Shown: positions 1 through 64,000 of the stretch, piece by piece | Layout: every line of letters begins with the position of its first letter | Numbering within the stretch: position 1 is the stretch's first letter | Origin: Vicinamibacteria bacterium | Lineage (GTDB): Bacteria; Acidobacteriota; Vicinamibacteria; Vicinamibacterales; UBA8438 | DNA length: 64,000 bases | Assembly: GCA_022820825.1 (NCBI GenBank) | Contig: JAJEEU010000042.1 | Coordinates: 62,001 to 126,000 of the forward strand | Direction: 5' to 3' | Made by a program: the position numbers and the translations under genes | The notes under the pieces: generated by a model | What the model was told of the DNA's origin: nothing | What the model saw: only the letters and a program-made list of their open reading frames with translations | Database searches by the model: none

Positions 1-1905
1 CCCCTCGTACAGCCCGCCTTCCATGAACGGCGGTGTCAGGTGCGTCACCGTGGCCGCGTACGAGCGGCGTTTGGCGATGATCCCTTCACCGACGTTGCTC
101 ATGACGTAGACGTAGACGTGCGGGAGCCCGCCGACGAGGGCGTCCGACCAGTCGAAGGCCGACAGGGCAATCTGTTTCCAGGGCGTGAACTCCAGGCTGC
201 CGTGGGTGCCGAAGTGCATGACGGTGTCGGCGTCGAAGGCATTCCGGGTCCAGAGGTAGGAGGCCACGTAGGGATGCGGCGGCGCCTTCCGCGCGCCGTG
301 CACCAACTGGAACGTGTCGTCGCCGACGCCCGGCAGCGGCTGCGGCAGGATCACGACATTGCCGAACCTGACGCGCGCCACGGCCAGCGCGGTCTCGTCG
401 CCGTCGCCGATCGTCATGTACTCGCCCGGGGCGGGTCCGTATTGCTCGACGACGGCGTCGCGCATGCCCGGCTCGAGATCCGTGTCCAACCATTCGGCGT
501 ACTCGCCGGCCGGCACGAGCGCCGGGCTCCCGGTGGCGACGTACTCCTCGAACGCGCCGCGCGCGTACGGTCCGAGCACCGGCCCCTTCCTCTGGATGAG
601 CTGCCAGAACTCGTCCTCCGTTTCCGGGAGTCCGTCCACCGTGTAGCCGGCGTCGCGCAACGCGCGGAGCAGGTTCAGCAGGCTCGGCGCGACCTCCAAG
701 CTGCCGGCGTTCATGGCGTTCTTGCCGGGGCCCTTGTAGTAGTAGATGGCCACGCGCTTGTCTCGGTTGGGCTTGGCCTTTAGCGCCAGCCAGCGCTCGA
801 CGAGGTCGCAGAAGGTCTCGAGGCGTTCCGGCAGCGCATCGAAGATCTCGTAGCCGTCCGCGTCGGTGAACTGCGCGGCCACCGCGTAGGGCGCCACGCC
901 GCCGTCGAGCTCGGGCAGGACGACGCTCATCGTGAGCATGGCCCCGGCCATGCCCTGCTGGTCGGTCTCCCAGTCGTCGTGGTTCTGGAACACCGACACG
1001 GGCGTCAGCATCGGGATGTTGCGCTCGCGCAGCCAGGCGATCGCCTCGTCGGCGCGCCCCAGGGTGAGCCGCCCGTGCGGCATCAGCACCACGAGATCGG
1101 GTGCAATCTGCTGCAGGAAGTCGAGGCGTTTCTCGACGGCGGCAACCGGGTAGACGTTCCACGCGCGGCCTTCGAGCGCGCTGATGAACGCGTCGACGTG
1201 ATCCCGGTTCGCGTTGAACGGGCCGGGCACGCTCGTGAGCAGGGCGATCTTCGGCGCGCCAGCCTTGGCCAGTCCCTGCGCCGCGTAGTAGGCGTCGAAC
1301 GCGTCGACGGTCTCGAACGTCAGGTCGTCATCCAGATGGAACAGCACGTCCATGGAACGCTCTACCGGGGGCTGCACCGGGTCCGAGCGGAGCGCCTTGC
1401 CGTCCAGCTCGACGCGCGAGAAGTTGAGCAGCCGGGCATAGTTGTCGGCTCCTCCGAACTCGAGGTAGCCGTTGGCCGCGTCGAGGTGCGGGCCGCGCAG
1501 GTTGGTGACATCGAGGGCGGGATTGGTGGCTCCCTGCACGAACAGGCGCGTGCCGCGGCGACCGGCCTCGCGCAGGTGCGCGAGCTGCGTCTCTTCGAGC
1601 TGCAGGCCGCGGCCGAAGACGTAGACGACCGGATAGCTCGCGGCGCGGTCCAGCGACTCCAGATTCAGCGACTCGACACGCACCGCCCCATGCGGTCGCG
1701 CGCGTTCGATGCGGGCCAGTTGGAAGCCGGGAAAGTTGACGAATGCGATCCGGGTCACGGCGAGGTGGCGCTGATAGGCGGCGAAGCCGCCCCACAGCGC
1801 CGCCGCCGCGAGCGCCGCCGCCGCGATCCGCTTGCGATGGAGCCAAAGCCTGGCGAGCTGCGCCCGCACTGCGCGCGCGCGTGTCGGAATCATCCTGGCA
1901 GTCAT
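1..1905 (-). CDS. CobN/HmuS-type chelatase-like protein, membrane-anchored (partial, runs off left edge)
   Basis: An open frame of 635 codons starts at ATG 1905, 6 nt after an AGAGGAGG ribosome site, and continues past base 1. Residues 20-45 hold an Arg/Lys-rich start and an Ala-rich membrane segment. The body matches the cobaltochelatase CobN / Mg-chelatase H superfamily: 'IYYYKGPGKNAMNAG' near residue 390 and the metal-site stretch 'MHFGTHGSLEFTPWKQ' near residue 575. Classical CobN inserts cobalt into a corrin in the cytoplasm. The membrane anchor and the gene for a TonB receptor 11 bp upstream instead recall HmuS-type proteins, which act on imported haem. No CobS/CobT partner is visible. 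The family is certain from the motifs; the substrate (haem, cobalamin or another tetrapyrrole) is inferred. Confidence 0.88.
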   Translation of the reverse strand, partial: MTARMIPTRARAVRAQLARLWLHRKRIAAAALAAAALWGGFAAYQRHLAVTRIAFVNFPGFQLARIERARPHGAVRVESLNLESLDRAASYPVVYVFGRGLQLEETQLAHLREAGRRGTRLFVQGATNPALDVTNLRGPHLDAANGYLEFGGADNYARLLNFSRVELDGKALRSDPVQPPVERSMDVLFHLDDDLTFETVDAFDAYYAAQGLAKAGAPKIALLTSVPGPFNANRDHVDAFISALEGRAWNVYPVAAVEKRLDFLQQIAPDLVVLMPHGRLTLGRADEAIAWLRERNIPMLTPVSVFQNHDDWETDQQGMAGAMLTMSVVLPELDGGVAPYAVAAQFTDADGYEIFDALPERLETFCDLVERWLALKAKPNRDKRVAIYYYKGPGKNAMNAGSLEVAPSLLNLLRALRDAGYTVDGLPETEDEFWQLIQRKGPVLGPYARGAFEEYVATGSPALVPAGEYAEWLDTDLEPGMRDAVVEQYGPAPGEYMTIGDGDETALAVARVRFGNVVILPQPLPGVGDDTFQLVHGARKAPPHPYVASYLWTRNAFDADTVMHFGTHGSLEFTPWKQIALSAFDWSDALVGGLPHVYVYVMSNVGEGIIAKRRSYAATVTHLTPPFMEGGLYEG

Positions 1906-1915
1906 CCGGCCTCCT

Positions 1916-4369
1916 CTAGAACGGCGTCACCGACAGGCTCACCGAGACGAGACGGCCCAGCGTGGGGCTCGCCGCGGTCTCCTGGTAGTCGGCGTTCATC
2001 AGGTTCAGCACGTGAACGCCCACGCGCAGGTCGTTGTTCGGGTGCAGGTAGAGCGCGAGGTCGGTGCGCGCGTACTCGTCGAGCAGCACCGGAACGCCCT
2101 GCGAGCTCTGCGTTCGCGTGCCGACCCAGCGCTGATCGATCGAACCGGTCAGGCGCCACGACCCGAGCCCGGCGCCCAACTGGAGTCCCGCGTTGACCTT
2201 GTGGCGGGGTACCAGCGCCAGCGCGTTGCCGGTCGCGCGATCCTCGCTGTCCGTGTACGAATAGTTGGTGTAGTAGCCCAGCCACGACGTCGCGTCCCCT
2301 TCCGCCACCAGCTCGACGCCGGTCGAGCGCGCCTCGGCGACGTTGATCCAGTCGAAGTGGTCGCGCTGCGGCGAGATCACGAGCTGTATGAGGTCGGTCA
2401 TGTCGTTGTAGAAGAAGTTCATCTCCGTGCGGAATGCGCGGCTGACCTCGTGCTGGATACCGGCGTCCAGCGACGTGATGTGCTCGGGCTCCAGATCCGG
2501 ATTCGGCAATCCGGGAATCGGGCCGTGGAAGACGACGTTGCCGAAGAGCTCGAACAGGCTCGGTGCGCGAAAGGCGCGGCCCGCGGACGTGCGGACGCGC
2601 GTGTTCGGCGCCAGGGCGTACAGCAGCGACACCTTCGGCGAGCCGACCGAACCGAACACCGAGTGGTGGTCGAAGCGCAGGCCGGGGACCAGCCGCAGGC
2701 CGTCGGCCAGCGCCCACTCGTCCTGCACGTACGCGGAGAAGATGTCGAACTGCTCCCGTTGCCCTCGCGACAGCGGGAAGACCGCGCCGATCGCCGGGTT
2801 GCGCGCCAGCGTGACGGTCGGGTTGGGCACGCCGCCCGCCGCCATGCCCGCCTGTATGCCCGCCGCTATCCGGGCCAGCGTCGCGTCCGAGCCGAGCAGG
2901 TTGGAACGGTCGGCGATGGTGCTGTCGCCGAACGCGCCGTGCTCGCGCGTATAGCTCGCCCCGAAGACGACGGTGTGATCGAGGTTCGGCGACCAGGTGA
3001 GCTGCGGCTCGACGAGCAGGCTGTAGAAGTCGGTGTCCTGTCCGGTGAGCGCAGCGAACGGAAACGCGCCGTGCGTCACCGACTCGATGACGGCCGGCCC
3101 GGGCGGATCGATGACAGTCGTCTGCCGAGTCGGCGCGAGGGTGAAGTTCTCCTGGAAGAGACGCTGGGTCGAGTAGCGGTAGCTCGTCCGGACCTGCGCC
3201 GACAGCGCGCCGGTCCCACCGTAGCGGACGATGCCGCCCAGGTTGACCGCGGTGTCCCGCTTGTGCTCCTCGACCGCGACCGGCAACCGGGACGACAGGT
3301 CGAGGCCCGTCTCGTAGCGGGAGATCCGTGGCAGCAGCGTTACGCGCCACGCATCGGAGACGGAGAAGTCCAGCCGCCCCATCATCCGCACGTCCTCGTA
3401 GCCGACGTTGCGCAACGGGACCTCCCGCGATTGCAGGCTGCCGTCGCCGGCGATGGCAGGCACAGTGCGGCTGTCGCGGTTGTAGACATTGTCGATCTTG
3501 CGGCGGTCCGCCGTGAGGGAATACGCGACGGGGCCGGATTTCCCGCGCACGGACGTTCCGAACTGGTGGTAGCCGGCCGAGCCGCCGCTGGCGAACAGGT
3601 CGGCGGCCGGCGGGCCTGCGCCGGGCCGGGTGATGGCGTTGATGACGCCGGAGAAGGCGTTGGCGCCATAGAGGCTCGAGAATGGCCCGCGGACCACCTC
3701 GGCGCGCTCCAGCGATTCCAGCGGCACGAGGCTCAACCCGGCCAGGCTGCCGTGGCCCAGATCGTTGGCCGGCAACCCGTCGAGCAGCAGCAGCGCCCGC
3801 TTGGTGCCGGGGACGCCGCGCACGACCATCGACGTGTTGGCGCGGGCTGCCATGCCGGAGGTTTCGGCGAGATCGATGGCCGGCGTCCGTCGCAGCAGGT
3901 CCTGCAGGTTGCGGGCCGACGATGCTGCGATGGTCTCGGTGTCGAGGATCGTTACGCTGGCCGGGACCTCGGAGACCGCGCGTTCGGTCTGCGTAGCGGT
4001 CACCACGACGCTCTCCTCGAACTGCAACACCGGGAGCCGCAGATCGAGAACCACGGGTCGGCCGGCCGTTACCGTCACCGATACCTGCAGATTCGCGAAC
4101 GCCTCCCGCGATACGGTCAGTCGGTACGCTCCCGCGGGTACGCCGTCGATGACGAACGCACCGTCCGAACCGGTCGTGGCCGACATCCCGGCGCCCTCCA
4201 GGACCACGACCGCAGCCGGCAGCGGCGCGCCACCGTCTTCGGCCACCACGACGCCCCGGATCGAACCGGTTTCCTGCAACCCGAAGGCCGGAGCCGGAGT
4301 CAGCGGTCCGGCGGTTATCAAGACACTCAAGGCAAGGGCCGCGATCGCGGCACGACGACGAATACGCAT
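1916..4369 (-). CDS. TonB-dependent outer-membrane receptor
   Basis: 817 residues. A signal peptide (to about residue 30) is followed by a carboxypeptidase-regulatory-like beta-sandwich (about 35-115), a plug domain ('SVTILDTETI', 'RGVPGTKRALLLLDGLPAND', 'VVRGPFSSLYGANAFSGVIN') and a 22-strand-type barrel ending in 'SVSLSVTPF' with the usual terminal Phe. The plug resembles BtuB/HmuR-like receptors. The start has GGAGGAG 9 nt upstream. The CobN-like gene begins 11 bp downstream and its ribosome site lies inside that gap, so the two are translationally linked. Import of a metal-tetrapyrrole is the most economical role; the sequence alone does not fix the ligand. Confidence 0.93.
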   Translation of the reverse strand: MRIRRRAAIAALALSVLITAGPLTPAPAFGLQETGSIRGVVVAEDGGAPLPAAVVVLEGAGMSATTGSDGAFVIDGVPAGAYRLTVSREAFANLQVSVTVTAGRPVVLDLRLPVLQFEESVVVTATQTERAVSEVPASVTILDTETIAASSARNLQDLLRRTPAIDLAETSGMAARANTSMVVRGVPGTKRALLLLDGLPANDLGHGSLAGLSLVPLESLERAEVVRGPFSSLYGANAFSGVINAITRPGAGPPAADLFASGGSAGYHQFGTSVRGKSGPVAYSLTADRRKIDNVYNRDSRTVPAIAGDGSLQSREVPLRNVGYEDVRMMGRLDFSVSDAWRVTLLPRISRYETGLDLSSRLPVAVEEHKRDTAVNLGGIVRYGGTGALSAQVRTSYRYSTQRLFQENFTLAPTRQTTVIDPPGPAVIESVTHGAFPFAALTGQDTDFYSLLVEPQLTWSPNLDHTVVFGASYTREHGAFGDSTIADRSNLLGSDATLARIAAGIQAGMAAGGVPNPTVTLARNPAIGAVFPLSRGQREQFDIFSAYVQDEWALADGLRLVPGLRFDHHSVFGSVGSPKVSLLYALAPNTRVRTSAGRAFRAPSLFELFGNVVFHGPIPGLPNPDLEPEHITSLDAGIQHEVSRAFRTEMNFFYNDMTDLIQLVISPQRDHFDWINVAEARSTGVELVAEGDATSWLGYYTNYSYTDSEDRATGNALALVPRHKVNAGLQLGAGLGSWRLTGSIDQRWVGTRTQSSQGVPVLLDEYARTDLALYLHPNNDLRVGVHVLNLMNADYQETAASPTLGRLVSVSLSVTPF

Positions 4370-4419
4370 GGAACATCTCCTCCCACGGCCACCGCTCTCT
4401 CGCGGGCGGGCCGCATGGC

Positions 4420-4434
4420 TCCAGTCGAACTGGA
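4420..4434. promoter_or_regulatory. 15-bp perfect inverted repeat in the TonB receptor leader
   Basis: TCCAGT-CGA-ACTGGA lies 51 bp upstream of the receptor start, in the gap between it and the small His-rich protein gene. It could be an operator or an mRNA hairpin. No known regulator consensus was recognised. Confidence 0.3.
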
Positions 4435-4504
4435 AGATTCGGACAGACGGCGTCCCGGTCGATCCAGCGGGAGCGGCCGAGACGCCGGCGGGATGGGAGA
4501 GATG

Positions 4505-4810
4505 TCAGGCGGGCGGTCCGCGCGTCGCCTGGGTGTGGCGCGCGGCGTCCCAGCCGCTCCGTTGGCGGTTTGAATCGGCGGCGTAGGCCGCCGGGTCCGG
4601 CGCCACCGGTGCCGGCGCCGCCGTCGTCGTTACCGAAAAGTGGTGCTGGAAGCAGCAGATTGCGCAGTGGTGGCCGTCTGCGCCCGCATGCCCGTCCTCA
4701 TCCTCATGGCCGTGCGAGAAGAAGCCGGCCGACAGCAGGGCGCACGTCAGCGCCAGGGCCAGACAGGCGAGCGGCCGGCTCGGCTTTCTCGTTCTCCACG
4801 GACGTGACAT
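4505..4810 (-). CDS. Small exported His/Cys-rich protein (DUF2946-like)
   Basis: 101 residues from the ATG at 4810; an ATG at 4819 is also possible. A basic N-terminus and a hydrophobic segment ('ACLALALTCALLSAGFF') form a signal peptide or anchor. An acidic/His stretch ('HGHEDEDGHAGADGHH') and 'CAICCFQHH' follow, which are typical of small metal-related proteins of the DUF2946 type. It lies 135 bp upstream of the TonB receptor on the same strand and resembles the next protein in both the Cys-His motif and the C-terminal 'RGPPA'. Metal binding or sensing at the envelope is an inference from the His/Cys content. Confidence 0.6.
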   Translation of the reverse strand: MSRPWRTRKPSRPLACLALALTCALLSAGFFSHGHEDEDGHAGADGHHCAICCFQHHFSVTTTAAPAPVAPDPAAYAADSNRQRSGWDAARHTQATRGPPA

Positions 4811-4948
4811 GGGTGTCATTCCACTTTGCGTGCTGAAATCTGCGCCGCCGGTGCGCGCGTGCTCGGACCTGCACGTGTACTGGTGCACAGCCCGACCGCG
4901 GGTGATTCGGGTGACTCGGAGTTGTCGCAGGGAAGTGCGACGAGACGG

Positions 4949-5233
4949 CTACGCGGGCGGACCGCGCGACGGGTGGATGCCGACGTACGCGGCCCGCTCA
5001 CCCTCCAGAGGTGCGGACGCGATAGTGTCGGCTACGGGATCCGGCGCCAGTGACGCGGGCGCGCCGGCCGCTTCGACCGCCGAGACATGTCGGAGATGAC
5101 ACGCATCGCAGTCGGCGTGACCTGCCGGCCGCGCATCGGCGTCGTGGTCGTGGAGGGCGCTCGCCGCCGGCGCGAGCGCCAGCACGGCCAGAAGCGTCAC
5201 CGCCGTCACCACGAACCTGCCCGCTGGCAGCAT
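4949..5233 (-). CDS. Small exported His/Cys-rich protein (paralogue of the next gene)
   Basis: 94 residues from the ATG at 5233. A signal peptide ending near 'APAASA' is followed by 'LHDHDADARPAGHADCDACHLRH', an Ala/Pro-rich middle and a C-terminal 'RGPPA'. The C-D-A-C-H cluster and the His/Asp stretch mirror the downstream small protein, so the pair look like an old tandem duplication. A TTG start at 5269 would add 12 residues, but that sequence also forms a plausible promoter. It is the first gene of the presumed metal/tetrapyrrole operon, 58 bp after malate synthase on the same strand. Confidence 0.55.
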   Translation of the reverse strand: MLPAGRFVVTAVTLLAVLALAPAASALHDHDADARPAGHADCDACHLRHVSAVEAAGAPASLAPDPVADTIASAPLEGERAAYVGIHPSRGPPA

Positions 5234-5239
5234 CACGCC

Positions 5240-5269
5240 GTTAAAGAAGCAAGAGAGAGCGGAAGTCAA
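5240..5269 (-). promoter_or_regulatory. Candidate sigma-70 promoter for the TonB/CobN operon
   Basis: On the minus strand TTGACT (5269-5264), an 18-bp spacer and TTTAAC (5245-5240) resemble -35 and -10 boxes. Transcription would start about at the A of the ATG at 5233, giving a leaderless message, which fits the lack of a ribosome site there. Confidence 0.4.
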
Positions 5270-5291
5270 GCCGGCCGGGTACAGCCGGCGC

Positions 5292-7469
5292 CTACGCCGG
5301 GCTGCCGGAGCCGAGCTTCGCCTTCGCCTCCTGCCGCCGCGCGTGGAGGATGGGTTCCGTGTAGCCGCTGGGCTGCTCGCGGCCCTTGAATACCAGGTCG
5401 CAGGCGGCCTGGAAGGCGACGCTCGAGTCGAAGTCGGGCGCCATCGGGCGGTAGTGCGGGTCGCCGGCGTTCTGGCCGTCGACCACCGCCGCCATGCGCT
5501 GCAGCGTCTCGCGCACCTGCGCTTCCGTGCAGATGCCGTGGTGCAGCCAGTTGGCGATGTGCTGGCTGGAGATGCGCAGCGTGGCGCGATCCTCCATCAG
5601 CGCGACGTTGTTGATGTCGGGCACCTTGGAGCAGCCGATGCCCTGCTCGACCCAGCGCACCACGTAGCCCAGGATGCCCTGGGCGTTGTTGTCGAGCTCC
5701 TGCTGGATCTCCTCCGGGGACCAGTCCGGCCGCTCGGCGCGCGGAATCGTCAGGACCTTGTCCAGGTCGGCGAGCGGCCGCGAGCGCAGCGCGGCCTGGC
5801 GCGCCGCGACGTCCACCCGGTGGTAGTGGGTGGCGTGCAGCGCGGCGGCGGTGGGGGAGGGCACCCACGCGGTGTTGGCGCCCTGCTGCGGATGACCGAT
5901 CTTGACCTTCAGCATCTCGGCCATCAGGTCCGGCATGGCCCACATCCCCTTGCCGATCTGGGCGTGGCCCGGCAGGCCACAGGCGAGGCCGACGTCGACG
6001 TTCCAGTCCTCGTAGGTGACCATCCAGTCCGCCGTCTTCATGTCCTTCTTGCGGATCATCGGCCCGGCTTCCATGGCGGTGTGCATCTCGTCGCCGGTGC
6101 GATCGAGGAAGCCGGTGTTGATGAAGAACACGCGGTCCCGCGCCGCGCGGATGCACGGCTTGAGGTTGACCGTCGTGCGCCGCTCCTCGTCCATGATGCC
6201 GATCTTGATCGTGTGGCGGTCCAGGCCGAGGATGTCCTCCACCTCGGCGAGCGTCTGGTCGCAGAATGCCACCTCCTCGGGACCGTGCATCTTGGGCTTG
6301 ACGATGTAGATGGATCCGGCGCGGCTGTTGCGGCGGCTCTTGAGGTCATGGATGGCGATCATCGACGAGACCATGGCGTCGATGATGCCCTCGTAGGCCT
6401 CGTTCCCGTCGCGGTCCAGAATGGCCGGGTTGGTCATCAGGTGGCCGACGTTGCGGATCAGCATCAGGCTGATGCCCGGCAGCCGCAGCCCGCTACCGTC
6501 CGGCGCCGTGTACGCGCGGTCGGCGTTCATGGCGCGCTCGACCGTGCGGCCGCCCTTCTCGAAGCTCGCGGTCAGCGTTCCCGTGAGCAGGCCGAGCCAG
6601 TTGCGGTACGCCAGCACCTTGTCCTCGGCGTCGACGGTCGAAACCGAGTCTTCGAGGTCCATGATGGTCGTCGTCGCCGCCTCCAGCACGATGTCCCGGA
6701 TGCCGGCGGCGTCGTCGCGGCCGACCGGGTGGTTGCGGTCGATGACGATGTCGATGTGGAGGCCGTTGTTGACGAGCAGCACCGACGAGGGGGATGCCGC
6801 ATCGCCGCGGTAGCCGGCCAGCTTCGACGGATCGGCCAGTCCGGTGACGCTGCCGCCGCGCAGCGTCACGGCCAGCGCGCCGCCGGCGACCGCGTAGGAC
6901 GCGGCGTCGGCGTGACTGCCGGCGGCCAGCGGCACGACGTCGTCGAGGAACTGGCGCGCATGGGCGATGACCCGCGCGCCGCGCACCGGGTTGTAGCCGC
7001 TCCCGCGTTCCGCGCCGTCCTCGGGAATGGCATCGGTGCCGTAGAGAGCGTCGTACAGGCTGCCCCAGCGCGCGTTGGCGGCGTTGAGCGCGTAGCGGGC
7101 GTTGGTGATCGGCACCACGAGCTGCGGCCCGGCGACGGTCGAGATCTCCGGATCGACGTTGGCCGTGCTGGCCGCGAAGTCGTCTCCTTCCGGCACCAGG
7201 TAGCCGATCTCCCGCAGCACGGCCTTGTACTCGGCGAGATCGATCGGCTGATCCCGCGTTTCCCGGTACCACGCGTCGATGCGCCGCTGCAGGTCGTCGC
7301 GCTTGGCGAGCAGCGCCCGGTTGCGCGGGCCCAGACCGTTGATCAGCCGGTCGAAGCCGGCCCAGAACGCCTCCGCCGGCACGCCTGTGCCGGGCAGCGC
7401 CTCGTCGTTGATGAAGTCGTACAGCAGCCTGTCGACCTTGAGACCCCCGACCTCGATCCGCTCGCTCAT
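5292..7469 (-). CDS. glcB: Malate synthase G
   Basis: 725 residues, close to the 723 of E. coli GlcB (EC 2.3.3.9). It condenses glyoxylate with acetyl-CoA to give malate in the glyoxylate bypass. Supporting motifs are '[19 protein letters not shown]' (acidic metal-site region), '[14 protein letters not shown]', '[21 protein letters not shown]' and the C-terminal '[20 protein letters not shown]', which contains the catalytic Asp region. No isocitrate lyase gene is adjacent. The gene stands between divergent secreted proteins and the small His-rich protein genes, so it is probably its own transcription unit reading toward the metal operon. Confidence 0.97.
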
Positions 7470-7535
7470 GCGTCCTCCCGCTCCGTGCGTGCCGCCGATA
7501 GCTTACCGCGCCGCACGCCGGTGACAAATGCGGGT

Positions 7536-7541
7536 TAGAAT
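7536..7541 (+). promoter_or_regulatory. Candidate -10 box upstream of secreted paralogue A
   Basis: TAGAAT preceded by AAATGCGGGT, 50 bp before the start codon. Very similar boxes occur before other genes here (for example AAATGCGGGATAAT at 29715-29728). No convincing -35 is seen. Confidence 0.35.
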
Positions 7542-7590
7542 TCGAGCGATCCGCGAAGATTGAACCGGTCTGCTGACCTGGAGACGTTCG

Positions 7591-8415
7591 ATGCGAAGAC
7601 TGATGACACTTGCGCTGGCGCTGCCGGCCGTCGTCGCGCTTGCAGGCGCGCTCGGCTGCGCGGCGCAGGATGACGACGCGGGCGGCGCGGCAGCGGCCCT
7701 GCCGCGCACCTACGACGGCATGCCGGACCTGAACGGCATCTGGCAGACCAACAACACGGCCTACTGGGACCTGGAGGACCATTCCGCCCGCGCGGGCGCC
7801 GCGGTGCCGCTGGGCGCCGTCGGCGCCGTGCCGGCCGGCAAGTCCGTGGTGGAGGGTGGGGAGATTCCCTACACGGAGGCGGCGCTCGCCCAGCGGCAGG
7901 AAAACCGCGAGCAGTGGCTGACCGCGGATCCGGAGATCAAGTGCTTTCTCCCGGGCGTGCCGCGCGTCATGTACATGCCGTTCCCGTTCCAGATCGTCCA
8001 GAGTCCCGAGTTCATCCTGATCGCTTCCGAGTACGTCGGCGCGACCCGCTCCGTCCACATGACGGACGTTCCGCCGCCGCCCATCGACACCTACATGGGG
8101 CATTCGGTCGGCCGCTGGGAAGGCGACACGCTCGTCATCGAGTCGAGCACCTTCACCGATCAGACGTGGCTCGACCGGGCCGGCAACTTCCACAGCCCGG
8201 CGCTGCGGGTCGTGGAGCGCATCACGCCGATCAGCCCCGACGCGCTGGAGTACGAGGCGACGCTCGAGGACGAGAACGTGTTCACCCGGCCGTGGACGAT
8301 CAGCATGCCGGTCTACCGCCGGCTGGAGCCCGATGTGGAGATTCTGGAGTTCAACTGCGTGGAGTTCGTCGAGGAGACAATGTGGGGACACCTGACGAAG
8401 CCGGAGACCGAATGA
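7591..8415 (+). CDS. Secreted 'DLNGIW' family protein, divergent member (paralogue A)
   Basis: 274 residues with an N-terminal hydrophobic signal ending near 'ALGC', possibly a lipoprotein. It belongs to the secreted family repeated eight times in this window: 'MPDLNGIW' near residue 45, 'KCFLPGVPRVMYMP' with the first conserved Cys, 'GRWEGDTLVIESSTF', and a second Cys near the C-terminus ('EFNCVEF'). The usual 'CHEGN' ending is lost, making it the most divergent copy. The function of the family is unknown. The start has TGGAG 8 nt upstream. Confidence 0.85.
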   Translation: MRRLMTLALALPAVVALAGALGCAAQDDDAGGAAAALPRTYDGMPDLNGIWQTNNTAYWDLEDHSARAGAAVPLGAVGAVPAGKSVVEGGEIPYTEAALAQRQENREQWLTADPEIKCFLPGVPRVMYMPFPFQIVQSPEFILIASEYVGATRSVHMTDVPPPPIDTYMGHSVGRWEGDTLVIESSTFTDQTWLDRAGNFHSPALRVVERITPISPDALEYEATLEDENVFTRPWTISMPVYRRLEPDVEILEFNCVEFVEETMWGHLTKPETE

Positions 8416-8430
8416 CGCCGGCGCCAAACA

Positions 8431-8463
8431 GGGGGACGACGAGCACCGAAGCACTCGTCCCCC
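8431..8463. terminator. GC-rich hairpin after paralogue A
   Basis: GGGGGACGA (8431-8439) pairs perfectly with TCGTCCCCC (8455-8463) across a 15-nt loop. It lies 15 bp after the stop codon and directly abuts the intergenic repeat. There is no T-run, so termination is a guess; it may instead be part of the repeat. Confidence 0.4.
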
Positions 8464-8552
8464 AAGCCGCGCACGGCGCGGCCCGGCAAGCCCGGCGCGG
8501 GGCGAAGGGGTCCCCGCTAGGGCTTGACGGGGGTTTGGGGCGCAGCCCCAAG
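8464..8552 (+). repeat. Structured intergenic repeat, copy 1
   Basis: About 89 bp, found again at 31704-31791 and inverted at 54373-54463. It contains three palindromes: GCCGCGC-ACG-GCGCGGC (8466-8482), GGGG-T-CCCC near 8508-8516, and TTGGGGC-GCA-GCCCCAA (8535-8551). It fills the gap between paralogues A and B. All three copies also share an open frame on the opposite strand reading 'GLRPK-P...GDP.APRRA.RAAPCAA'. Confidence 0.85.
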
Positions 8553-8576
8553 TGGTAGTGGTAAAGGAGATTACCG

Positions 8577-9785
8577 ATGCGAGTTCGATGGCCTGTAGTT
8601 GCGACCTTGGCGTTCGTCGCGTTGGCGGTCGGGTTCACGGTCCTGCCGGAGGTGGTGCAGGGGTCCGCGGCAAGCCAGGCCGAGGACTGGACCGTGCCGC
8701 GCACGCCCTGGGGAGATCCCGATCTGCAGGGGATCTGGACCAACGAGAACACGGGCACGCCGCGGCAGCGCCCGGCCCGTTTCGGTGAGCGCGAGTTCCT
8801 GAACGAGGACGAGGTGGCCGAGCTGGAGCGCCAGGCGCTGGAGCGCTACCAGGCGGCGCTGGCCGCCGACGACGATGCCGGGCCGCGCAGCGCCGCCGAC
8901 GTCGAGCGGACGCAGGGCACGGTGGAGGAAGGCATCTACGGCCAGGAGTACAACAACGTCTGGATGGAGCAGCCGCGCGAGCCGGGTCCGCTGCGCTGGA
9001 CGCGCACGTCGCTCATCGTGGAGCCGTCGCACGGCCAGGTTCCGCCGTTCACGGAGGAGCTGCTCGACCGGGTGGAAGCCCGGGAAGCCGCGCGTGCGCA
9101 TCGCGGCGAGGCGGATACCTGGGAGGACCGCAACCTCAACGAGCGCTGCATGCGGCCGCAGGCCGCGACCGGCCTGCAGGGGACGGTGCGCATCATCCAG
9201 GCGCCGGGCTGGGTGGCGATTCTGCCCGACGGCCTGCAGTACCCGCAGCTCATCTCGCTCGATGCGGGCGAGCACGTGTCCTCCAGGATCCGCGGCTGGT
9301 TCGGGAATGCGCGCGGCCGCTGGGAAGGCGACAGGCTCGTCATCGAGACGACCAACTTCAACGACAAGCAGGACGGCGGTCCCGTCCTGCCGTCGCGCCG
9401 GCCGCTCGCGTTCTTCCTGGGATCGGGCGAGACCCTGCGGCGCGTGGAGACCTACGAGCGCCTGGGCCCGGACCAGATGGCGTATGGAGTGACCACCGAC
9501 GACCCCAGCGTGTACGTGGAGCCGTACACGGTTCTCCGGCCCATGATTCTGGACAACGACTTCCTGATGCTGCAGTCGGGCTGCCACGAGGGCAACTACG
9601 GCATGCCGTTCATCCTGAGCGCAGCCCGCGCCGACGAGGACTACGCGATGCGCGCGGCGCAGGAGGCGGCCGAGCTGCGCAAGCCGGAGATTGCCGCGTT
9701 GCGGGAGCGCACGGAAGAGTGGCTGCGCACGGGCACGGTGCGCGCGCCGGACGCTCCCGTCGAGGAAGTCAATCCGGACCGCTGA
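8577..9785 (+). CDS. Secreted 'PWGDPDLQGIW' family protein (paralogue B)
   Basis: 402 residues, the longest of the eight relatives. It has a Sec signal (to about residue 28), then 'DWTVPRTPWGDPDLQGIW', 'SLIVEPSHGQVPP', 'NERCMRPQAA' with the first conserved Cys, 'NARGRWEGDRLVIETTNF' and 'QSGCHEGNYGM' with the second. An AAAGGAG site lies 7 nt before the ATG. The YciI-like gene starts 7 bp after the stop, so the two probably share a message. Function unknown; the two invariant Cys suggest a disulfide-stabilised extracytoplasmic fold. Confidence 0.88.
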   Translation: MRVRWPVVATLAFVALAVGFTVLPEVVQGSAASQAEDWTVPRTPWGDPDLQGIWTNENTGTPRQRPARFGEREFLNEDEVAELERQALERYQAALAADDDAGPRSAADVERTQGTVEEGIYGQEYNNVWMEQPREPGPLRWTRTSLIVEPSHGQVPPFTEELLDRVEAREAARAHRGEADTWEDRNLNERCMRPQAATGLQGTVRIIQAPGWVAILPDGLQYPQLISLDAGEHVSSRIRGWFGNARGRWEGDRLVIETTNFNDKQDGGPVLPSRRPLAFFLGSGETLRRVETYERLGPDQMAYGVTTDDPSVYVEPYTVLRPMILDNDFLMLQSGCHEGNYGMPFILSAARADEDYAMRAAQEAAELRKPEIAALRERTEEWLRTGTVRAPDAPVEEVNPDR

Positions 9786-9792
9786 GGTGTGA

Positions 9793-10215
9793 ATGCGCGT
9801 CATGGTGCTGGTCAAGGCCACGGCTGACAGCGAGGCCGGCATGATGCCGTCCACCGAGATGCTGGAAGCAATGGGCCGCTTCAACGAGGAGCTGGCCGAC
9901 GCCGGGGTAATGGTGAGCGGCGAGGGGCTGCAGCCGTCCGCCAACGGCAAGCGCGTCGCCTTCGACGGCTCGGATCGTACGGTCATCGACGGTCCGTTTC
10001 CCGCGACGGGCGAGCTGGTCGCCGGCTTCTGGCTCTGGGAGGTCAAGGACATGGCCGAGGCCGTGGAGTGGGTCAAGCGCTGCCCGAACCCCATGTCCGG
10101 CCCGAGCGAGATCGAAATCCGGCCCGTGTTCGAGGCGCCCGACTTCGGCGACGAGCTAACGCCGGAGCTTGCCGAGCAGGAAGACCGCATCCGGGCCAAG
10201 GCGGCCGGACGCTAG
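9793..10215 (+). CDS. YciI/DGPF-domain protein
   Basis: 140 residues matching the YCII-related DGPF family: 'MRVMVLVKAT', 'FNEELADAGVMVSGEGL' and the hallmark 'VIDGPF', followed by 'VKRCPNPMSGPSEIEIRPVFEA'. These are small ferredoxin-like-fold cytoplasmic proteins, often encoded beside ECF sigma genes, and their reaction is generally unknown. It lies 7 bp downstream of secreted paralogue B and converges with the DinB-like gene, 3 bp away. Confidence 0.9.
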   Translation: MRVMVLVKATADSEAGMMPSTEMLEAMGRFNEELADAGVMVSGEGLQPSANGKRVAFDGSDRTVIDGPFPATGELVAGFWLWEVKDMAEAVEWVKRCPNPMSGPSEIEIRPVFEAPDFGDELTPELAEQEDRIRAKAAGR

Positions 10216-10218
10216 TTG

Positions 10219-10737
10219 CTAGGACCGGCCCAGGCCGCTCAGAATCCTGGCGGTCGAGATCGACTGCCCCACGTGCCGCGTGCAGTGCTCGGCGGCGTGG
10301 CAGATGAGGCCAAGCGTGGTGCTCGGCAGGCCCCGGCGGCCCACCTTCCGCGGTACCAGCAAGTCTGCGGCTGACGTGGACCGCAACTGGTCCAGCGCGC
10401 GGTCGATGGACGCGCACGTGCCCGCGGCCACCTCGCGCAGCGAGGGCGCGGATGCTTCCGGCTCGGCTTCGGCGCGCGCCGCGGCCTTCTGGGCGTCGGA
10501 CAGCGTCTCGCCCCGCGCGTAGGTCATCAGCCGTTCGAGGGCGCCGCCCATGTGGCGCAGGTGAAATCCGATGGAAGCCGCGCCGCCGGGGCGTTCCCAC
10601 ACGTGCTCGTCCGGCACGGATGCGGCCAGGTGCTCGATGTCCTCGCGCGCCTGCAGCAGGGCGTGCACCGCCGGCATCAACAGCGGCTCGAACCCTTCCA
10701 CGGGCCCGCGGAGCCAGACTTCAGGTTGCGGACTCAT
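10219..10737 (-). CDS. DinB-like four-helix-bundle protein
   Basis: 172 residues with the DinB/YfiT arrangement of metal-ligand histidines: 'GFHLRHMGGALERLMTYA' in one helix and 'HAAEHCTRHVGQ' near the C-terminus. Members are metal-dependent thiol-transferase-like or hydrolase-like proteins with poorly known substrates. The start has AGGGAG 8 nt upstream. It is 12 bp downstream of the conserved hypothetical on the same strand, so both likely form one transcript. Confidence 0.85.
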   Translation of the reverse strand: MSPQPEVWLRGPVEGFEPLLMPAVHALLQAREDIEHLAASVPDEHVWERPGGAASIGFHLRHMGGALERLMTYARGETLSDAQKAAARAEAEPEASAPSLREVAAGTCASIDRALDQLRSTSAADLLVPRKVGRRGLPSTTLGLICHAAEHCTRHVGQSISTARILSGLGRS

Positions 10738-10749
10738 GCAGTCTCCCTT

Positions 10750-11304
10750 TCAGATGCGGCGGCTGTCGTAGGCCCAGTGCAACAGCGCCTGGCGCTGCCG
10801 GCGGCGGCACGTGAGATCACGCGGCGCACAGTTTGCGCGAATGGCCCCCGCGTGGCGGCGCATCGCCTTCCAGCGGGCGATCTGCCGCATGTCATCCGCG
10901 CTGCGCCGGCCCATGTAGTAGCGGCAGTACCACTGGAACCAGCCGCGCGGGTCCTGCGGATGAATCCAGCCCTTGCGCCGCCAGGCGCTCAGCGGCAGCG
11001 ACGCGTTGACGCCGAAGCAGTTCAGCTCGGGATTCTGCCGCTCGGGGCACAGCTTCGCGCGGTGATACCAGCTCGCCGGGAACTCGGCCCGGCAGTCGGT
11101 CATGTAGCGGCCGCCGAAGACGCCGAGCTCCAGCATCTGGCACGGCGTGAGCTCGGGGCGGAACTCTGGATGGAAGTTCCTCCCGATCGGCTCGGTGCGG
11201 TAGTACACGTAGCCGCGCTGCATCCTGTCGTTGACGACGACGCGGATTCCGGTCGCGCCAGTCGTCAGCGCGGCGTCGGGCACGGGCGCCTGTTGCGACG
11301 GCAT
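10750..11304 (-). CDS. Conserved hypothetical protein ('GWFQWYCRYYMGRR' family)
   Basis: 184 residues from the ATG at 11304 (TGGAAGG 10 nt upstream). I recognise the pattern 'ELTPCQMLELGVFGGRYMTDC', 'GWIHPQDPRGWFQWYCRYYMG' and 'RRRQRQALLHWAYDSRRI' from a broadly distributed uncharacterised family. It has no signal peptide and is rich in Trp, Tyr, Arg and Cys. The dense conserved aromatics and basic residues would suit nucleic-acid or cofactor binding, but no function is established. It lies immediately upstream of the DinB-like gene. Confidence 0.8.
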   Translation of the reverse strand: MPSQQAPVPDAALTTGATGIRVVVNDRMQRGYVYYRTEPIGRNFHPEFRPELTPCQMLELGVFGGRYMTDCRAEFPASWYHRAKLCPERQNPELNCFGVNASLPLSAWRRKGWIHPQDPRGWFQWYCRYYMGRRSADDMRQIARWKAMRRHAGAIRANCAPRDLTCRRRQRQALLHWAYDSRRI

Positions 11305-11382
11305 CGCTGCCTTCCAAGCTAGCACGGCCCGCGGTGAGAGAGGTTGGAAGCGAGTGTCCACTCTGCCGGGGCAGCGCCGCGG

Positions 11383-11388
11383 TATGAT
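11383..11388 (+). promoter_or_regulatory. Candidate -10 box upstream of paralogue C
   Basis: TATGAT preceded by CGCGG, 45 bp before the GTG start of paralogue C. It agrees with the G-rich/TAxxAT pattern before several other genes of the window. Confidence 0.3.
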
Positions 11389-11432
11389 CTGTAGCTGGTG
11401 CGGATCCAGGGAACGTGAAGGAGGGCGAGCCG

Positions 11433-12395
11433 GTGCTGCGACAGCAATTCCACGGTGCGGTCTGTATGGCGATTGCCGGCGCCTGTCTGCTGGCGCTGGC
11501 CGCGGGAGCCGCGGCGCAGGACGCAGGCTTCTCGCCTCCGAGAACTCCCTGGGGCGATCCCGATCTCCGAGGACACTGGCTCCCCGGTACGCAGGCGCCC
11601 ATGGAGAACCCGATCGGCGACGCGTGGAGGCTGACTGCGGAAGAGCTTGCGCGGTATCCCATCGCCCAGTTCTTCCCGGACCACCAGGACGCCCCGGGCA
11701 TCAAGAACACGGACCGGCCGATGGTCGTCGATCCGCCAAGCGGGCAGATTCCGCTCCAGGAATGGGCCATCGAGCGGCGCACCGAGATCATGGAGAACCA
11801 GGACCAGCTCGAGGTGCTCGACCCCCGAGTCAAGTGCCTGCCGGCCGCGGTGCCGCGCGCCAATCTGCCCGTGGCCTACAACTCGTATCAGATCCTCCAG
11901 GTGCCCGGCGCCGTGATCATCCTCTACGAGTGGAACCATCACTCGCGCTACATCCCGCTCGACGGCCGCCCGCACGTCGCCTCCGCCATCCGCCTGGGGA
12001 TGGGCGACTCGCGCGGCCGCTGGGAGGGGGACACCCTGGTCGTCGAGGTCTCCAACTTCACGGACAACACCTGGGTCGTCGGACACGGCGCGCCGCCCGA
12101 GGGCGCGCCCGCCACGTCGATCACCAGCGGACACGGCGTGTTCCACAGCCCCGATCTGCAGGTCGTCGAGCGCTACACGCTGGTCGACGAGAACACTATC
12201 CATTACGAGGCCACGATCACGGATCCGCAGGTGTTCACCCAACCGTGGACAATCTCGTACGATGCATTCAACCGCGCGGCCGACGATCACATCCTGTACG
12301 AATACGCCTGTCATGAAGGCAACGCGCGCAACCTGAAGCTGATGACCGGCACCGACAGCACGGCCTCGGTACGCCTGGAGCACGTCCCGCGGTAG
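11433..12395 (+). CDS. Secreted 'PWGDPDLRGHW' family protein (paralogue C)
   Basis: 320 residues from a GTG at 11433, chosen because AAGGAGGG lies about 8 nt upstream; a GTG at 11415 would add six residues. After a Sec signal ending 'GAAAQ' come 'PRTPWGDPDLRGHW', 'RVKCLPAAVPRANLP' with the first Cys, 'SRGRWEGDTLVVEVSNF', and 'YEYACHEGNARNL' with the second. It precedes a quinoprotein by 43 bp and paralogue D follows that quinoprotein, so the three form a likely operon. Function unknown. Confidence 0.87.
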   Translation: MLRQQFHGAVCMAIAGACLLALAAGAAAQDAGFSPPRTPWGDPDLRGHWLPGTQAPMENPIGDAWRLTAEELARYPIAQFFPDHQDAPGIKNTDRPMVVDPPSGQIPLQEWAIERRTEIMENQDQLEVLDPRVKCLPAAVPRANLPVAYNSYQILQVPGAVIILYEWNHHSRYIPLDGRPHVASAIRLGMGDSRGRWEGDTLVVEVSNFTDNTWVVGHGAPPEGAPATSITSGHGVFHSPDLQVVERYTLVDENTIHYEATITDPQVFTQPWTISYDAFNRAADDHILYEYACHEGNARNLKLMTGTDSTASVRLEHVPR

Positions 12396-12438
12396 CGCGT
12401 TGGTGCGCGGCGATACGGCTGAACGCAGAGGGGGAAGG

Positions 12439-14520
12439 ATGTCGCGGTCCTTGGGTAACACGAACACCGCTTGCCTGGTCGTATTGCTCGCGATGGCGCT
12501 GCCGTGGCTGGCGGCGGACGCGTCGGGGCAGCAGTCGGGGACGGCCAACGGGGAGTGGCGGCACTACACGGGATCGCTCGACGGCAGCCGCTACTCGCCG
12601 CTGGACCAGATCGACGCGTCGAACTTCAACGACCTGGAGGTCGCCTGGCGGCTGAAGACCGACAACTTCGGCGATCGGCCGGAATACAAGCTGGAGGGCA
12701 CGCCGCTGATGATCGACGGCGTCCTCTACACCACGGCCGGCACGCGCCGGGCGGTCATCGCCATCGACGCGACGACCGGCGAGGTGCTGTGGATGCACCG
12801 GATGGACGAGGGGCGCCGCGGCCAGGCGTCGGTGCGGCAACTCTCGGGGCGGGGCGTCGCCTACTGGACCGACGGGCGGGGCGACGAGCGGATCCTCTAC
12901 ATGACCATCGGATACCGCCTGGTGGCGCTCGACGCGAAGACCGGCCGCGAGATCCCGACCTTCGGCGACAACGGCGTCGTGGACCTCAAGGTGGGCGTGG
13001 TCTACGGCAGAGACACGCAGATCGACCTGGTCGAAGGGGAGGCCGCGATCCACGCTACGCCGACCATCGCGCGCGACTACGTCATCGTCGGCGCCACGTT
13101 CGACGAGGGGCAGGCCGTCCGCACCCACGACAACTCGAAGGGCATCGTGCGGGCCTACGACGTGCGGACCGGTGAGCTGCGCTGGTCGTTCAACACCATC
13201 CCGCGGCCGGGAGAGTTCGGCAACGAGACCTGGCTCAACGAGTCGTGGGCCGTCAACGGCAACGTGGGCGTCTGGACGCAGATCACCGCCGACGAGGAGC
13301 TGGGCCTGGTCTACGTGCCGGTCGAGACGCCGAGCTCCGACCTGTACGGGGGGCACCGGCCGGGCGAGAACCTGTTCGCGGAGAGCATCGTGTGCCTCGA
13401 CCTGGAGACCGGCGAGCGCCGCTGGCACTTCCAGATCGTGCACCACCCGATCTGGAACATGGACCTGCCGGGCGCACCGCTGCTGGCGGATCTCAACGTG
13501 GACGGCCGCGAGGTGAAGGCGGTGGCCGTGCCGACCAAGCAGTCGATGCTGTACATCTTCGACCGCGAGACCGGCGAGCCCGTCTTCCCGATCGAGGAGC
13601 GGCCCGTGCCGCAGGGCGACGTCCCGGGCGAGTGGTATTCGCCGACGCAGCCGTTCCCGACGAAGCCGCCGCCGTACTCCCGCAACGAGATCAGGATTCC
13701 GGACGACCTGATCGACTTCACGCCGGAGCTGCGGGCCCAGGCGATCGAGACGATGAAGCGGTTCAAGGTGGGGCCGGTCTTCACGCCGCCGATTCGGGGC
13801 GACGTCGACGGCCTGATCGCCACGGCGGCGATGGGCGCCATGGGCGGCGGCACGAACTGGCCCGGCGCCGGCTTCGACCCGGAGACGGGCATCTTCTATT
13901 CCCACGCCAACAACTCGTCGGTCAACCAGCTTTCGGTGACCGAGCCGCCCGACGGGTTCTCGGACATCCGCTACGTTTCGGGCGTGAAGGGCCGCAATTT
14001 CCGCGCGCCGATGGCGGTGGCCGACGAGGCCAGGAGCAGCTCGCCGCGCTACGTGGCCGGCGGCCTGCCGCCGGGGCGCGGCCTCAACGTGGAGGGGCTG
14101 CCGATCGTCAAGCCGCCGTACGGGCTGCTGTCCGCCGTCGACATGAACAAGGGCGAATTGCTCTTCCAGGTGCCGCACGGCGAGACGCCGGATGCGGTGC
14201 GGAACCATCCCGCGCTCCAGGGGCTCGACATCCCGCTGACCGGTCAGGGCGGGGCGACGACCAACGTCGGACTGCTCGTTACGAAGACGCTCGTCATCCT
14301 GGCCGACCCGCAGGAGACGAATCCGCCGGACCGGCCACGGGGCGCGATGCTCCGCGCCTACGACAAGCTGACCGGCGAGCAGGTCGGCGCGATCTATGTG
14401 CCGGCCAGCCAGAGCGGCGGACCGATGACCTACATGGTCGACGGCCGGCAGTACATCATCGTGGCGGTGAGCGGCCGGGTCTATTCCGGCGAGTACATCG
14501 CGTTCGCGTTGCCCGAGTAG
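12439..14520 (+). CDS. PQQ-dependent dehydrogenase-like quinoprotein, glucose-dehydrogenase-like branch (quinoprotein 1)
   Basis: 693 residues from the ATG at 12439 (GGGGAAGG just upstream). A signal peptide is followed by an eight-bladed propeller with W-motifs such as 'LYGGHRPGENLFAESIVCLDLETG'. The best match is the soluble part of membrane glucose dehydrogenase: 'GTNWPGAGFDPETGIFY', and 'YSPTQPFPTKPPPYSRNEI' in the loop insertion. The position usually reading W-D-x-D reads 'HHPIWNMDLP', so the first Asp is Asn. There is no membrane domain and no haem motif, so electrons must pass to a separate carrier. The fold is certain; the substrate is unknown. Confidence 0.9.
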   Translation: MSRSLGNTNTACLVVLLAMALPWLAADASGQQSGTANGEWRHYTGSLDGSRYSPLDQIDASNFNDLEVAWRLKTDNFGDRPEYKLEGTPLMIDGVLYTTAGTRRAVIAIDATTGEVLWMHRMDEGRRGQASVRQLSGRGVAYWTDGRGDERILYMTIGYRLVALDAKTGREIPTFGDNGVVDLKVGVVYGRDTQIDLVEGEAAIHATPTIARDYVIVGATFDEGQAVRTHDNSKGIVRAYDVRTGELRWSFNTIPRPGEFGNETWLNESWAVNGNVGVWTQITADEELGLVYVPVETPSSDLYGGHRPGENLFAESIVCLDLETGERRWHFQIVHHPIWNMDLPGAPLLADLNVDGREVKAVAVPTKQSMLYIFDRETGEPVFPIEERPVPQGDVPGEWYSPTQPFPTKPPPYSRNEIRIPDDLIDFTPELRAQAIETMKRFKVGPVFTPPIRGDVDGLIATAAMGAMGGGTNWPGAGFDPETGIFYSHANNSSVNQLSVTEPPDGFSDIRYVSGVKGRNFRAPMAVADEARSSSPRYVAGGLPPGRGLNVEGLPIVKPPYGLLSAVDMNKGELLFQVPHGETPDAVRNHPALQGLDIPLTGQGGATTNVGLLVTKTLVILADPQETNPPDRPRGAMLRAYDKLTGEQVGAIYVPASQSGGPMTYMVDGRQYIIVAVSGRVYSGEYIAFALPE

Positions 14521-14558
14521 GGTAGTCGCGGAGCTGGCATGCAGCGAGGCGAGGCCTG

Positions 14559-15626
14559 ATGAGACGCACAGCCCTGTGGGGAGTGAGTGTCGTCGTCCCG
14601 TTGGCGGTCGCCGTCCCCGTGTTCGGGCAGGCTCCCGGCAACGGCGGCGCGGCGGCGAGCGACTGGACCGTGCCGCTGACGCCGTGGGGCCACCCCGACT
14701 TCGAGGGGGTCTGGACCAGCGACGAGGAGTTCGGCATACCGCTGGAGCGTCCGGAGGCGCTCGGCACGCGCACGACCCTCACGGACGAGGCGCTGGCGGT
14801 ACGCGCCCGCACGGCGGAGCAGCGCGCGCGCCTGGAGTTCGCCGACCGGTCCACGCTTACCGATGAGGAAAAGGCGGACCTCCCGCCCGACCTGCTGTCG
14901 CACAATCCGGTCGGCGACGGTCCCGAGCACTGGTTCGAGCTCGGCAAGGCGGTCTCGCCGCGCAGCTCGCTGATCGTCGAGCCCGAGAACGGCCGCATCC
15001 CGCCGCTGACCCCCGGCGCGCGGCTGCGGGTCATCGACCCGTCCACGATTGCGGGGTTCGAGACCGGCGTCGGCAGCAAGGGCGGCGGGCCCTTCAACGG
15101 TCCCGAGGACTACGATCTCGCCGAACGGTGCATCACCCGCGGCCTGCCGAACACCTGGTTCCCGCAGGTCTACAACAACGGGTTCCAGATCGTGCAGCAC
15201 CCGGACTACGTGGTCGTCCTGTACGAGCGCCTGCACGAGCACCGCATCATTCCGCTCGACGACCGCCCGCACCTCACGTCCGAGGTCCGGCAGATCATGG
15301 GCGATTCGCGCGGCCGTTGGGAGGGAGACACCCTGGTCGTCGAAGTGACGAACTTCGGCCCCACCACGTACAAGGGCTCCGGCGCGGGACTCCACCTCGT
15401 CGAGCGCTACCGGCGCGTGGACGCGGACACGATCACCGTCGACATCACGCTGGCGGATCCGACGACCTGGACAGCGCCCTGGACCGCTAGGATCACCGGC
15501 AAGCGCGACGCGCGCTACTGGCAGATCTTCGAGTACGCCTGCCACGAGGCGAACTACAGCCTGTCCAACATGCTCAGCGCCGCGCGGGCCGAGGAAGGCA
15601 AAGAGGCCGAACGGAAGCCTGAGTAG
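14559..15626 (+). CDS. Secreted 'PWGHPDFEGVW' family protein (paralogue D)
   Basis: 355 residues. A Sec signal ('VVVPLAVAVPVFGQ') precedes 'DWTVPLTPWGHPDFEGVW', 'SSLIVEPENGRIPP', 'AERCITRGLPNTWFP' (first Cys), 'SRGRWEGDTLVVEVTNF' and 'FEYACHEANYSL' (second Cys, with Gly changed to Ala in the CHEGN signature). It lies 38 bp after quinoprotein 1 on the same strand. Its stop codon is one base from the 3' CCA of the opposing tRNA-Arg gene. Function unknown. Confidence 0.87.
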   Translation: MRRTALWGVSVVVPLAVAVPVFGQAPGNGGAAASDWTVPLTPWGHPDFEGVWTSDEEFGIPLERPEALGTRTTLTDEALAVRARTAEQRARLEFADRSTLTDEEKADLPPDLLSHNPVGDGPEHWFELGKAVSPRSSLIVEPENGRIPPLTPGARLRVIDPSTIAGFETGVGSKGGGPFNGPEDYDLAERCITRGLPNTWFPQVYNNGFQIVQHPDYVVVLYERLHEHRIIPLDDRPHLTSEVRQIMGDSRGRWEGDTLVVEVTNFGPTTYKGSGAGLHLVERYRRVDADTITVDITLADPTTWTAPWTARITGKRDARYWQIFEYACHEANYSLSNMLSAARAEEGKEAERKPE

Positions 15627-15627
15627 T

Positions 15628-15704
15628 TGGCACGCCCGGCAGGATTCGAACCTGCGACCCTCGGCTTAGAAGGCCGATGCTCTATCCAGCTGAGCTACGG
15701 GCGC
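15628..15704 (-). tRNA. tRNA-Arg (TCT anticodon)
   Basis: 77 nt including an encoded 3' CCA. It folds as a cloverleaf: acceptor GCGCCCG pairs with CGGGCGT, the D-arm contains AGCTCAGCTGGATAGAGC, the anticodon loop is CTTCTAA with anticodon TCT (plus-strand AGA at 15668-15670), and the T-arm contains GGTTCGAATCC. It is transcribed against the upstream secreted-protein gene with a 1-bp gap. Confidence 0.97.
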
Positions 15705-15793
15705 ACACTTCATGCCGCTCAGGCGCAAGGGTAGCGCGATTCCGGACTGCGGTGTCAACTCTGCCGGCGCTTGCCTCCGGTAGCTTCCGCTTG

Positions 15794-16576
15794 CTAGCGC
15801 GGCAGGCGGAAGCTGAGGCCGGTGCCGACGAAGGCGTCGGCGGTCGGGCCGTGGAGCCCCCTCCCGACAGACAGATCCAACTGTACCGTCTCGGTCAGAA
15901 GGAACGTCAGTCCGCCGTCTATCGAGACGCCGGTCGCTGCGCCAGCAGCCGTCCGGCGATCGCCGAACGCCTCGACGAACGCACCGAGGCGATCGGTAAC
16001 GCCGACTCCAAGCACCAGCGAGTACAGCAACGAGGCCTCGCGGTCCGGGCGGCCGGGCGACGACTCCCAGGCGGCGCCGACGTTGTAGCCGACCGACAGC
16101 CGCGGCGACAGCTCATGTGCGAACGCCGCGAGGAACGACGGATCCACGCCGTCGCTCGAATAGGGCTCGGCACCGGTCGGCAGCGACAGTCCGCCGAGAA
16201 TCGCGAGCTCGGGCGTCCACCCGTCGGCGGCTGCGATCAGATTGACCTTGGCGCCAATCTCGCTGTCGCCCGCCCCGTGGCGCCGCGAGCTGCCGATGAT
16301 GCCCGCGTGCCCAATTCGCAGCTCAATGCGTGCTCCGAGGCCGATGCGCACGAGCGTGCCGGGCGCCTCGAACGTGTCGACGCCGTCGTCGCGCGAGAGA
16401 AGGTATCCCGTCTCCACCTGCACCAGGCCGCGCGGCACGGCCGCAGCCGACTCCGTCTGGTCCGGCCGGTCGGTCACCAGATCGGCCGTCTGCGCCGACG
16501 CCGTGCCGAGCGCCAGGAACAACGCCGGGACTGCGAGTAAAGTAGGCCGCGCCGTCCGGATCAGCCGACCGCACAC
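15794..16576 (-). CDS. Outer-membrane transporter-like beta-barrel (phenol MetA-degradation family-like)
   Basis: 260 residues with a Sec signal ending 'GTASAQ'. It then begins 'LVTDRPDQTESAAAVPRGLVQVETGYLLSR', the hallmark of the family annotated as 'MetA-pathway of phenol degradation, putative'. Repeated amphipathic strands follow ('RIGLGARIELRIGHAG', 'LSVGYNVGAAWE', 'GAFVEAFGDRR'). Members are small outer-membrane barrels of unproven substrate. It is encoded 10 bp after the SnoaL-like exported protein, so they are probably co-transcribed. Confidence 0.8.
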   Translation of the reverse strand: MCGRLIRTARPTLLAVPALFLALGTASAQTADLVTDRPDQTESAAAVPRGLVQVETGYLLSRDDGVDTFEAPGTLVRIGLGARIELRIGHAGIIGSSRRHGAGDSEIGAKVNLIAAADGWTPELAILGGLSLPTGAEPYSSDGVDPSFLAAFAHELSPRLSVGYNVGAAWESSPGRPDREASLLYSLVLGVGVTDRLGAFVEAFGDRRTAAGAATGVSIDGGLTFLLTETVQLDLSVGRGLHGPTADAFVGTGLSFRLPR

Positions 16577-16586
16577 GGCCTGTGAT

Positions 16587-17135
16587 CTAGTCAGCCGGCG
16601 CCTCGTCCCAATTCAGCGTACGGCTCCTGATGCGCCAGCCTTCCGGCGTCCTGACGTATGTGTCCTCGTACACGCCGGTGCTGCGGAACTGCGGTCCCCG
16701 CCGTCCGTCCACGGGCAGGCCCGGCACCGGCTCACCCTTGCCGATGTCGAATACAAGCCAGTAGACCCGGCCTCGCGCTCCCTCCGGCGACGGCGTGATC
16801 CGCCATCCGTTCTGCCAGTGCCGCCGCCCGGAATCGCCGACCCTTCCCGCAAAGCTCCCCGCAATCAGCTCTGCGATCTCGTCTCTTCCGACTGCCGCCC
16901 GGCTCGGACTGACGCGAAAGACACCGTCCTCGGAAAACGCCGACGCGAACAACTCGGCGTCAGCGAAGTTCTGGCCGTGCGCGTACCGCCAGTACAGATC
17001 CTGGATGTCGAGACGATCCTGCGCGGTGAGCTCACCCGGGCTCCCGCGATCCTGCGCGGAGAGATACCCGATTCCAAACCCCACAAGGACGACTCCTAGC
17101 ACCAAACGCCACGTACGCATTGCTGTCTTCTCCAT
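16587..17135 (-). CDS. Exported SnoaL/NTF2-like protein
   Basis: 182 residues. An uncleaved anchor or signal ('LVLGVVLVGFGIGYLSAQ') leads to an NTF2-like cone fold of the SnoaL_4 type: 'LTAQDRLDIQDLYWRYAHGQNFADAELFASAFSEDGVF', 'GRDEIAELIAGSF', 'RHWQNGWRI' and 'GVYEDTYVRTPEGWRIRSRTL'. Proteins of this group act as lyases, isomerases or binding partners, and the sequence does not say which. AGAGGA lies 9 nt before the ATG at 17135. It heads a two-gene unit with the outer-membrane barrel. Confidence 0.82.
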   Translation of the reverse strand: MEKTAMRTWRLVLGVVLVGFGIGYLSAQDRGSPGELTAQDRLDIQDLYWRYAHGQNFADAELFASAFSEDGVFRVSPSRAAVGRDEIAELIAGSFAGRVGDSGRRHWQNGWRITPSPEGARGRVYWLVFDIGKGEPVPGLPVDGRRGPQFRSTGVYEDTYVRTPEGWRIRSRTLNWDEAPAD

Positions 17136-17168
17136 GCTGTGTAGTCCTCTTGTGCCTACACGTTGTAC

Positions 17169-17360
17169 CTACTCTACGAGAAACTCTCCGAGGTCTGGAG
17201 CGGCGAGCCGGTTGGCTTGGGAACCGGCATCTGCAAGTCGCGCGAGGTAGGCTGCCAGTTCTTGCTTGGCGAGATAGGAGGGATTGAGCGTGAAGAGGCG
17301 CGTTCTCCCCACGTCCCGGGCGGCGACCATGCCGTCCAGCTCGAGCCCCCGTGAGGTCAG
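17169..17360 (-). pseudogene. C-terminal remnant of a winged-helix transcriptional regulator
   Basis: An open minus-strand frame of about 63 codons ends at TAG 17169-17171 and has no start codon or N-terminal half. It reads 'LELDGMVAARDVGRTRLF' then 'TLNPSYLAKQELAAYL', the wing and C-terminal helix seen in ArsR/MarR-like regulators ('GLV..RR.GRTR...LNP'). The recognition helix is absent because the upstream secreted protein gene intervenes. It is probably a decayed gene; an unrelated chance frame cannot be fully excluded. Confidence 0.5.
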
Positions 17361-17372
17361 ACAGTCCCGGGG

Positions 17373-17927
17373 TCAGGGGGAATCGGTCCAGACTGGCGTC
17401 CCATCGGGTACCTTGTCCCAGTACATGACGGCCGCGGGAGTCTGTCCCCCGTGCTCGTCGATGCTGCGCGCCACGATGATCTTCGACTGTCCGTCCGCGG
17501 CGAGGAACTGCATGAGGATTTGCGTCGGCCTGCCGTCCGTCGACGTGAGATTCTCGAGCGTGAATTCGTTGACGGGCCACCTGGCGACTGTCGTGGACTG
17601 CGGTGTGAGTTGCGACGGGTAGGGTTTACCGTCCAGGGCTTGAAAGCTGTCGCCTGCGTCGGACCTGTAGGTGATGCCCCTGCGCTCCACGTCCTTGACG
17701 TAGATGTGTCCGGCTGGAGCACCCTGTGGAGGCGCCGTCAGGAAGTAGACCGATTTTTCGAGATTGAGTTGCCACGTGCCGTCCAGGCGTTCGAGGAGGC
17801 GTTCCCACTGTTCATCCGTGAGCGGGGCCGGCCGAGGCTGAATCTCCGAGCCGCGGGAGCCCGTCTGGGCCCACGCGACGAGGGGGACCAACAACAAGAT
17901 AGCGGCGATGAGTCGACGTGCTGACAT
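17373..17927 (-). CDS. Secreted hypothetical protein
   Basis: 184 residues from the ATG at 17927, with GGGAGG 6 nt upstream. A Sec signal ('LIAAILLLVPLVAWAQ') is followed by 'LTDEQWERLLERLDGTWQLNLEKSVYF', then 'GHIYVKDVERRGITYRSDAGDSFQALDG' and 'TQILMQFLAADGQSKIIVARSIDEHGG'. The 'L-x-G-T-W-x-L-N' opening and the alternating beta pattern suggest a small lipocalin-like barrel. No catalytic signature is visible and I do not recognise a named family. Confidence 0.78.
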   Translation of the reverse strand: MSARRLIAAILLLVPLVAWAQTGSRGSEIQPRPAPLTDEQWERLLERLDGTWQLNLEKSVYFLTAPPQGAPAGHIYVKDVERRGITYRSDAGDSFQALDGKPYPSQLTPQSTTVARWPVNEFTLENLTSTDGRPTQILMQFLAADGQSKIIVARSIDEHGGQTPAAVMYWDKVPDGTPVWTDSP

Positions 17928-18042
17928 GGCAACCTCCCGGGTGTACGGCGCGCAACGATGAGGCGCTCCACCGCGGACGCCCATTATGTCGTAGCTATTC
18001 TCATGACAAGCAAAAATATCTGGAATCGCTGCGCAGACGAAA

Positions 18043-19293
18043 TCAGGCGCTGCGGTCGGCGTGGTGCCGCGGACATCCGTGAGCGGGCCCGGCCCCGACC
18101 GAGAAGCGGCGCAGCGCGCGGTTCCAGATCGGCGCGAGCCAGTCGAACGCCGCCCTCGCCGGGCCGGCGTCTGCGATCGGCAGCAGCAGGAGCGCCGCAA
18201 GACCGAGCACCACGAACACGGCGTCGTCGAGGCTTAAGCCGACCATCCAGCGGCCGACATATTCGGAGCCGAAGCGCAAGACGATCAGCAGGCTCAGGAA
18301 CGGCGCCGGCAGGGCCCAGGGCAGCAGGCCCACTGCCCGCCAGCCGCTGTAGCGCCGGCCGCGCGGCGTCTCGAAAGTGAATGGACCGTGGTCCGCAAGT
18401 GGACCGCGCAGGTCCAGCCGCCGCGTCCAGTCGAGTGTCCCGAGCACGCGTCGCTGCGCGCGGCACGTTCCGCAGTCAGCGCTCAGCCGCACGCGGTAGG
18501 CGCCGTCGGCCGCCGGCAGGAAGAGGATCATCAGCGCCAGCAGATCCCACGGAAACATGGCCGGCACGAGCAGGAATTCGAGCGCCAGGGCAAAGGCGAT
18601 GTTCGCCGCGATGGCATAGGGCCACAGCGGCCTCAGCGCCAGTCCGACGGCGGTGCACATCTCGCCGACGATGACCGTGAGGCTTGCGAGGCCCGGAGCC
18701 CGGGCAATGGCCGCGGCGATTCCGCGCTCCAGGTCCGCGATGCCGGGCAGGACGCGCGTCGACTCCAGGTGCGTGAGGCGCAGGCCGCCGAGACCCCACT
18801 CCGGGCTGAACATCTTGTCGATCGACGTGTGGAAGTACACGATGGCGAGTTGCAGCCGCAGCAGCCGTTCCGGCCAGACGGGACAGTTCGCGTCCGTGTC
18901 GCGGCCGCCAGCGAGCCGCCGCAGCGTGAGCCCGTCGGCGGAGCAGGCGGCCAGCGCCAGGAGCAGCAGGTGCAGGAAGCCGTTGTGCGAATGGTTGCCG
19001 GCCGCGTAACCGTAGGCGCCGAGCGCCACCAGGTATGTCGCCGCAAGCGATGTCCGCCATCCCAGCACGAGCGCGACGCCCGCGGCATATCCGAGCAACA
19101 AGAGAACGATCACGAGCGGCAGCGGCAGGTGGATGAGCCACGGAACCGACGCCGTGGTCGCCGGCGACGCCGCGGCCTGCAGCAGCCAGACGGTCAGCAC
19201 GGGCAGGTAGTTGCAGAGCGTCGTGGTCGCCAGCACGACGCGAAACGCGGCGATGCGATACGCGGGGACGGCGCGAAACCAGGAATCGAGCAT
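18043..19293 (-). CDS. HTTM-domain membrane protein (vitamin K-dependent carboxylase-like)
   Basis: 416 residues with about eight hydrophobic helices. It begins 'AYRIAAFRVVLATTTLCNYLP' and contains 'RLQLAIVYFHTSIDKMFSPEWGLGGLRL', typical of the horizontally transferred transmembrane (HTTM) family related to gamma-glutamyl carboxylase. 'DCGTCRAQRRVLGTLDWTRRLDLRG' shows the C-x-x-C segment common in bacterial members. The gene is 11 bp after a single-pass protein that seems to be its partner. The biochemical role of bacterial HTTM proteins is mostly unknown. Confidence 0.87.
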   Translation of the reverse strand: MLDSWFRAVPAYRIAAFRVVLATTTLCNYLPVLTVWLLQAAASPATTASVPWLIHLPLPLVIVLLLLGYAAGVALVLGWRTSLAATYLVALGAYGYAAGNHSHNGFLHLLLLALAACSADGLTLRRLAGGRDTDANCPVWPERLLRLQLAIVYFHTSIDKMFSPEWGLGGLRLTHLESTRVLPGIADLERGIAAAIARAPGLASLTVIVGEMCTAVGLALRPLWPYAIAANIAFALALEFLLVPAMFPWDLLALMILFLPAADGAYRVRLSADCGTCRAQRRVLGTLDWTRRLDLRGPLADHGPFTFETPRGRRYSGWRAVGLLPWALPAPFLSLLIVLRFGSEYVGRWMVGLSLDDAVFVVLGLAALLLLPIADAGPARAAFDWLAPIWNRALRRFSVGAGPAHGCPRHHADRSA

Positions 19294-19304
19294 GGCTGCC
19301 CGCC

Positions 19305-19763
19305 TCAGCTCGGCGCCTGTATCCGGATCTCCTGCACGACGGAGCGTCCCTCCTGCAGGTAGTACCAGTCGACGCTGCCGACGTAGGTGGCGCCGTCGCG
19401 GTTACGTTCCGCCACGCGGCGCAGCACGATTTCGACCTCCCGCAGCGTCTCGATACGACGGATGGCGGACGTCTCGCCCTGCGTCAGCGCCCGGCTCCAG
19501 GGGGTGCCCCGCGCCACGTCGTCGTCAAAGTCGATCTCGGTACGAGCACCGTCCGGTCCGAGTCGGTACAGCGTCACCTGGTACTCGGCGTTCGGGTTGG
19601 CGTACATGCCCCAGCTCAGCGGCGCCCACTGGTAGCGGAAGGGACGCAGGTCGAACTTGGTGGCGAAGGGGTACGCGAGCTGCGCCGCGAGCCAGGCGAC
19701 GATGAAGATGCTGGCGGCGAGATGGCGCCGTGGCGCCGCCGCAGTTGGCTGCTCCGGCTGCAT
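19305..19763 (-). CDS. Single-pass membrane protein, HTTM partner
   Basis: 152 residues with one N-terminal transmembrane helix ('ASIFIVAWLAAQLAYPF'), then 'RPFRYQWAPLSWGMYANPNAEYQVTLYRLG' and an extracytoplasmic beta-rich tail. The 'F-x-Y-Q-W-x-P-L-S-W-G-M' stretch resembles proteins encoded beside HTTM genes. Spacing of 11 bp to the HTTM gene suggests co-translation and possibly a complex. Function unknown. Confidence 0.72.
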   Translation of the reverse strand: MQPEQPTAAAPRRHLAASIFIVAWLAAQLAYPFATKFDLRPFRYQWAPLSWGMYANPNAEYQVTLYRLGPDGARTEIDFDDDVARGTPWSRALTQGETSAIRRIETLREVEIVLRRVAERNRDGATYVGSVDWYYLQEGRSVVQEIRIQAPS

Positions 19764-19791
19764 TGCGCGGCAAGTGTACCCACCACCGGGT

Positions 19792-19797
19792 TAAGAT
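19792..19797 (+). promoter_or_regulatory. Candidate -10 box upstream of the esterase
   Basis: TAAGAT preceded by CCGGGT, 35 bp before the ATG at 19832. It matches the recurrent box seen upstream of quinoprotein 3 (25074-25079). Confidence 0.35.
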
Positions 19798-19831
19798 CCA
19801 CGAAACGACCGGAAGGTATCAGGGGGACCGC

Positions 19832-20896
19832 ATGAAGAGGGGACTGACCGTAGCTGTCGCGTTGACGTTGTTTCTGGGCGCCGCCGTGGCGTGGATGGGT
19901 GCGCCGGCAGGGCTGGCGCAGGGGACGTCGAGAACCATAGACGCGCGCGACATTCCGGTGCCGGCTGCGGCCAGCCAGGCGCTGCGGGACTCGATCGCGG
20001 CCATGCCGATGATGCCGATAGCCGATTCCGCGCCGTCGACGGCCGCCGAATGGGAAGCGTTCGTGCAGCAGCGCGACGGCGCCGCCGACGGCACGCTCCA
20101 GCCGCTCGCCGCGGCGTTTGGTGTCGAAGTCGACCAGTTCGAGGTCGAGGGCGTGCCGATCTACCGCGTACAGCCGGCCAACGTCGACCCGCGGCACGAG
20201 GAGCACCGCTTCCTGTACGTGCACGGCGGCGCGTACGTGCTGGGCGGCGGCGAGGCCGGCGTGATGGAAGCCGTGCTGATCGCCAGCCGCGCGAACATCC
20301 AGGTGATTGCCATCGACTACCGCATGCCGCCGGCGCACCCGTTCCCGGCAGCCGTCGACGATGCGGTTGCCGTGTACCGGCACGTGTTGGGCAACCGGCC
20401 CGCCAGCTCCATCGCGCTGGGCGGCACCTCGGCCGGCGGCGGGCTGACCCTGGCGACGGTCCGCCGGCTCATCGAGCTGGGCGTCGACGTGCCGGGCGCG
20501 ATCTACCTGGGCACGCCCTGGGCGGACCTGACCGACGCGAGCGACACCATCCATACGAACGAGGCCATCGACCGCGTCCTGCTGGAGTACGACGGCTGGT
20601 TGAGCGCCGCGGCGCGCCTGTACGCGGGCGACCACGAGTTGACGCACCGCCTCATCTCGCCGGTGTACGGCGACTTCGACGGCTTCCCGCCCACGTACCT
20701 CATCAGCGGCACGCGCGACATGCTGCTCAGCGACACGGTGCGGGTGCACCGCAAGCTGCGCGAGGCGGGGGTGGCGGCGGACCTCAACGTCTACGAGGGC
20801 ATGTCGCACGCGGGGTACATGATCGTCGCCGACTCGCCGGAGTCGCAGCAGGTGTACGCCGAGCTGGGCGACTTCCTGCTGGAGCACCTGAAGTAG
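19832..20896 (+). CDS. Secreted alpha/beta-hydrolase, HSL-type esterase
   Basis: 354 residues from the ATG at 19832 (AGGGGG upstream). The Sec signal ends near 'GAPAGLAQ'. It has the oxyanion-hole 'YVHGGAYVLGGG', the nucleophile elbow 'GGTSAGGGLTLA' (catalytic Ser), the Asp region 'LISGTRDMLLSD' and a His in 'YEGMSHAGYM'. This is the hormone-sensitive-lipase (alpha/beta-hydrolase-3) arrangement. It should hydrolyse short acyl esters in the periplasm or outside the cell. It stands alone between oppositely oriented genes. Confidence 0.92.
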   Translation: MKRGLTVAVALTLFLGAAVAWMGAPAGLAQGTSRTIDARDIPVPAAASQALRDSIAAMPMMPIADSAPSTAAEWEAFVQQRDGAADGTLQPLAAAFGVEVDQFEVEGVPIYRVQPANVDPRHEEHRFLYVHGGAYVLGGGEAGVMEAVLIASRANIQVIAIDYRMPPAHPFPAAVDDAVAVYRHVLGNRPASSIALGGTSAGGGLTLATVRRLIELGVDVPGAIYLGTPWADLTDASDTIHTNEAIDRVLLEYDGWLSAAARLYAGDHELTHRLISPVYGDFDGFPPTYLISGTRDMLLSDTVRVHRKLREAGVAADLNVYEGMSHAGYMIVADSPESQQVYAELGDFLLEHLK

Positions 20897-20927
20897 CGGA
20901 CGTCGCGGCAGCCGGGAACCGCCATCG

Positions 20928-23294
20928 TCAGAAGCGGAACAGCCGGTTCAGCTTGACGATGAAGGCGCGGTTCTCGAGCAGCGGGAAGCGCGGCGACAGC
21001 GTGTTGCGCTGCTCGTTGTAGACGATGAACAGCTCGCTGCCAGGCTGATACTCCCAGCGCAGCCGCACGTTGGCGCCGACCGAGTTGTTCGTCGAGTTGT
21101 ACTGCAGCAGCGCGCTGACGAACATCAGCGGCGTGACCGTGTAGGTGGTGCGCGTCGTCACGAGCTGCGTGGTGAACTGTGCCTGCGGCAGGCTGATGCG
21201 GTTCACCTCGAACCCCGGCTCTACCGAGAACTGCTGCGAGAGCTCGAAGCGGCCGACTCCAAAGCCTCGCGATCCGAAGCGCACGCTCGTCTTGCGGCCG
21301 TTGTAGAAACTGCCGTGCTGTACGCCCACCGTGCCGCCCAGCGCCCGCCGCTGGGCCAGCGAGTAGGAGACGTCGAAGTCCTCGAAGGGGTGCCCGCCAA
21401 CCGGTATCGCGATGCCGCTGGCGATTTCGAACGGCCGCTCCAGGAACTCGTAGCTGCGCGTGTAGGCCGCGTCGAACTGGTCGCCGTTCTCGAACAGGAT
21501 GCCGAAGCGGCCCTGCGCGATGCGCGTCTCCAGCACGCCCGAACGGTCCGTGAAGTAGTCGAAGCTGCCCTCCCAGAGCAGCTTGCGTATCGCAGCGATG
21601 GCGTGCGGCCGCGGGCTGAACCGGACGAGGCCGAAGCTGCGGTTGAAGTCCTCGCGCTGCAGGAAGCCGACTTCGGGATTGAAGCCGTCCCCGACCGCCA
21701 GCCGCTCCAGTTGGACGCCGTAGCGGTCGCCGTTGTAGTCGAGCTGGGTGCGATAGCTGACGTCGTCCTCGCGGCGCTCGGGCGCACGGGTCTGCGCCCA
21801 GTAGGTGTTGATGGTCAGGTCGTCGAAGAAGGAGAACGTGCCGTCCAGCCCGTAGGTCTCGTTCCACGGCCCGCCGTCCCGCGTCACGGTCCGGCGGGTG
21901 AAGATGCCGCCGATACTGCTGCGCCGCAGGACGTCCCGCTTGACGCGGACCACCGTGAAGTTCGTGGCCGCCGCGGCGGCGGACGGCGCGTCGCCGGTCT
22001 GCATGTTCAGCGCGCCGACGGTGAATTGGCCGACGCGGCCGGTCATGCGCCCCCCGGCGTGGATCGGCACCTCGACCGCCGCGCCGTGTTCACCCCCGGC
22101 GAGTCCGATGCGCCGGCTGTAGAAGAGCACGGGCGTGCTGCCGCCGCCGCCGAACGGCCCGGTGCCCGCCCCGCCGAACGCGAACACCCCCTGGTTCTCC
22201 ACGAAGAACTCGCGCTTCTCCGGAAAGAACAGGCTGAAGCGGGTGAGGTTGACCTGCTGCTCGTCCGCCTCCACGTGCGCGAAGTCGGTGTTGACCGTCA
22301 GGTCGGCCACCAGGTTCTGCGTCAGGCCGTACTTCACGTCCAGGCCGCCGCTGCCGCCGGGATCGTTCGAGATGCGCGGACTCGCCAGGTGGTCGCTGGT
22401 TACGTCCATGATTGCGAACGGCTTGATGTCGAGCTGGGTCGACCCTGGAGGCGCCTCGATGCCGACGAGCGCCGCGTGCCGGGACATCTGGAAGATGGCC
22501 GCGTCGGCGAGCGAGCGGGGCACCGGCGTCAGGAACGAATGCTCGTTCTTCGCGAAGTTCACGCGCCGCACGTTGAAGCCCCAGATCTGGCTGCGGCCGG
22601 GCCGGTAGCGGATCGACTTGAACGGGACGGCGGTCTCCACCGTCCAGCCGCCGTCGAATTGCCCTACGGCGACGTCCCAGATGGGATTCCAGTCCTCGTT
22701 GTAGAACCTCTCGGAGGTGATCTGCCCGTCCATGCGGCCGCCCAGCGGATTCACCAGGAACTCCAGCCCGTTGCGGCGGTCATAGAACGTGTCGATCACC
22801 CACGCGACGTGATCGTTCTGGTACACGTTGACGTTGTCGCGCCGCATCTCGTTGGCGATCAGCCGTTCCGGCTCGGTCTCCCAGCAGCGGAAGGAGAAGT
22901 ACACCCGCTCGTCGTCGAAGAACACCCACACGTCGGTCCGCTCGGTGGCCGGCTGGCCTTCGCGCGGTTCCTGCTGGACGAAGTCGGAAAGCGCCGGAAC
23001 GTCGGCGTAGATGGCGTCGTCGAGCCGGCCGTCGAGCGTGAACGGGCCGGTGAGCCGCACCGCGCGGACGGTGGCCCGGCCGGCCGCGTCGCGGGAGATG
23101 ACGTCGGGCGCAGTCGGCGGCGGAGGACCGTCGATGATCGGTACCGGCAGGGCGAGTCCGGCGGCCGGTTGCTCGCTGGGGCCCGGCGCATCCGAGGCCT
23201 GCTGGGCGGCCTGCGCAGGAGCGGCCGCCAGCAGCAGCACCAGCGGTACGCACCGCACGGCCCGCGTGTGCACGGCGCTGGCGAGTGACGGCAT
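20928..23294 (-). CDS. DUF5916 outer-membrane protein with CBM9-like N-terminal domain
   Basis: 788 residues: a signal peptide, a Pro-rich linker, then a carbohydrate-binding family 9-like domain ('FTLDGRLDDAIYADVPALSDFVQQEPREG', 'TDVWVFFDDERVYFSFRCWE'). After that comes a long DUF5916 barrel ('LDVKYGLTQNLVADLTVNTDFAHVEADEQQVNLTRFSLFFPEKREFFVEN' region, about 330-390) ending in 'LNRLFRF' with a terminal Phe. Such proteins are outer-membrane barrels, presumed to bind or pass glycans or other large ligands. It follows quinoprotein 2 by 27 bp, so the two are probably one operon. Confidence 0.9.
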   Translation of the reverse strand: MPSLASAVHTRAVRCVPLVLLLAAAPAQAAQQASDAPGPSEQPAAGLALPVPIIDGPPPPTAPDVISRDAAGRATVRAVRLTGPFTLDGRLDDAIYADVPALSDFVQQEPREGQPATERTDVWVFFDDERVYFSFRCWETEPERLIANEMRRDNVNVYQNDHVAWVIDTFYDRRNGLEFLVNPLGGRMDGQITSERFYNEDWNPIWDVAVGQFDGGWTVETAVPFKSIRYRPGRSQIWGFNVRRVNFAKNEHSFLTPVPRSLADAAIFQMSRHAALVGIEAPPGSTQLDIKPFAIMDVTSDHLASPRISNDPGGSGGLDVKYGLTQNLVADLTVNTDFAHVEADEQQVNLTRFSLFFPEKREFFVENQGVFAFGGAGTGPFGGGGSTPVLFYSRRIGLAGGEHGAAVEVPIHAGGRMTGRVGQFTVGALNMQTGDAPSAAAAATNFTVVRVKRDVLRRSSIGGIFTRRTVTRDGGPWNETYGLDGTFSFFDDLTINTYWAQTRAPERREDDVSYRTQLDYNGDRYGVQLERLAVGDGFNPEVGFLQREDFNRSFGLVRFSPRPHAIAAIRKLLWEGSFDYFTDRSGVLETRIAQGRFGILFENGDQFDAAYTRSYEFLERPFEIASGIAIPVGGHPFEDFDVSYSLAQRRALGGTVGVQHGSFYNGRKTSVRFGSRGFGVGRFELSQQFSVEPGFEVNRISLPQAQFTTQLVTTRTTYTVTPLMFVSALLQYNSTNNSVGANVRLRWEYQPGSELFIVYNEQRNTLSPRFPLLENRAFIVKLNRLFRF

Positions 23295-23321
23295 GGACGG
23301 GTGGCGGGGGCGTGCGCCGTA

Positions 23322-25019
23322 TCAGTCGCGGAGCGCGAAGACGGCGAGGGCGTGGCCGGAGATTGTCGCCACGTACTGCTTGCCGTCCACCTCGTAGGTA
23401 ATCGGGCCGTTGATGATCTGGCTGCCGAGACTGGCCTTCCAGAGCAGGTCGCCCGTGCGGGCGTCGAGCGCCTGGAAGTAGCCCGACCGCGCGCCGGTGA
23501 ACAGCAGGTCCGACGCGGTCGTCAGGATGCCGCTGCCGATCACGTCGGTCATCTCGAACTTCCAGCGCGGCTCCCCGGTGAGCCCGTCGATGGCCAGCAC
23601 CGCCCCGTGCCCCGCCTCAGCCGTCCATGTATTGATCGGCCCGCGCGACAGCCCGGGTATCGTGGGGGCTTGCGGAATCGGTACGTACATCTGCGGCCGG
23701 CCGCCGAGGAACGACTCGCCCGGCTCGTGCTCCTCCGGCTCGCCCGCGAACACCGATCCGTAGTCCTCCCACGTCGGGATGTAGAACAGCTCGGTGCGCG
23801 GGCTGAATGACGGGGAGAACCAGTTGGTGCCGCCCTGGACGCCCGGATAGGTCGGCGCGCCCGGCGGCTGCGGCGTCTCGATGGGTCGCCCGCTGTCGTC
23901 CAGCCCCTCGGCCCAGTTCAGCGAAACGAACGGCACACCGTCCAGGAAGCGCCCGGTCGCGCGGTCCAGCACGTAGTAGAACCCGTTGCGGTTCGCCCAC
24001 AGCATCACCTTGAACAACTGGCCGCCACGCTCGATGTCGGCCAGCACCGGGATCTGCACCGCGTCGTAGTCGTACGGGTCGTCGGGCGTGAACTGGAAGT
24101 GCCAGCGGATCTCCCCGGTGTCGGCGTCCAGCGCCACGACCGAGCAGGTGTAGAGGTTGTCGCCGGGCCGCTGCTCGCGGTAGAAGTCCGGCCCCGGGTT
24201 GCCGATGCCCCAGTACGTGAGGTTCAGCTCCGGGTCGTACGACCCGGTCAGCCAGGCCGCGCCGCCGCCGTGCTTCCACGCCTCCGGGTCGCAGTAGGTC
24301 TCGGGGTTGGGAGGGCACGGTTCCCAGGTCTCGTGCCCCGGCTCGCCGGGCCCCGGAATGGTGTAGAAGCGCCAGACTTCCTCGCCGGTGGCGGCGTCGA
24401 GCGCGGAGATGAAGCCGCGGATGCCGCGGTCGCCGCCGGTCGTGCCCACGATCACCTTGTCCTTCACGGCCAGCGGCGCCAGCGTGAACGAGTACGCCAG
24501 GTGCTTGTCGGCCAGCTCGACGTCCCATAGCTGGGTCCCGGAGGAGGCGTCGATCGCCACGACGTGCGCGTCGAGCGTGCCCATGAACACGCGGTCGCCC
24601 AATACGGCCACGCCGCGGTTGTTCGCCCCGCAGCAGGCGCGGTGGTCGGAGGGCGTGGGGTAGCTGTACGTCCAGTACACGCGGCCCGTCCGCGCATCGA
24701 GCGCGACGATGTCGTTCGGCCGCTGCGAGACGTACATCACCCCGTCGACCACGATCGGCGTCGCCTGCCACGGTCCGAACACGGGCGTCTGGTACACCCA
24801 CTGCAGCTCCAGGTCACCGACGTTGTCCGGCGTGATCTGATCGAGCAGGCTGTAGCGCTGGCTGAAGTAGGTGCCGGAGTAGGTGAGCCAGTTGTGCGGC
24901 TCGGCGGCCGCCTCGCGCAGACGCTCGAACGGTAGCTGGGCCGAAAGCCCGCCGGCCGCGATGCTGCACAGGACGATTGTCAGCAGGGTGCGCCGCGCCG
25001 CCGTCGATGGAATCAGCAT
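23322..25019 (-). CDS. PQQ-dependent alcohol dehydrogenase-like quinoprotein (quinoprotein 2)
   Basis: 565 residues with a signal peptide and an eight-bladed propeller. Methanol/ethanol dehydrogenase hallmarks are present: 'EPHNWLTYSGTYFSQRYSLL', the vicinal Cys pair in 'CCGANNRGVAV' that packs on PQQ, 'IGNPGPDFYREQRPGDNLYT' (Ca-ligand Asn) and 'WHFQFTPDDPYDYDAVQIP' (catalytic Asp). It ends without the C-terminal cytochrome domain of quinohaemoproteins. The start at 25019 lies right after a TATCCT box, suggesting a leaderless message. It is nearly identical in plan to quinoprotein 5. Confidence 0.94.
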   Translation of the reverse strand: MLIPSTAARRTLLTIVLCSIAAGGLSAQLPFERLREAAAEPHNWLTYSGTYFSQRYSLLDQITPDNVGDLELQWVYQTPVFGPWQATPIVVDGVMYVSQRPNDIVALDARTGRVYWTYSYPTPSDHRACCGANNRGVAVLGDRVFMGTLDAHVVAIDASSGTQLWDVELADKHLAYSFTLAPLAVKDKVIVGTTGGDRGIRGFISALDAATGEEVWRFYTIPGPGEPGHETWEPCPPNPETYCDPEAWKHGGGAAWLTGSYDPELNLTYWGIGNPGPDFYREQRPGDNLYTCSVVALDADTGEIRWHFQFTPDDPYDYDAVQIPVLADIERGGQLFKVMLWANRNGFYYVLDRATGRFLDGVPFVSLNWAEGLDDSGRPIETPQPPGAPTYPGVQGGTNWFSPSFSPRTELFYIPTWEDYGSVFAGEPEEHEPGESFLGGRPQMYVPIPQAPTIPGLSRGPINTWTAEAGHGAVLAIDGLTGEPRWKFEMTDVIGSGILTTASDLLFTGARSGYFQALDARTGDLLWKASLGSQIINGPITYEVDGKQYVATISGHALAVFALRD

Positions 25020-25027
25020 GGGCCCTC

Positions 25028-25033
25028 AGGATA
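25028..25033 (-). promoter_or_regulatory. Candidate -10 box for quinoprotein 2
   Basis: TATCCT on the minus strand ends 8 bp before the ATG at 25019, which would give a leaderless transcript. It faces the TAAGAT box of the divergent quinoprotein 3. Confidence 0.35.
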
Positions 25034-25073
25034 CCACCCCGGCGATTCGGGCCGGACCGGCCCCGGAACTCGG

Positions 25074-25079
25074 TAAGAT
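25074..25079 (+). promoter_or_regulatory. Candidate -10 box for quinoprotein 3
   Basis: TAAGAT preceded by ACTCGG, 33 bp before the ATG at 25112. It is the same hexamer and similar spacing as before the esterase gene. Confidence 0.35.
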
Positions 25080-25111
25080 GTAGCACGCCCGCATTCCCGG
25101 GAGGAAACGCG

Positions 25112-26872
25112 ATGCAGAAGGTACCGCTGCTGCGGCCGCTCGCAACCTGTGCGCTGATCGTGGCGGTCTGGGCCGCCGCGCCCCTTGGCCAGTACACGAT
25201 CACGGTCAACCGCGACCGGCTGATCAACGCCCAGAACGAGCCGCAGAACTGGCTGCTGATGAACGGCGACTACGGCTCGCAGCGCTATTCGAAGCTGACG
25301 CAGATCAACCGCGAGAACGTAGGGGACCTGCGGATGGTGTGGGCGCTGGCGCTCGGCGGCATGCAGGATACCGGCCGCAACGGACCTGAGAACGAGCTGA
25401 ACCCGCTGGTCGACAACGGCTTCATGTACACCAGCGACGGCTGGGGCACCATCTACAAGATCGACGCCCGGCAGCCGGACCAGGGATCGTTCGCGTGGAT
25501 TTCCGACCCGGGCGTGGAGCACGAGGGCAACACGTCGCGCACGCGCGGCATCGCGCTCTGGGAGGAGCTCGTCGTAGCCAACCTGCCCGACGGCCGGGTC
25601 ATTGCCCTCGACCGCGACACCGGCGAGATCATCTGGGACCAGGAAGTCGCGCAAGTGAACGAGTTCGGCGGGCGCGAGGCGTTCCGCGCGGCGCCGCTGG
25701 TGGCCGACGGCACGGTCATCATCCAGAACGGCACCGGCGACGCCGGCACGCGCGGCTGGGTCGCGGGGCTCGACGTCGAGACCGGCGAGGAAAAGTGGCG
25801 CTGGTACGTCGTGCCGGAGCCCGGACAGCCCGGCAGCGAGACCTGGAAGGACGACCACAACGCCTGGAAGACGGGCGGCGGCGGTATCTGGCAGACCGGG
25901 TCGTACGATCCGGAGACCAACCTGTACATCTTCGGCACGGGCAACCCGTACCCGATCTACGACGCGGAGTACCGCCCCGGCGACAACCTCTACACGGACT
26001 CGGTGGTCGCGGTCGATGTCGCGACGGGCGAGCGCGCGTGGCATTTCCAGTACACGCCCAACGACTCGTGGGACTACGACGAAGTGGGCATCCACATGCT
26101 CTACGACACCGTCATCGACGGCCGCCTGCGCAAGGTCGTCTCGCACTTCGCGCGCAACGGCTTCTTCTATTCGCTCGACCGGACAAACGGCGAGTTCATC
26201 AAGGCGGAGCAGTACGTCAACGACCTGAACTGGACCGCGGGTCTGGATCCGGTCACGGGCCGTCCGATCGATTACGACCCGAATCTCGACGTGCAGATCT
26301 ACAACCCCGAGGCGCGCGCCCTGCGCGCCGACCGCGACCGCATGAAGCGCGCGTGCCCGACCTGGCACGGCGGCATCGCGCACCAGCCGACCGCGTTCAA
26401 TCCGGAGAAGGGGATAGCCTACGGCGTCGGTACCGAGGGCTGCTTCTCGCAGAGCGGCGCCGCGGTGGTGCCGCTGTCGCCGGAGGGCGGCGTGGACCGG
26501 GAGGCGAGCGAGCCCCGGGAGTACACCAGCGACCTGTACTACGGCTCGGTCGCGGCGGTCGACACCGACACCCACGAGCTGCTCGCCAAGACGGTGACCG
26601 AGATCGAGGTGCGCTCGGGAATCATCAGCACGGCCGGCGGCCTGGTGTTCACGGCGCTGCAGGACGGCTGGGTGGTCGCCTACCACGACGAGACGCTGCA
26701 GGAGCTGTGGCGCTTCAACGTCGGCACGCCGCTCAAGGGCGCGCCGGTGACCTACGCCGTCGGCCCGCGGCAGTACGTCGCGGTGCAGGCGAGCGGCCGC
26801 CACCACCACCCGGTGAAGTACGACAACCTGGAGACGTCGAGCTACCTGTTCGTGTTCGCGCTCGACGATTAG
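25112..26872 (+). CDS. PQQ-dependent alcohol dehydrogenase-like quinoprotein (quinoprotein 3)
   Basis: 586 residues from the ATG at 25112, with GGGAGGA upstream. Signal peptide, then 'EPQNWLLMNGDYGSQRYSKL', 'FGTGNPYPIYDAEYRPGDNLYT' and 'WHFQYTPNDSWDYDEVGIHM', which carry the Ca-ligand and catalytic Asp of quinoprotein alcohol dehydrogenases. The vicinal Cys pair is replaced ('TSRTRGIAL'), unlike quinoproteins 2 and 5. An extra Cys pair occurs near 'KRACPTWHGG' and 'GTEGCFSQSG'. There is no haem domain. It is divergent from quinoprotein 2 across 92 bp that hold both promoters. Confidence 0.92.
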   Translation: MQKVPLLRPLATCALIVAVWAAAPLGQYTITVNRDRLINAQNEPQNWLLMNGDYGSQRYSKLTQINRENVGDLRMVWALALGGMQDTGRNGPENELNPLVDNGFMYTSDGWGTIYKIDARQPDQGSFAWISDPGVEHEGNTSRTRGIALWEELVVANLPDGRVIALDRDTGEIIWDQEVAQVNEFGGREAFRAAPLVADGTVIIQNGTGDAGTRGWVAGLDVETGEEKWRWYVVPEPGQPGSETWKDDHNAWKTGGGGIWQTGSYDPETNLYIFGTGNPYPIYDAEYRPGDNLYTDSVVAVDVATGERAWHFQYTPNDSWDYDEVGIHMLYDTVIDGRLRKVVSHFARNGFFYSLDRTNGEFIKAEQYVNDLNWTAGLDPVTGRPIDYDPNLDVQIYNPEARALRADRDRMKRACPTWHGGIAHQPTAFNPEKGIAYGVGTEGCFSQSGAAVVPLSPEGGVDREASEPREYTSDLYYGSVAAVDTDTHELLAKTVTEIEVRSGIISTAGGLVFTALQDGWVVAYHDETLQELWRFNVGTPLKGAPVTYAVGPRQYVAVQASGRHHHPVKYDNLETSSYLFVFALDD

Positions 26873-27040
26873 CGGAAGGACTACGGCATCAAATACCGTC
26901 ACTCACCCGTCGCTGCCCAGAAACTCAGACCGAGGCTGCACCGATCCGAAAGTGCGCAAGATTCTGGACACAACCGGCATCGTCGCGACGCGCCCTTTGG
27001 GGGGCGTCGATATCTCGCGAGATGGCTGGTATTGACCGAG

Positions 27041-27060
27041 CTGTGAACCAGGGTTTACAG
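27041..27060. promoter_or_regulatory. Imperfect palindrome upstream of the toxin-antitoxin pair
   Basis: CTGTGAACC and GGTTTACAG (one mismatch, 2-nt spacer) end 8 bp before the toxin start. A palindrome here is the usual site for autoregulation by the HTH antitoxin. A related one sits at the end of the module. Confidence 0.5.
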
Positions 27061-27067
27061 TTGGACG

Positions 27068-27364
27068 GTGGCCGACGTCATCGAGAGTGCGACGTTCCGG
27101 CGCTGGATCCATGGCCTGAAAGACCGCGCCGCGTTGGCGCGCATCAACGGGCGTCTGCGCAGCGTCTCGCTCGGCAACATGGGAGATTCGAAGGCGCTGG
27201 ATGGTGGTCTGTTCGAGATGCGCGTGCACCATGGGCCGGGCTACCGGCTCTACTGCCTGCGCGACGGGGATGCTGTGATCGTGCTGTGCGGAGGGGACAA
27301 GGGTAGCCAGCGGCGCGACATCGAGCGTGCTGGACGGCTGGCGAAGGACTGGAGGCGGACATGA
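27068..27364 (+). CDS. RelE/HigB-type toxin, HI1419 family
   Basis: 98 residues from a GTG. It matches the 'addiction module killer protein' HI1419 group of the RelE/ParE fold: 'TFRRWIHGLKDRAALARINGRLRSVSLGNMGDSKAL', 'GLFEMRVHHGPGYRLYCLRDGDAVIVLCGGDKGSQ' and 'DIERAGRLAKDW'. Related toxins cleave mRNA at the ribosome. The toxin gene comes first and overlaps the antitoxin by 4 bp (ATGA), the usual order in this group. No close metabolic link to its neighbours; it is likely an acquired cassette. Confidence 0.9.
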   Translation: MADVIESATFRRWIHGLKDRAALARINGRLRSVSLGNMGDSKALDGGLFEMRVHHGPGYRLYCLRDGDAVIVLCGGDKGSQRRDIERAGRLAKDWRRT

Positions 27365-27645
27365 CCGAAACGTTCACGAAGTGGGACGCCGCCGAGCATC
27401 TGCGCACCCCGGAGGATGCGCGGCTCTACGTGCAGGCGTGCGCCGACGAGGATCCGGGGGACGGCAGCCTGATCCGCGCCGCCCTGAATGACGTGGCGCG
27501 TTCGGGCAACATGGCGGGTCTTGCGCGCGAGGCTGGCATGAGCCGAGAGGGCCTGTACAAGGCGCTGGCGGCGGACGGCAACCCGACCTTCGCGACAGTT
27601 CTGCGCATCACACGCGCACTGGGCATGCACGTCCGCTTTTCGTGA
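27361..27645 (+). CDS. HI1420-family antitoxin (HTH)
   Basis: 94 residues of the 'putative addiction module antidote' family: 'FTKWDAAEHLRTPEDARLYVQACADED', then an HTH with 'VARSGNMAGLAREAGMSREGLYKALAADGNPTFATVLRITRALGM'. It should neutralise the upstream toxin and repress the operon through the 27041-27060 palindrome. Its stop codon lies inside a second palindrome (27642-27662). Confidence 0.9.
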   Translation: MTETFTKWDAAEHLRTPEDARLYVQACADEDPGDGSLIRAALNDVARSGNMAGLAREAGMSREGLYKALAADGNPTFATVLRITRALGMHVRFS

Positions 27646-27662
27646 ACGGTCCCACCGTTTAC
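27642..27662. terminator. Hairpin at the end of the toxin-antitoxin module
   Basis: GTGAACGGT, CCC loop, ACCGTTTAC: nine pairs with one G.U, overlapping the antitoxin stop. It shares the GTGAAC...GTTTAC core with the upstream palindrome. It may act as a bidirectional terminator toward the converging cytochrome gene or as a second operator. No T-run. Confidence 0.45.
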
Positions 27663-27672
27663 CCGTGTGGGC

Positions 27673-28200
27673 TCAGCGGGGCAGATCCGCACACACGTCG
27701 ACTTCGGAGCCCCAGTAATCGATGCACGCGGCCCGGTCCATAGGGCCCTGGCCGATCACCTTGGCGAACAGGAAGTCCGCGAGCCGATCGATCTCGCGCT
27801 GCTGCAGGGTGGCGGCGGGGTCCGGGAGCGTCAGCCCCATGCGGCGCAGGTCCGCGCGCGTGCGCCCGAGGCAGCGCTCGTCGCTGTAGGCGAGGCGGTC
27901 GAAGGCCGGCATGTCGCGGCCGGGCAGCCCGCACTTGATGACGAAGATCAACTGCTCGCGGTCGAGGGTGCTCGTGCGCAGGTTCGCCCCGTCGGGCATC
28001 TGATTGTCCATCTTGCGGCCGTCGCCCGCCCAGCCGTGGCACGACTGGCAGTCGGCCTTCTGGCGGTAGATGCGCATGCCGGAGGCGATGTTGGCCTCGG
28101 TCGGCTGCTGCGCGCTTGCGCCGGGGTCTGGCGAGCCGAGAAGAAGGACGCCGAGCGCCGCGAGCAGCGGCGCCCGGAGACCGTAGAGCCGCGCAGGCAT
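27673..28200 (-). CDS. Monohaem c-type cytochrome
   Basis: 175 residues from the ATG at 28200. A signal peptide ends 'PGASAQ'. The single haem site is 'QKADCQSCHGWAGDG' and the distal Met ligand is probably in 'GLPGRDMPAFDRLAYSDERC'. Extra C-terminal Cys ('RAACIDYWGSEVDVCADLPR') suggest a disulfide. It lies 28 bp downstream of the cytochrome-copper monooxygenase fusion and is likely its electron partner or an acceptor for the neighbouring quinoproteins. Confidence 0.88.
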   Translation of the reverse strand: MPARLYGLRAPLLAALGVLLLGSPDPGASAQQPTEANIASGMRIYRQKADCQSCHGWAGDGRKMDNQMPDGANLRTSTLDREQLIFVIKCGLPGRDMPAFDRLAYSDERCLGRTRADLRRMGLTLPDPAATLQQREIDRLADFLFAKVIGQGPMDRAACIDYWGSEVDVCADLPR

Positions 28201-28228
28201 GCTTCCGTTCGACCGCGGCGTGGGGCCC

Positions 28229-29635
28229 CTACTGCTGGTCCTGCGAGGTGCCGAAGGCGAACGTGCCGCCGCGCGCGGCAACCTCTTCGTCGAACTGTTC
28301 CTGCGTCATCGGCACCATGCGCGTGATGCCGGACATCATGTCGTCGATCGAGCGGTTGCCCCAGCCCTTCCAGTTGCGCGGGTCGACCACGTTCCGGTTC
28401 GTGTCGGAGTTGTTGTACCAGGACATCACGCGGATGACCGTCCCGGCCGGCAGCAGCGGCGCGACGTCATCCTCGAAGACATACACCTTGGCCCAGTTGT
28501 GGTCGTAGTCGGCGCAGCTCAGCATCTCGCGCGCGTTGTTGGGGTAGAGTGCCTCGAAGCACATGCGCTTGCCGCTGGAATGCAGGTGCGGCTCGAACGT
28601 CAGCATCTTGGTCTGCTGCTCCAGCCGGTGGAACCCGTCGCGCATCACGTGGTCGTCGTTCGAGGGAACGTCGAACTCGTAGTCGTAGTGCGTGGCCCGG
28701 CGCAGGCTCGTGGAGCCCAGCTTGTACTTGGGCTCGTATTCCGGCGGATGCAGGGTGAAGCCCACGTCGAGACGCGCGCGCACCTCGCGGCCGATGGAGT
28801 GCAGGTGCATCGAGTTGAACGTGATCACCGACCCGGCGGGCAGCAGCACGCCGACCTCGTCGGGGTAGACCGTCGGGTTCTGGCCCAGCTCGTGCACCAG
28901 GGTGAACTCGTTGTCCCGCTCGCCGCAGAACGTCTGTGCGCCGCAGTCAGCCGGACCGCCCGGATCTTCAGGTGGTTCGGCGGTGAGCACCGCGTGATGC
29001 ACGACGAACAGCCCCAGCGCGGCGCGGCCGTCGTCGTCGACCTCGGTTTCCTCCTCGTGGAGGCGGATTTCCTTCACCTCGATCGCCTTCACGTAGCGGT
29101 CCTCGGTCAGGCCGCTCGGCGTGTGGCCCCACTCGCCGAACCAGTCGGCCGCGTCCGCCTCGACGGTGCCCTCGGGCGACGGCACGATGAGATCCGGTGT
29201 GCCGTAGGTCCAGCCGTCGGCCGGCCACTCGATCGGCGCCGGCAGGTCGGCCGGGTTGCCGCGGGGGGCGCCGGCGTCAACCCACGCCGCGATGGTTGCG
29301 ATCTCTGCGTCGCTCAACGAGGGGTCGTTCTTGTAGCGCTGGATGCCGATGTTCTTGTCGATGAACCACGGCGGCATCTCGCGGGCCTCGGTGCGGTTCC
29401 TGATGGAGCGCGCCCAGGGCCGGACCTCCTCGTAGCTGACGAGCGCCATCGGCGCGCCGCCCCCCGCCCGGTGGCAGTTCTCGCACGAGCGCTGGAGGAT
29501 CGGCGCGACGTGCTTGCTGAACGTCACCTCGTCGTCCCGCTCCGCCGCGTTCGCCGCCGGCGCCAGCGCGGTTGCGGCGAGCACGGTACAAGCGGCCAGG
29601 GTCAGGATTGCCTTCTGGGGAGTCTTGATCGTCAT
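28229..29635 (-). CDS. Cytochrome c fused to copper type II monooxygenase-like domain
   Basis: 468 residues from the ATG at 29635 (GAGGTG 9 nt upstream). Signal peptide, then a cytochrome c domain with 'VAPILQRSCENCHRAGGGAPM' (haem C-x-x-C-H). The C-terminal two-thirds resemble ascorbate-dependent type II copper monooxygenases of the PHM/DBM kind: 'LFVVHHAVLTAEPP', 'TFNSMHLHSIGREV', 'FEPHLHSSGKRMCFEALYP', 'SCADYDHNWAKVYVFED' and 'LPAGTVIRVMSWYNNS' supply His and Met ligands. It probably hydroxylates a small extracytoplasmic substrate using electrons from its own haem. The substrate is unknown. Operon with the downstream cytochrome. Confidence 0.85.
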   Translation of the reverse strand: MTIKTPQKAILTLAACTVLAATALAPAANAAERDDEVTFSKHVAPILQRSCENCHRAGGGAPMALVSYEEVRPWARSIRNRTEAREMPPWFIDKNIGIQRYKNDPSLSDAEIATIAAWVDAGAPRGNPADLPAPIEWPADGWTYGTPDLIVPSPEGTVEADAADWFGEWGHTPSGLTEDRYVKAIEVKEIRLHEEETEVDDDGRAALGLFVVHHAVLTAEPPEDPGGPADCGAQTFCGERDNEFTLVHELGQNPTVYPDEVGVLLPAGSVITFNSMHLHSIGREVRARLDVGFTLHPPEYEPKYKLGSTSLRRATHYDYEFDVPSNDDHVMRDGFHRLEQQTKMLTFEPHLHSSGKRMCFEALYPNNAREMLSCADYDHNWAKVYVFEDDVAPLLPAGTVIRVMSWYNNSDTNRNVVDPRNWKGWGNRSIDDMMSGITRMVPMTQEQFDEEVAARGGTFAFGTSQDQQ

Positions 29636-29722
29636 CACCACACACCTCGCGGTCGGCTGGTTGGATGCAAATCAGGCCAAGCGTAGCACCAACCGCCGCG
29701 GTTGCAAAGTTGAGAAATGCGG

Positions 29723-29728
29723 GATAAT
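29723..29728 (+). promoter_or_regulatory. Candidate -10 box for quinoprotein 4
   Basis: GATAAT preceded by AAATGCGG, ending 20 bp before the ATG at 29749. TTGCAA at 29702-29707 may serve as the -35 (15-bp spacer). It is almost the same as the box before paralogue A. Confidence 0.4.
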
Positions 29729-29748
29729 GGCGCGGTCGGGAGGATTCG

Positions 29749-31701
29749 ATGAAGAGAGTCTCCGCGCTAGCCATAGCTTTCGCCGTCACCGCGCTCGCCG
29801 GCCCTCGGGCCCAGGAGGGCATGATCGAGTGGCCCTACGTCGGGGGCGACCAGCACCACACCAAGTTTTCCACGGCAACGCAGGTCACGCCCGAGAACGT
29901 CGATCAGCTCGAGGTGGTCTGGACGTGGGATCCGCAGGAGATGCCGCTGCCGGAGTACGGCACGCGTCCGGGCAGCTTCGAGACGACGCCGCTGATGATC
30001 GACAACGTGCTGTACCTCTCGACCATGTACACGCGCGTGGTGGCGCTGGACGCCGAGACGGGCCGCGAGCTGTGGGCGTTCGACCCGCGCGCCTACGAGA
30101 CCGGCATGGCGGGCGCCAGCCCCGGCGGCTACAAGCACCGCGGCGTCGCCGTGCACGGCGAGGGCGACGACATGCGCGTGTTCATCAACAGCCGCGTCAG
30201 CCTGCACGCGCTCGACGCGCGGACCGGCGCCCCCATCCCGGACTTCGGAGTGGGCGGGCGCGTTTCGCTGATCGAGAACTTCACCAACACGGTCACCGAC
30301 GACATGTTCGACCAGACGTCGCCGCCGGTCGTGTTCGAGGACCTGGTCATCGTGGGCAGCCGGGTGCCGGACCGCATCCAGCGCCGCTTCGATACGCCGG
30401 GCTCGGTGCAGGCGTTCGACGTGCACACGGGCGAGCGCCGCTGGCACTTCTACACGGTTCCGCAGTCCAACGACGCGTTCGGCGCCGACACGTGGGAGGA
30501 TCAGTCGTGGCGCTTCACGGGACACGCCAACGTCTGGGGCCTGATGTCGCTCGACCCCGAGCGCGGCCTGCTGTACGTGCCGACCAGCACGCCCAGCAGC
30601 GACTACTGGGGCGGCCGGCGCCCGGGCGCCAACCTCTTCGCGGAATCCCTGGTCGCCCTCGACGCGCGGACCGGCCAGAGGGAGTGGCACTTCCAGGGAG
30701 TGCACCACGGCGTCTGGGACTACGACTTCACGTCGCCGCCGAACCTGATCACCATCAACGTGGACGGCCGGGAGATCGACGCGGTGGCCGAGGTCTCCAA
30801 GCAGGGTTTCACGTACGTCTTCGACCGGGTGAGCGGTGAACCGGTGTGGCCGATCGAGGAGCGTCCGGTCGATACCGATACCGACGTGCCGGGCGAGGTG
30901 CTGTATCCGACCCAGCCGTTCCCGACGAAGCCGCCGCCGTTTGCCGGACAGGGCACGTCGCTCGACGACGCCAACGACCTGACGCCGGAAATTCACGCGA
31001 TAGCGGTGGAGGAAATGCAGCAGTTCCGGCTGGGTCCGCTGTTCACGCCGCCGAGCCTGCGGGGCACGTTGATGCGGCCGCGGGAGTCGGGCGGCGCGAA
31101 CTGGGGCGGCGCCACGTTCATCGAGGACCTGGGCCTGCTGATCGTCCGCTCGTCGGAGGGGGTGTCGCCGAACCAGGTGTGCGCGACGCCCGACGAGCTC
31201 CCGGACGTCGACGTTCCCTACACGAACAACTGCGCGTGGGGAGCGTCGGGCGGGATCTTCAACGGCCTCGCGGGCGAGGTCCAGCCGCTGCGCAGCCAGC
31301 TCGGCGCCATTCCGCTGATCAAGCCGCCGTACGCGAACCTCGTCGCGATGGATCTCAACCGCGGCGAGATCGCCTGGAAGGTACCGTTCGGCGAGGGCAG
31401 CCGCGTCGTTCGCAGCCACCCGCTGCTGCGCGGCGTAGACCTGCCCGAGCGCCTGGGCACGCCCGGCAACAACGGACCGATGGCGACCGCCAGCGGCCTC
31501 GTCTTCATCGGCGGCGGCGAACCGTACCTGTACGCGTTCGATGCCGCCACGGGCCGCGAGATCAGCCGCGCGCCGACAGACTTCCGGACCAGCGGGAACC
31601 CGATGACGTACGTCAGCGGTTCCGGGCGCCAGTTCATCGTCATCGCCACCGGCGCCGGCCCGGACGCGTCTCTCGTCGCGTTCGCGCTGCCGGAGGGGTA
31701 G
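29749..31701 (+). CDS. PQQ-dependent dehydrogenase-like quinoprotein, glucose-dehydrogenase-like branch (quinoprotein 4)
   Basis: 650 residues; GGGAGGA precedes the ATG. Signal peptide, then a propeller with 'IEWPYVGGDQHHTKFSTATQVTPENV', 'YWGGRRPGANLFAESLVALDARTG' and 'WHFQGVHHGVWDYDFTSPPNL'. The W-D-Y-D signature is intact, unlike quinoprotein 1. 'YPTQPFPTKPPPFAGQG' and 'ANWGGATFIEDLGLLIV' place it in the glucose-dehydrogenase-like branch. It has no haem or membrane domain. The last 12 codons are duplicated beyond an intergenic repeat (31801-31840). It is transcribed away from the cytochrome-copper monooxygenase unit. Confidence 0.92.
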   Translation: MKRVSALAIAFAVTALAGPRAQEGMIEWPYVGGDQHHTKFSTATQVTPENVDQLEVVWTWDPQEMPLPEYGTRPGSFETTPLMIDNVLYLSTMYTRVVALDAETGRELWAFDPRAYETGMAGASPGGYKHRGVAVHGEGDDMRVFINSRVSLHALDARTGAPIPDFGVGGRVSLIENFTNTVTDDMFDQTSPPVVFEDLVIVGSRVPDRIQRRFDTPGSVQAFDVHTGERRWHFYTVPQSNDAFGADTWEDQSWRFTGHANVWGLMSLDPERGLLYVPTSTPSSDYWGGRRPGANLFAESLVALDARTGQREWHFQGVHHGVWDYDFTSPPNLITINVDGREIDAVAEVSKQGFTYVFDRVSGEPVWPIEERPVDTDTDVPGEVLYPTQPFPTKPPPFAGQGTSLDDANDLTPEIHAIAVEEMQQFRLGPLFTPPSLRGTLMRPRESGGANWGGATFIEDLGLLIVRSSEGVSPNQVCATPDELPDVDVPYTNNCAWGASGGIFNGLAGEVQPLRSQLGAIPLIKPPYANLVAMDLNRGEIAWKVPFGEGSRVVRSHPLLRGVDLPERLGTPGNNGPMATASGLVFIGGGEPYLYAFDAATGREISRAPTDFRTSGNPMTYVSGSGRQFIVIATGAGPDASLVAFALPEG

Positions 31702-31704
31702 GCA
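31665..31704 (+). repeat. 40-bp direct repeat, left copy
   Basis: Covers the final 12 codons and stop of quinoprotein 4. It matches 31801-31840 at 38 of 40 positions. The two copies bracket the intergenic repeat at 31704-31791. Confidence 0.85.
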
Positions 31705-31791
31705 GCCGCGCACGGCGCGGCTCGGCAGGCGCGGCGCGGGGCTATGGGGTCCCCGCTAGGGCCTGCCGGGGGTTTGGGGCGCAGCCCCAAG
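31704..31791 (+). repeat. Structured intergenic repeat, copy 2
   Basis: 88 bp matching copy 1 (8464-8552) with the same three palindromes: GCCGCGC-ACG-GCGCGGC at 31705-31721, GGGG-T-CCCC, and TTGGGGC-GCA-GCCCCAA at 31774-31790. It begins 3 bp after the stop of quinoprotein 4 and is enclosed by a 40-bp direct repeat. Confidence 0.87.
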
Positions 31792-31800
31792 CAGGGAAGC

Positions 31801-31840
31801 CGCGTCTCTCGTCGCGTTCGCGCTGCCTGAGAGGTAGGCA
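31801..31840 (+). repeat. 40-bp direct repeat, right copy
   Basis: Repeats the 3' end of quinoprotein 4, differing at two bases. Read in the same frame it encodes 'ASLVAFALPER' followed by TAG, so it is a gene-end fragment without the rest of a gene. Confidence 0.85.
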
Positions 31841-31847
31841 CGGCTGC

Positions 31848-31853
31848 TAGAAT
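31848..31853 (+). promoter_or_regulatory. Candidate -10 box for paralogue E
   Basis: TAGAAT 54 bp before the ATG at 31907, directly after the right copy of the 40-bp direct repeat. Same hexamer as before paralogue A and (minus strand) before the PhyH gene. Confidence 0.35.
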
Positions 31854-31906
31854 CGGCTGTGAGGGCGCGTGATCGCCTGGCGCCGGTCGGCGCAAGGGAG
31901 GGCCTG

Positions 31907-32971
31907 ATGAGCCACCGTCAGCTTGCCGCGTTGGTAACGGTTATCGTGGTCGGGATGTTGCTGCCTCCGGCGGTGGGCGGGCAGGCGCAGGATGCCGCGG
32001 AAGGCAACGAGGATTGGGTGCTCCCGCGCACGCCCGACGGGCAGCCCGACATGCAGGGGTACTGGACGACGCAGACGTTCACGCCGCTGGAACGACCCGC
32101 ACGGCTGGCCGACCAGGAGTTCTTCTCGGACGAGGAATGGGCCGTCCTGCAGGAGCAGCTCACCGCTGAAGGGGTCGATCCGCTGCAGCGCAACGCCATC
32201 ACCATAGCAGACGACGGGGAACGCGAACGGGCGCTCTACCAGGACAACCGCGACCCGTCGTACGTCCACTACGACAACGAGATCTGGCTGCGCACGCCGA
32301 CGCCCAAGGGGCTCTCGACCCGCCGCACGTCGCTCATCACCCATCCACGGAACGGCCGGCTCCCCGCGATGACGGCGGCGGGCGCCGCGCGCGTGGCCCA
32401 CGAACGGGCGATGCGCAACAACTTCACCGGCTACGAGACGCGCGGGATGATGGAGCGCTGCATCATCTGGGCGCACGAAGGGCCGCCCATGTTGCCGCCG
32501 GCGTACAACGACGTCCATCAGATCTTCCAGACACCGGACCATTTCGTCGTCTTCACCGAGATCAGCACGGGTTTCCCGCGCATGATCCCGATCGATGGGC
32601 GCCCGCCGCTGCCGGCCGCGATTCGCCAGTTGCACGGCGACTGGCGCGGGCGCTGGGAGGGCGACACACTCGTGGTCGAGTCGGGGAACTTCGTCGCCCG
32701 CCGGAATCTCCGCGGCTCGAACGAGCATCGGCACGTCGTGGAACGCTTCACGCGCATCTCGGAGAACGAGATCCGCTACGAATTCACAGTCAACGATCCG
32801 ACCACCTGGACCAGCCCGTGGAGCGCCGAGGTGCCGATGATCAAGACCGAGGGGCCGATGTTCGAGTACGGCTGCCACGAGGGCAATCACGGCATCGTGA
32901 ACATTCTCTCGATCGCCCGCAACCTCGAGCGCCAGGCCGCCGAGGCGGCCGCCGGCACCGGCTCCCGGTAG
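31907..32971 (+). CDS. Secreted 'PDMQGYWTTQTFTPLERP' family protein (paralogue E)
   Basis: 354 residues from the ATG at 31907 (AAGGGAGGG upstream). The Sec signal ends 'AVGGQAQ'. Family marks: 'LPRTPDGQPDMQGYW', 'TSLITHPRNGRLP', 'MERCIIWAHEGPPMLPPAYND' (first Cys), 'WRGRWEGDTLVVESGNF', 'FEYGCHEGNHGI' (second Cys). It is a close relative of paralogue F, with which it shares 'YVHYDN..WLRT..PKGLS'. The DUF6941-like gene follows 31 bp downstream. Function unknown. Confidence 0.88.
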   Translation: MSHRQLAALVTVIVVGMLLPPAVGGQAQDAAEGNEDWVLPRTPDGQPDMQGYWTTQTFTPLERPARLADQEFFSDEEWAVLQEQLTAEGVDPLQRNAITIADDGERERALYQDNRDPSYVHYDNEIWLRTPTPKGLSTRRTSLITHPRNGRLPAMTAAGAARVAHERAMRNNFTGYETRGMMERCIIWAHEGPPMLPPAYNDVHQIFQTPDHFVVFTEISTGFPRMIPIDGRPPLPAAIRQLHGDWRGRWEGDTLVVESGNFVARRNLRGSNEHRHVVERFTRISENEIRYEFTVNDPTTWTSPWSAEVPMIKTEGPMFEYGCHEGNHGIVNILSIARNLERQAAEAAAGTGSR

Positions 32972-33002
32972 CCGTCCGCGACGGCCTCAAGAGGAGTCGA
33001 TA

Positions 33003-33410
33003 ATGGCGGAGGTCGCGCACTTCTTCATCTGCGACGAAGCGTACGAGGACGCGCGCGGGCAGCCGTGCGTCCTCGGCATGTACGACCACATCCGGTCGGT
33101 GAGCTTTCCCCACACGCACCCGCGCATGGTCGTCGCGGCCCAGATGGTCGGTCATCACGACGAAGGCTGCGACGTCACGGTAGAGGTGCTGGACCCGCGG
33201 CACCACGTGCTGGTTTCCTCGCACAACGAGGCGCCGGCGTCGCTGTCGGAGATCGGCCAGGGTTTCGTCTTCCTGACGCTGACCGACACGGCCTTCGCGG
33301 AGCCGGGACGCTACACCGTCCAGATCTCGTCCGACGGGCGGGTGCTGGCCTCGAAGCCGCTGATTCTGCAGCAGGAAGATTCCATCCACGACCCCCAGCG
33401 GGCGCATTGA
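33003..33410 (+). CDS. DUF6941-like hypothetical protein
   Basis: 135 residues, no signal peptide. It reads 'HFFICDEAYEDARGQPCVLGMYDHIRSVSFPHTHPRMVVAAQMVGHHDEG', then beta-strand-rich 'VTVEVLDPRHHVLVSS' and 'TDTAFAEPGRYTVQISSDGRVLASKPL'. The opening 'C-D-x-A...LGMYD-I' pattern resembles DUF6941 proteins, small beta-sandwich proteins with no known role. It lies 31 bp after paralogue E and converges with the PcaB-like gene, 18 bp away. Confidence 0.7.
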   Translation: MAEVAHFFICDEAYEDARGQPCVLGMYDHIRSVSFPHTHPRMVVAAQMVGHHDEGCDVTVEVLDPRHHVLVSSHNEAPASLSEIGQGFVFLTLTDTAFAEPGRYTVQISSDGRVLASKPLILQQEDSIHDPQRAH

Positions 33411-33428
33411 TCCGCGCCGCCGCCGGCG

Positions 33429-34757
33429 TCATATTTCGCTGACGCGCGCGACGAACCGCGCCGCCTGCCGCGGCGCGTCCCCAAGTTGCGCCGCGGGGGT
33501 CGTCACCGCGCGCCAGTCGACATCCGGATATCGCCGCGCGACGAGCTCCACCAGCGAGCCGGCCCCGCCGCCGGCCTCGGAGCAGAGACGCTTGACTTCC
33601 GCCTGCGCCCGGGAGCGCGGCATCGTCCTGGCGAGCTCGAAGCTGATTGCCTCGGCGAACGCCAGTTGCCGGCCGCCGCACAGGTTGGCCAGCATCGCTT
33701 CGGGGTCCGGCTGCAGCTCATCCACGAGCGCAACGGCCAGGGCCAGCGCCCTTGCGCTCGCCATGCAGATCGCCGGCAGCGCGTGCCCTTCCAGCGCCCA
33801 GGCGACGCCGTCACGCTGCTCGCGGTGCACCAGCGACTCCTGCATGAGGCCGTTCATCGCCGCAGCGACGCGGAACAGGCTGACGATGGTCTCCGCCGCT
33901 ACCGGGTTCTGCTTTTGGGGCATGGTCGAAGATCCGCCGCCTGCCCCCAGTTTCAGTTCTCCGATTTCGCTGCGGCATCCGACGATGCAATCCTCGCCCA
34001 GCTTCGCCAGGCTGCCGTTGATGCGGACGAGCAGCGCGGCAAACTCGACGAGCGCCGTGCGATCGCTGTGCCAGGCCAGCTCGCTGTCTCCGAGCGCCAG
34101 CTCGGCCGCCAGCTCCGCGCGCAGGCGTTCCACCTGGTCACCGAGCGCCGCGGCATTGCCCGCCGCGCCGGCCAGGCTGACCCGCAGCAGGCGCGGGCGC
34201 AGTTGGGCCAGCGCCTCGTGATGGGCCAGCAACGGCGCGCCCCAGGCCGCGACCACCGCGCCAAAGCTGGTCGGCGTCGCGATCTGCGCACGCGTGCGCG
34301 CCGCCAGCGGCAGCTCGGCGTGGGTCGCGGCGTGCCGCGCGAGCGCCCGCAGGAGTCGCGTCAGACGGTCTTCGACGATGTCGCAAACCCCGCGCAGGCG
34401 CAGCACCAGGCCGGTGTCCATGATGTCCTGCGAGGTCGCGCCCCAGTGCAGGTAGTGGGCGTGATCGGGCGCCTGCAGCGTGTCGCGCAGCATGTCGACC
34501 AGCGCCGGCGCCGGTATGCCGGCGGCGCGCGTGCCGGCGGCCAGGCTCGCCGGGTCGACCTGCAACTCCCGCATCGCGCGGTCGATAACCGTGGCGCTCG
34601 CCGCGGGGATCATACCGAGCCTGCCCTGCACTCTCGCCAGCGCGCCCTCGACCCGCATCAACGCGCTGACGACGGCGGCGTCAGTGAACAGCGCGCCCAC
34701 GTCGTCGTCATGCAAGAGCTCGCGATAAATGCTCGAATCGAAGGGCGACGTGGCCAT
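33429..34757 (-). CDS. PcaB-like lyase (3-carboxy-cis,cis-muconate cycloisomerase family)
   Basis: 442 residues from the ATG at 34757; an upstream ATG at 34799 would add 14. It belongs to the fumarase/aspartase superfamily: the signature 'GAGGGSSTMPQKQNPVAAE' at about 275-293, 'YLHWGATSQDIMDTGLVLRL' (catalytic region C1/C2) and 'HREQRDGVAWALEGHALP'. The N-terminal 'SPFDSSIYRELLHDDDVGALFTDAAVV' is typical of PcaB, which lactonises carboxymuconate in the protocatechuate branch of the beta-ketoadipate pathway. No other pca gene is nearby, and adenylosuccinate-lyase-like alternatives exist, so the exact substrate is open. Confidence 0.82.
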   Translation of the reverse strand: MATSPFDSSIYRELLHDDDVGALFTDAAVVSALMRVEGALARVQGRLGMIPAASATVIDRAMRELQVDPASLAAGTRAAGIPAPALVDMLRDTLQAPDHAHYLHWGATSQDIMDTGLVLRLRGVCDIVEDRLTRLLRALARHAATHAELPLAARTRAQIATPTSFGAVVAAWGAPLLAHHEALAQLRPRLLRVSLAGAAGNAAALGDQVERLRAELAAELALGDSELAWHSDRTALVEFAALLVRINGSLAKLGEDCIVGCRSEIGELKLGAGGGSSTMPQKQNPVAAETIVSLFRVAAAMNGLMQESLVHREQRDGVAWALEGHALPAICMASARALALAVALVDELQPDPEAMLANLCGGRQLAFAEAISFELARTMPRSRAQAEVKRLCSEAGGGAGSLVELVARRYPDVDWRAVTTPAAQLGDAPRQAARFVARVSEI

Positions 34758-34844
34758 GCTCAAGGGTACTTGTTTCACGGGGGCGTCGTACGCAATCATG
34801 GGCGCATCCGGGCAGTCGGACGATCTACGAGGAGGGGGAGTCAG

Positions 34845-35912
34845 ATGAGGCGCATTACTCGGGCCTTGCTGGCGGCGGTCGTTGCGGTCGGGCTGCTTGC
34901 GCCGGTTGCGGCGCTCGCACAGGAAGAGAACGGACGCGGCGCGGGCGCGGGCGATTGGACTGCGCCGCGCACACCCTTCGGCCATCCCGACCTCCAGGGG
35001 TACTGGACGACGCAGACGTTCACGCCGGTCGAGCGCCCCGAGTACCTCGGCGACAAGGAGTTCTACTCGGAAGAGGAGTTCGCGGAGCTGCAGGCGCAGC
35101 TTACCGCCGACGGGGTCGATCCCCTGGCGCGCGACGCCGCCATCCTGGAGGATGCCGGGGAGCGGCAGCGGGGTCTGTACCAGGAGAACCGCGACCCGTC
35201 GTACGTGCACTACGACAACGCGGTCTGGTTGCGTACGGACGTGCCCAAGGGGTTGTCGAGCCGGCGGACTTCACTCATCACGGATCCGCCCAACGGCCGC
35301 ATTCCGCAGGTGACGCCGGCCGGCGCCGCGCGCATGGCCGCGGACCAGGCGCGGCGCAACAACTTCACCGGCTACGAAACCCGCCCGCTGCCCGAGCGCT
35401 GCATCGCGTGGCGGCACGAAGGGCCGCCGATTCTGCCGCCGTCCTACAACGACATTCACCAGATCTTCCAGACGCCGGACTACGTGGTGGTGTTCACCGA
35501 GCTCGGCACCACGCTGCCGCGCATAATCCCGCTCGACGGGCGGCCGCACCTGCCGGAGGCCGTGGAGCAGTACGGCGGCGCCTCGCGCGGCTACTGGGAG
35601 GGCGACACGCTCGTGGTCGAATCCAAGGGTTTCGTCGCCCGCAGGAACTACCGCGGGTCGGCCCAGCACCGCCACGTCGTGGAGCGTTTCAGCCGGGTCG
35701 GCGAGGATCAGATCCACTACGAATTCACGATCACCGATCCCACCACCTGGACCAGCTCGTGGAGCGGCGAGGTGCCGATGATGAAGACGGAGGGGCCGAT
35801 GTACGAATACGGCTGCCATGAGGGCAACCACGACATCCGCCACATCCTGGAGATCAACCGCAACCTCGAGCGCATGGCGGCCGAGGAGGCCGCCGCGAAG
35901 GGTTCGGAGTAG
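34845..35912 (+). CDS. Secreted 'PFGHPDLQGYWTTQTFTPVERP' family protein (paralogue F)
   Basis: 355 residues from the ATG at 34845, with GGAGGGGGAG upstream. The Sec signal ends 'VAALAQ'. Contains 'PRTPFGHPDLQGYW', 'TSLITDPPNGRIP', 'PERCIAWRHEGPPILPPSYND' (first Cys), 'SRGYWEGDTLVVESKGF' and 'YEYGCHEGNHDI' (second Cys). Quinoprotein 5 begins 10 bp after its stop, so the two are one operon. It is the nearest paralogue of E. Function unknown. Confidence 0.89.
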   Translation: MRRITRALLAAVVAVGLLAPVAALAQEENGRGAGAGDWTAPRTPFGHPDLQGYWTTQTFTPVERPEYLGDKEFYSEEEFAELQAQLTADGVDPLARDAAILEDAGERQRGLYQENRDPSYVHYDNAVWLRTDVPKGLSSRRTSLITDPPNGRIPQVTPAGAARMAADQARRNNFTGYETRPLPERCIAWRHEGPPILPPSYNDIHQIFQTPDYVVVFTELGTTLPRIIPLDGRPHLPEAVEQYGGASRGYWEGDTLVVESKGFVARRNYRGSAQHRHVVERFSRVGEDQIHYEFTITDPTTWTSSWSGEVPMMKTEGPMYEYGCHEGNHDIRHILEINRNLERMAAEEAAAKGSE

Positions 35913-35921
35913 CCGGTAGCG

Positions 35922-37610
35922 ATGCTCCGCCGCGCACTGCCGGCCCTGGCGCTGGGCGCGTTGCTGGCGGCCGACGCTGCAGCGCAGGTGTCCTCCGAGC
36001 GCCTGCGCGCGGCGGCGGACGAGCCGCACAACTGGCTGACCTACTCCGGCACCTACTTCAGCCAGCGCTACAGCGAGCTGGACCAGGTCACGCCCTCCAA
36101 CGTCACCGACCTCTCCATGGAGTGGATGTACCAGGCCCGGGTTGCCGGTACGTGGCAGGCCTCTCCCGTCGTCGTCGACGGGGTGATGTACCTGACGCAG
36201 CGCCCCAACGACATCGTCGCGCTCGACGCGCGGACCGGCCGCGTGTTCTGGGTCTACCAGCATCCGACGGCGCCGGATCACCTGGCCTGCTGCGGCGCCA
36301 ACAACCGCGGCGTGGCGGTGCTGGGCGAGCGGGTGTTCATGGCCACGCTCGACGCCCACGTCGTGGCGCTCGACGCGGCGACCGGCGCCCTGCTGTGGGA
36401 CGTGGAGGTGGCCGACAAGGACCTGGCCTACGCCTTCACGCTGGCGCCGCTGGCCATCAAGGACAAGGTGCTGGTGGGCTCCACCGGCGGCGACCAGGGC
36501 ATCCGCGGATTCGTCGCGGCGCTGGACGCCGCGACGGGCGAGGAAGCGTGGCGCTTCTACACGATTCCGGGTCCGGGCGAGCGCGGGCACGAGACGTGGG
36601 AGCCGTGCCCGCCGAACCCCGAGACCTACTGCGACCCGGAAGCGTGGAAGCACGGCGGCGCGGCGCCCTGGCTGACCGGCTCGTACGACCCGGAGCTGAA
36701 CCTGACGTACTGGGGCGTCGGCAACCCCGGACCGGATTACAACCGGGCGCAGCGGCCGGGCGACAACCTCTACAGTTGCTCCGTCGTGGCCCTCGACGCG
36801 GATACGGGCGAGATCCGCTGGCACTTCCAGTTCACCCCGGACGACCAGTACGACTACGACGCGGTGCAGATCCCGGTGCTGGCGGACATCGAGCGCGGCG
36901 GCCAGTTGTTCAAGGTGATGCTGTGGGCGAACCGCAACGGGTTCTACTACGTGCTGGACCGGGCGACGGGCCGCTTCCTGGACGGGGTGCCGTTCATCAG
37001 CATCAACTGGGCGGAGGGGCTGGACGACAGCGGGCGCCCGATCGAGACGCCACAGCCGCCCGGTGCGCCGACCTACCCGGGGATCGCGGGCGCGACGAAC
37101 TGGAATTCGCCCTCCTACAGCCCGCGGACGGAGCTGTTCTACGTCGCCACCTGGGAGGACTACGCGACGGTCTTTGCCGGCGCGCCGCAGGAATATGTCG
37201 AGGGCCGCTGGTTCGTGGGGCGCGACCGCGACTTTCCGCGCACCTGGCAGCCGCTGCCCGACGCGCCGATCCCGCCGGGGCTTTCACGCGGTCCCATCAA
37301 CGACTGGACCGAGACCGCCGGGAAGGGCTCGGTGCTGGCGCTGGACGCGCTGACCGGCGAGCGCAAGTGGCGCTTCGAGATGACGGACGTCATCCGCAGC
37401 GGCATCCTGACGACCGCTTCGGACCTGCTGTTCACCGGGACCCGATCGGGCTACTTCCAGGCGCTGGACGCACGCAGCGGGGAACTGCTCTGGAAGTCCA
37501 GCCTCGGCAGCCAGATCCTCAACGGCCCGATGACCTACGAGGTGGACGGCAGGCAGTACATCGCCGTCATCGCCGGCCACACCCTCGTGACGTACGCGCT
37601 GCGCGACTGA
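35922..37610 (+). CDS. PQQ-dependent alcohol dehydrogenase-like quinoprotein (quinoprotein 5)
   Basis: 562 residues; signal peptide 'MLRRALPALALGALLAADAAAQ'. Same plan as quinoprotein 2: 'EPHNWLTYSGTYFSQRYSEL', vicinal Cys in 'CCGANNRGVAV', 'VGNPGPDYNRAQRPGDNLYS' and 'WHFQFTPDDQYDYDAVQIP'. Much of the protein is identical to quinoprotein 2, which suggests a recent duplication, now separated by about 11 kb and inverted. It lacks a haem domain. It is encoded 10 bp after paralogue F, the tightest link in the window between the secreted family and a quinoprotein. Confidence 0.94.
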   Translation: MLRRALPALALGALLAADAAAQVSSERLRAAADEPHNWLTYSGTYFSQRYSELDQVTPSNVTDLSMEWMYQARVAGTWQASPVVVDGVMYLTQRPNDIVALDARTGRVFWVYQHPTAPDHLACCGANNRGVAVLGERVFMATLDAHVVALDAATGALLWDVEVADKDLAYAFTLAPLAIKDKVLVGSTGGDQGIRGFVAALDAATGEEAWRFYTIPGPGERGHETWEPCPPNPETYCDPEAWKHGGAAPWLTGSYDPELNLTYWGVGNPGPDYNRAQRPGDNLYSCSVVALDADTGEIRWHFQFTPDDQYDYDAVQIPVLADIERGGQLFKVMLWANRNGFYYVLDRATGRFLDGVPFISINWAEGLDDSGRPIETPQPPGAPTYPGIAGATNWNSPSYSPRTELFYVATWEDYATVFAGAPQEYVEGRWFVGRDRDFPRTWQPLPDAPIPPGLSRGPINDWTETAGKGSVLALDALTGERKWRFEMTDVIRSGILTTASDLLFTGTRSGYFQALDARSGELLWKSSLGSQILNGPMTYEVDGRQYIAVIAGHTLVTYALRD

Positions 37611-37634
37611 AGCCGCCGGGCCGGCGGGCGGGTT

Positions 37635-38633
37635 TCATTCCTGCGCACGCTCGAGGGCGCGCGCGCCCGCCAGCAGGTTCGTCATCCCGTAGTTGCCTTC
37701 GTGGCAGGCGTACTCGAAGATGTGCGCGCCCGGGGTGCCGGGTTCCGCGCCGAGCGCCGCCCCCAGGGTGCTGAACGGCCATGACGCGGACCAGGGCCGC
37801 GTCCACGCCGAATCGTCGTCCACCGTGTATTCGTAGAGCAGCGTATCGCCGTCGACGCGGGTGAAGCGCTCCACCAGGTGCAGTCCCGTGCCGGATCCGG
37901 CGAACCGCGTCTTGTCCGTGAAGTTCGCGGTGACGACGACCAGCGCATCGCCTTCCCAATGTCCCCGGGAGTCTCCCAGCAACTGTCGAATGTCGCCGGC
38001 GACGTGCGGCCGCCCGTCCAGCGGCACGATGCGCACGTCGTGGATCATCTCGTTGACGATCGCCACGTGATCGGGCGTCTGCAGCAACTGGAAGTTGCTG
38101 TTGTAGGTGGTCGGCTGCATGGGCGGCCCGGCGCTGCCCCAGGCGATGCACTGCTCCGCCAAGCCACGCGTTTCCGGGCCGGCCGGAAACTCGCCTGTGC
38201 CGCCGTGATAGGGCGATTCCGTGGGCCGCGCCCCCGGCTTGTAGGGAATCCGGCCGTCTGCCGGGGCGACGATCAGCGACGTTTGCTGCAGCATCCGCCC
38301 GCGCTCGCGCCAGAACTCGTTGTAGGCCCGGCCGACGTCGGTCCGTCCGTCCGGCGTGCCGGCCTGCCGGTCGCCGCGGCCCGTGCCTGCGCGCTGGTCA
38401 CCGTCGATGCGCTGCAACTCGAGGGCCGTCGATGCCGCGGCTTCCTCCGCCGTGAGCTCGGCCCGCCCCTCCATTTCGGCCGGCCGTTCCAGCGGTGTCA
38501 GCGTGGCGCTGGTCCACACCGCCTGCAGGTCGGGGTGGCCCCACGGCGTGCGGATCGAGGACGTACCGGATTGGGCAAGCACACCCGCGGGCAGCATCGA
38601 AAACGCGCATGCGAGAGCTATCTTGCGAGCCAT
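37635..38633 (-). CDS. Secreted 'PWGHPDLQAVW' family protein (paralogue G)
   Basis: 332 residues; GGAGGAG precedes the ATG at 38633. Signal peptide 'ALACAFSMLPAGVLAQ'. Contains 'IRTPWGHPDLQAVW', 'TSLIVAPADGRIPY', 'AEQCIAWGSAGPPMQPTTYNS' (first Cys), 'SRGHWEGDALVVVTANF', and 'FEYACHEGNYGMTNLL' (second Cys). It converges on quinoprotein 5 with 24 bp between stops. Function unknown. Confidence 0.88.
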   Translation of the reverse strand: MARKIALACAFSMLPAGVLAQSGTSSIRTPWGHPDLQAVWTSATLTPLERPAEMEGRAELTAEEAAASTALELQRIDGDQRAGTGRGDRQAGTPDGRTDVGRAYNEFWRERGRMLQQTSLIVAPADGRIPYKPGARPTESPYHGGTGEFPAGPETRGLAEQCIAWGSAGPPMQPTTYNSNFQLLQTPDHVAIVNEMIHDVRIVPLDGRPHVAGDIRQLLGDSRGHWEGDALVVVTANFTDKTRFAGSGTGLHLVERFTRVDGDTLLYEYTVDDDSAWTRPWSASWPFSTLGAALGAEPGTPGAHIFEYACHEGNYGMTNLLAGARALERAQE

Positions 38634-38680
38634 GGCGCTCCTCCGGTTTGGAACGGGACAGGGTGGATTCTACACACGCG

Positions 38681-39454
38681 TCACCACGACAGGTCGACGC
38701 CGACGGGGCAGTGGTCGGAGCCGGTTGCCTCCGGCCAGATGAATGCATCGGTCACCCGTTTGGCCGCGGACGGCGAGGCGAGCACGTAGTCGATACGCCA
38801 GCCGACGTTCCGCTCGCGCGCGCCGCCCCACTGCCGCCACCAGGTGTAATGGCCGGGCTCGCCGGCGTGGCGCGCGCGGAACGTGTCCACCCACCCCGCC
38901 CGGAGCCAGCGCGTCAGCTCGGCGCGCTCCTCCGGGAGGAAGCCGCTGGTGTTGGCGTTCGACTTCGGCCGCGCCAGGTCGATGGGCTCGTGCGCCGTGT
39001 TGTAATCGCCGATCACGAGGACGGGCCCGCGCCGGCGAAGTGACTGCAGGCGGTCGAAGACCGCGGCGTAGAAGTCGAGCTTGTAGGGCACGCGGCTGTT
39101 GTCGCGGTCGCGGCCGCTGCCCTTGGGGAAGTAGACCGTCGCCACCGCGAGCCGCCCGAAGCGGGCGATGAGCAGCCGGCCTTCCGCGTCGAAGCGCGGC
39201 TCGCCGAGCGCCGTCTCCACGCTGTCGGGCGGCCGGCGCGAGTAGATGGCGACGCCGCTGTAGCCCGGCCGTTCCGCTGGAGAAAATGCCGTATGCCACC
39301 CCGGCGGCTCGCGCACCTCCGGCTCGAGCTGGTGCTCGAAGGCGCGCACTTCCTGCAGGCCGACGACATCTGCTCCGGAGACCGACAGGAACTGCAGGAA
39401 TCCCTTCCGGGCGCACGCGCGCAACCCGTTGACGTTCCAGCTCACGACGCGCAT
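38681..39454 (-). CDS. xthA: Exodeoxyribonuclease III family AP endonuclease
   Basis: 257 residues, the usual ExoIII length. It starts 'MRVVSWNVNGLRA' and has 'ADVVGLQEVRA' (metal Glu), 'YSGVAIYSRRPPDSVETALG', 'VLVIGDYNTAHEPIDLARPK' (G-D-x-N), 'FLPEERAELTRWL' and the final 'TGSDHCPVGVDL' (catalytic Asp-His). It acts in base-excision repair at abasic sites in DNA. A GTG at 39472 would add six residues; the ATG at 39454 gives the canonical N-terminus. Confidence 0.95.
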   Translation of the reverse strand: MRVVSWNVNGLRACARKGFLQFLSVSGADVVGLQEVRAFEHQLEPEVREPPGWHTAFSPAERPGYSGVAIYSRRPPDSVETALGEPRFDAEGRLLIARFGRLAVATVYFPKGSGRDRDNSRVPYKLDFYAAVFDRLQSLRRRGPVLVIGDYNTAHEPIDLARPKSNANTSGFLPEERAELTRWLRAGWVDTFRARHAGEPGHYTWWRQWGGARERNVGWRIDYVLASPSAAKRVTDAFIWPEATGSDHCPVGVDLSW

Positions 39455-39521
39455 GGAAGCAGATGACCTCACGTGGGCGGGCGAGAAGGCCCTTCACGCA
39501 TACGTAGCAAAGCTGCGGCGC

Positions 39522-40313
39522 TCATACGCGCTGTCGATATGCAGCCAGGTCTTCGGCGGTAAGTTCATTGGATTCCACCAACTTGTAGTGGCGTTCCATG
39601 AGAACCTTGACGTCGTCGTCGATCTTCTCGAAGGCGAAGAGGGCAATCACATCATCCTGCATGAACTGCGCCGCCACCGGACGGCAGACGAGATCGGGAA
39701 ACTTCGATTCGCATAGCGCCATGTCCTGCTCGATCTGCACGATGTTCAGCTCATCGCGCCCGCCCTTCGCTTGCACGGGGATGACGTACTGGCACCCCTT
39801 CGAATCGACTCCCACGTACAGTTCATCGGTCTCGACCTGTCCGATGCCGCGCACCGCGGTCCGGAGGTGATTCTGTAACGAATAGCAGGTGACTCCCGTG
39901 AAGATGTCGATCAGACGGTTGTAACGCACGACGGCCAAGAGGGCTTGCTCGTCGTTGAGCGCGTGCATCGCGACGACGCCCGGCGTGGCGTCGGGAACCT
40001 TGGTGGCTCCCATTTGCTCGTTGGGGGCCAGGCGAAGCGGTCGAGTCGGGACAAAGCTGTAGCGCCCCGATCCCGTACCGCGGATGATCCACTCGCGGCC
40101 GCATGTGGCAGTGGACTGTACGGATTCCGGAATGTTGCCGCGATATCGTGCGCTGTACACGACGTCGCCGACATTGCTCGGCCGCCGAACGTCTCGCCGC
40201 TTGGCGGCTGCACTGATGTCGGATCGCTCGAAATCGACTTGCGTCATCCCCTTCCTGAACTTCGATTGGAAGATCTCTTCGATGATCGCGGCGTATACGT
40301 TCGACTTGGGCAT
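39522..40313 (-). CDS. Putative restriction endonuclease of the adjacent methyltransferase
   Basis: 263 residues from the ATG at 40313; a TTG at 40346 overlapping the methyltransferase is possible. It has no signal peptide. The region 'GQVETDELYVGVDSKGCQYVIPVQAKGGRDELNIVQIEQDMALC' (about 150-195) has the spacing of a PD-(D/E)xK nuclease core: acidic residues, then hydrophobic-Gln-Ala-Lys in place of Glu-x-Lys. It follows the DNA methyltransferase gene by 20 bp. Base composition looks less GC-rich than the flanks. Calling it the restriction partner rests on this core and on the location. Confidence 0.6.
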   Translation of the reverse strand: MPKSNVYAAIIEEIFQSKFRKGMTQVDFERSDISAAAKRRDVRRPSNVGDVVYSARYRGNIPESVQSTATCGREWIIRGTGSGRYSFVPTRPLRLAPNEQMGATKVPDATPGVVAMHALNDEQALLAVVRYNRLIDIFTGVTCYSLQNHLRTAVRGIGQVETDELYVGVDSKGCQYVIPVQAKGGRDELNIVQIEQDMALCESKFPDLVCRPVAAQFMQDDVIALFAFEKIDDDVKVLMERHYKLVESNELTAEDLAAYRQRV

Positions 40314-40333
40314 GGGAAGGAGCCGTGCAGGAA

Positions 40334-41671
40334 TCAACCCGCCCAACGGAGTCGGACGACCTCTTCGCGAAGCTGTCGCCGGCTGGCCGTCGCGATCCGT
40401 GTCCGGAACAAGTCGATGGCCGTCAACTCGTAGCCGAGGGACTGGGCCAGCTCGCCCAGGATCTGCCCGGTGCGGATCATGACCCGCAGGTACGACGCCT
40501 GATCGCCGACCACGTACGCAAGTCGCGCGCCGGGACGGAGCCGGCTCCTGAGGCTGGCCAGATGCCGCACCATGCCGCCGAAGTACAGTTTCGTCACTCG
40601 CGCGTACTGGCGTTCGAAACCCGACGTCTTGCCCAACTCAATCCGACGCTTCTCGATGAGTTCGGCGATGCGCTGAATGCCCGCGTGGTCCGCGACCAGC
40701 GCGTCGTCCGCGTCAGCCTTGTACACGCCGCGCGTATTGGATCGCACGAGTCCCTGTTTCAGGCCCCGCAGATCCCGCTTGTCGCGGACGAAGCCGAGCA
40801 ACACGCTTTCGAGGCGCGTTGTTCTCGTGTAGTCCTTCTCGTTGGGATACGGCGGGGAGGTGATGACCGCATCGATGGACGACGGCTTCAGGAGCTCCTC
40901 CACGCTGCGCGCGTCCGCGAGGCGGACGGCGGCCTCGGTTCCGGCCTGATTGCGAAACGCCTCCAGGTCACCGGCCATTGTCTTGACGCGGTCCAGCCAC
41001 GGACCGACGACCGGCGCGTCCTCCCGAATTCGCCCCACACCGACCTCCGGGCCGAAATGCAGGTTTCCGATTTCCGAAGTCAAAGCTGTCGCGAGCGCGA
41101 GGCGCTCGTGGGCGTACACCGTGTCGTTACGGTGCTTCTCCAGGATGTCCAGCAGCAGTAGCGTCTTGTGAAGCGGCAGCGGGCTGATCGAATTGTTCAG
41201 CAGAAGGCTCAGGCGGTCGGGCGGCAGCGTCCGGAGGGTTGCCGTTGGCGGGTCGCCCGCCCGAAACAGCGGCGCCGGTCCGAGGTCGTCGATTCCCTGA
41301 ACCTGGAGCCGGTCCAGCACCAGCCCGGCGATTTCCTTGGCGTGGCGGACAAGCACGCCGGGATCGACGTTCCAGTCCAGTTTCGTGCTGCTGGCGAAGC
41401 CCGCCATCGGGTTACGCTCGATCCCGACGCTCGGGATGCCGAGCTTCTTGCACTCGACCAGTGTCGTTCCGGTACCGCAGAACGGATCCAGCACCCGCTG
41501 CGTCGAATCGACCTCGAACGCGTCAAGGTAGTTGCGTACAAGGTGCGACGGGAACGAGAGGACGAAGCGGTACCAGTCGTGAACGGCGCGGTCTTCAGGC
41601 TTCAGACGATTCCGCTCCGGGGCGCATCTGGCGCTGGCCTGGGCAGCAGGGGCGATCACGGCCGCACTCAC
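40334..41671 (-). CDS. DNA methyltransferase (N4-cytosine/N6-adenine type)
   Basis: 445 residues from a GTG. The AdoMet-binding motif 'VLDPFCGTGTTLVECKKLG' is near residue 60 and the catalytic 'AVITSPPYPNEKDYTRT' near 270, so motif I precedes motif IV, the reverse of the beta-class order in which D-P-F-C-G-S-G-T usually ends the protein. The domain between them (about 110-250) is the probable target-recognition region. It likely modifies the amino group of A or C in a specific site and protects against the nuclease encoded immediately downstream. Confidence 0.87.
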   Translation of the reverse strand: MSAAVIAPAAQASARCAPERNRLKPEDRAVHDWYRFVLSFPSHLVRNYLDAFEVDSTQRVLDPFCGTGTTLVECKKLGIPSVGIERNPMAGFASSTKLDWNVDPGVLVRHAKEIAGLVLDRLQVQGIDDLGPAPLFRAGDPPTATLRTLPPDRLSLLLNNSISPLPLHKTLLLLDILEKHRNDTVYAHERLALATALTSEIGNLHFGPEVGVGRIREDAPVVGPWLDRVKTMAGDLEAFRNQAGTEAAVRLADARSVEELLKPSSIDAVITSPPYPNEKDYTRTTRLESVLLGFVRDKRDLRGLKQGLVRSNTRGVYKADADDALVADHAGIQRIAELIEKRRIELGKTSGFERQYARVTKLYFGGMVRHLASLRSRLRPGARLAYVVGDQASYLRVMIRTGQILGELAQSLGYELTAIDLFRTRIATASRRQLREEVVRLRWAG

Positions 41672-41681
41672 GTCATTCGTT

Positions 41682-41695
41682 CAGGTTTTCACCTG
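41682..41695. promoter_or_regulatory. Palindrome upstream of the methyltransferase
   Basis: CAGGT-TTTC-ACCTG lies 11 bp before the methyltransferase start, within a 213-bp gene-free stretch. Such sites often serve autoregulation of restriction-modification genes. Nothing else was recognised in that gap. Confidence 0.35.
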
Positions 41696-41884
41696 TTCGG
41701 GGCATGGCTCCATTTGCGCCAGGGGCCAAGGCTTGGATGATTCCGAGGGGACGTCAGACCAACATGCGAATGCGGGTCGAACACGCTCCCATGCTACCAC
41801 GGTCGACCGCGCCGACCGCCCGGTGCCGGTGACCGGCCCCGCCGGTGGCTCCGTGGCCGGGACGAGTTGATCGGTACGGTCGTC

Positions 41885-43066
41885 CTACGGCAGTGGCAGC
41901 AGCGGCCCGACGCCCTCGGGCAACTGCTGGTCGAAGCCCTGCAGCACGATCGCATCGGCCGCGTGCTCGCCCATCAGGCGCACGATGTCCACGAGGTCCT
42001 GCACGCCGAACGCCCGCTCCGCGCGTGCATAGGTCTCGGCGCTGACGGTGTGGTCGCCGAACATCTCGCGGCCGAACGCGATCACGGCGGCGTCGTTCTC
42101 ATCGATGCCGGCCAGGGGCTGGCCGTGGCGGACGACGTCGATCAGATCAGGCTCCAGGCCGGCCGCGCGGGCGAGCGGCTCGTTGACGGTCCATACGTAT
42201 TGCGACTCGTGCGCTCTCGCCGTCACCAGGATCGCAAGCTGCATGACCCGTCGTCCCACCCGTGCTTCCAACGTTGCCTGGCCGGCGCCGTAGGTCCGGA
42301 TGGCGTTTGGGCCGAGTCCGGAGGGTGAGAGCAGGCGGCCGTAGAGCACCGTCGCCGTGCTGGTGGTCTCGGCGCTGCGGAGCGGCAGCCGGCTGCGCGA
42401 GTCGGGATGGATGTCGTCCGGATGGGTGAACGGCAGCGGCAGCGACTGCCGCCAGCCGGTCGGCATCTGCTGGTTGAACCCGGTGAGCTCGGCGCCGACC
42501 ATGGCGTAGCGGGCCAGCGTATCGATGACGTCGACGAGATTGGTCTTCCCCAGCAGCCGCAGCGCCCGCGCGTAGGTGTCGGCGCCCAGCGCGCGCGTGC
42601 CCAGCAGCTCCCGGCCGACCTCGACGATCGTCGCCTCGCGGGGAGGTAACGTGGTGAACGGCTTGCGGTGCCGCACGACGTCGATGATCTCGTCCTCGAG
42701 CCCGACGGCGATCGCCTCGATCTCGTGCAGCGCCCATTCGAACGGCTGGTCGAGCTCGCGCGCCGCGGTCAGGATGGTCAGCTCGATCAGGCGGCGCCCC
42801 AGCGGCGCCTCCCACCGCAGGAGGGTGCCCGAGCCGTGGAGGCGCAGGGCCGCGGCGCCGGTGGGCGCGCCGTCCGGGCTCGCGACGGCCGCGTCGTACG
42901 CCGCACGGCGCTCGGCATCGAGGTCCGTGCGGTCGATCGGCGGCAGGCGGTTGCGCGATTCCGGGTTGATGTCGTCGGGGAGCTGGCCGGCGCGCGCGGT
43001 CGAGGACCAGGCCGGGACGGCCCCGGCCAACGCGAGGACGACCGCCGCCCTTACCCACCGTCCCAT
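41885..43066 (-). CDS. Exported tandem carboxymuconolactone-decarboxylase-like protein
   Basis: 393 residues from the ATG at 43066 (GGGAGG upstream), with a Sec signal ending 'ARAGQ'. Two homologous all-alpha halves follow: 'INPESRNRLPPI...LIELTILTAARELDQPFEWALHEIEA' and 'IHPDSRSRLPL...VMQLAILVTARAHESQYVWTVNEPLA'. Each has the CMD/AhpD helix pattern but no C-x-x-C pair, so peroxidase activity is unlikely. Export is unusual for this normally cytoplasmic fold. Substrate unknown. It lies on the same strand as the oxidoreductase, 52 bp downstream of it. Confidence 0.8.
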   Translation of the reverse strand: MGRWVRAAVVLALAGAVPAWSSTARAGQLPDDINPESRNRLPPIDRTDLDAERRAAYDAAVASPDGAPTGAAALRLHGSGTLLRWEAPLGRRLIELTILTAARELDQPFEWALHEIEAIAVGLEDEIIDVVRHRKPFTTLPPREATIVEVGRELLGTRALGADTYARALRLLGKTNLVDVIDTLARYAMVGAELTGFNQQMPTGWRQSLPLPFTHPDDIHPDSRSRLPLRSAETTSTATVLYGRLLSPSGLGPNAIRTYGAGQATLEARVGRRVMQLAILVTARAHESQYVWTVNEPLARAAGLEPDLIDVVRHGQPLAGIDENDAAVIAFGREMFGDHTVSAETYARAERAFGVQDLVDIVRLMGEHAADAIVLQGFDQQLPEGVGPLLPLP

Positions 43067-43118
43067 GCGTGCCTCCCTGTCCGTATCCGCGACTGCGGAT
43101 TGCCGCAATGATACCGCC

Positions 43119-44435
43119 TCAGGCTCCCGGCACCGAGAAGCTGGCCTCCATCGCGCGCCGCGCCTGGACGGCGCCGAGCTCGGGGTCGATCTCGACGTCG
43201 TTCCAGGCCACGATCTCACCCGCGCCGACCGCCCGTTTCAGCGCCGCGCCGTGCGCGAGTCCGATGGGCAGCGCGCCCCGTTCGAGCGACGCCCGCGCCG
43301 GCAGCAGCGTGCCGTAGACGGTGAAGCCGCCTTCCCCGTCGAGGATTTCACCAGCTGCGAGATCGCGCTTCGCGGTCGCCACCGCGTCGCCGACGAAATC
43401 GCGCGCGGCGCCGGTCGGCCTGCCGAGCAGGGCGGCCGCCAGGATGGAGATGTTCAATTCGAGCCCGATCAGGTGAAACGGCTTGTACATCGCCGAGTAG
43501 CGTCCGCTGGCGTCGGTGTTCATGCCGTACTGGCGAAAGCAGGCGGCGCTGTAGTCGTTCGGTGCTTCGACGACGACGTAGACGCCCCAGCGCAGGTCGT
43601 TCGCCACCGGGCTGCCGTCGTGTTCCAGTGACGACACCACCTCCACCTGGCCGCCGTGATGAAGTTGACCGCCAACCGCGGCGGGCCGCAACACCTGCGC
43701 CAGGTCGTCCCGGCTGCAGGGCGGAAACCGGAGCCCGCCGGGCGGCGGCGTCAGGCCGGTCGCGTTCGCCACCGCCGCCATCTCGATGGCCGACTTCGTG
43801 CCGTCGAGGAAGGAGTTGAACATGCGGCTGTTCATGCCGGCCGCCGCGGCCTGCGCGGACGTGAGCCCGTAGTGGTCCCAGACGGTGTCCGGCGTCGAGG
43901 CGTGGTAGGCCGGCAGGTGCTTCGTGCCCTTGCCCGCCGCGACGACATCGAAGCCGCACGCCCGCGCCCACTCGACGAGCTCGCAGATGAGCGCGGGCTG
44001 ATCGCCGTACGCCAAGGTGTACACCACACCCGCCGCGCGCGCCTCTGCCGCCAGCAGCGGTCCGGCCAGCACGTCGGCTTCGACATTCACCATCACGATG
44101 TGCTTGCGGGCGGCGCACGCCGCGCGGGCGTGGACGATCCCGGCCGCCGGGTCGCCGGTCGCCTCCACGACCACATCCACGGCGTCGTCGGCAATCGCTT
44201 CGGGCGCGTCGGCGGTGAAGCGCGTCCGGGCCACGCGGGCGTCGTTCCAGCCGACCGCGCGGCACGCGCCGCGGGCGCGCTCCGGGTCCAGGTCCGCGAT
44301 CGCCGCCACCTCCAGGCCGCCCGTCGAGGGCGCCTGGCTCAGGAACATGGAGCCGAACTTGCCTGCGCCGATCAGGCCCACGCGCACCGGCCGTCCGCCG
44401 CGGGCGCGCTGCCGGAGTTGCTGGAGGAGGTACAT
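43119..44435 (-). CDS. NAD(P)-binding oxidoreductase with C-terminal SAF-like domain
   Basis: 438 residues. The N-terminal Rossmann fold opens 'RPVRVGLIGAGKFGSMFLSQA' and continues 'VAAIADLDPERARGACRAVGW' and 'AVDVVVEATGDPAAGIVHARAA', as in homoserine-dehydrogenase-like or Gfo/Idh-like enzymes. The C-terminal part ('TAKRDLAAGEILDGEGGFTVYG...LPIGLAHGAALKRAVGAGEIVAWNDVEID') resembles an SAF domain. Such two-domain enzymes occur in uncommon sugar or polyol catabolism. It is 9 bp downstream of the PhyH-type dioxygenase gene, so the two probably act in one pathway. Substrate unknown. Confidence 0.82.
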   Translation of the reverse strand: MYLLQQLRQRARGGRPVRVGLIGAGKFGSMFLSQAPSTGGLEVAAIADLDPERARGACRAVGWNDARVARTRFTADAPEAIADDAVDVVVEATGDPAAGIVHARAACAARKHIVMVNVEADVLAGPLLAAEARAAGVVYTLAYGDQPALICELVEWARACGFDVVAAGKGTKHLPAYHASTPDTVWDHYGLTSAQAAAAGMNSRMFNSFLDGTKSAIEMAAVANATGLTPPPGGLRFPPCSRDDLAQVLRPAAVGGQLHHGGQVEVVSSLEHDGSPVANDLRWGVYVVVEAPNDYSAACFRQYGMNTDASGRYSAMYKPFHLIGLELNISILAAALLGRPTGAARDFVGDAVATAKRDLAAGEILDGEGGFTVYGTLLPARASLERGALPIGLAHGAALKRAVGAGEIVAWNDVEIDPELGAVQARRAMEASFSVPGA

Positions 44436-44444
44436 CGCGCCCGC

Positions 44445-45239
44445 TCACGCGTCGGCGCCGGCGCGCGCGAGCTCGGCGAGACAGCCGTCCGGCAGCGGCT
44501 CGATCGGCGTGAAGTCGCGGTGGGCTATCCACGCCGGGCGCTTGAAGCGGCGGATGTGGTTGTCGACGTGGCACAGCGAGAGATAGACGATGGTGCGGTC
44601 TAGCGGGCTGATATTCGGCGGACTCGCGTGCACGAGGGTGGAAGCGAACACCAGGACGCTGCCGCCGGGGCCGGTCGGCGCCACGCAGCCACCGCGCTCG
44701 GCCAGCCCCTTCACGGTCTCGCGATCGAGCGTCCAGAGCGGGTAGCTGGTCGTCTCCAGATCGTGCCCCGCCTCGAACACGCCCTGCTTGTGGCTGCCGG
44801 GCAGCAGCAGCAGGGGTCCATTGGCGGCGGTCACGTCGTCGATGAACAACGCGATGTTCATCGCCCGCGGCTCGGGCATCTCGTCGTCGCGATGCCACGT
44901 GCCGAAGTCCTGGTGCCACTGCCAGACATCGCCGTCGAACGCCACCTTGGCGTTGACCTTGTACTGGTGCATGTACACCGGTCCGTCGACCAGTTGCATC
45001 ACCGGCTCCACCAGGCGCGGGTGGCGCCCGAGCCGGCGGAACGCCTCGTTGTAGGTGTGGGCGGCGAACGCGGTGCGGGCAACGCCGCTCGACTCGCGCC
45101 AGACCTCCTGGCGGTCCAGCGCGTACACTTCCCGGGCCGCGGCGCGCAGCACCCCCACTTCCCGCGGCGTGAAGCGCGCGGGAAAGAACAGGTAACCCTG
45201 CTCGTCGAACCGCGCCAGCTCGGCGGGGGTCAGCTTCAT
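44445..45239 (-). CDS. PhyH-family Fe(II)/2-oxoglutarate dioxygenase
   Basis: 264 residues from the ATG at 45239. The double-stranded beta-helix carries the metal triad: 'WQWHQDFGTWHRDD' (H-x-D) and the distal His in 'STLVHASPPNISPLDRTIVYLS' with the oxoglutarate-binding Arg after it. 'MNIALFIDDVTAANGPLLLLPGSHK' is typical of phytanoyl-CoA dioxygenase and ectoine hydroxylase relatives. It should hydroxylate a small organic substrate in the cytoplasm. It sits upstream of the oxidoreductase and divergent from an ABC importer, so the imported compound is the likely substrate. Confidence 0.88.
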   Translation of the reverse strand: MKLTPAELARFDEQGYLFFPARFTPREVGVLRAAAREVYALDRQEVWRESSGVARTAFAAHTYNEAFRRLGRHPRLVEPVMQLVDGPVYMHQYKVNAKVAFDGDVWQWHQDFGTWHRDDEMPEPRAMNIALFIDDVTAANGPLLLLPGSHKQGVFEAGHDLETTSYPLWTLDRETVKGLAERGGCVAPTGPGGSVLVFASTLVHASPPNISPLDRTIVYLSLCHVDNHIRRFKRPAWIAHRDFTPIEPLPDGCLAELARAGADA

Positions 45240-45277
45240 CGCGAGGCGTCCTCGAGTCCGTGGAGCGTGCGACACCA

Positions 45278-45283
45278 ATTCTA
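45278..45283 (-). promoter_or_regulatory. Candidate -10 box for the dioxygenase operon
   Basis: TAGAAT on the minus strand, 39 bp upstream of the dioxygenase ATG, within the 158-bp divergent gap. On the opposite strand TTGATC (45336-45341), a 17-bp spacer and TACGGT could drive the ABC transporter. Confidence 0.35.
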
Positions 45284-45397
45284 CGCGCAACTCCGCGCCG
45301 GCATGGTTCCGCGCGGCGAGGTCGGCTTGATCTTCGCCACCATTGGCCATACGGTCATGGTCGCCGGGGCGCGCGCCGCCGCGGGCGGAAATCCTAG

Positions 45398-46522
45398 ATG
45401 GAACGGGAATCACACACGGCGGACGTCGGCGCGTACGTCGAGTTCGAGCGTGTCAGCAAGACGTTCGACGGGCGGACGCTGGTAGTGCGGGACCTCGACC
45501 TGCAGATCCGCAAGGGGGAGTTTCTGACGCTGCTCGGACCTTCGGGCTCCGGCAAGACCACCTGCCTGATGATGCTCGCCGGTTTCGAGGCGCCGACAGC
45601 CGGCGTCATCCGCATCGCCGGGCGCGCCGTGCAGGCCGTGCCGCCGCGGCGGCGGGGCATCGGCATGGTGTTCCAGAACTACGCGCTGTTCCCACACATG
45701 ACGGTAGGGGAGAACCTCGCCTTCCCGCTGGAGGTGCGCGGCGTCGATCCGGAGCGCCGGCGCGAGCGCGTGCGGCGCGCGCTGGAGCTCGTGCGGCTCG
45801 AGGGGCTGGAGCAGCGCCGGCCGGGCCAGCTTTCGGGCGGCCAGCAGCAACGGGTGGCAATTGCGCGTGCGCTCGTGTTCGAGCCGGAGCTCGTCTTGAT
45901 GGACGAGCCGCTCGGCGCGCTGGACCGCCGCCTGCGCGAGGAGCTGCAGTACGAGATCCGCCGCATCCACCGCGACCTGGGCGTCACCGTGCTGTACGTC
46001 ACCCACGACCAGCAGGAGGCGATGGTGATGTCGGACCGCGTCGCGGTCTTCCAGGCGGGTCGCATCGAGCAGATCGCTACGCCGGAAGGGCTGTACGAGG
46101 AGCCCGAGCGCTCGTTCGTGGCCCGCTTCATCGGTGAGAACAACCGCCTGGCCGGCCGGATCACGAGCGTCGAGGACGAGATCTGCGTGGTCGACGTCGG
46201 CGGCGAGACGGTCCGCGCGCTGCGCGTGGCGCCGTGCGATCCCGGCGACGCCACGACCCTGTCCATCCGCCCGGAGCGCGTGGCGGTCACACCCGCGCCC
46301 GGGCTGTATACCAACGAGTTCGAGGCGCGCATCGAGGACATGACCTTCCTGGGCGATCATCTCCGCCTGCGCGTGAACGTCTGCGGCAGCTCGGATTTCA
46401 TCGTCAAGATCCCGAACGTGGTCGGCCACGGAGCGGTGATCGAGGGCGATCGGATCCGCATCGGGTGGACGCCGACCGATTGCCGGGTGCTCGACGCGGA
46501 CGGCCAGGAGGATACGTCGTGA
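45398..46522 (+). CDS. ABC importer ATPase, PotA-like
   Basis: 374 residues. Walker A 'LLGPSGSGKTTCLMMLAGFE', Q-loop 'VFQNYALFPHMTV', signature 'LSGGQQQRVAIARAL', Walker B 'ELVLMDEPLGAL' and H-loop 'LYVTHDQQEAM' are all intact. The C-terminal TOBE-type domain (about 245-370) is that of the spermidine/putrescine and iron(III) import group. It energises uptake with the two permeases and binding protein encoded downstream. The stop overlaps the GTG of the binding-protein gene by 4 bp. Confidence 0.94.
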   Translation: MERESHTADVGAYVEFERVSKTFDGRTLVVRDLDLQIRKGEFLTLLGPSGSGKTTCLMMLAGFEAPTAGVIRIAGRAVQAVPPRRRGIGMVFQNYALFPHMTVGENLAFPLEVRGVDPERRRERVRRALELVRLEGLEQRRPGQLSGGQQQRVAIARALVFEPELVLMDEPLGALDRRLREELQYEIRRIHRDLGVTVLYVTHDQQEAMVMSDRVAVFQAGRIEQIATPEGLYEEPERSFVARFIGENNRLAGRITSVEDEICVVDVGGETVRALRVAPCDPGDATTLSIRPERVAVTPAPGLYTNEFEARIEDMTFLGDHLRLRVNVCGSSDFIVKIPNVVGHGAVIEGDRIRIGWTPTDCRVLDADGQEDTS

Positions 46523-47640
46523 GTCGCCGCCGGCCGCGCGCGATGGCGCTGGCGGCGTCCGCGGGACTGGTTTCCATCCTGGCGACCCTGGCCCTGCAGG
46601 CCGCGGGCTGCGGCGGCCCGCGGCGCGAGCGCCTGACGGTGGTCTCCTGGGGCGGTTCGTACGCGCAGGCCATCGACAAGGGTTACCTGGAGCCGTTCGC
46701 CGCGCGGACCGGCATCGACGTTCGCCTGGAGGACTACAACGGCGGGCTGGCGCAGGTGCGGGCGCAGGTCGAGACGGGCAACGTCCACTGGGACGTCGTG
46801 GATCTCGAAACCCCCGACGCCGTCAGCGGCTGCGACGATGGCATCCTGGAACGGATCGACACCGCTGCGTTGCCGCCGGGGGCGGACGGTGCGCCGGCGC
46901 TCGAGGACTTTCTGCCCGGTTCGCTGTTCGAATGCGCCGTGGGCATCCTCTTCTACTCCACGGTCTATGCCTACAACCCGGAACGTATTGCTGGCGAACC
47001 GCCGGCCACGATGGCCGATTTCTTCGACCTGGAGCGCTTTCCGGGGCGGCGTGGAATGCGCCGCGTGCCGCACGCGAACCTGGAGTTCGCGCTGATCGCC
47101 GACGGCGTGCCGCTCGAAGAGGTGTACGCCACGCTGGACACCCCGGAGGGCGTCGACCGGGCGTTCCGCAAGCTCGACACCATCAAGGACGAGGCGGTCT
47201 GGTGGGAGGCCGGCGCCCAGCCGCCGCAGATGCTGGCGGACGGCGAAGTGGTGATGAGCACCGCCTACAACGGCCGGATCTTCAACGCGCAGGCGCTGGA
47301 GGACCAGCCGTTCGTCATCGTCTGGGACGGCCAGATCCTGGACGTCGGCCCGCTGGCGATCGTCGCCGGGACACCGGACTTCGAAGCGGCCCTGGAGCTC
47401 GTCCGCTTCGCGACGACGGCGGAGTCGATGGCCGCCGTCGGCCACTACATCGCCTACAGCCCGGCCCGCCGCTCGGGTCTGCCGCTCATCGGCCGCCACG
47501 CCGAGGTCGGCATCGACATGAACCCGCACATGCCGCTGTACCCGGCCAACAGCACCCGCGTCCTGGCGAACGACTGGGAATGGTGGAGCGACCACGCGGA
47601 CGAGATGAACGAGCGCTTCAGCGCATGGCTGGCCCGCTGA
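46519..47640 (+). CDS. ABC importer substrate-binding lipoprotein, PotD-like
   Basis: 373 residues from a GTG at 46519 overlapping the ATPase stop. The signal ends in a lipobox ('LQAAGC'), so it is lipid-anchored. The mature part begins 'RLTVVSWGGSYAQAIDKGYLEPFAARTGIDVRLEDYNGG' and contains 'WDVVDLETPD' and 'MSTAYNGRIFNAQ', as in the PotD/PotF-type binding-protein group. Its last codons 'FSAWLAR' overlap the left copy of a 52-bp direct repeat; ancestrally its end overlapped the start of the first permease by 16 bp. Confidence 0.9.
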   Translation: MSRRRPRAMALAASAGLVSILATLALQAAGCGGPRRERLTVVSWGGSYAQAIDKGYLEPFAARTGIDVRLEDYNGGLAQVRAQVETGNVHWDVVDLETPDAVSGCDDGILERIDTAALPPGADGAPALEDFLPGSLFECAVGILFYSTVYAYNPERIAGEPPATMADFFDLERFPGRRGMRRVPHANLEFALIADGVPLEEVYATLDTPEGVDRAFRKLDTIKDEAVWWEAGAQPPQMLADGEVVMSTAYNGRIFNAQALEDQPFVIVWDGQILDVGPLAIVAGTPDFEAALELVRFATTAESMAAVGHYIAYSPARRSGLPLIGRHAEVGIDMNPHMPLYPANSTRVLANDWEWWSDHADEMNERFSAWLAR

Positions 47641-47664
47641 GAGATCCCCGGCTGCGCGCGGCGG
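47613..47664 (+). repeat. 52-bp direct repeat, left copy (HicAB insertion boundary)
   Basis: Spans the end of the binding-protein gene and what was the start of the first permease. It matches 48525-48576 at 50 of 52 positions. Between the copies lies the HicAB module. Confidence 0.9.
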
Positions 47665-47778
47665 GAAGTTTGCAAGGAGTTGGTACCTCGCGCAGACTTG
47701 ACGCCGGGATTACATGCGCACAAAAATGGACGCACCGCGCTCGCTGGATGACCGGCGCCCGGCCCTCCGATCCGGGAC

Positions 47779-48000
47779 ATGACCGGACGCCAGTTCATTG
47801 CCAGGGTTCGCCGCTGGGCGCGAGTCCGGGGCGTAGTCGTGCGCTTCGTGGCCTCGCAGGGGCCAGGTTCCCACGGCACGCTCTACGCGGGCGCGCGGCG
47901 GACGACAGTCAAGGATCGGCGGAAGGAAATCGGGACTGGCTTGCTCAAGAAGATGCTGGCCGATCTTGGGATCGACCAGGACGACTTCCAGGCGACATAG
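47779..48000 (+). CDS. hicA: HicA-type toxin
   Basis: 73 residues of the double-stranded RNA-binding-like HicA fold. It has the catalytic His in 'FVASQGPGSHGTLYAGARRTTV', then 'KEIGTGLLKKMLADLGIDQDDF' as in the usual C-terminal helix. HicA cleaves mRNA. Unlike most short HicA proteins the region before the active site is Arg-rich ('ARVRRWARVRG'). Toxin-first order with HicB 39 bp downstream is typical. The pair sits inside an ABC transporter operon, bounded by direct repeats. Confidence 0.85.
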   Translation: MTGRQFIARVRRWARVRGVVVRFVASQGPGSHGTLYAGARRTTVKDRRKEIGTGLLKKMLADLGIDQDDFQAT

Positions 48001-48039
48001 TACCGAGACGGCGGATTGCTGCGAACGGGAGACCAGGGC

Positions 48040-48477
48040 ATGCTCGACACGTTCAACTATCCCGCTGACGTCGAATGCGACGCGGAGGGCCGGTACGTTG
48101 TCACGTTCCCGGATTTTGGCTGGGGTGCAACAGATGGGGCTACACGCGAAGAGGCCCTGGTGGAGGCCAAGGATCTGTTGCGGGAGCTCATCGCGGCCGC
48201 GATCAGGGAGGGTGAAGGCCTGCCTGCACCGTCCCGGCGCGGCGCTCGCAGGCAAGTGGTTGTACCGCCGGTGCAGGTTGCGCTGAAGGCGGCGCTACAC
48301 GAGGCGTATCGCCAGGCCGGCGTATCGCAACGCCAGCTCGCCCGGGAGCTCGGCGTGGCGGAGGGCGCCGTGCGCCGCATGCTGAACCCGGATCATGCTA
48401 CGAAGGCGGAAACGATTGACCACGCGCTGCGGCACCTCGGCAAGCGCGTCACCGTCACCGTCGTCGATGCCGCATGA
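48040..48477 (+). CDS. hicB: HicB-type antitoxin
   Basis: 145 residues from the ATG at 48040 (GGGAG upstream). The N-terminal partial RNase-H-like fold reads 'FNYPADVECDAEGRYVVTFPDFGWGATDGATREEALVEAKDLL'. The C-terminal HTH reads 'ALHEAYRQAGVSQRQLARELGVAEGAVRRMLNPDHATKAETIDHALRHLG'. It should bind HicA and repress the module. Its stop overlaps an ATG at 48474 that is in frame with the downstream permease, which could now couple their translation. Confidence 0.9.
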   Translation: MLDTFNYPADVECDAEGRYVVTFPDFGWGATDGATREEALVEAKDLLRELIAAAIREGEGLPAPSRRGARRQVVVPPVQVALKAALHEAYRQAGVSQRQLARELGVAEGAVRRMLNPDHATKAETIDHALRHLGKRVTVTVVDAA

Positions 48478-48524
48478 TCACCCGGCCACGAGCGATGAAG
48501 CCGCCTGTAACGCAGGCTGGTGGT

Positions 48525-48576
48525 GCGTTTCAGCGCATGGCTGGCCCGCTGAGAGATCCCCGGTTGCGCGCGGCGG
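48525..48576 (+). repeat. 52-bp direct repeat, right copy (HicAB insertion boundary)
   Basis: Near-identical to 47613-47664. It regenerates the first 13 codons of the permease (ATG at 48537) and also the last codons of the binding protein, so neither flanking gene lost sequence. Confidence 0.9.
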
Positions 48577-49733
48577 TGCTGGTGCTGCCGCTGGTGGCGT
48601 TCATCGGCGTCACGTTCGTCGCGCCGGTGGCGACGATGCTGGTGCGCAGCGTGTACGACCCTGTGGTGGCGGATGCGTTGCCGGAGACGCTGGCGGCGCT
48701 GAGCGATTGGGACGGACTGGACGCGCCGTCCGAAGCCGTGTATGCCGCCGCGGCGCGGGAGTTGCTGGAGGCCCGCGAAGCGCGCACGCTCGGCCGCGTC
48801 GCCAGTCGGGTCAACCGCCTGGAGGGCGGCCTGCGCAGCGTTCTCGTGCGCAGCGTGCGGCGGCTGCGCGAGGTCGAGACGGGCCCCTGGCGCGAGGCCA
48901 TGATCGCCATCGACGCGGACTGGGGCGATCCGCGCACCTGGCACGCGATTCGTACCGCGGGCGACCGCCTGACGGTGCGGCACTACCTGAACGCCGTCGA
49001 TCTGCAGCGCCTGCCGGACGGATCCGTAGCCCGCCAACCCGAGGATCGGCGCATCTACCTGGCGCTGTTCTGGCGCACGTTCGTCGTCAGCCTGGGCATC
49101 ACGCTGCTGTGCCTGCTGCTCGGCTATCCGCTGGCCCACCTGATCGCCCACGCGCCGCCGCGCCGCGCGGGGCTGCTGCTGGCGCTGGTGCTGGTGCCGT
49201 TCTGGACGTCGCTCCTGGTCCGGACCACATCGTGGATCGTGCTGCTGCAGACCCAGGGCGTCGTCAACGATCTGCTCGTCGCGCTCGGACTGGTCGGCGA
49301 TGACGGCCGGATAGCGATGATCTACAACATGACCGGCACGGTGGTGGCGATGACCCACGTGCTGCTGCCGTTCATGGTGCTGCCGCTCTACTCCGTGATG
49401 CGCACGATTCCGCCGCAGCAGATGAGCGCCGCCGCCTCGCTGGGGGCGAGCTTCCCGCGGGCGTTCCGGCGCGTCTACTGGCCGCAGACGCTGCCGGGCG
49501 TCGGCGCGGGGTCGCTGCTGGTCTTCATTCTCGCCATCGGCTACTACATAACGCCGGCGCTGGTGGGCGGGCAGAGCGGCCAGCTCATCTCCAACTTCGT
49601 CGCGTACCACATGCAGACATCGCTGAACTGGGGGCTGGCCGGCGCGCTGGGCGGCATCCTGCTGGTGTCGGTGGCGGTGCTCTACCTGCTTTACGACCGG
49701 CTGGTGGGCGTGGAGCGGATGCGTCTGGGATGA
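48537..49733 (+). CDS. ABC importer permease, PotB-like
   Basis: 398 residues from the ancestral ATG at 48537; in-frame ATGs at 48474 and 48495 would add 21 or 14 residues. After the first membrane segment ('RAAVLVLPLVAFIGVTFVAPV') comes a periplasmic loop of over 120 residues, typical of a longer PotB subgroup. Five more helices follow, with the EAA-type loop 'MSAAASLGASFPRAFRRVYWPQTLPGV'. It pairs with the next permease, which overlaps it by 4 bp. Expression now depends on reading through, or starting within, the inserted HicAB module. Confidence 0.9.
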   Translation: MAGPLRDPRLRAAVLVLPLVAFIGVTFVAPVATMLVRSVYDPVVADALPETLAALSDWDGLDAPSEAVYAAAARELLEAREARTLGRVASRVNRLEGGLRSVLVRSVRRLREVETGPWREAMIAIDADWGDPRTWHAIRTAGDRLTVRHYLNAVDLQRLPDGSVARQPEDRRIYLALFWRTFVVSLGITLLCLLLGYPLAHLIAHAPPRRAGLLLALVLVPFWTSLLVRTTSWIVLLQTQGVVNDLLVALGLVGDDGRIAMIYNMTGTVVAMTHVLLPFMVLPLYSVMRTIPPQQMSAAASLGASFPRAFRRVYWPQTLPGVGAGSLLVFILAIGYYITPALVGGQSGQLISNFVAYHMQTSLNWGLAGALGGILLVSVAVLYLLYDRLVGVERMRLG

Positions 49734-50569
49734 GCATGCCGGTGACCGCTTCCAGACCGAGCGCCGGACGCATCGTCTACCTGGCGGTCTGTGCCCTGAT
49801 CTTCACGTTCCTCGTGGCGCCCATCCTCGTGATCGTGCCGCTCAGCTTCAACGCGGAGCCCTACTTCACATTCACCGAGGGCATGCTGGGCCTCGATCCG
49901 GCGGCGTACTCGTTGCGCTGGTACCGGGAGATCGTCGAGAACGAGGTGTGGACGCGCGCGCTCGGCAACAGCCTCCTGATAGGCGTGGCGGCCACCGCGC
50001 TGGCGACCGCGCTCGGCACGCTCGCGGCGCTGGGACTGGCGAGCCGCGCCATGCCCGCACGCCGCGCTGCGATGGGATTGCTGATCTCGCCGATGGTGAC
50101 GCCGCTGATCATCTCGGCCGCGGGCATGTTCTTCTTCTATTCGTCGCTCGGCCTGTCGCAGACGCACGTGGGACTGATCCTGGCTCACGCCGCGCTCGGC
50201 ACGCCGTTCGTCGTCATCACGGTGACAGCCACGCTGTCCGCATTCGACACAAACCTGACGCGCGCCGCGGCCAGTCTCGGCGCGGGGCCGCTGCTGACCT
50301 TCCGCCGCGTGCAGTTGCCGCTGATCGCGCCGGGCGTGTTGTCCGGGGCGCTGTTCGCATTCGCCGCGTCGTTCGACGAGGTGGTCGTGGTGCTGTTCAT
50401 GGCGGGCGAGGACCAGCGCACCATCCCGCGCCAGATGTGGGCCGGCATCCGCGAGCAGATCAGCCCGGCCATACTGGCGGTGGCGACGTTCCTGATCGTG
50501 CTCGCGGTGCTGCTGCTGCTGACCGTCGAGTGGCTGCGGCGGCGGTCGGCAAGCGGCGCCCGCGCGTGA
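49730..50569 (+). CDS. ABC importer permease, PotC-like
   Basis: 279 residues, six membrane helices. It begins 'IVYLAVCALIFTFLVAPILVIVPLSFN' and has the EAA loop 'LTRAAASLGAGPLLTFRRVQLPLIAPG' that contacts the ATPase. 'FSFDEVVV'-like 'AASFDEVVVVLFMAG' is characteristic of PotC/PotI. It completes the importer. The transported compound is unknown; the divergent dioxygenase and oxidoreductase probably metabolise it. Confidence 0.93.
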   Translation: MSMPVTASRPSAGRIVYLAVCALIFTFLVAPILVIVPLSFNAEPYFTFTEGMLGLDPAAYSLRWYREIVENEVWTRALGNSLLIGVAATALATALGTLAALGLASRAMPARRAAMGLLISPMVTPLIISAAGMFFFYSSLGLSQTHVGLILAHAALGTPFVVITVTATLSAFDTNLTRAAASLGAGPLLTFRRVQLPLIAPGVLSGALFAFAASFDEVVVVLFMAGEDQRTIPRQMWAGIREQISPAILAVATFLIVLAVLLLLTVEWLRRRSASGARA

Positions 50570-50592
50570 ACGACGATAAAGGACACTCCATC

Positions 50593-50974
50593 ATGAGGCT
50601 TCTTTCGGGCAGGGGAACGGTTCTGCGCACGGCGGCGGCCTGCGTCCTCCTGGCGTGCGCGACGCCCGCGGCTGCCGCTGGGTCCGCCGCGCAGGCGGAG
50701 GGCGCGGACGGCGAGCAGTGCGCGCCGGGACTGGCGTTGGGCGGCGGCGGCCTCGCCGCGGGCGGACAACTGCGCCTGACTGGCAACCAGGCCAATTTCG
50801 GCTTCCACGACCGGACGGTAGACAGCGATCAGCCCGGCTCGGACTTCCTGAACCAGCGCTTCCGCGGCTGGGTCAACGTCCACGACCGCGAGTCGTGCCG
50901 CTACGGCGCCTACGTCCAGATGGAGGCCGGCGGCGCTCTACGAGCTGTACGGCCGCTGGCAGCTTGAGTTCTGA
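50593..50974 (+). pseudogene. Outer-membrane porin remnant with internal, out-of-frame deletion
   Basis: From the ATG at 50593 the frame encodes a signal peptide ('VLRTAAACVLLACATPAAA') and early barrel strands ('GGQLRLTGNQANFGFHD', 'FLNQRFRGWVNVHDRESCRYGAYVQME'), stopping at 50967 after 124 residues. In the +1 frame from 50933, 'ALYELYGRWQLEF' ends at TGA 50974, exactly the C-terminal barrel strand with terminal Phe of such proteins. The middle of the gene has therefore been deleted, joining head to tail out of frame near 50925-50935. It follows the transporter operon by 23 bp. Confidence 0.75.
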
Positions 50975-51078
50975 CGCCGCGCCGCGGCCGGTGCGGGTTT
51001 CCCCGCGTTGCCTAAAGAGTTACCCTGTCCACGATGGCGGGGCAGCGTTGCAGCCGTGCGCCCCGCAAGGAGGTCGCC

Positions 51079-52062
51079 ATGCGTCGCCGCGCACTTGTCG
51101 GATCTCTAGTGGCATCCGCGTTGCTCCTCTGTTCACCAGCGGCGTTCGCGGGTCAGCAGGCTGCCGCGGCGGGGGGAGCGTGGTCGCCGCCGCTGACGCC
51201 CTGGGGCCATCCGGATCTGCAGGGCACCTGGTCGAACGCTTCCACGACGCCGCTGGAGCGGCCGGCCGATCTCGCGGGACAGGAGGTGCTCACCGACGAG
51301 GAGCGCGCCGCGCGCGCGCCGCTGGCGCGCCTCAGCGACGATCGGCCTGTCGGCGATCCGGTCGGCTTCTACAACGACTACTGGCTCGAGCAGGGTGATC
51401 TGTCCACACGCACGTCGTTGATCGTGGATCCCGCGGACGGCAAGCTTCCCGAGGCGTCGGCGGCGGAGCAACGGATGCAGGCCACGCGGATGAGCTCGGG
51501 CAGTGCGATTGCGGGCCTGCGCTTCAGCTCGTGGGAGGATTTCAACGCGCTCGACCGCTGCATTACGCGCGGCATGCCCGGCGCCATGCTGCCGGGCGTG
51601 TTCTACAACCACAACTACCTGATCGCGCAGACTCCCGACTACGTGGCTATTGCCATCGAGATGGTCCACGACGTACGCATCATCCCGTTGCAGGAGCACG
51701 CGGCGCCGGCGGCCGGCATCCGGCAGTGGCTGGGAGCCTCGCGGGGGCGTTGGGAGGGGAACACGCTGGTTGTCGAGACTGCAGGCTTCACGGACAAGGT
51801 CAGGCAGCGGGGAGGCACGGTGCTCGGCGGCGGCAGGGGCGCCAGGCTCGTCGAACGCTTCACGCGCGTGTCTCCCGATACCATCGACTACCGCGTCACG
51901 GTGACCGATCCGACGATATGGGCCGGGCCGTGGACGGCGGCCGCGCCCATGACGTCAATGGACGGGGAACTCTACGAGTACGCCTGTCACGAGGGCAATT
52001 ACGCAATCCCGAACGCGCTGCGCGGGTCCCGAATGGCGGAGCAGGAGGAGCTCTCGAGATGA
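51079..52062 (+). CDS. Secreted 'PWGHPDLQGTW' family protein (paralogue H)
   Basis: 327 residues from the ATG at 51079 (AAGGAGG upstream). The Sec signal ends 'PAAFAG'. Contains 'PLTPWGHPDLQGTW', 'TSLIVDPADGKLP', 'LDRCITRGMPGAMLPGVFYNH' (first Cys), 'SRGRWEGNTLVVETAGF' and 'YEYACHEGNYAIPN' (second Cys). Its stop overlaps the start of the first NHL lipoprotein by 4 bp (ATGA), direct evidence of co-translation with an extracytoplasmic propeller. Function unknown. Confidence 0.9.
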   Translation: MRRRALVGSLVASALLLCSPAAFAGQQAAAAGGAWSPPLTPWGHPDLQGTWSNASTTPLERPADLAGQEVLTDEERAARAPLARLSDDRPVGDPVGFYNDYWLEQGDLSTRTSLIVDPADGKLPEASAAEQRMQATRMSSGSAIAGLRFSSWEDFNALDRCITRGMPGAMLPGVFYNHNYLIAQTPDYVAIAIEMVHDVRIIPLQEHAAPAAGIRQWLGASRGRWEGNTLVVETAGFTDKVRQRGGTVLGGGRGARLVERFTRVSPDTIDYRVTVTDPTIWAGPWTAAAPMTSMDGELYEYACHEGNYAIPNALRGSRMAEQEELSR

Positions 52063-53204
52063 GCGACGATCGTGCGTCCAACGGATTGCGCCTGGTGCGG
52101 CTCGCGCCGTTGGCGCTGCTGCTCCTCGCGGCCTGCGGCGGCGGGCCTGCAGCCGCTCCCGAGCCGGCAGCGCCGCCGCCAGAGGAGGGCCTGACGAGTG
52201 ATTTCGTATCGCGGCCGCTGCCGAATCCGACATCGGAGGTCATCATCGACTGGGCGCCGCTGCCCGGCCGCGAGTGGGGTACGACGGCCGGCATCGACAT
52301 CGACCCGCACGACGGGCACATCTGGGCCTACGACCGCTGCGGCGGAGGATTGGCCACCCCGTGCGAGGACAATCCCGATTTCGACGCCGTGTTCAAGATC
52401 GATCGCCATACCGGCGAGATCTTGACGAGCTTCGGCGCCGGGTTGTTCGTCAACCCGCACGGTTTCCACGTGGACGACGACGGCAACGTGTGGGTCACGG
52501 ACTTCGTCGCGAACGAGGCCGGCACCAAGGGGCACCAGGTGTTCAAGTTCAGCCCCGACGGCGAGGTGCTGATGCGTCTGGGCGAAGCGGGCGTGGCGGG
52601 CACCGGTCCCGGCCAGTTCAACCAGCCGATCGACGTGATCACCGCGCCGAACGGCGACATCTTCGTCGCCGACGGACACAACGGCGGGTCTCCCGATCCG
52701 GAGCCGGGATCGACCGGGCGCATCCTCAAGTTCGACAGGGAAGGCAACTTCATCAAGGAGTGGGGCGAGCTCGGCTTTCGGCCCGGACAGTTCCGGACGC
52801 CGCACGCGCTGGAGTTCGACTCGCAGGGCCGGTTGTTCGTCGCCGACCGCACGAACCACCGCATCCAGATCTTCGACCAGGACGGCAACCTGCTCGACAT
52901 CTACCACCAGTTCGGCCGCATCAGCGGCCTGTTCATCACCGGCGACGATACGCTGTACGCCATCGATTCCGAGTCGCAGGAGACCCGGCATCCCGGCTGG
53001 CTGAACGGGATCCGGATCGGGCCGGCGAGTGAAGATCGGGTGACGGCCTTCATCCCGCCGCACGCCCACGAGTCGCGGCCACTCAACGGCGTGGCGGGCG
53101 AGGGGGTCGCGGTGGACGCCGACGGCAACGTCTACGCGGCCGAGGGGCCGAACACGCGCGACGCGGCCAACGGCATCACGAAGTACGTCGCGGCGGGGAA
53201 CTAG
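52059..53204 (+). CDS. NHL-repeat lipoprotein, peptidyl-hydroxyglycine-lyase-like propeller (copy 1)
   Basis: 381 residues with a lipobox 'LLLLAACGGG'. Repeated blades include 'GIDIDPHDGHIWAYDRCGGG', 'GFHVDDDGNVWVTDF', 'PIDVITAPNGDIFVADGHNG', 'ALEFDSQGRLFVADRTNHRIQIF' and 'GVAVDADGNVYAAEG'. The 'P-x-G...V-D-x-x-G-N-V-W-V-T-D' pattern matches the propeller of peptidyl-alpha-hydroxyglycine lyases and other NHL proteins. It is surface- or periplasm-facing. It overlaps paralogue H and is followed 11 bp later by a close duplicate. Its enzymatic role is unproven. Confidence 0.87.
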   Translation: MSDDRASNGLRLVRLAPLALLLLAACGGGPAAAPEPAAPPPEEGLTSDFVSRPLPNPTSEVIIDWAPLPGREWGTTAGIDIDPHDGHIWAYDRCGGGLATPCEDNPDFDAVFKIDRHTGEILTSFGAGLFVNPHGFHVDDDGNVWVTDFVANEAGTKGHQVFKFSPDGEVLMRLGEAGVAGTGPGQFNQPIDVITAPNGDIFVADGHNGGSPDPEPGSTGRILKFDREGNFIKEWGELGFRPGQFRTPHALEFDSQGRLFVADRTNHRIQIFDQDGNLLDIYHQFGRISGLFITGDDTLYAIDSESQETRHPGWLNGIRIGPASEDRVTAFIPPHAHESRPLNGVAGEGVAVDADGNVYAAEGPNTRDAANGITKYVAAGN

Positions 53205-53215
53205 GAGAGGTTGAT

Positions 53216-54373
53216 ATGAACGACGACAAGAGGTGGGCCTGGCGCGGCCGCGCATGTGTTGCGGCGGCGGCGCTTGTATTCCTCGCCGCATGCGGCGGCG
53301 GGCAGTCGGGTCTTCCCGTTACGGAACCGGCGCCCGCAGCCGATGCGGGGCTGACGAGCGACTTCGTGGTGCGGCCCCTGCCGAACCCGACGTCGGAGGT
53401 GATCCTGAATTGGGCGAAGATCCCCGCCGGCCGCGAGTGGGGCACGACGGCCGGCATCGACATCGACCCGCACGACGGGCACATCTGGGCCTACGACCGC
53501 TGCGGCGGCGGCCTGCGCCAGGCCTGCGAGAATGCCCCGGACCTCGATCCCGTCTTCAAGTTCGATCGCCATACGGGCGAGATGTTGACGAGCTTCGGCG
53601 CCGGTCTGTTCGTCACGCCGCACGGCTTGCACGTGGACGCGGACGGCAACGTGTGGGTAACCGACTGGGAAGGCAACGAGGCGGGCACCAAGGGGCATCA
53701 GGTGATCAAGTTCAGCCCCGAGGGCGAGGAGCTGATGCGCCTGGGCGAAGCGGGGGTGGCGGGCAGCGGCCCCGGCCAGCTCAACCAGCCGTGCGATGTG
53801 ATCACGGCGCCCAACGGCGACATCTTCGTCTCGGACGGCCACAGCGGACAGAATGCGGACCCGCCGGAGGGTGCGACCGGGCGGATCCTGAAGTTCGACA
53901 AGGACGGCAACTTCATCAAGGAGTGGGGCGAGATCGGCTTTCGGCCCGGCCAGTTCCGGACGCCCCACGGGCTCGCCTTCGACTCGCAGGGCCGGTTGTT
54001 CGTCGCCGACCGCGGCAACCACCGCATCCAGATTTTCGACCAGGACGGGAACCTGCTCGACATCTACCACCAGCACGGCCGCGTCAGCGGCCTGTTCATC
54101 ACCGGCGACGACGTGCTCTACTCCATCGACTCCGAATCCGAGGAGAATCGGCATCCGGGCTGGATGAACGGCGTACGCATCGGCCCGGCCGGCGAGGATC
54201 GGCTGACGCACTTCATTCCGCCTCACGCCCACCATACGCGTCCCCTGAACGGTGCGGCGGGGGAGGGCGTCGTCGTCGACGCCGACGGCAACGTGTACGC
54301 GGCGGAGGGGCCGAACTCCCGCGACGCGGCGCAGGGCGGCGTCACGAAGTACGTCGCGGCAGGGGGCTTCTAG
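53216..54373 (+). CDS. NHL-repeat lipoprotein, tandem duplicate (copy 2)
   Basis: 385 residues, lipobox 'FLAACGGG'. It is collinear with the preceding gene over its whole length: 'GIDIDPHDGHIWAYDRCGGG', 'NPTSEVI' and 'GFRPGQFRTPH' are identical, with differences mainly in the signal peptide and loops ('GHSGQNADPPEGATG'). An in situ duplication has been kept intact, suggesting dosage or divergence of ligand. Its stop codon touches repeat copy 3, which leads into quinoprotein 6. Confidence 0.87.
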   Translation: MNDDKRWAWRGRACVAAAALVFLAACGGGQSGLPVTEPAPAADAGLTSDFVVRPLPNPTSEVILNWAKIPAGREWGTTAGIDIDPHDGHIWAYDRCGGGLRQACENAPDLDPVFKFDRHTGEMLTSFGAGLFVTPHGLHVDADGNVWVTDWEGNEAGTKGHQVIKFSPEGEELMRLGEAGVAGSGPGQLNQPCDVITAPNGDIFVSDGHSGQNADPPEGATGRILKFDKDGNFIKEWGEIGFRPGQFRTPHGLAFDSQGRLFVADRGNHRIQIFDQDGNLLDIYHQHGRVSGLFITGDDVLYSIDSESEENRHPGWMNGVRIGPAGEDRLTHFIPPHAHHTRPLNGAAGEGVVVDADGNVYAAEGPNSRDAAQGGVTKYVAAGGF

Positions 54374-54463
54374 ATGGGGCTGCGCCCCAAAACCCCGGCC
54401 AGCGCTAGCGGGGACCCCGTTGCCCCGCGCCGCGCTGGCCGAGCCGCGCCGTGCGCGGCTTGG
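54373..54463 (-). repeat. Structured intergenic repeat, copy 3 (inverted)
   Basis: About 91 bp matching copies 1 and 2 in reverse orientation. The GGGGC-TGC-GCCCC palindrome is at 54376-54388 and GCCGCGC-CGT-GCGCGGC at 54444-54460. Where the others read CTTGGGG, this copy reads GATGGGG, creating the ATG at 54374 used by quinoprotein 6. It is coding in the 'GLRPK-P' frame. Confidence 0.87.
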
Positions 54464-56107
54464 GTGTTCCCAATCGTGCTGAGCCTGTCGGCGGCGCCGG
54501 CGGCGGCGCAGACCACCGCGGAGCTCGTCGGCGACCCGCGGACGCCGGACGATGTCCTCCTGCACAGCATGGGCTACGACCGCAAGAGCTACAGCCCGCT
54601 GGCGCAGATCGATCGCTCTAACATCCACCGGCTGGTGCCCATCTGGAGCGCCAGCGTGATGAACGAGTTCGGCGAGCTGGCCGCGCCGGTCGTCTACGAA
54701 GGCGTCATGTACGTCATCAACGGGCGGTGGACGTTCGCCATCGACGTCGACACCGGGCGCCAGATCTGGCGCACGCCGGTCGTCCTCGAAGAGGGGACGC
54801 GCCGCAATCCGTACAACCGGGGCGCGCCGGTCATCCATGACGGCAGGCTGTTTCGCATCACGCTCGACAACCACGTGCTGGCGCTCGACATGGAGACCGG
54901 CGAAGAGCTGTGGAAACAGAAGTTCGCGGAATCGAGCGAGGGATACTACGCGACGGGCGCGCCGGTGCTGGCGGGCGGCGTGCTGGTCTCCGGGATGTCG
55001 GGCGGCGAGTCCACGACGCGGGGCTTCCTCGACGGCTGGGATCCGGAGTCGGGCGAACATCTGTGGCGCCGCCACACCATTCCCGCGCCTGGAGAGCCCG
55101 GTTCGGAGACCTGGCCAACGGACAGCGACGCCTGGCAGTTCGGCGGCGCGCCGACGTGGCGGTCCGGCTCGTACGACCCGGAGCTGGACCTCGTCTACTG
55201 GGGCACCGGGAATGCCTCACCCTGGAACCCCCAGCCACGCGGAGGGCTGGACAGCCTGTATGCGTCCAGCGTCATCGCCGTGCGGCCCCGCACCGGCGAG
55301 ATCGTCTGTCACTACCAGTACACGCCCAACGACGCCTACGACGTGGACGGCACGGACGAGCACGTACTGGCCGACATCGAGATTGACGGCCGGCCGCGGC
55401 AGGTGCTGTTCCAGGCCAACAAGAACGGCTTTCTCTACGTGCTCGATCGCACCGATTGCAGTCTGATCGCCGCCCATCCCTACGTGAAGGTCAACTGGGC
55501 CACGCACGTCGACCTGGAAACCGGCCGGCCCGTGCTGACCGACCTCTACGAGCAGATCGTGGCCGGCGAGCGGGTCGCCATCTGGCCGTCGCGCGGCTCG
55601 AACGCCGTGCCGATCGCGTTCAATCCGGATACCGGCCTCGTGTACACCAGCACCTGGCACGTGCCGCGCATCGTGCAGATCGAGCCGCCGCAGGAGCGGG
55701 TCATCGGCGGGCGGGCCATCGGCATGTCCAGCCGGTTCCCGGACGTGGAGCCGGGCGAGCTGCTCGGCCACCTGCTGGCGATCGATCCGCTGACCGGCGA
55801 GAAGCAGTGGGAGATTCCGACGACCGATTTCCCGAATTCGGCCGGCATGCTGGCGACGGGCGGCGGCCTGCTGTTCACGGGCAATCTGACCGGCGAGTTC
55901 ATCGCGCTCGACGAGGCGACCGGCGAGACGCTGTGGCAGTTCAAGACCGGCTCCAGCATCAATTCGACGGCGATTACCTACACCCGCAACGGGCGCCAGT
56001 TCGTGAGCGTGGCCTCCGGACTCGGCGGCAGCCTCGCCAACCGCTACGCGCGCGGCATGATCCCGACCGGCGGTTCGGTGTGGACCTTCGCGCTCATGCC
56101 CGACTGA
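54374..56107 (+). CDS. PQQ-dependent dehydrogenase-like quinoprotein with repeat-encoded N-terminus (quinoprotein 6)
   Basis: 577 residues if it starts at 54374. Residues 1-30 ('MGLRPKTPASASGDP...') are encoded by repeat copy 3. The hydrophobic signal core 'VFPIVLSLSAAPAAAQ' follows immediately; a GTG at 54464 would omit the repeat part but leave no basic n-region. The propeller shows 'YDRKSYSPLAQIDRSN', 'YWGTGNASPWNPQPRGGLDSLYASS' and 'CHYQYTPNDAYDVDGTDEH' (catalytic-Asp region). No vicinal Cys pair and no haem site. It follows the two NHL lipoproteins. Confidence 0.88.
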   Translation: MGLRPKTPASASGDPVAPRRAGRAAPCAAWVFPIVLSLSAAPAAAQTTAELVGDPRTPDDVLLHSMGYDRKSYSPLAQIDRSNIHRLVPIWSASVMNEFGELAAPVVYEGVMYVINGRWTFAIDVDTGRQIWRTPVVLEEGTRRNPYNRGAPVIHDGRLFRITLDNHVLALDMETGEELWKQKFAESSEGYYATGAPVLAGGVLVSGMSGGESTTRGFLDGWDPESGEHLWRRHTIPAPGEPGSETWPTDSDAWQFGGAPTWRSGSYDPELDLVYWGTGNASPWNPQPRGGLDSLYASSVIAVRPRTGEIVCHYQYTPNDAYDVDGTDEHVLADIEIDGRPRQVLFQANKNGFLYVLDRTDCSLIAAHPYVKVNWATHVDLETGRPVLTDLYEQIVAGERVAIWPSRGSNAVPIAFNPDTGLVYTSTWHVPRIVQIEPPQERVIGGRAIGMSSRFPDVEPGELLGHLLAIDPLTGEKQWEIPTTDFPNSAGMLATGGGLLFTGNLTGEFIALDEATGETLWQFKTGSSINSTAITYTRNGRQFVSVASGLGGSLANRYARGMIPTGGSVWTFALMPD

Positions 56108-56175
56108 CCACGTCGATCGCCCGGTTCCGTGGCCGCGCGGAAGCGGATCATCCTTCCCCGCTGCGCGGCGAGTGC

Positions 56176-57120
56176 TCAGTCCGTGGCGGCGCGGTGGCGG
56201 GCGTGCACGCGGCCGGCCATGCCGGCGACGAGCTCGACGAGCGCGGGTGGCTCGACGGCGCGCGCCAGGCCGCCGAAGCCCAGGATCCAGCGGGCGATCT
56301 CTTCCAGGTGCGAGAGCTGAACGGTGTATCGCAGCGATCCGTCGGGCCGGCGTTCAACGTGCTCTTCCGGGTGGTGGGTGGCCTGCTCCAGCAGCGGCGC
56401 CACGGCCTGGTCGAAATGAATCACGATGTGGTGCATCTCTCTGCCGCGGTACACCGCCCAGGTGTGCTGCAGGAATTCGTCGACATTGAATGGCGGCCGG
56501 ACGAAGCGCGCTTCGAGCAGCTTCACCTCGGCGATCCGGTCGAGACGGAACGTCCGCGGCTCGTCGTGCACGTGGCAGCGCCCGGCCATGTACCAGGTGC
56601 CCTCGCGATGGAACACTGCGTACGGGTCGACGCCGCGCCAGGTGCGCCGGCCGCCGGCCAGTGAGCGGTACAGGATCGACACTGGCGTACCGTTCTTCGC
56701 CGCCCGCCGCAACGTCGACGCAAGGCCGCTGGCGACACGCCCGGAGCGCTCCGGTCCTGCGAGAGTAAGCGCGCCCGACGTGTCCTCCGTACGGGCTGTG
56801 GCGGCGTCCAGCTTTACTTCGACCATCTCGAGATCGCGCGCGAGATCCGGCGTCTGCCGGATCGCCGGATTGGCCAGCACCAGCTTCAGTGCCGCATGCT
56901 CCTCGGCCGTCAGCGCGAGCGGACGAATCGTGGCGCTGTTGAGCAGCCGGTAGCCGTGCTCGTCGCGCGTAACCGGGATGTTGCGCCGCGAGAGGTCCGC
57001 TATGTCGCGGTAGACGGTCCGGCGGGAAACGCCGAAGTGGTCGGCCAGCTCGTCCATGGGCCGCGACCGGCGGCCGGCAAGCAGTTGCGCGAGTTGGAAG
57101 AGACGGGCAGGTTTGTCCAC
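56176..57120 (-). CDS. WYL-domain HTH transcriptional regulator (YafY-like)
   Basis: 314 residues from a GTG at 57120, chosen because the promoter and operator lie just upstream; a longer frame to an ATG at 57246 would run through them. The winged helix reads 'RLFQLAQLLAGRRSRPMDELADHFGVSRRTVYRDIADLSRRNIPV'. The WYL-like domain reads 'PVSILYRSLAGGRRTWRGVDPYAVFHREGTWYMAGRCHVHDEPRTFRLDRIAEV', and a C-terminal WCX-like extension follows. Members sense small ligands or nucleic acids. It is divergent from the pantothenate operon and converges with quinoprotein 6, 68 bp away. Confidence 0.9.
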   Translation of the reverse strand: MDKPARLFQLAQLLAGRRSRPMDELADHFGVSRRTVYRDIADLSRRNIPVTRDEHGYRLLNSATIRPLALTAEEHAALKLVLANPAIRQTPDLARDLEMVEVKLDAATARTEDTSGALTLAGPERSGRVASGLASTLRRAAKNGTPVSILYRSLAGGRRTWRGVDPYAVFHREGTWYMAGRCHVHDEPRTFRLDRIAEVKLLEARFVRPPFNVDEFLQHTWAVYRGREMHHIVIHFDQAVAPLLEQATHHPEEHVERRPDGSLRYTVQLSHLEEIARWILGFGGLARAVEPPALVELVAGMAGRVHARHRAATD

Positions 57121-57145
57121 GATCCGGCTATCATGGCCGACGCTA

Positions 57146-57162
57146 CTGTCAGATCCTGACAG
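57146..57162. promoter_or_regulatory. Operator for the WYL regulator
   Basis: Perfect inverted repeat CTGTCAG-ATC-CTGACAG, 25 bp upstream of the regulator's GTG and just downstream of a TACTAT -10-like box on the minus strand (57177-57172). The location suits autorepression and possibly control of the divergent pan genes. Confidence 0.7.
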
Positions 57163-57257
57163 AAGGGTTCGATAGTATGCCAGCGCGGGCGTTCGTCCGG
57201 CTACGCCAGGCGGTGGTTCCGGGCTGTAGATTCTCGGCGTCTGCATAGGGATTCGAA

Positions 57258-58145
57258 TTGGAGCGCGCGCCCGACCCTGTCGGCATCGTGGGCGCCGGCG
57301 CCGTCGCGCAGGCGCTGGGGCGGGAACTGCACGCCGCCGGCGTTCCGGTCGCGGCTCTCGCCAGCCGTACGCCGGCCAGCGCGCGCCGCGCCGCGGCTGC
57401 CATCGCCGCCGGCGTAAAGGTGGTGCCGGTCGGCGGCATCCCGCGTATAGCCGACCGCACAATCATCGCCGTTGCAGACGCCGGCATCGGATCGGTCGCC
57501 GCGGCGCTGGCAACCGCAGGGATGCGCGGCAGCGTGCTGCACACCAGCGGCGCGAGCGGCCTGGCGCCGTGCGAGCCGCTGCGCGCCGCGGGGGTCGCGT
57601 GCGGCGTGCTGCACCCGCTGCAGACGGTGGTGTCGTCCGAGCGGGGCGACAGCCGGTTGCGCGGCGCAACGTTCGGCGTGGCCGGCGACGAGCCGGCCGC
57701 GGCGTGGGCCGCGTCCATCGTGGAGCGGCTGGGCGGGACGGTGCTGCGTCTGGCGGCGGACGAGTTGCCGGCGTATCACGCGGGAGCGGTGCTGGCCAGC
57801 AATGCGCTGACCGCCGCCGTCGACGCGGCGACGGTGCTCATGGCGCAGGCCGGCGTGCCGCGCCGCGCCGCCCTAGAGGCGATCGCGCCGCTCTGCCGCG
57901 CCAGCGTGGAGAACGCGCTGCGGATGGGACCGGCCGCGGCGCTTACCGGACCTGTCGTCCGCGGAGACGCGGGCACGGTCGCCGCGCACCTGAAGGCGAT
58001 CCGGCGCGCGCCGGCCGGCGCGGCGGACTTGTACCGGGCGGCGGCGCGCCATCTGCTGGTGCTCGCGCGCGAGCGGCAGGTTTCGCCGTCGACACTGGCG
58101 TCGCTGGCGCGAATGCTCGATAGTGGAGACGGGAGAGAGACATGA
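57258..58145 (+). CDS. Rossmann/DUF2520 protein, PanG-type ketopantoate reductase candidate
   Basis: 295 residues from a TTG. The N-terminal Rossmann fold opens '[24 protein letters not shown]' and continues '[19 protein letters not shown]' and '[19 protein letters not shown]'. The all-helical C-terminal half ('[29 protein letters not shown]...[18 protein letters not shown]') is the DUF2520 domain. Its stop overlaps the panB start by 4 bp. In Francisella a protein of this type, PanG, reduces ketopantoate to pantoate, the step between PanB and PanC. No panE is in the operon, so the same role is likely. Confidence 0.82.
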
Positions 58146-58981
58146 CGGACTCCAGGCCCGTGCGCATTACCGACCTGCGGCGCAAGAAGCAGGCGGGCGA
58201 GAAGATCACGATGCTCACCGCCTATGACACCCCCACCGCGCGATTGCTGGACGGCGCCGGGCTGGATGTCCTCCTGGTAGGCGATTCCGTCGGGATGGTG
58301 ATGCTGGGCCACGACAGCACGCTGCCGGTGACGCTGGACGCGATGGTCCACCACACGGCGGCGGTCGGCCGCGGCGCAGTGCGCGCCCTGGTGGTTGCCG
58401 ACATGCCGTTTCTCAGCTACCAGGTGACGGCTGCGGAGGCCATCCGCAACGCCGGCCGCCTGCTGCAGGAGGGCGGCGCGGCGGCGGTCAAGCTGGAGGG
58501 CGGCCGTCCGGTTGCGGACGTCGTCAAGCGGCTGGTGGATATCGGCATTCCGGTGATGGGCCACCTGGGCCTGCGGCCGCAGTCGGTGCACCAGCTCGGG
58601 GGTTACATGCGGCGCGGCACCGAGACGCGGGAGGCTGAGGCCATCATCGAGGACGCGGCGGTGCTCGAGGCCGCAGGTGTTTTTGCGGTTGTGCTCGAGT
58701 CGATCCCGGCAGCGCTCGCCCGCACGATTACCGGGCAGTTGCGCATGCCCACCATCGGCATCGGCGCCGGCCCGGACTGCGACGGCCAGGTGCTGGTGAG
58801 CGCAGACATGCTCGGGCTGGCCGACCGCGTGCCCCCGTTCGTCAGGCGCTACGCCGACCTGCAAGGCACCATCGCGGCCGCTGCTCGCGCCTTTGCGGAC
58901 GACGTGCGGTCGGGGCGTTTTCCGGAGGCGGCCGGCCGCGCCGCGCTCAAGCGTCCCGCGGCCACGCGCAACGCCTCTTGA
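58142..58981 (+). CDS. panB: 3-methyl-2-oxobutanoate hydroxymethyltransferase
   Basis: 279 residues. It transfers a hydroxymethyl group from methylene-tetrahydrofolate to ketoisovalerate, giving ketopantoate (EC 2.1.2.11). Motifs: '[48 protein letters not shown]', '[36 protein letters not shown]', '[17 protein letters not shown]' and '[21 protein letters not shown]'. It overlaps the upstream reductase-like gene and the downstream panC by 4 bp each, a translationally coupled operon. Confidence 0.97.
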
Positions 58982-59835
58982 CTGCCGGGGTTGTCGAGAC
59001 CGTGGCCGCCCTGCGCGAGCGGCTGGACCGTTCGCGCGGGGCGGGGATCTCCATCGGCCTCGTGCCCACGATGGGGGCGTTGCACGCGGGCCACACCGCG
59101 CTGATCGAACGCGCGCGGCGCGAGTGCGGTTGCGTCGTCGTCACCATCTTCGTCAATCCCCTGCAGTTCGACCGCGAAGATGACCTGCGCCGCTATCCAC
59201 GCACGCTGGAGGCGGACCTGGACACCTGCCGCAGCCTGGACGTCGACGTGGTCTTCGCCCCGCGGGACGACGAGATGTACCCGTCGCCGCCCGCCTGCAC
59301 GGTGCGGGTGGACCGACTGGCCGACCACCTGTGCGGCCGGCATCGGCCGGGGCACTTCGAGGGCGTGGCGACCGTCGTTCTCAAGCTGCTGCAGATCGCG
59401 CAGCCGCAGCGGGCGTACTTCGGCGAGAAGGACGCGCAGCAGACGGCAATCATCCGGCGCGTGGTACGCGACTTCAACGTGCCGGTCGACATTGTCGAGG
59501 TGCCGATCGTGCGCGAGCCGGACGGGCTGGCGATCAGCTCCCGCAACGTGCATCTCAGCCGCGGGGAGCGCAGGGTGGCGGTGTCGCTGTACCGCGTCCT
59601 GTGCGAGGTGCAGCGGCACATCGCGGCCGGCCGGACCGATGCCGCAGAGGTGCGCCGGCAGGCGGCCGCCTGCCTGCCCGCCGACGACGGGCTGCGGCTC
59701 GAGTACCTGGAGCTCGTCGACCCCGGGAACATGCAGCCGGTCGAGCGCATCACCGGTCCGGTGCGGGTCGCCGGCGCCCTGTGGGTCGGCGCCACGCGGC
59801 TCATCGACAATCTGCTGTGCAAGCCGCCCGGCTGA
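58978..59835 (+). CDS. panC: Pantothenate synthetase
   Basis: 285 residues from a TTG overlapping the panB stop. It joins pantoate and beta-alanine using ATP (EC 6.3.2.1). The nucleotidyltransferase motifs '[20 protein letters not shown]' (H-x-G-H), '[21 protein letters not shown]', '[21 protein letters not shown]', 'YFGEKDAQQ' and 'ISSRNVHLS' (KMSKS-like) are all intact. It is the last gene of the pan operon; 71 bp separate it from the sigma factor gene. Confidence 0.97.
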
Positions 59836-59846
59836 CGAGGCAGGAA

Positions 59847-59876
59847 TGCAACTTTTTGCCCCCGGGCGGGTCTCTA
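59847..59876 (+). promoter_or_regulatory. Candidate ECF sigma autoregulatory promoter
   Basis: TGCAACTTTTT (59847-59857), a 12-bp GC-rich spacer and GTCTCTA (59870-59876) resemble the -35 'AAC' and -10 'GTCT' elements used by many extracytoplasmic-function sigma factors. It lies 30 bp before the sigma factor ATG, so the factor may activate its own operon. Confidence 0.5.
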
Positions 59877-59906
59877 CCGTAATGACCCCGCCGCCACCGC
59901 AGCGCG

Positions 59907-60443
59907 ATGACCGACGCCAGCGCGTTTGAGGCGTTTGTACGGAGGTACCAGGACATGGTGTTCGGACTCGCCGTTCGGATGCTCGGCGACGCGAGCGAGG
60001 CGGAGGACGTGTCCCAGACCGTGTTTCTCAAGGCTTTCGAGCGCTTCGACGCGCTTTCCGGCAGCGACACCGCGCCGGGATGGCTGCGCACCGTGACCAC
60101 GAACCTGTGTCTCAACCACCTGAGCCGGTACCGTGCCCGCTGGCGGCTGTTCAGCCAGCGGCGGCCGGGCCGGGAGGACGCGCGGCAACCGGACGAGGAG
60201 CGCATCGCGGCGCCGGCGTCACAGGACCTCGACCTGCAGCGGTCGGAGGAGCAGGTCCGCCTCGAGCACGGCCTGCGCCGGCTGCCGGCGCACCAGCGCG
60301 CGCCGCTCGTGCTGTTCCACTTCGAGGAGCGCAGCTACCAGGAGATTGCCGCGCTGCTCGGCGTTTCGCTGGCAAAGGTCAAGACCGACATGCACCGCGG
60401 CCGCGAGGCGCTCAAGCGGCTGGTGGTGACCGGCAATGCATAA
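59907..60443 (+). CDS. ECF-type RNA polymerase sigma factor
   Basis: 178 residues. Region 2 reads 'FEAFVRRYQDMVFGLAVRMLGDASEAEDVSQTVFLKAFERFDAL'. Region 4 reads 'GLRRLPAHQRAPLVLFHFEERSYQEIAALLGVSLAKVKTDMHRGREALKRL', with an HTH for the -35 element. The linker is longer and Arg/Gln-rich. The gene overlaps a small membrane protein gene by 8 bp, the normal place for an anti-sigma factor, and a bactofilin-like/RDD protein gene follows. Probably governs an envelope-stress or surface-polymer response. Confidence 0.93.
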   Translation: MTDASAFEAFVRRYQDMVFGLAVRMLGDASEAEDVSQTVFLKAFERFDALSGSDTAPGWLRTVTTNLCLNHLSRYRARWRLFSQRRPGREDARQPDEERIAAPASQDLDLQRSEEQVRLEHGLRRLPAHQRAPLVLFHFEERSYQEIAALLGVSLAKVKTDMHRGREALKRLVVTGNA

Positions 60444-60879
60444 CGAGGATCTGGAATCGCTCGTTGATCGAAAACTCCGGGGGCTGCCGCCGCCGCGCGC
60501 GCCCGAGTCGCTGCTGCCGCGCGTGCTCGCGGCCGCCCGGCGACCGGCGCGGACGCGCTGGTATCGGTGTCCGTGGGTCGAGTGGCCGCTCGCATGCCAG
60601 GCCGCATCGGTCGCGCTGCTGGCGGGGCTGGCGCCGCTGGCGCCGTTCGCGCTCGAGTGGGTCGGATCGGGCGTGGTGGCGCGCGCGGCGGGGGACGCCG
60701 CCGCCGGCGTGGCCGTGGTCACCGATGACGTCACCACGCTTTCGCGCGTGCTGTGGCGCGTGTTTCTGGAGCCGACGATCGGATATCTGGGCACGTTCGT
60801 CGCCGTCATGTGCGTGGCCGGCGCCGCGTTCTGCGCGGCGCTCACCCGCGTGCTGTGGGAAGGGAGCGTCAGTCGATGA
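60436..60879 (+). CDS. Membrane protein, probable anti-sigma partner
   Basis: 147 residues. A soluble N-terminus ('LESLVDRKLRGLPPPRAPESLLPRVLAAARRP') precedes two hydrophobic segments ('ASVALLAGLAPLAPFALEWV' and 'TFVAVMCVAGAAFCAAL'). No zinc-binding anti-sigma His/Cys motif is present. The assignment rests on overlap with the sigma gene, size and topology. 'D-R-x-L-R-x-L-P-x-P-x-A-P-x-x-L' is a common start for such partners in Acidobacteriota-like genomes. Confidence 0.65.
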   Translation: MHNEDLESLVDRKLRGLPPPRAPESLLPRVLAAARRPARTRWYRCPWVEWPLACQAASVALLAGLAPLAPFALEWVGSGVVARAAGDAAAGVAVVTDDVTTLSRVLWRVFLEPTIGYLGTFVAVMCVAGAAFCAALTRVLWEGSVSR

Positions 60880-62357
60880 GAGCCGTCCTTCATTCGTTCC
60901 TGGTGCTGGCAGCAGTCGTCGGTCCGGGTGCCACGGCCGTCACGGCTGCCGCGGCCCAGCCGCGGGGCGGCGACGAACCGGTTGTGGTGATCGGCGGCGA
61001 CTACAACCTGCCGGCCGGCAGACGGGCGGAAGAGGTAGTCGTCATCGCCGGCTCGGCCATCGTGGAAGGCGACGTCGACGGCGATGCCGTGGCGGTCATG
61101 GGCGATATCACGCTGGCCGCCACCGCTCGCGTCGATGGCGACTTCGTGGTGGTCATGGGGTCGGCGACGATAGAGCCCGGCGCGGTCGTGGAACGGGACC
61201 TGGTGGTGGTCATGGGCGGCCTCGACGCGCCGGCCGACTTCCAGGCCGGCGGCGAGCAGGTCGTCGTTGCGGGCGGGTTCGGGCCGCCGGGCGGCTTCGG
61301 CGCGATCACGCCGTGGTTCCGCGAGGGGCTCTTCTGGGGGCGCCCGTTCGTGCCGAGCCTGCCCTGGATGTGGATGCTCGCCGCGCTGCTGGCGCTGCTT
61401 TACCTGGCGACGAACCTCGTGTTCGATCGCCCGGTGCGCGCCTGCGTGGACGTGTTGGCCGAGAAGCCGCTGAGCACCGGCCTGGGCGGCTTGCTGGTCG
61501 TGCTGCTTGCAGGACCGGTGTTCTTCATACTGGCCGTGTCGGTCGTGGGACTGGTGGTGATACCGTTCGTGGCGTGCGCCCTGCTGCTCGCGGGCCTGGT
61601 CGGACGGGTGGCCACCGCACGGTGGATCGGTGGACGGCTGGTAGCCGAGGACGAGCCGGAGAGCCGGTGGCAGGGGACGCGCTCGCTGCTGATCGGGATG
61701 GCGCTGGTCAGCGTCGCGTACCTTGTGCCCGTGCTCGGCTTCGTAGCCTGGACCACGCTGGGCGTGTTCGGGTTGGGAGCGGTGGCCGCGGTCGTAATCG
61801 CCGGCCTGCGGCGCGAGAACCCGCCACAGGCCGCGCCGGCCGCGCCGGTCGCGGACCCGCCCGCGGCGTCGAGCGATGGCGCCGTGCCGGTCGTGGAGGG
61901 CGAGTCGGGCCAGGCCGACCCGGCCGCACCCCCCAGGCCCGCTCCACCGCCGCCGCCGGAAGCGTCTCCGGATCTGTCGGTGTATCCGCGCGCCAGCTTC
62001 GGGAGCCGCCTGGGTGCACTGGCGCTGGACGTGTTGCTGCTGGGGATCACCGCGGCGTTGCTGAACGCCGAGGACGGCTGGTTCTTCCTGCTGGTCCTGG
62101 CGTACCACATCGGATTCTGGGCGTGGAAGGGCACCACCATCGGCGGCATCGTCTGCCACGTGCGCGTCGTCCGGCCCGACGGCGCGCCCGTCCGCTTCAC
62201 GGAGGCGCTCGTGCGCGGACTGTCCGCGATCTTCTCGGTGGCCGTGGCGGGGCTGGGCTGGTTCTGGATGCTCTGGGATCCGGAACGGCAGACGTGGCAC
62301 GACAAGATAGCCGGCACCATCGTCGTGCGTCTCCCGGCGGGCGTCACGCTGCCGTGA
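60876..62357 (+). CDS. Polymer-forming (bactofilin-like) domain fused to a membrane RDD domain
   Basis: 493 residues from the ATG at 60876. Signal peptide, then short beta-helix rungs ('EEVVVIAGSAIVEGDVDGDAVAVMGDITL', 'ARVDGDFVVVMGSATIEPGAVVERDLVVVMGG') like bactofilin/polymer-forming proteins. A multi-helix membrane section (about 155-310) and a Pro/Ala-rich linker follow. A C-terminal RDD domain ('RASFGSRLGALALDVLLLGITAALL', 'GTTIGGIVCHVRVVRPDGAPV', 'WHDKIAGTIVV') ends the protein. The start overlaps the anti-sigma-like gene by 4 bp. It is likely the main output of this ECF operon; its role is unknown. Confidence 0.8.
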   Translation: MRAVLHSFLVLAAVVGPGATAVTAAAAQPRGGDEPVVVIGGDYNLPAGRRAEEVVVIAGSAIVEGDVDGDAVAVMGDITLAATARVDGDFVVVMGSATIEPGAVVERDLVVVMGGLDAPADFQAGGEQVVVAGGFGPPGGFGAITPWFREGLFWGRPFVPSLPWMWMLAALLALLYLATNLVFDRPVRACVDVLAEKPLSTGLGGLLVVLLAGPVFFILAVSVVGLVVIPFVACALLLAGLVGRVATARWIGGRLVAEDEPESRWQGTRSLLIGMALVSVAYLVPVLGFVAWTTLGVFGLGAVAAVVIAGLRRENPPQAAPAAPVADPPAASSDGAVPVVEGESGQADPAAPPRPAPPPPPEASPDLSVYPRASFGSRLGALALDVLLLGITAALLNAEDGWFFLLVLAYHIGFWAWKGTTIGGIVCHVRVVRPDGAPVRFTEALVRGLSAIFSVAVAGLGWFWMLWDPERQTWHDKIAGTIVVRLPAGVTLP

Positions 62358-62367
62358 CGCGACGGGA

Positions 62368-63354
62368 TCAGAACACGCCGATCGGGTTGATCGGCGACCC
62401 CGTTCCCTTCGGCACGCGGACCGGTCCCGCCATGAACATGAATTCCCAGCGGTCCAGCCGGGCCGCGGCCTCCGCCGCCGCCTCCAGGTCGAGGTTGTCG
62501 AACAGGTTCATGCCGCGCGCCACCACGGCGAACTTGTGGATCACCGTCTCGTTGAACCCGGGGATGTTGCCCCCCAGCTCGTGGGCCGTGTCGCTCCCGA
62601 ACAACGCCACGTCGCGTTCGGCCAGCAGCGGCAGGAACGAGGCGTCCATGCCGGCGTTGCCGCGGCTGTCGGGCTCTGCGCCCCGCCGCGCCCAGCGCCC
62701 GGTGCGGATGAGCAGCACGTCGCCGGATTCAACGGTGGCGCCGGTCTGCTCCTCCCATTCCTCGATGTCCTGGCGGTAGACGCGCGTCCCCGGCTCGAGG
62801 TACGGCACGCCCCGCAGGCGCGGTACGTCGACGAGCACCGCCTTGGTGACGACGCCGTCCTTCAGGCCGGTGATGCCGAGGTGCTCGCAGCCGTCGTCCG
62901 TCACCGTCTCCCGCATGTCGTGGCCGTTGAAGATCTTGCCGCCGTAGGTGACGTGGCAGATGGCGTCCAGGTGGGTGAAGAAGCCGCCGTGGTAGTCGAT
63001 GTCGAGCCGATCGCGGATGCGATCGGGGTCGAACGTGATAATCATGTTCAGCCCGAACGGCCGGTTGGGATCGCTGCCGAGATCGTCGGTCACGTCGTGC
63101 CCGAGCGAGATCGCTTCGCCGGTCTCGACGAGCGCCGCGGCCTGCCGGCGCTTCGCGTCGGTAATGAGGTTCGCCGCGCCCATCTGGTCGTCCTCGCCCC
63201 AGCGCCCCCAGTTGGACAGCTCGGTCATCCACTGGTCGAACTCCGCGCGGGTCGCGCCGGGCTCGTTGGCCGAGCGGTCGGGCTGGCTGGCGGATACGCA
63301 TCCCGTGAGACCGACTAACGCAAGGGCAAATGGAATATGGGCAAGCCTGGTCAT
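62368..63354 (-). CDS. Cyclase-family (kynurenine-formamidase-like) lipoprotein
   Basis: 328 residues from the ATG at 63354 (GAGGAG upstream). Lipobox 'LVGLTGCVS'. Cyclase-family marks are 'NWGRWGEDDQMGAANLITDAKRRQAAALVETGEAISLGHDV', the metal site 'GGFFTHLDAICHVTYGGKIFNGH' (H-x-D and His), 'GDVLLIRTGRW' and 'FGSDTAHELGG'. Related Zn or Mn enzymes hydrolyse formamides or amides such as N-formylkynurenine and isatin. Lipid anchoring places it outside the cytoplasm. Substrate unknown. It converges on the RDD fusion gene, 10 bp apart. Confidence 0.87.
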   Translation of the reverse strand: MTRLAHIPFALALVGLTGCVSASQPDRSANEPGATRAEFDQWMTELSNWGRWGEDDQMGAANLITDAKRRQAAALVETGEAISLGHDVTDDLGSDPNRPFGLNMIITFDPDRIRDRLDIDYHGGFFTHLDAICHVTYGGKIFNGHDMRETVTDDGCEHLGITGLKDGVVTKAVLVDVPRLRGVPYLEPGTRVYRQDIEEWEEQTGATVESGDVLLIRTGRWARRGAEPDSRGNAGMDASFLPLLAERDVALFGSDTAHELGGNIPGFNETVIHKFAVVARGMNLFDNLDLEAAAEAAARLDRWEFMFMAGPVRVPKGTGSPINPIGVF

Positions 63355-63435
63355 CGTGTGGGTTCTCCTCTCGATGCGGTGCGGCAACGCCGCGGCCCGG
63401 AAGCTACCACGAAACCGCCGGCCCGGCAACGCCGC

Positions 63436-64000
63436 TCAATAGACGCGCGGCACGATGCGCCACGGGACGCGCTCGCGGTACTGCGCCCATAGCGGACCGT
63501 ACCTGGCGGCGCAGCGGCGGTCGTCGTCGCGTTCCCGGGCCGTGAGCAACAGGACGTAGTAGAGCGGATACAACCACGGCGCCAGGGCCAGCGGCCAGCC
63601 CAGCGCGAGCGCCAGTCCGCTCGCCATCAGCACCTCGCCCAGGTAGTTGACGTGGCGCGCCACGCCCCAGAATCCGCTGCACAGCACGCTGCGGGTTCCA
63701 TCCGTAATCACCCGCGGCGTCAACAACCCGAGAAAGACGCGGCCGGGATCCCGCTTGAAGGTGAACTTCTGCATGTTGGAGCCGCGCGCGAGCACCCAGC
63801 CGGCAAGAAAGATCAGCGTTGCGGCGACGTACAGCGCGGCCGGCGCCTGCGGGTTGGGGCGGTCCGCCACCGCCCACAGCCCGACGCCGTAGAAGTAGGG
63901 ATACCAGGCCAGGCATCCTCCCACGAGCTTGAGACCCAGCCGCTCGGCAAACAGGTCGTAGGTGTAGAGGTGGACGCGCTCGAACGCCAGGTAGTCGCAC
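63436..64000 (-). CDS. ERG4/ERG24-type sterol reductase family protein (partial, runs off right edge)
   Basis: An open frame of 188 codons enters from beyond base 64000 and stops at 63436. It includes 'CDYLAFERVHLYTYDLFAERLGLKLVGGCLAWYPYFYGVGLW', then 'VLARGSNMQKFTFKRDPG' (as in 'ANSQK..FR.DP' of sterol reductases), 'GFWGVARHVNYLGEVLMASGLALALG' and 'RDDDRRCAARYGPLWAQYRERVPWRIVPRVY'. These are the C-terminal NADPH-binding and membrane segments of C14/C24 sterol reductases. About half the protein should lie outside the window. A bacterial sterol or other polyprenoid double bond is the likely target. Confidence 0.85.
   Translation of the reverse strand, partial: CDYLAFERVHLYTYDLFAERLGLKLVGGCLAWYPYFYGVGLWAVADRPNPQAPAALYVAATLIFLAGWVLARGSNMQKFTFKRDPGRVFLGLLTPRVITDGTRSVLCSGFWGVARHVNYLGEVLMASGLALALGWPLALAPWLYPLYYVLLLTARERDDDRRCAARYGPLWAQYRERVPWRIVPRVY

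Follow-up and report, generated by a model that had tools for sequence, protein, structure and literature searches.

At one end of the window, the whole stretch of 64,000 nucleotides analysed here (C89:62001-126000, from a draft genome of 4.2 Mb), a gene for a CobN-like protein stands behind a TonB-dependent receptor gene and two short ORFs for exported proteins. Such a set of genes raises the question of which metal it handles, in which direction the chelatase-type enzyme works, and what the two small ORFs contribute. Among named genomes, its closest kin are metagenome genomes of Vicinamibacterales/Acidobacteria, with HmuS proteins that show 87-88% identity to that of the window.

Gene content of the operon

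The genes of the locus are as follows:

4949..5233, minus strand: smallA, exported, 94 aa from ATG 5233; CDAC, 44 aa, RGPPA-stop
4505..4819, minus strand: smallB, exported, 104 aa, DUF2946-like; CAIC, 44 aa, RGPPA-stop
1916..4369, minus strand: TonB-dependent receptor, 817 aa, with CarboxypepD_reg, Plug and barrel
1..1905, minus strand: HmuS-type chelatase of the R79/M299 type, N-terminal 635 aa, the rest outside the window
C89:58415-59098: HmuT-like protein, same operon, outside the window
C89:57748-58428: ExbB-like protein (PF01618), same operon, outside the window
C89:57447-57794: DUF2149 protein (PF09919, E 2e-29), same operon, outside the window

All four genes within the window lie on one strand, as an earlier note on this DNA had described; this is the minus strand, and they run leftwards from 5233 in the order smallA, smallB, TonB receptor and CobN-like gene, the last of which exits the window at base 1. 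The receptor and CobN-like genes are indeed nearly adjacent (stop at 1916, start at 1905), with a gap of 10 bp rather than the 11 bp first given. Beyond base 1, the same contig continues with a 227-aa membrane protein, followed by a MotA/TolQ/ExbB protein and a DUF2149 protein, the two companions that the note had expected to be found there. By their place, these three proteins correspond to HmuT, HmuU and HmuV; of the hmuYRSTUV set, R, S, T-like, U and V are present, and HmuY was not recognised next to the operon.

The receptor sequence scores alike against CirA, FepA and BtuB, and its ligand is not identifiable by this route. It contains FRAP and NPDL boxes with a His between them, an arrangement that is frequent in haem receptors; these boxes fail to separate the HmuS types described below.

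Elsewhere, the contig is crowded with paralogous exported proteins of 270-400 aa that carry a 'GDPDLQGxW'-type motif (window 7591-8415, 8577-9785 and 11415-12395; L002 5235-6176 and 10452-11432).

A chelatase of HmuS type with replaced haem-site residues

The CobN-like ORF is complete in the assembly (1597 aa; C89:59112-63905, equivalent to L002:13113-17906) and encodes the only protein with a PF02514 domain found in the genome. Both the N-terminal membrane segment and the F-G-T-H-G site noticed earlier are present, and a second hydrophobic segment lies at the C-terminal end, so that the protein has one at each end, along with HFGTHG and LSLDHVYEFMGG; the HFG(T/A)HG and LSLDHxxEFMGG motifs both occur in it. 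Its PDB matches score 1257 bits for HmuS, 371 for ChlH and 334 for CobN. In a 65-protein tree, computed by a quick method under a simple model, the chelatase falls within HmuS (100 SH-aLRT); ChlH and three CobN-like paralogues from its own family are placed elsewhere. The tree with CobN, ChlH and HmuS that the earlier note had called for thus puts the protein in HmuS, and we assign it firmly to that clade on sequence grounds.

Identity to Bacteroides thetaiotaomicron HmuS is 45% along the whole length. The residues kept include His538, His1209, Glu1212, Asp1208 and Glu577 of the catalytic cleft and the HGR motif (His-254) of the neck, whereas Met79 is replaced by Arg, Gln299 by Met, Ser1014 by Pro, Ser1067 by Ala and Gln1198 by Glu. 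In HmuS, Met79 in the head is an axial haem ligand, Gln299 is strictly conserved at the head/neck haem site, and Ser1014, Ser1067 and Gln1198 are the predicted propionate contacts (PMC12583661). The Arg79/Met299 pair is common to Vicinamibacteria, Cytophagales, Chitinophaga-like and proteobacterial sequences, and the Met79/Gln299 pair is that of gut and other Bacteroidales; we refer to these as R-type and haem-type, names coined here. Replacement of both Met79 and Gln299 holds throughout the R-type except in a few sequences. The domain IV insertion of the chelatase (about residues 800-1020) contains about 1% Met as judged by eye and is not Met-rich; it is present in L002:13113-17906 and absent from a tandem paralogue of relatives (L044:9671-13744).

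Given that the haem-site residues of proven HmuS are replaced, we would not file the chelatase as a haem de-chelatase, and haem, which the earlier note took as the default substrate, is probably not a safe assumption. The broader proposal of that note, an import-and-(de)chelation system in the envelope, is supported as the best reading, because the enzyme is HmuS-type, predicted to be membrane-anchored, and encoded beside a TonB receptor and ExbB/DUF2149 partners.

Several variations on this arrangement were seen in other genomes. In a complete chromosome (G405, L045 2386-8760), one copy of a tandem HmuS pair is divided between two ORFs and stands without a receptor gene; the second operon copy looks intact. 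Four members of the family (L172 at 624-4568, L173, L174 and L175) carry a second CobN-like paralogue, 34-36% identical, and at least those of L172 and L175 look exported, with a signal-peptide-like start. The operon of the window genome also lacks a Kelch/PQQ propeller gene that relatives have between HmuS and the T-like gene (L041 13619-15910 and homologues).

Two small ORFs with the layout of arrest peptides

The start of smallA is most likely ATG 5233 (or GTG 5236). TTG 5269, where the earlier note began the ORF, is probably too early, since it opens a conserved promoter-like TTGACT and a start codon lies just downstream. For smallB, the most likely start is 4819.

The two ORFs are built alike, with a signal-peptide-like start (judged by eye), a His/Asp stretch, a CxxC motif, exactly 44 residues and a terminal RGPPA-stop. 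The His/Asp stretches and CxxC motifs reported before are therefore found in both proteins, with the CxxC-H variant confined to smallA. CxxC and TRGPPA are invariant among 12 smallB homologues, as are DCDACH and RGPPA among 7 smallA homologues, and in both sets the linker is variable; overall protein constraint is weak. The CxxC-44-RGPPA pattern matches two of the 283 short ORFs of the window, with 0.0 expected from shuffles, and at 67 HmuS loci of other organisms it occurs nine times on the HmuS strand and never on the other (0.05 expected). The features that mark an arrest-peptide ORF of the CruR/CutF class (a signal peptide, a CxxC motif, a spacing of 45 +/- 2, and R(A/G)PP at most a few residues from the end) are present in both smallA and smallB. 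A profile search with DUF2946 (PF11162) gave 20.8 bits for smallB (E 7e-4), below the curated cut-off of 23.7, and no match for smallA. Haem c attachment through the CxxCH of smallA was considered and rejected: the residue following CxxC is H, C, Q or D across ORF types, so that no haem c constraint is apparent.

Among arrest sequences, RGPP and RAPP support arrest most readily and RGPP does so most stably; RGPP is also the most avoided tetrapeptide (PMC12992588). On account of this stability, the fixed CxxC-44-RGPPA layout, the variable linker and the resemblance to the layout of CruR, we take the strong position that smallA and smallB are very probably arrest peptides of the CruR/CutF class, acting as nascent-chain metal sensors. 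Metal would likely be bound by the nascent chain, and the proteins themselves are expected to be unstructured. The earlier suggestion that they bind the released metal is not supported, as a fixed-length CxxC-44-RGPPA element around a freely varying linker is the layout of an arrest-peptide sensor.

Relatives have the arrest-type layout in four sequence flavours, each heading a different gene: the smallA type precedes an SMP-30-like propeller gene, the smallB type precedes receptor-HmuS, and the other two precede a ZnuD-like receptor and an ABC-2 transporter, respectively. The SMP-30-like gene is missing from the window genome, and the smallA-smallB tandem is hence most simply read as a remnant left after its loss. 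What the earlier note regarded as a new pairing of small proteins would then have arisen locally, through the loss of a gene. A genome-wide scan for RxPPA-stop, which requires an Ala before the stop and so passes over other endings, returned a single additional genuine case, immediately upstream of a ZnuD-like receptor gene (contig C69). In the neighbourhood of this receptor are a His-rich protein and, as named by eye, a CDF-like protein and a Czc-like efflux set; the best PDB match of a homologue of the receptor is ZnuD (1e-34).

Arrest-type ORFs also precede HmuS at loci of a Hydrogenedentota member, Kuenenia and a planctomycete (L077, L079 and L087), with prepilin-like genes nearby and no receptor recognised.

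Putative promoter and leader elements

Three elements flank the small ORFs:

5240..5269, minus strand: promoter-like TTGACT-18-TTTAAC, directly before the smallA start, near-leaderless
4494..4505, minus strand: 5' arm ACATCTCTCCCA, which begins at the last base of the smallB stop codon and can pair with the receptor Shine-Dalgarno region
4373..4386, minus strand: 3' arm GTGGGAGGAGATGT, which contains the Shine-Dalgarno sequence of the receptor gene

When the upstream regions were compared by eye, TTGAC was found at the same place in six of six smallA homologues, within a TTGAC...TTTAAC/AATAG block that is closely followed by the start codon. No sigma-70 site was detected there in a scan with the consensus. 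With a by-eye comparison of six regions and a scan of that outcome, the evidence for a smallA promoter is weak.

In the leader between smallB and the receptor gene, the 5' arm outperforms all 74 other sequence windows as a pairing partner, and an anti-Shine-Dalgarno segment occurs at the same place in all nine leader homologues. The 5' arm ranks first among all windows in just two of these nine, ours included, and a swap test for covariation in the hairpin was not significant (p = 0.11). A hairpin switch ahead of the receptor, similar to those of CutF and SecM, is thus plausible. The smallA leader shows no pairing of such kind. A GTCGCA...TGCGAC hairpin closely follows the smallA stop in those homologues that were inspected (window 4820-4948).

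Marks of a zinc regulon at R-type loci

Zur-like boxes near the HmuS or receptor start occur at 10 of 35 R-type loci (in the proteobacterial set) as opposed to none of 25 non-R loci, mostly at a distance of at most about 90 bp; in several proteobacterial loci the box reads ATGTTATAACATCACAT and lies about 40 bp before HmuS. A COG0523 GTPase gene is present at 9 of 35 R-type and 0 of 25 non-R loci. Counting any mark (box, COG0523 or arrest-type ORF) gives 30 of 35 against 1 of 25 (Fisher 9e-11, kinship uncorrected), a count that includes the arrest ORF itself, which is unspecific to zinc. The association is phylogenetically clustered, with only two independent contrasts on the tree. At one Bacteroidota locus, a single gene run comprises an arrest ORF, an ABC-2 transporter, MerC, COG0523, a receptor, an HmuY-domain protein, HmuS and T/U/V-like genes.

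A scan with the proteobacterial consensus found no Zur-like box at close relatives of the window operon or at the HmuS start of the window, and no COG0523 gene lies beside the window operon or in the loci of its family. For this operon, zinc is therefore inferred from kin and from the sister ORF linked to ZnuD. On these sequence-based grounds we favour zinc over haem iron and consider it the probable metal. R-type loci were sampled in one class and one family of other bacteria and found in 1 of 369 and 2 of 396 genomes (counting that of the query), too sparse a yield to be informative; a plasmid search returned three records, all from Bacteroidota.

As a tentative generalisation, R-type HmuS could form a widespread class of its own, made up of zinc de-chelatases (or zinc-linked chelatases) that release zinc from a zinc macrocycle after its import, with zinc-sensing arrest peptides switching the operon where a Zur-like box is not found.

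Proposed working and alternatives

Taken together, we think the locus is, with somewhat better than even chances, a zinc-linked operon for TonB-dependent import and de-chelation, switched by two arrest peptides of the CruR/CutF class. Each small ORF would give rise to a short exported chain. With its CxxC/His site metal-free (44 residues back, just outside the exit tunnel), the ribosome would stall at RGPP, and a ribosome stalled at the smallB stop would cover the 5' arm, leaving the Shine-Dalgarno sequence unburied by the hairpin and allowing the receptor and chelatase to be made. Binding of metal would relieve the stall and shut the operon. The receptor would import a metal chelate, from which the HmuS-type enzyme would strip the metal in the periplasm, and the HmuT/U/V-like proteins would be the energising partners of the system.

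The same arrest-peptide operon could instead serve copper, with CruR-like sensors shutting off a copper-chelate receptor and the chelatase removing copper. CruR and CutF, the best-studied members of the small-ORF class, do respond to copper, CxxC motifs are known to bind this metal, and in Bordetella a TonB receptor gene is preceded by one for a DUF2946-family protein (PMC9426467, PMC9973294). We nevertheless judge copper unlikely: Zur-like boxes and COG0523 genes accompany R-type HmuS loci, the sister uORF precedes a ZnuD-like receptor, and no gene specific to copper was identified next to these loci.

Ordinary haem-iron uptake, in which HmuS of an HmuRSTUV set strips iron from haem and the small proteins are regulators of some kind, would account for the full-length 45% identity to B. 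thetaiotaomicron HmuS, the retained His538, His1209, Glu1212 and HGR, the HmuT/U/V-like genes, the HmuY-domain gene in one R-type operon and the FRAP-His-NPDL arrangement of the receptor. The replacement of Met79, Gln299, Ser1014, Ser1067 and Gln1198, together with the absence of any Zur-like box or COG0523 gene at the 25 non-R loci, makes it an improbable description of this operon.

The small proteins might also be mature periplasmic proteins that bind or store released metal; they do have signal peptides, His/Asp stretches and CxxC, and metal binding as such is likely. Such a role is, however, quite improbable in view of the fixed spacing across a free linker, the invariant terminal RGPPA, the low overall constraint and the recurrence of the layout before unrelated genes (receptors, an ABC-2 transporter, an SMP-30-like gene); for CruR and CutF themselves, no protein was detected in cells (PMC9426467, PMC9973294). 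A CobN-like B12 enzyme behind a BtuB-like receptor, suggested by the PF02514 domain and by the rise in cobalt in a P. aeruginosa znuA mutant, where PA1922-1925 are induced, is very improbable: the tree, with HmuS set apart from the CobN-like and ChlH sequences at 100 SH-aLRT, excludes a cobalamin CobN, this is the sole PF02514 protein, the enzyme is extracytoplasmic, an Rfam search returned one tRNA and no cobalamin riboswitch, and neither cobS/cobT near the operon nor any B12 gene in the 20 kb stretch read was recognised.

Comparison with known systems

The zinc-linked operon favoured here most resembles, in its enzyme, the HmuS/hmuYRSTUV system of B. thetaiotaomicron (PMC12583661; PDB 9d26), with which it shares full-length homology at 45%, two membrane anchors, the cleft residues and the order R-S-T-U-V. 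It differs in that Met79/Gln299 and Ser1014/Ser1067 are replaced, the domain IV insertion is not Met-rich, the operon is headed by putative arrest-peptide ORFs, and an HmuY gene was not found.

In gene content, the operon is also similar to PA1922-1925 of P. aeruginosa, a Zur-regulated set with a TonB receptor, CobN-like and ExbD-like genes that is up 45-147-fold in zinc shortage and whose function is stated as open (PMC4542158, PMC8531726, PMC11761036); that system, unlike ours, is under Zur protein control with no upstream ORF reported. A likeness to the ZnuD and Caulobacter ZnuK-ZnuGHI zinc uptake systems (PMC4176598) is seen in relatives, where the HmuS operon adjoins ABC-2 genes as well as a gene for a ZnuD-like receptor, both headed by arrest-type ORFs of their own; the ZnuD-like receptor of the window genome is on another contig. 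Most of the chelatase superfamily is still functionally unassigned in the 2025 HmuS paper, and the role of the CobN-like gene in the zinc regulon of P. aeruginosa has been a puzzle since 2015 at the latest; the R79/M299 signature together with zinc-regulon marks may offer a testable answer for both. In the literature searched, no paper combines HmuS with "zinc uptake regulator", the CruR and CutF papers do not mention HmuS, and the main text of the RAPP/RGPP survey mentions neither zinc, CobN nor heme.

With respect to regulation, the closest likeness is to CruR-BfrG of B. pertussis, in which CXXC, 45 residues and RAPP make up a sensor that detects copper as a nascent chain and is encoded ahead of a TonB receptor (PMC9426467), and which shares with our locus a small exported upstream ORF, a Cys motif, a proline-rich end and a TonB receptor after it. 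CutF-CutO of R. capsulatus (PMC9973294) likewise has a small exported upstream ORF with a Cys motif and a proline-rich end, and in addition a leader hairpin able to bury the ribosome site. In contrast to both, the window has two tandem ORFs, the metal is probably zinc rather than copper, and an HmuS-type chelatase operon lies downstream. The arrest-peptide ORFs thus suggest nascent-chain metal sensing beyond copper and, if the proposal is true, they would be the first arrest peptides of the CruR/CutF class known to respond to zinc.

Follow-up and report, generated by a model that had tools for sequence, protein, structure and literature searches.

The window analysed here is a stretch of 64,000 nucleotides from a Vicinamibacteria bacterium (assembly GCA_022820825.1, contig JAJEEU010000042.1, positions 62,001 to 126,000 of the forward strand), whose genome (G000) is a draft MAG of 4.2 Mb in 108 contigs. 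It was compared with two relatives in the same genus, G001 (MAG 277c_3) and G002 (MAG Plut_88874); L-numbers below denote extracted loci. A preliminary description had reported three copies of a hairpin-bearing repeat in the window, and this is borne out by the sequence, by alignment and by model searches (Table 1). About 87 bases are alignable with few differences between copies, a covariance model built from 64 family copies including these three matched exactly three sites in the window (E ~1e-15), and the 17-base motif of hairpin H3 occurs three times against 0.27 expected.

The copies had been placed between genes for secreted proteins or quinoproteins. The neighbours of copies 2 and 3 do include PQQ/beta-propeller and NHL proteins, but copy 3 is located within the first part (5' end) of its gene and the ORFs flanking copy 1 gave no Pfam match. 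The window genes at 29749-31701 and 54374-56107 both encode PQQ beta-propeller dehydrogenase-like proteins, the first of which has several similar genes in the sister genomes. A tRNA gene at 15631-15704 (minus strand) is the sole Rfam match in the window.

Table 1. Parts of the three repeat copies in the window, with adjoining features
Feature	Positions	Strand	Basis
Copy 1, additional 5' hairpin H1 (GGGGGACGA ... TCGTCCCCC)	8431..8463	+	Sequence; covarying hairpin at the same position in many copies
Copy 1, core: H1b AGCCGCGC-ACG-GCGCGGC(C); H2 inner GCGGGG/CCCCGC; H3 TTGGGGC-GCA-GCCCCAA	8464..8550	+	Sequence, alignment, covariance model
Copy 1, 3' tail (AGTGGTAGTGG type)	8551..8565	+	Just upstream of RBS and ATG of the 402-aa ORF at 8577
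Copy 2, duplicated 40-bp target, left-hand instance (end of 650-aa PQQ gene)	31665..31704	+	Stop codon 31699-31701; single copy in G002 orthologue L329
Copy 2, core, 3' of stop codon	31704..31789	+	Orthologous G002 site without element
Copy 2, 3' tail AGCAGGGAAGC	31790..31800	+	Sequence
Copy 2, duplicated 40-bp target, right-hand instance, which has a stop codon of its own	31801..31840	+	Flank comparison with L329
Copy 3, core, inverted, within 5' end of 577-aa PQQ beta-propeller gene	54375..54461	-	Covariance model; orthologue L335 without element
Copy 3, 3' tail (TCTAGAAGCC)	54365..54374	-	Read on +: TAG stop of ORF 53216-54373, beside new ATG
Predicted new N-terminus from element: M-GLRPKTPASASGDPVAPRRAGRAAPCA joined to AWVFPIVLSLSAAPAAAQ	54374..54460	+	Orthologue reads MKN-AWVLPIVLSLS

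Copy 3 sits in the signal-peptide codons of the PQQ beta-propeller protein gene. The G002 orthologue L335 (DNA 89% identical) carries no element and starts MKN-AWVLPIVLSLS; the window ORF starts MGLRPKTPASASGDPVAPRRAGRAAPCA-AWVFPIVLSLS, with the element in place of 'KN' and the leader. Translation is thereby predicted to begin in frame within copy 3, with M-KN-AWVLPIV becoming M-GLRPK...-AWVFPIV, and GLRPKTPASASGD is a stretch within this predicted element-encoded start of the protein at 54374. The NHL-repeat gene upstream likewise takes its TAG stop codon from the tail of copy 3, immediately ahead of the new ATG. Copy 3 is the one clear in-frame fusion of the element with a gene.

A conserved open frame on one strand had been taken as a functional signal. 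The minus-strand frame MGLRPKPPAxxSGDPxAPRRxxRAAPCAA is indeed open in 117 of the 124 copies where it was found, and in about 87% of G000 copies; however, two other frames are open in 85% of the latter, and in G002 copies almost all six frames are open. The element is 80% G+C, composition alone leads to an expected openness of about 78%, and the core length is mostly not divisible by three. The openness of this frame thus follows from the sequence itself, and we rejected it as a coding signal on the grounds of base composition and length.

Structure and covariation of the element

The core consists, in order, of hairpin H1b (A[AG]GCCGCGC-ACG-GCGCGGCY), an outer stem around GCGGGG...CCCCGC (H2), hairpin H3 (TTGGGGC-GCA-GCCCCAA) and a tail of about 12-14 nt. 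The genus form of the tail is ...GCCCC-RTCTRAY-GAWGCY, often ATCTAACGAAGCC in G000 and GTCTGATKGAAGCY in G002. Directly upstream of the core, many copies carry a further hairpin, H1, the arms of which vary between copies while their complementarity is kept (for example GGGGACGGC/GCCGTCCCC, GGGGACTGC/GCAGTCCCC and GGGGCCACAC/GTGTGGCCCC). In some copies a second core lies about 170 bp from the first, the two being separated by a linker and H1. The reported length of 90 bp is thus right for the core, but the element is often longer. At L076:1020-1330 an inverted 5' module adjoins an upright element, so that pieces of the element in opposite orientations are combined. In two groups of G000 copies (L067, L068 and L084; L070, L077 and L082), the 86-nt cores are the same or almost the same, while the 3' tails differ and so do the 5' hairpins, which are still self-complementary.

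Among 64 diverse copies, 11 of 28 base pairs show changes on both sides, and double-change cells number 130 against 42 +/- 4 in shuffles; the signal is lost when the partner columns are slid by 1-3 positions. Strong compensatory changes are thus present in the stems. Single-change intermediates in the core are about equally G.U and A.C (20 versus 18), as compared with 7 G.U and 2 A.C in H1. The data thus single out no RNA strand. A structured RNA is a possible reading of the repeat, but the core gives no sign that one transcribed strand is under selection. By inspection, the element has no U-tract terminator, on which basis an intrinsic terminator was rejected, and no terminal inverted repeats are apparent at the ends of the aligned copies.

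Copy number and host range

A blast search of the whole of G000 returned at least 40 full-length matches, and the central hairpin pattern matched 108 times against 11 for a reversed-pattern control. The family thus has roughly 100 copies in the source genome, not the three first counted, and G001 and G002 contain dozens each. As further copies and strong compensatory changes were both found, neither a lack of other copies nor a lack of compensation, the two outcomes that the preliminary description had named against its proposal, was observed. These counts come from draft MAGs in which contigs often terminate in element copies, and copies were sampled by region. The automatic gene-context tally was left out of orientation statistics because in such G+C-rich DNA spurious frames run into the element.

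At E<=0.01 blast matched 62 of the 100 relatives searched, in many cases weakly. The covariance model, run across the phylum, matched in seven of 297 sampled genomes, all belonging to the order of the window, and a pattern scan of named genomes gave, among the matches listed, only Acidobacteria/Vicinamibacteraceae MAGs. No match outside the order Vicinamibacterales was found in these searches; on this sampling the family is specific to this order of the Acidobacteriota. A search for plasmid carriage of the repeat gave no match.

Empty sites, flank duplications and tandem units

The site of window copy 2 in G002 (L329) has a single gene end and no element. In the window, the element follows the gene end, and after it the final 40 bp occur once more; this duplication is present in the filled allele only. 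The site of copy 3 is likewise empty in L335. Three further pairs of filled and empty loci differ in that target bases have been replaced: about 22 in L018 (empty in L185), about 60 in L065 (empty in L223) and, in the opposite direction, about 5 in L288 (empty in L014), although part of these differences may reflect later divergence. Empty sites thus occur both ways, with G000 filled and G001 or G002 empty, and with G001 filled and G000 empty; some other sites are occupied in both sister species. At L065 the G000 copy immediately precedes a start codon. The corresponding position in the sister species (L223:6128-6290) is occupied by a leader containing a TATACT-like -10 box; the promoter seems to have been replaced.

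Flank duplications of 13, 32, 37, 40, 57 and 78 bp were found, the one of 40 bp being that at window copy 2. Those at L001, L013, L071, L078, L096 and L147 begin immediately after the tail ...GAAGC(C). Duplications that take in the end or the beginning of a gene have an intact stop or start codon in both copies, as expected if gene-breaking insertions are lost. Five high-scoring duplications lie directly after the tail among 155 solo copies, against 10 of 3079 mismatched flank pairs above the same score. As flank duplication is seen in only about six of some 155 solo copies, most insertions leave none. At the 5' junction, TA is not preferred above background (4 of 57).

In tandem arrays each unit ends in the tail, and internal start points differ. 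A preceding tail was found for 19 of 42 truncated copies, a handful of these 42 being assembly gaps, and for 12 of 153 intact ones. Identical cores occur in unrelated flanks, and the nearest relative of a copy lies in the same genome in 77% of cases (38% when shuffled), which indicates that amplification is species-specific. That H1 and the tail can differ where the core is identical suggests gene conversion, or else that the ends are made anew with every insertion. Taken together, the sequence comparisons show the repeat to be a mobile structured element. The preliminary proposal of a REP/MITE-like element, new and dispersed and with its hairpins conserved, is upheld by further copies, compensatory changes and empty sites.

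Route of movement and relation to known repeats

We tentatively interpret the repeat as an order-specific family of non-autonomous multi-hairpin elements that would move as a folded single strand, with retroposon-like copying favoured, and give this reading a probability of roughly 0.45. The moving unit would be the structured 90-bp core with its short 3' tail, and in many cases there is a hairpin/linker module or another core in front of it. An enzyme acting in trans would copy the folded strand, probably with a fixed 3' end, into a nicked target by end priming, with variable duplication or loss of target bases. Where a copy lands at a gene edge, the host would be affected incidentally, through the gain of a start or stop codon, the replacement of a leader and possibly a change in mRNA ends.

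A fixed 3' end, variable target duplications or losses, and 5' truncation form the signature of target-primed copying, as established for LINE and SINE elements. The pattern found here resembles it, and the combination of variable duplications, deletions and 5'-truncated units favours end-primed copying over cut-and-paste transposition; the fixed-length target duplications that DNA transposons and their MITEs would leave are not seen. Against this, truncation is mostly confined to tandem units and duplications to few copies; retroposon-like movement is thus the leading but unproven route. A fuller version, a bacterial SINE-like element whose short structured RNA would be inserted by target-primed reverse transcription through a trans-acting enzyme, leaving variable duplications and 5'-truncated copies, is speculative and rather unlikely.

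The preliminary description had advised looking for a transposase with matching ends, and none was found. Reverse transcriptases (RVT_1) are patchily distributed, with none in G001, G002 or several element-rich relatives. The single RVT_1 protein of G000 is retron-type and matches the PADLOC profile for retron type I-C (RT-Toprim); its gene, at L113:1369-2403 near the end of contig C12, is matched over its whole length, about 335 of 568 profile positions being covered. There is no element beside the RT loci examined, and no similarity between the element and these loci was found. The patchy distribution and the absence of the element from the retron locus speak against an RT as mobiliser. A Y1/RAYT mobiliser was rejected, as G000, G001 and G002, which are incomplete MAGs, gave no Y1_Tnp (PF01797) match. 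The MAG assemblies may lack the mobiliser gene.

A second account, possible though doubtful, is a REP-like DNA element whose single-stranded hairpin is moved by a strand transferase, of HUH/Y1 type or another, the gene for which lies elsewhere or has since been lost; duplications and deletions would then arise from repair. The genus genomes hold no Y1_Tnp match, and IS200/REP transposition would not be expected to leave duplications of 13-78 bp at the flanks. On the other hand, the hairpins covary without strand preference, the copies are intergenic and numerous, and the two-core units recall REP dimers; REPs for which such movement is proposed have been described (PMC3733652).

It is unlikely that the repeat is old and immobile, with inherited copies, gene-converted cores, arms corrected as quasi-palindromes, and tandems and duplications produced by replication template switching at hairpins. 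Such a history would accommodate the identical cores with different 5' hairpins and tails, the sites common to sister species and the truncated units that are mainly second in a tandem pair, but empty orthologous sites in both directions require gains or precise losses, and the duplication at copy 2 exists in the filled allele only. Least probable is a cis-acting RNA element (mRNA 3'-end stabiliser, terminator or leader) spread through usefulness where it lands, since its strong, covarying stems near gene ends and starts are offset by the missing U-tract, the lack of any Rfam match within the element even at lax thresholds up to E<=1, the absence of a G.U excess over A.C in the core, and the fact that copies in the window and at empty sites point either way with respect to adjacent genes.

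Of the defining features tested for REP/RAYT, MITE and RPE, the repeat lacks one or more in every case. REPs are single hairpins of 20-40 bp with GTAG or CGTC at one end (PMC3733652). The Vicinamibacterales repeat shares with REPs and BIMEs the high-copy intergenic palindromes, conserved stems and dimer-like organisation, and with CGTC REPs the want of a dedicated transposase (PMC3733652); it differs in its core of about 90 bp with three hairpins, its 3' tail, its flank duplications and the absence of Y1 from G000, G001 and G002, and no GTAG- or CGTC-tagged single hairpin is consistent among the aligned copies. Rickettsia palindromic elements (RPEs) are palindromic repeats of about 150 bp able, like copy 3, to fuse in frame (PMC10969869). 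Whereas they are noted for in-frame insertion inside genes, the present repeats are mostly intergenic and usually not a multiple of three; beyond the one clear fusion at copy 3, frame openness is as expected from composition, and preservation of an open frame on insertion into genes is not upheld as a feature of the family. MITEs such as Correia, ERIC and BOX are, similarly, short non-autonomous interspersed elements that alter gene edges (PMC10969869), but our repeat has no visible terminal inverted repeats and no parent IS was found; instead of a short target duplication of fixed length, its insertions show duplications varying from 13 to 78 bp or have lost target bases. The msDNA-like repeats of Nannocystis exedens (Lampson and Rice 1997, as cited in PMC6868368) are also dispersed structured repeats proposed to have been retro-inserted in a bacterium; they are described there as resembling retron msr-msd, whereas the Vicinamibacterales element has no similarity to RT loci that we could find. 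Our literature search, incomplete in coverage, found no publications on such repeats in Vicinamibacterales. The repeat is best filed in the REP/RPE/MITE-like class as a new variant, its mechanism unproven.

These results add a new mobile structured repeat family, its mobility supported by empty sites, to a poorly studied soil phylum, and copy 3 offers an example of a repeat rewriting the start of a gene. Since the insertion pattern (variable long duplications or deletions, a fixed 3' end and truncated tandems) is unlike that of the usual movers of small repeats in bacteria, the family provides a clear test case for whether short non-coding bacterial elements can move in a retroposon-like manner. 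If the SINE-like reading were true, such an element would be present in a major soil phylum.
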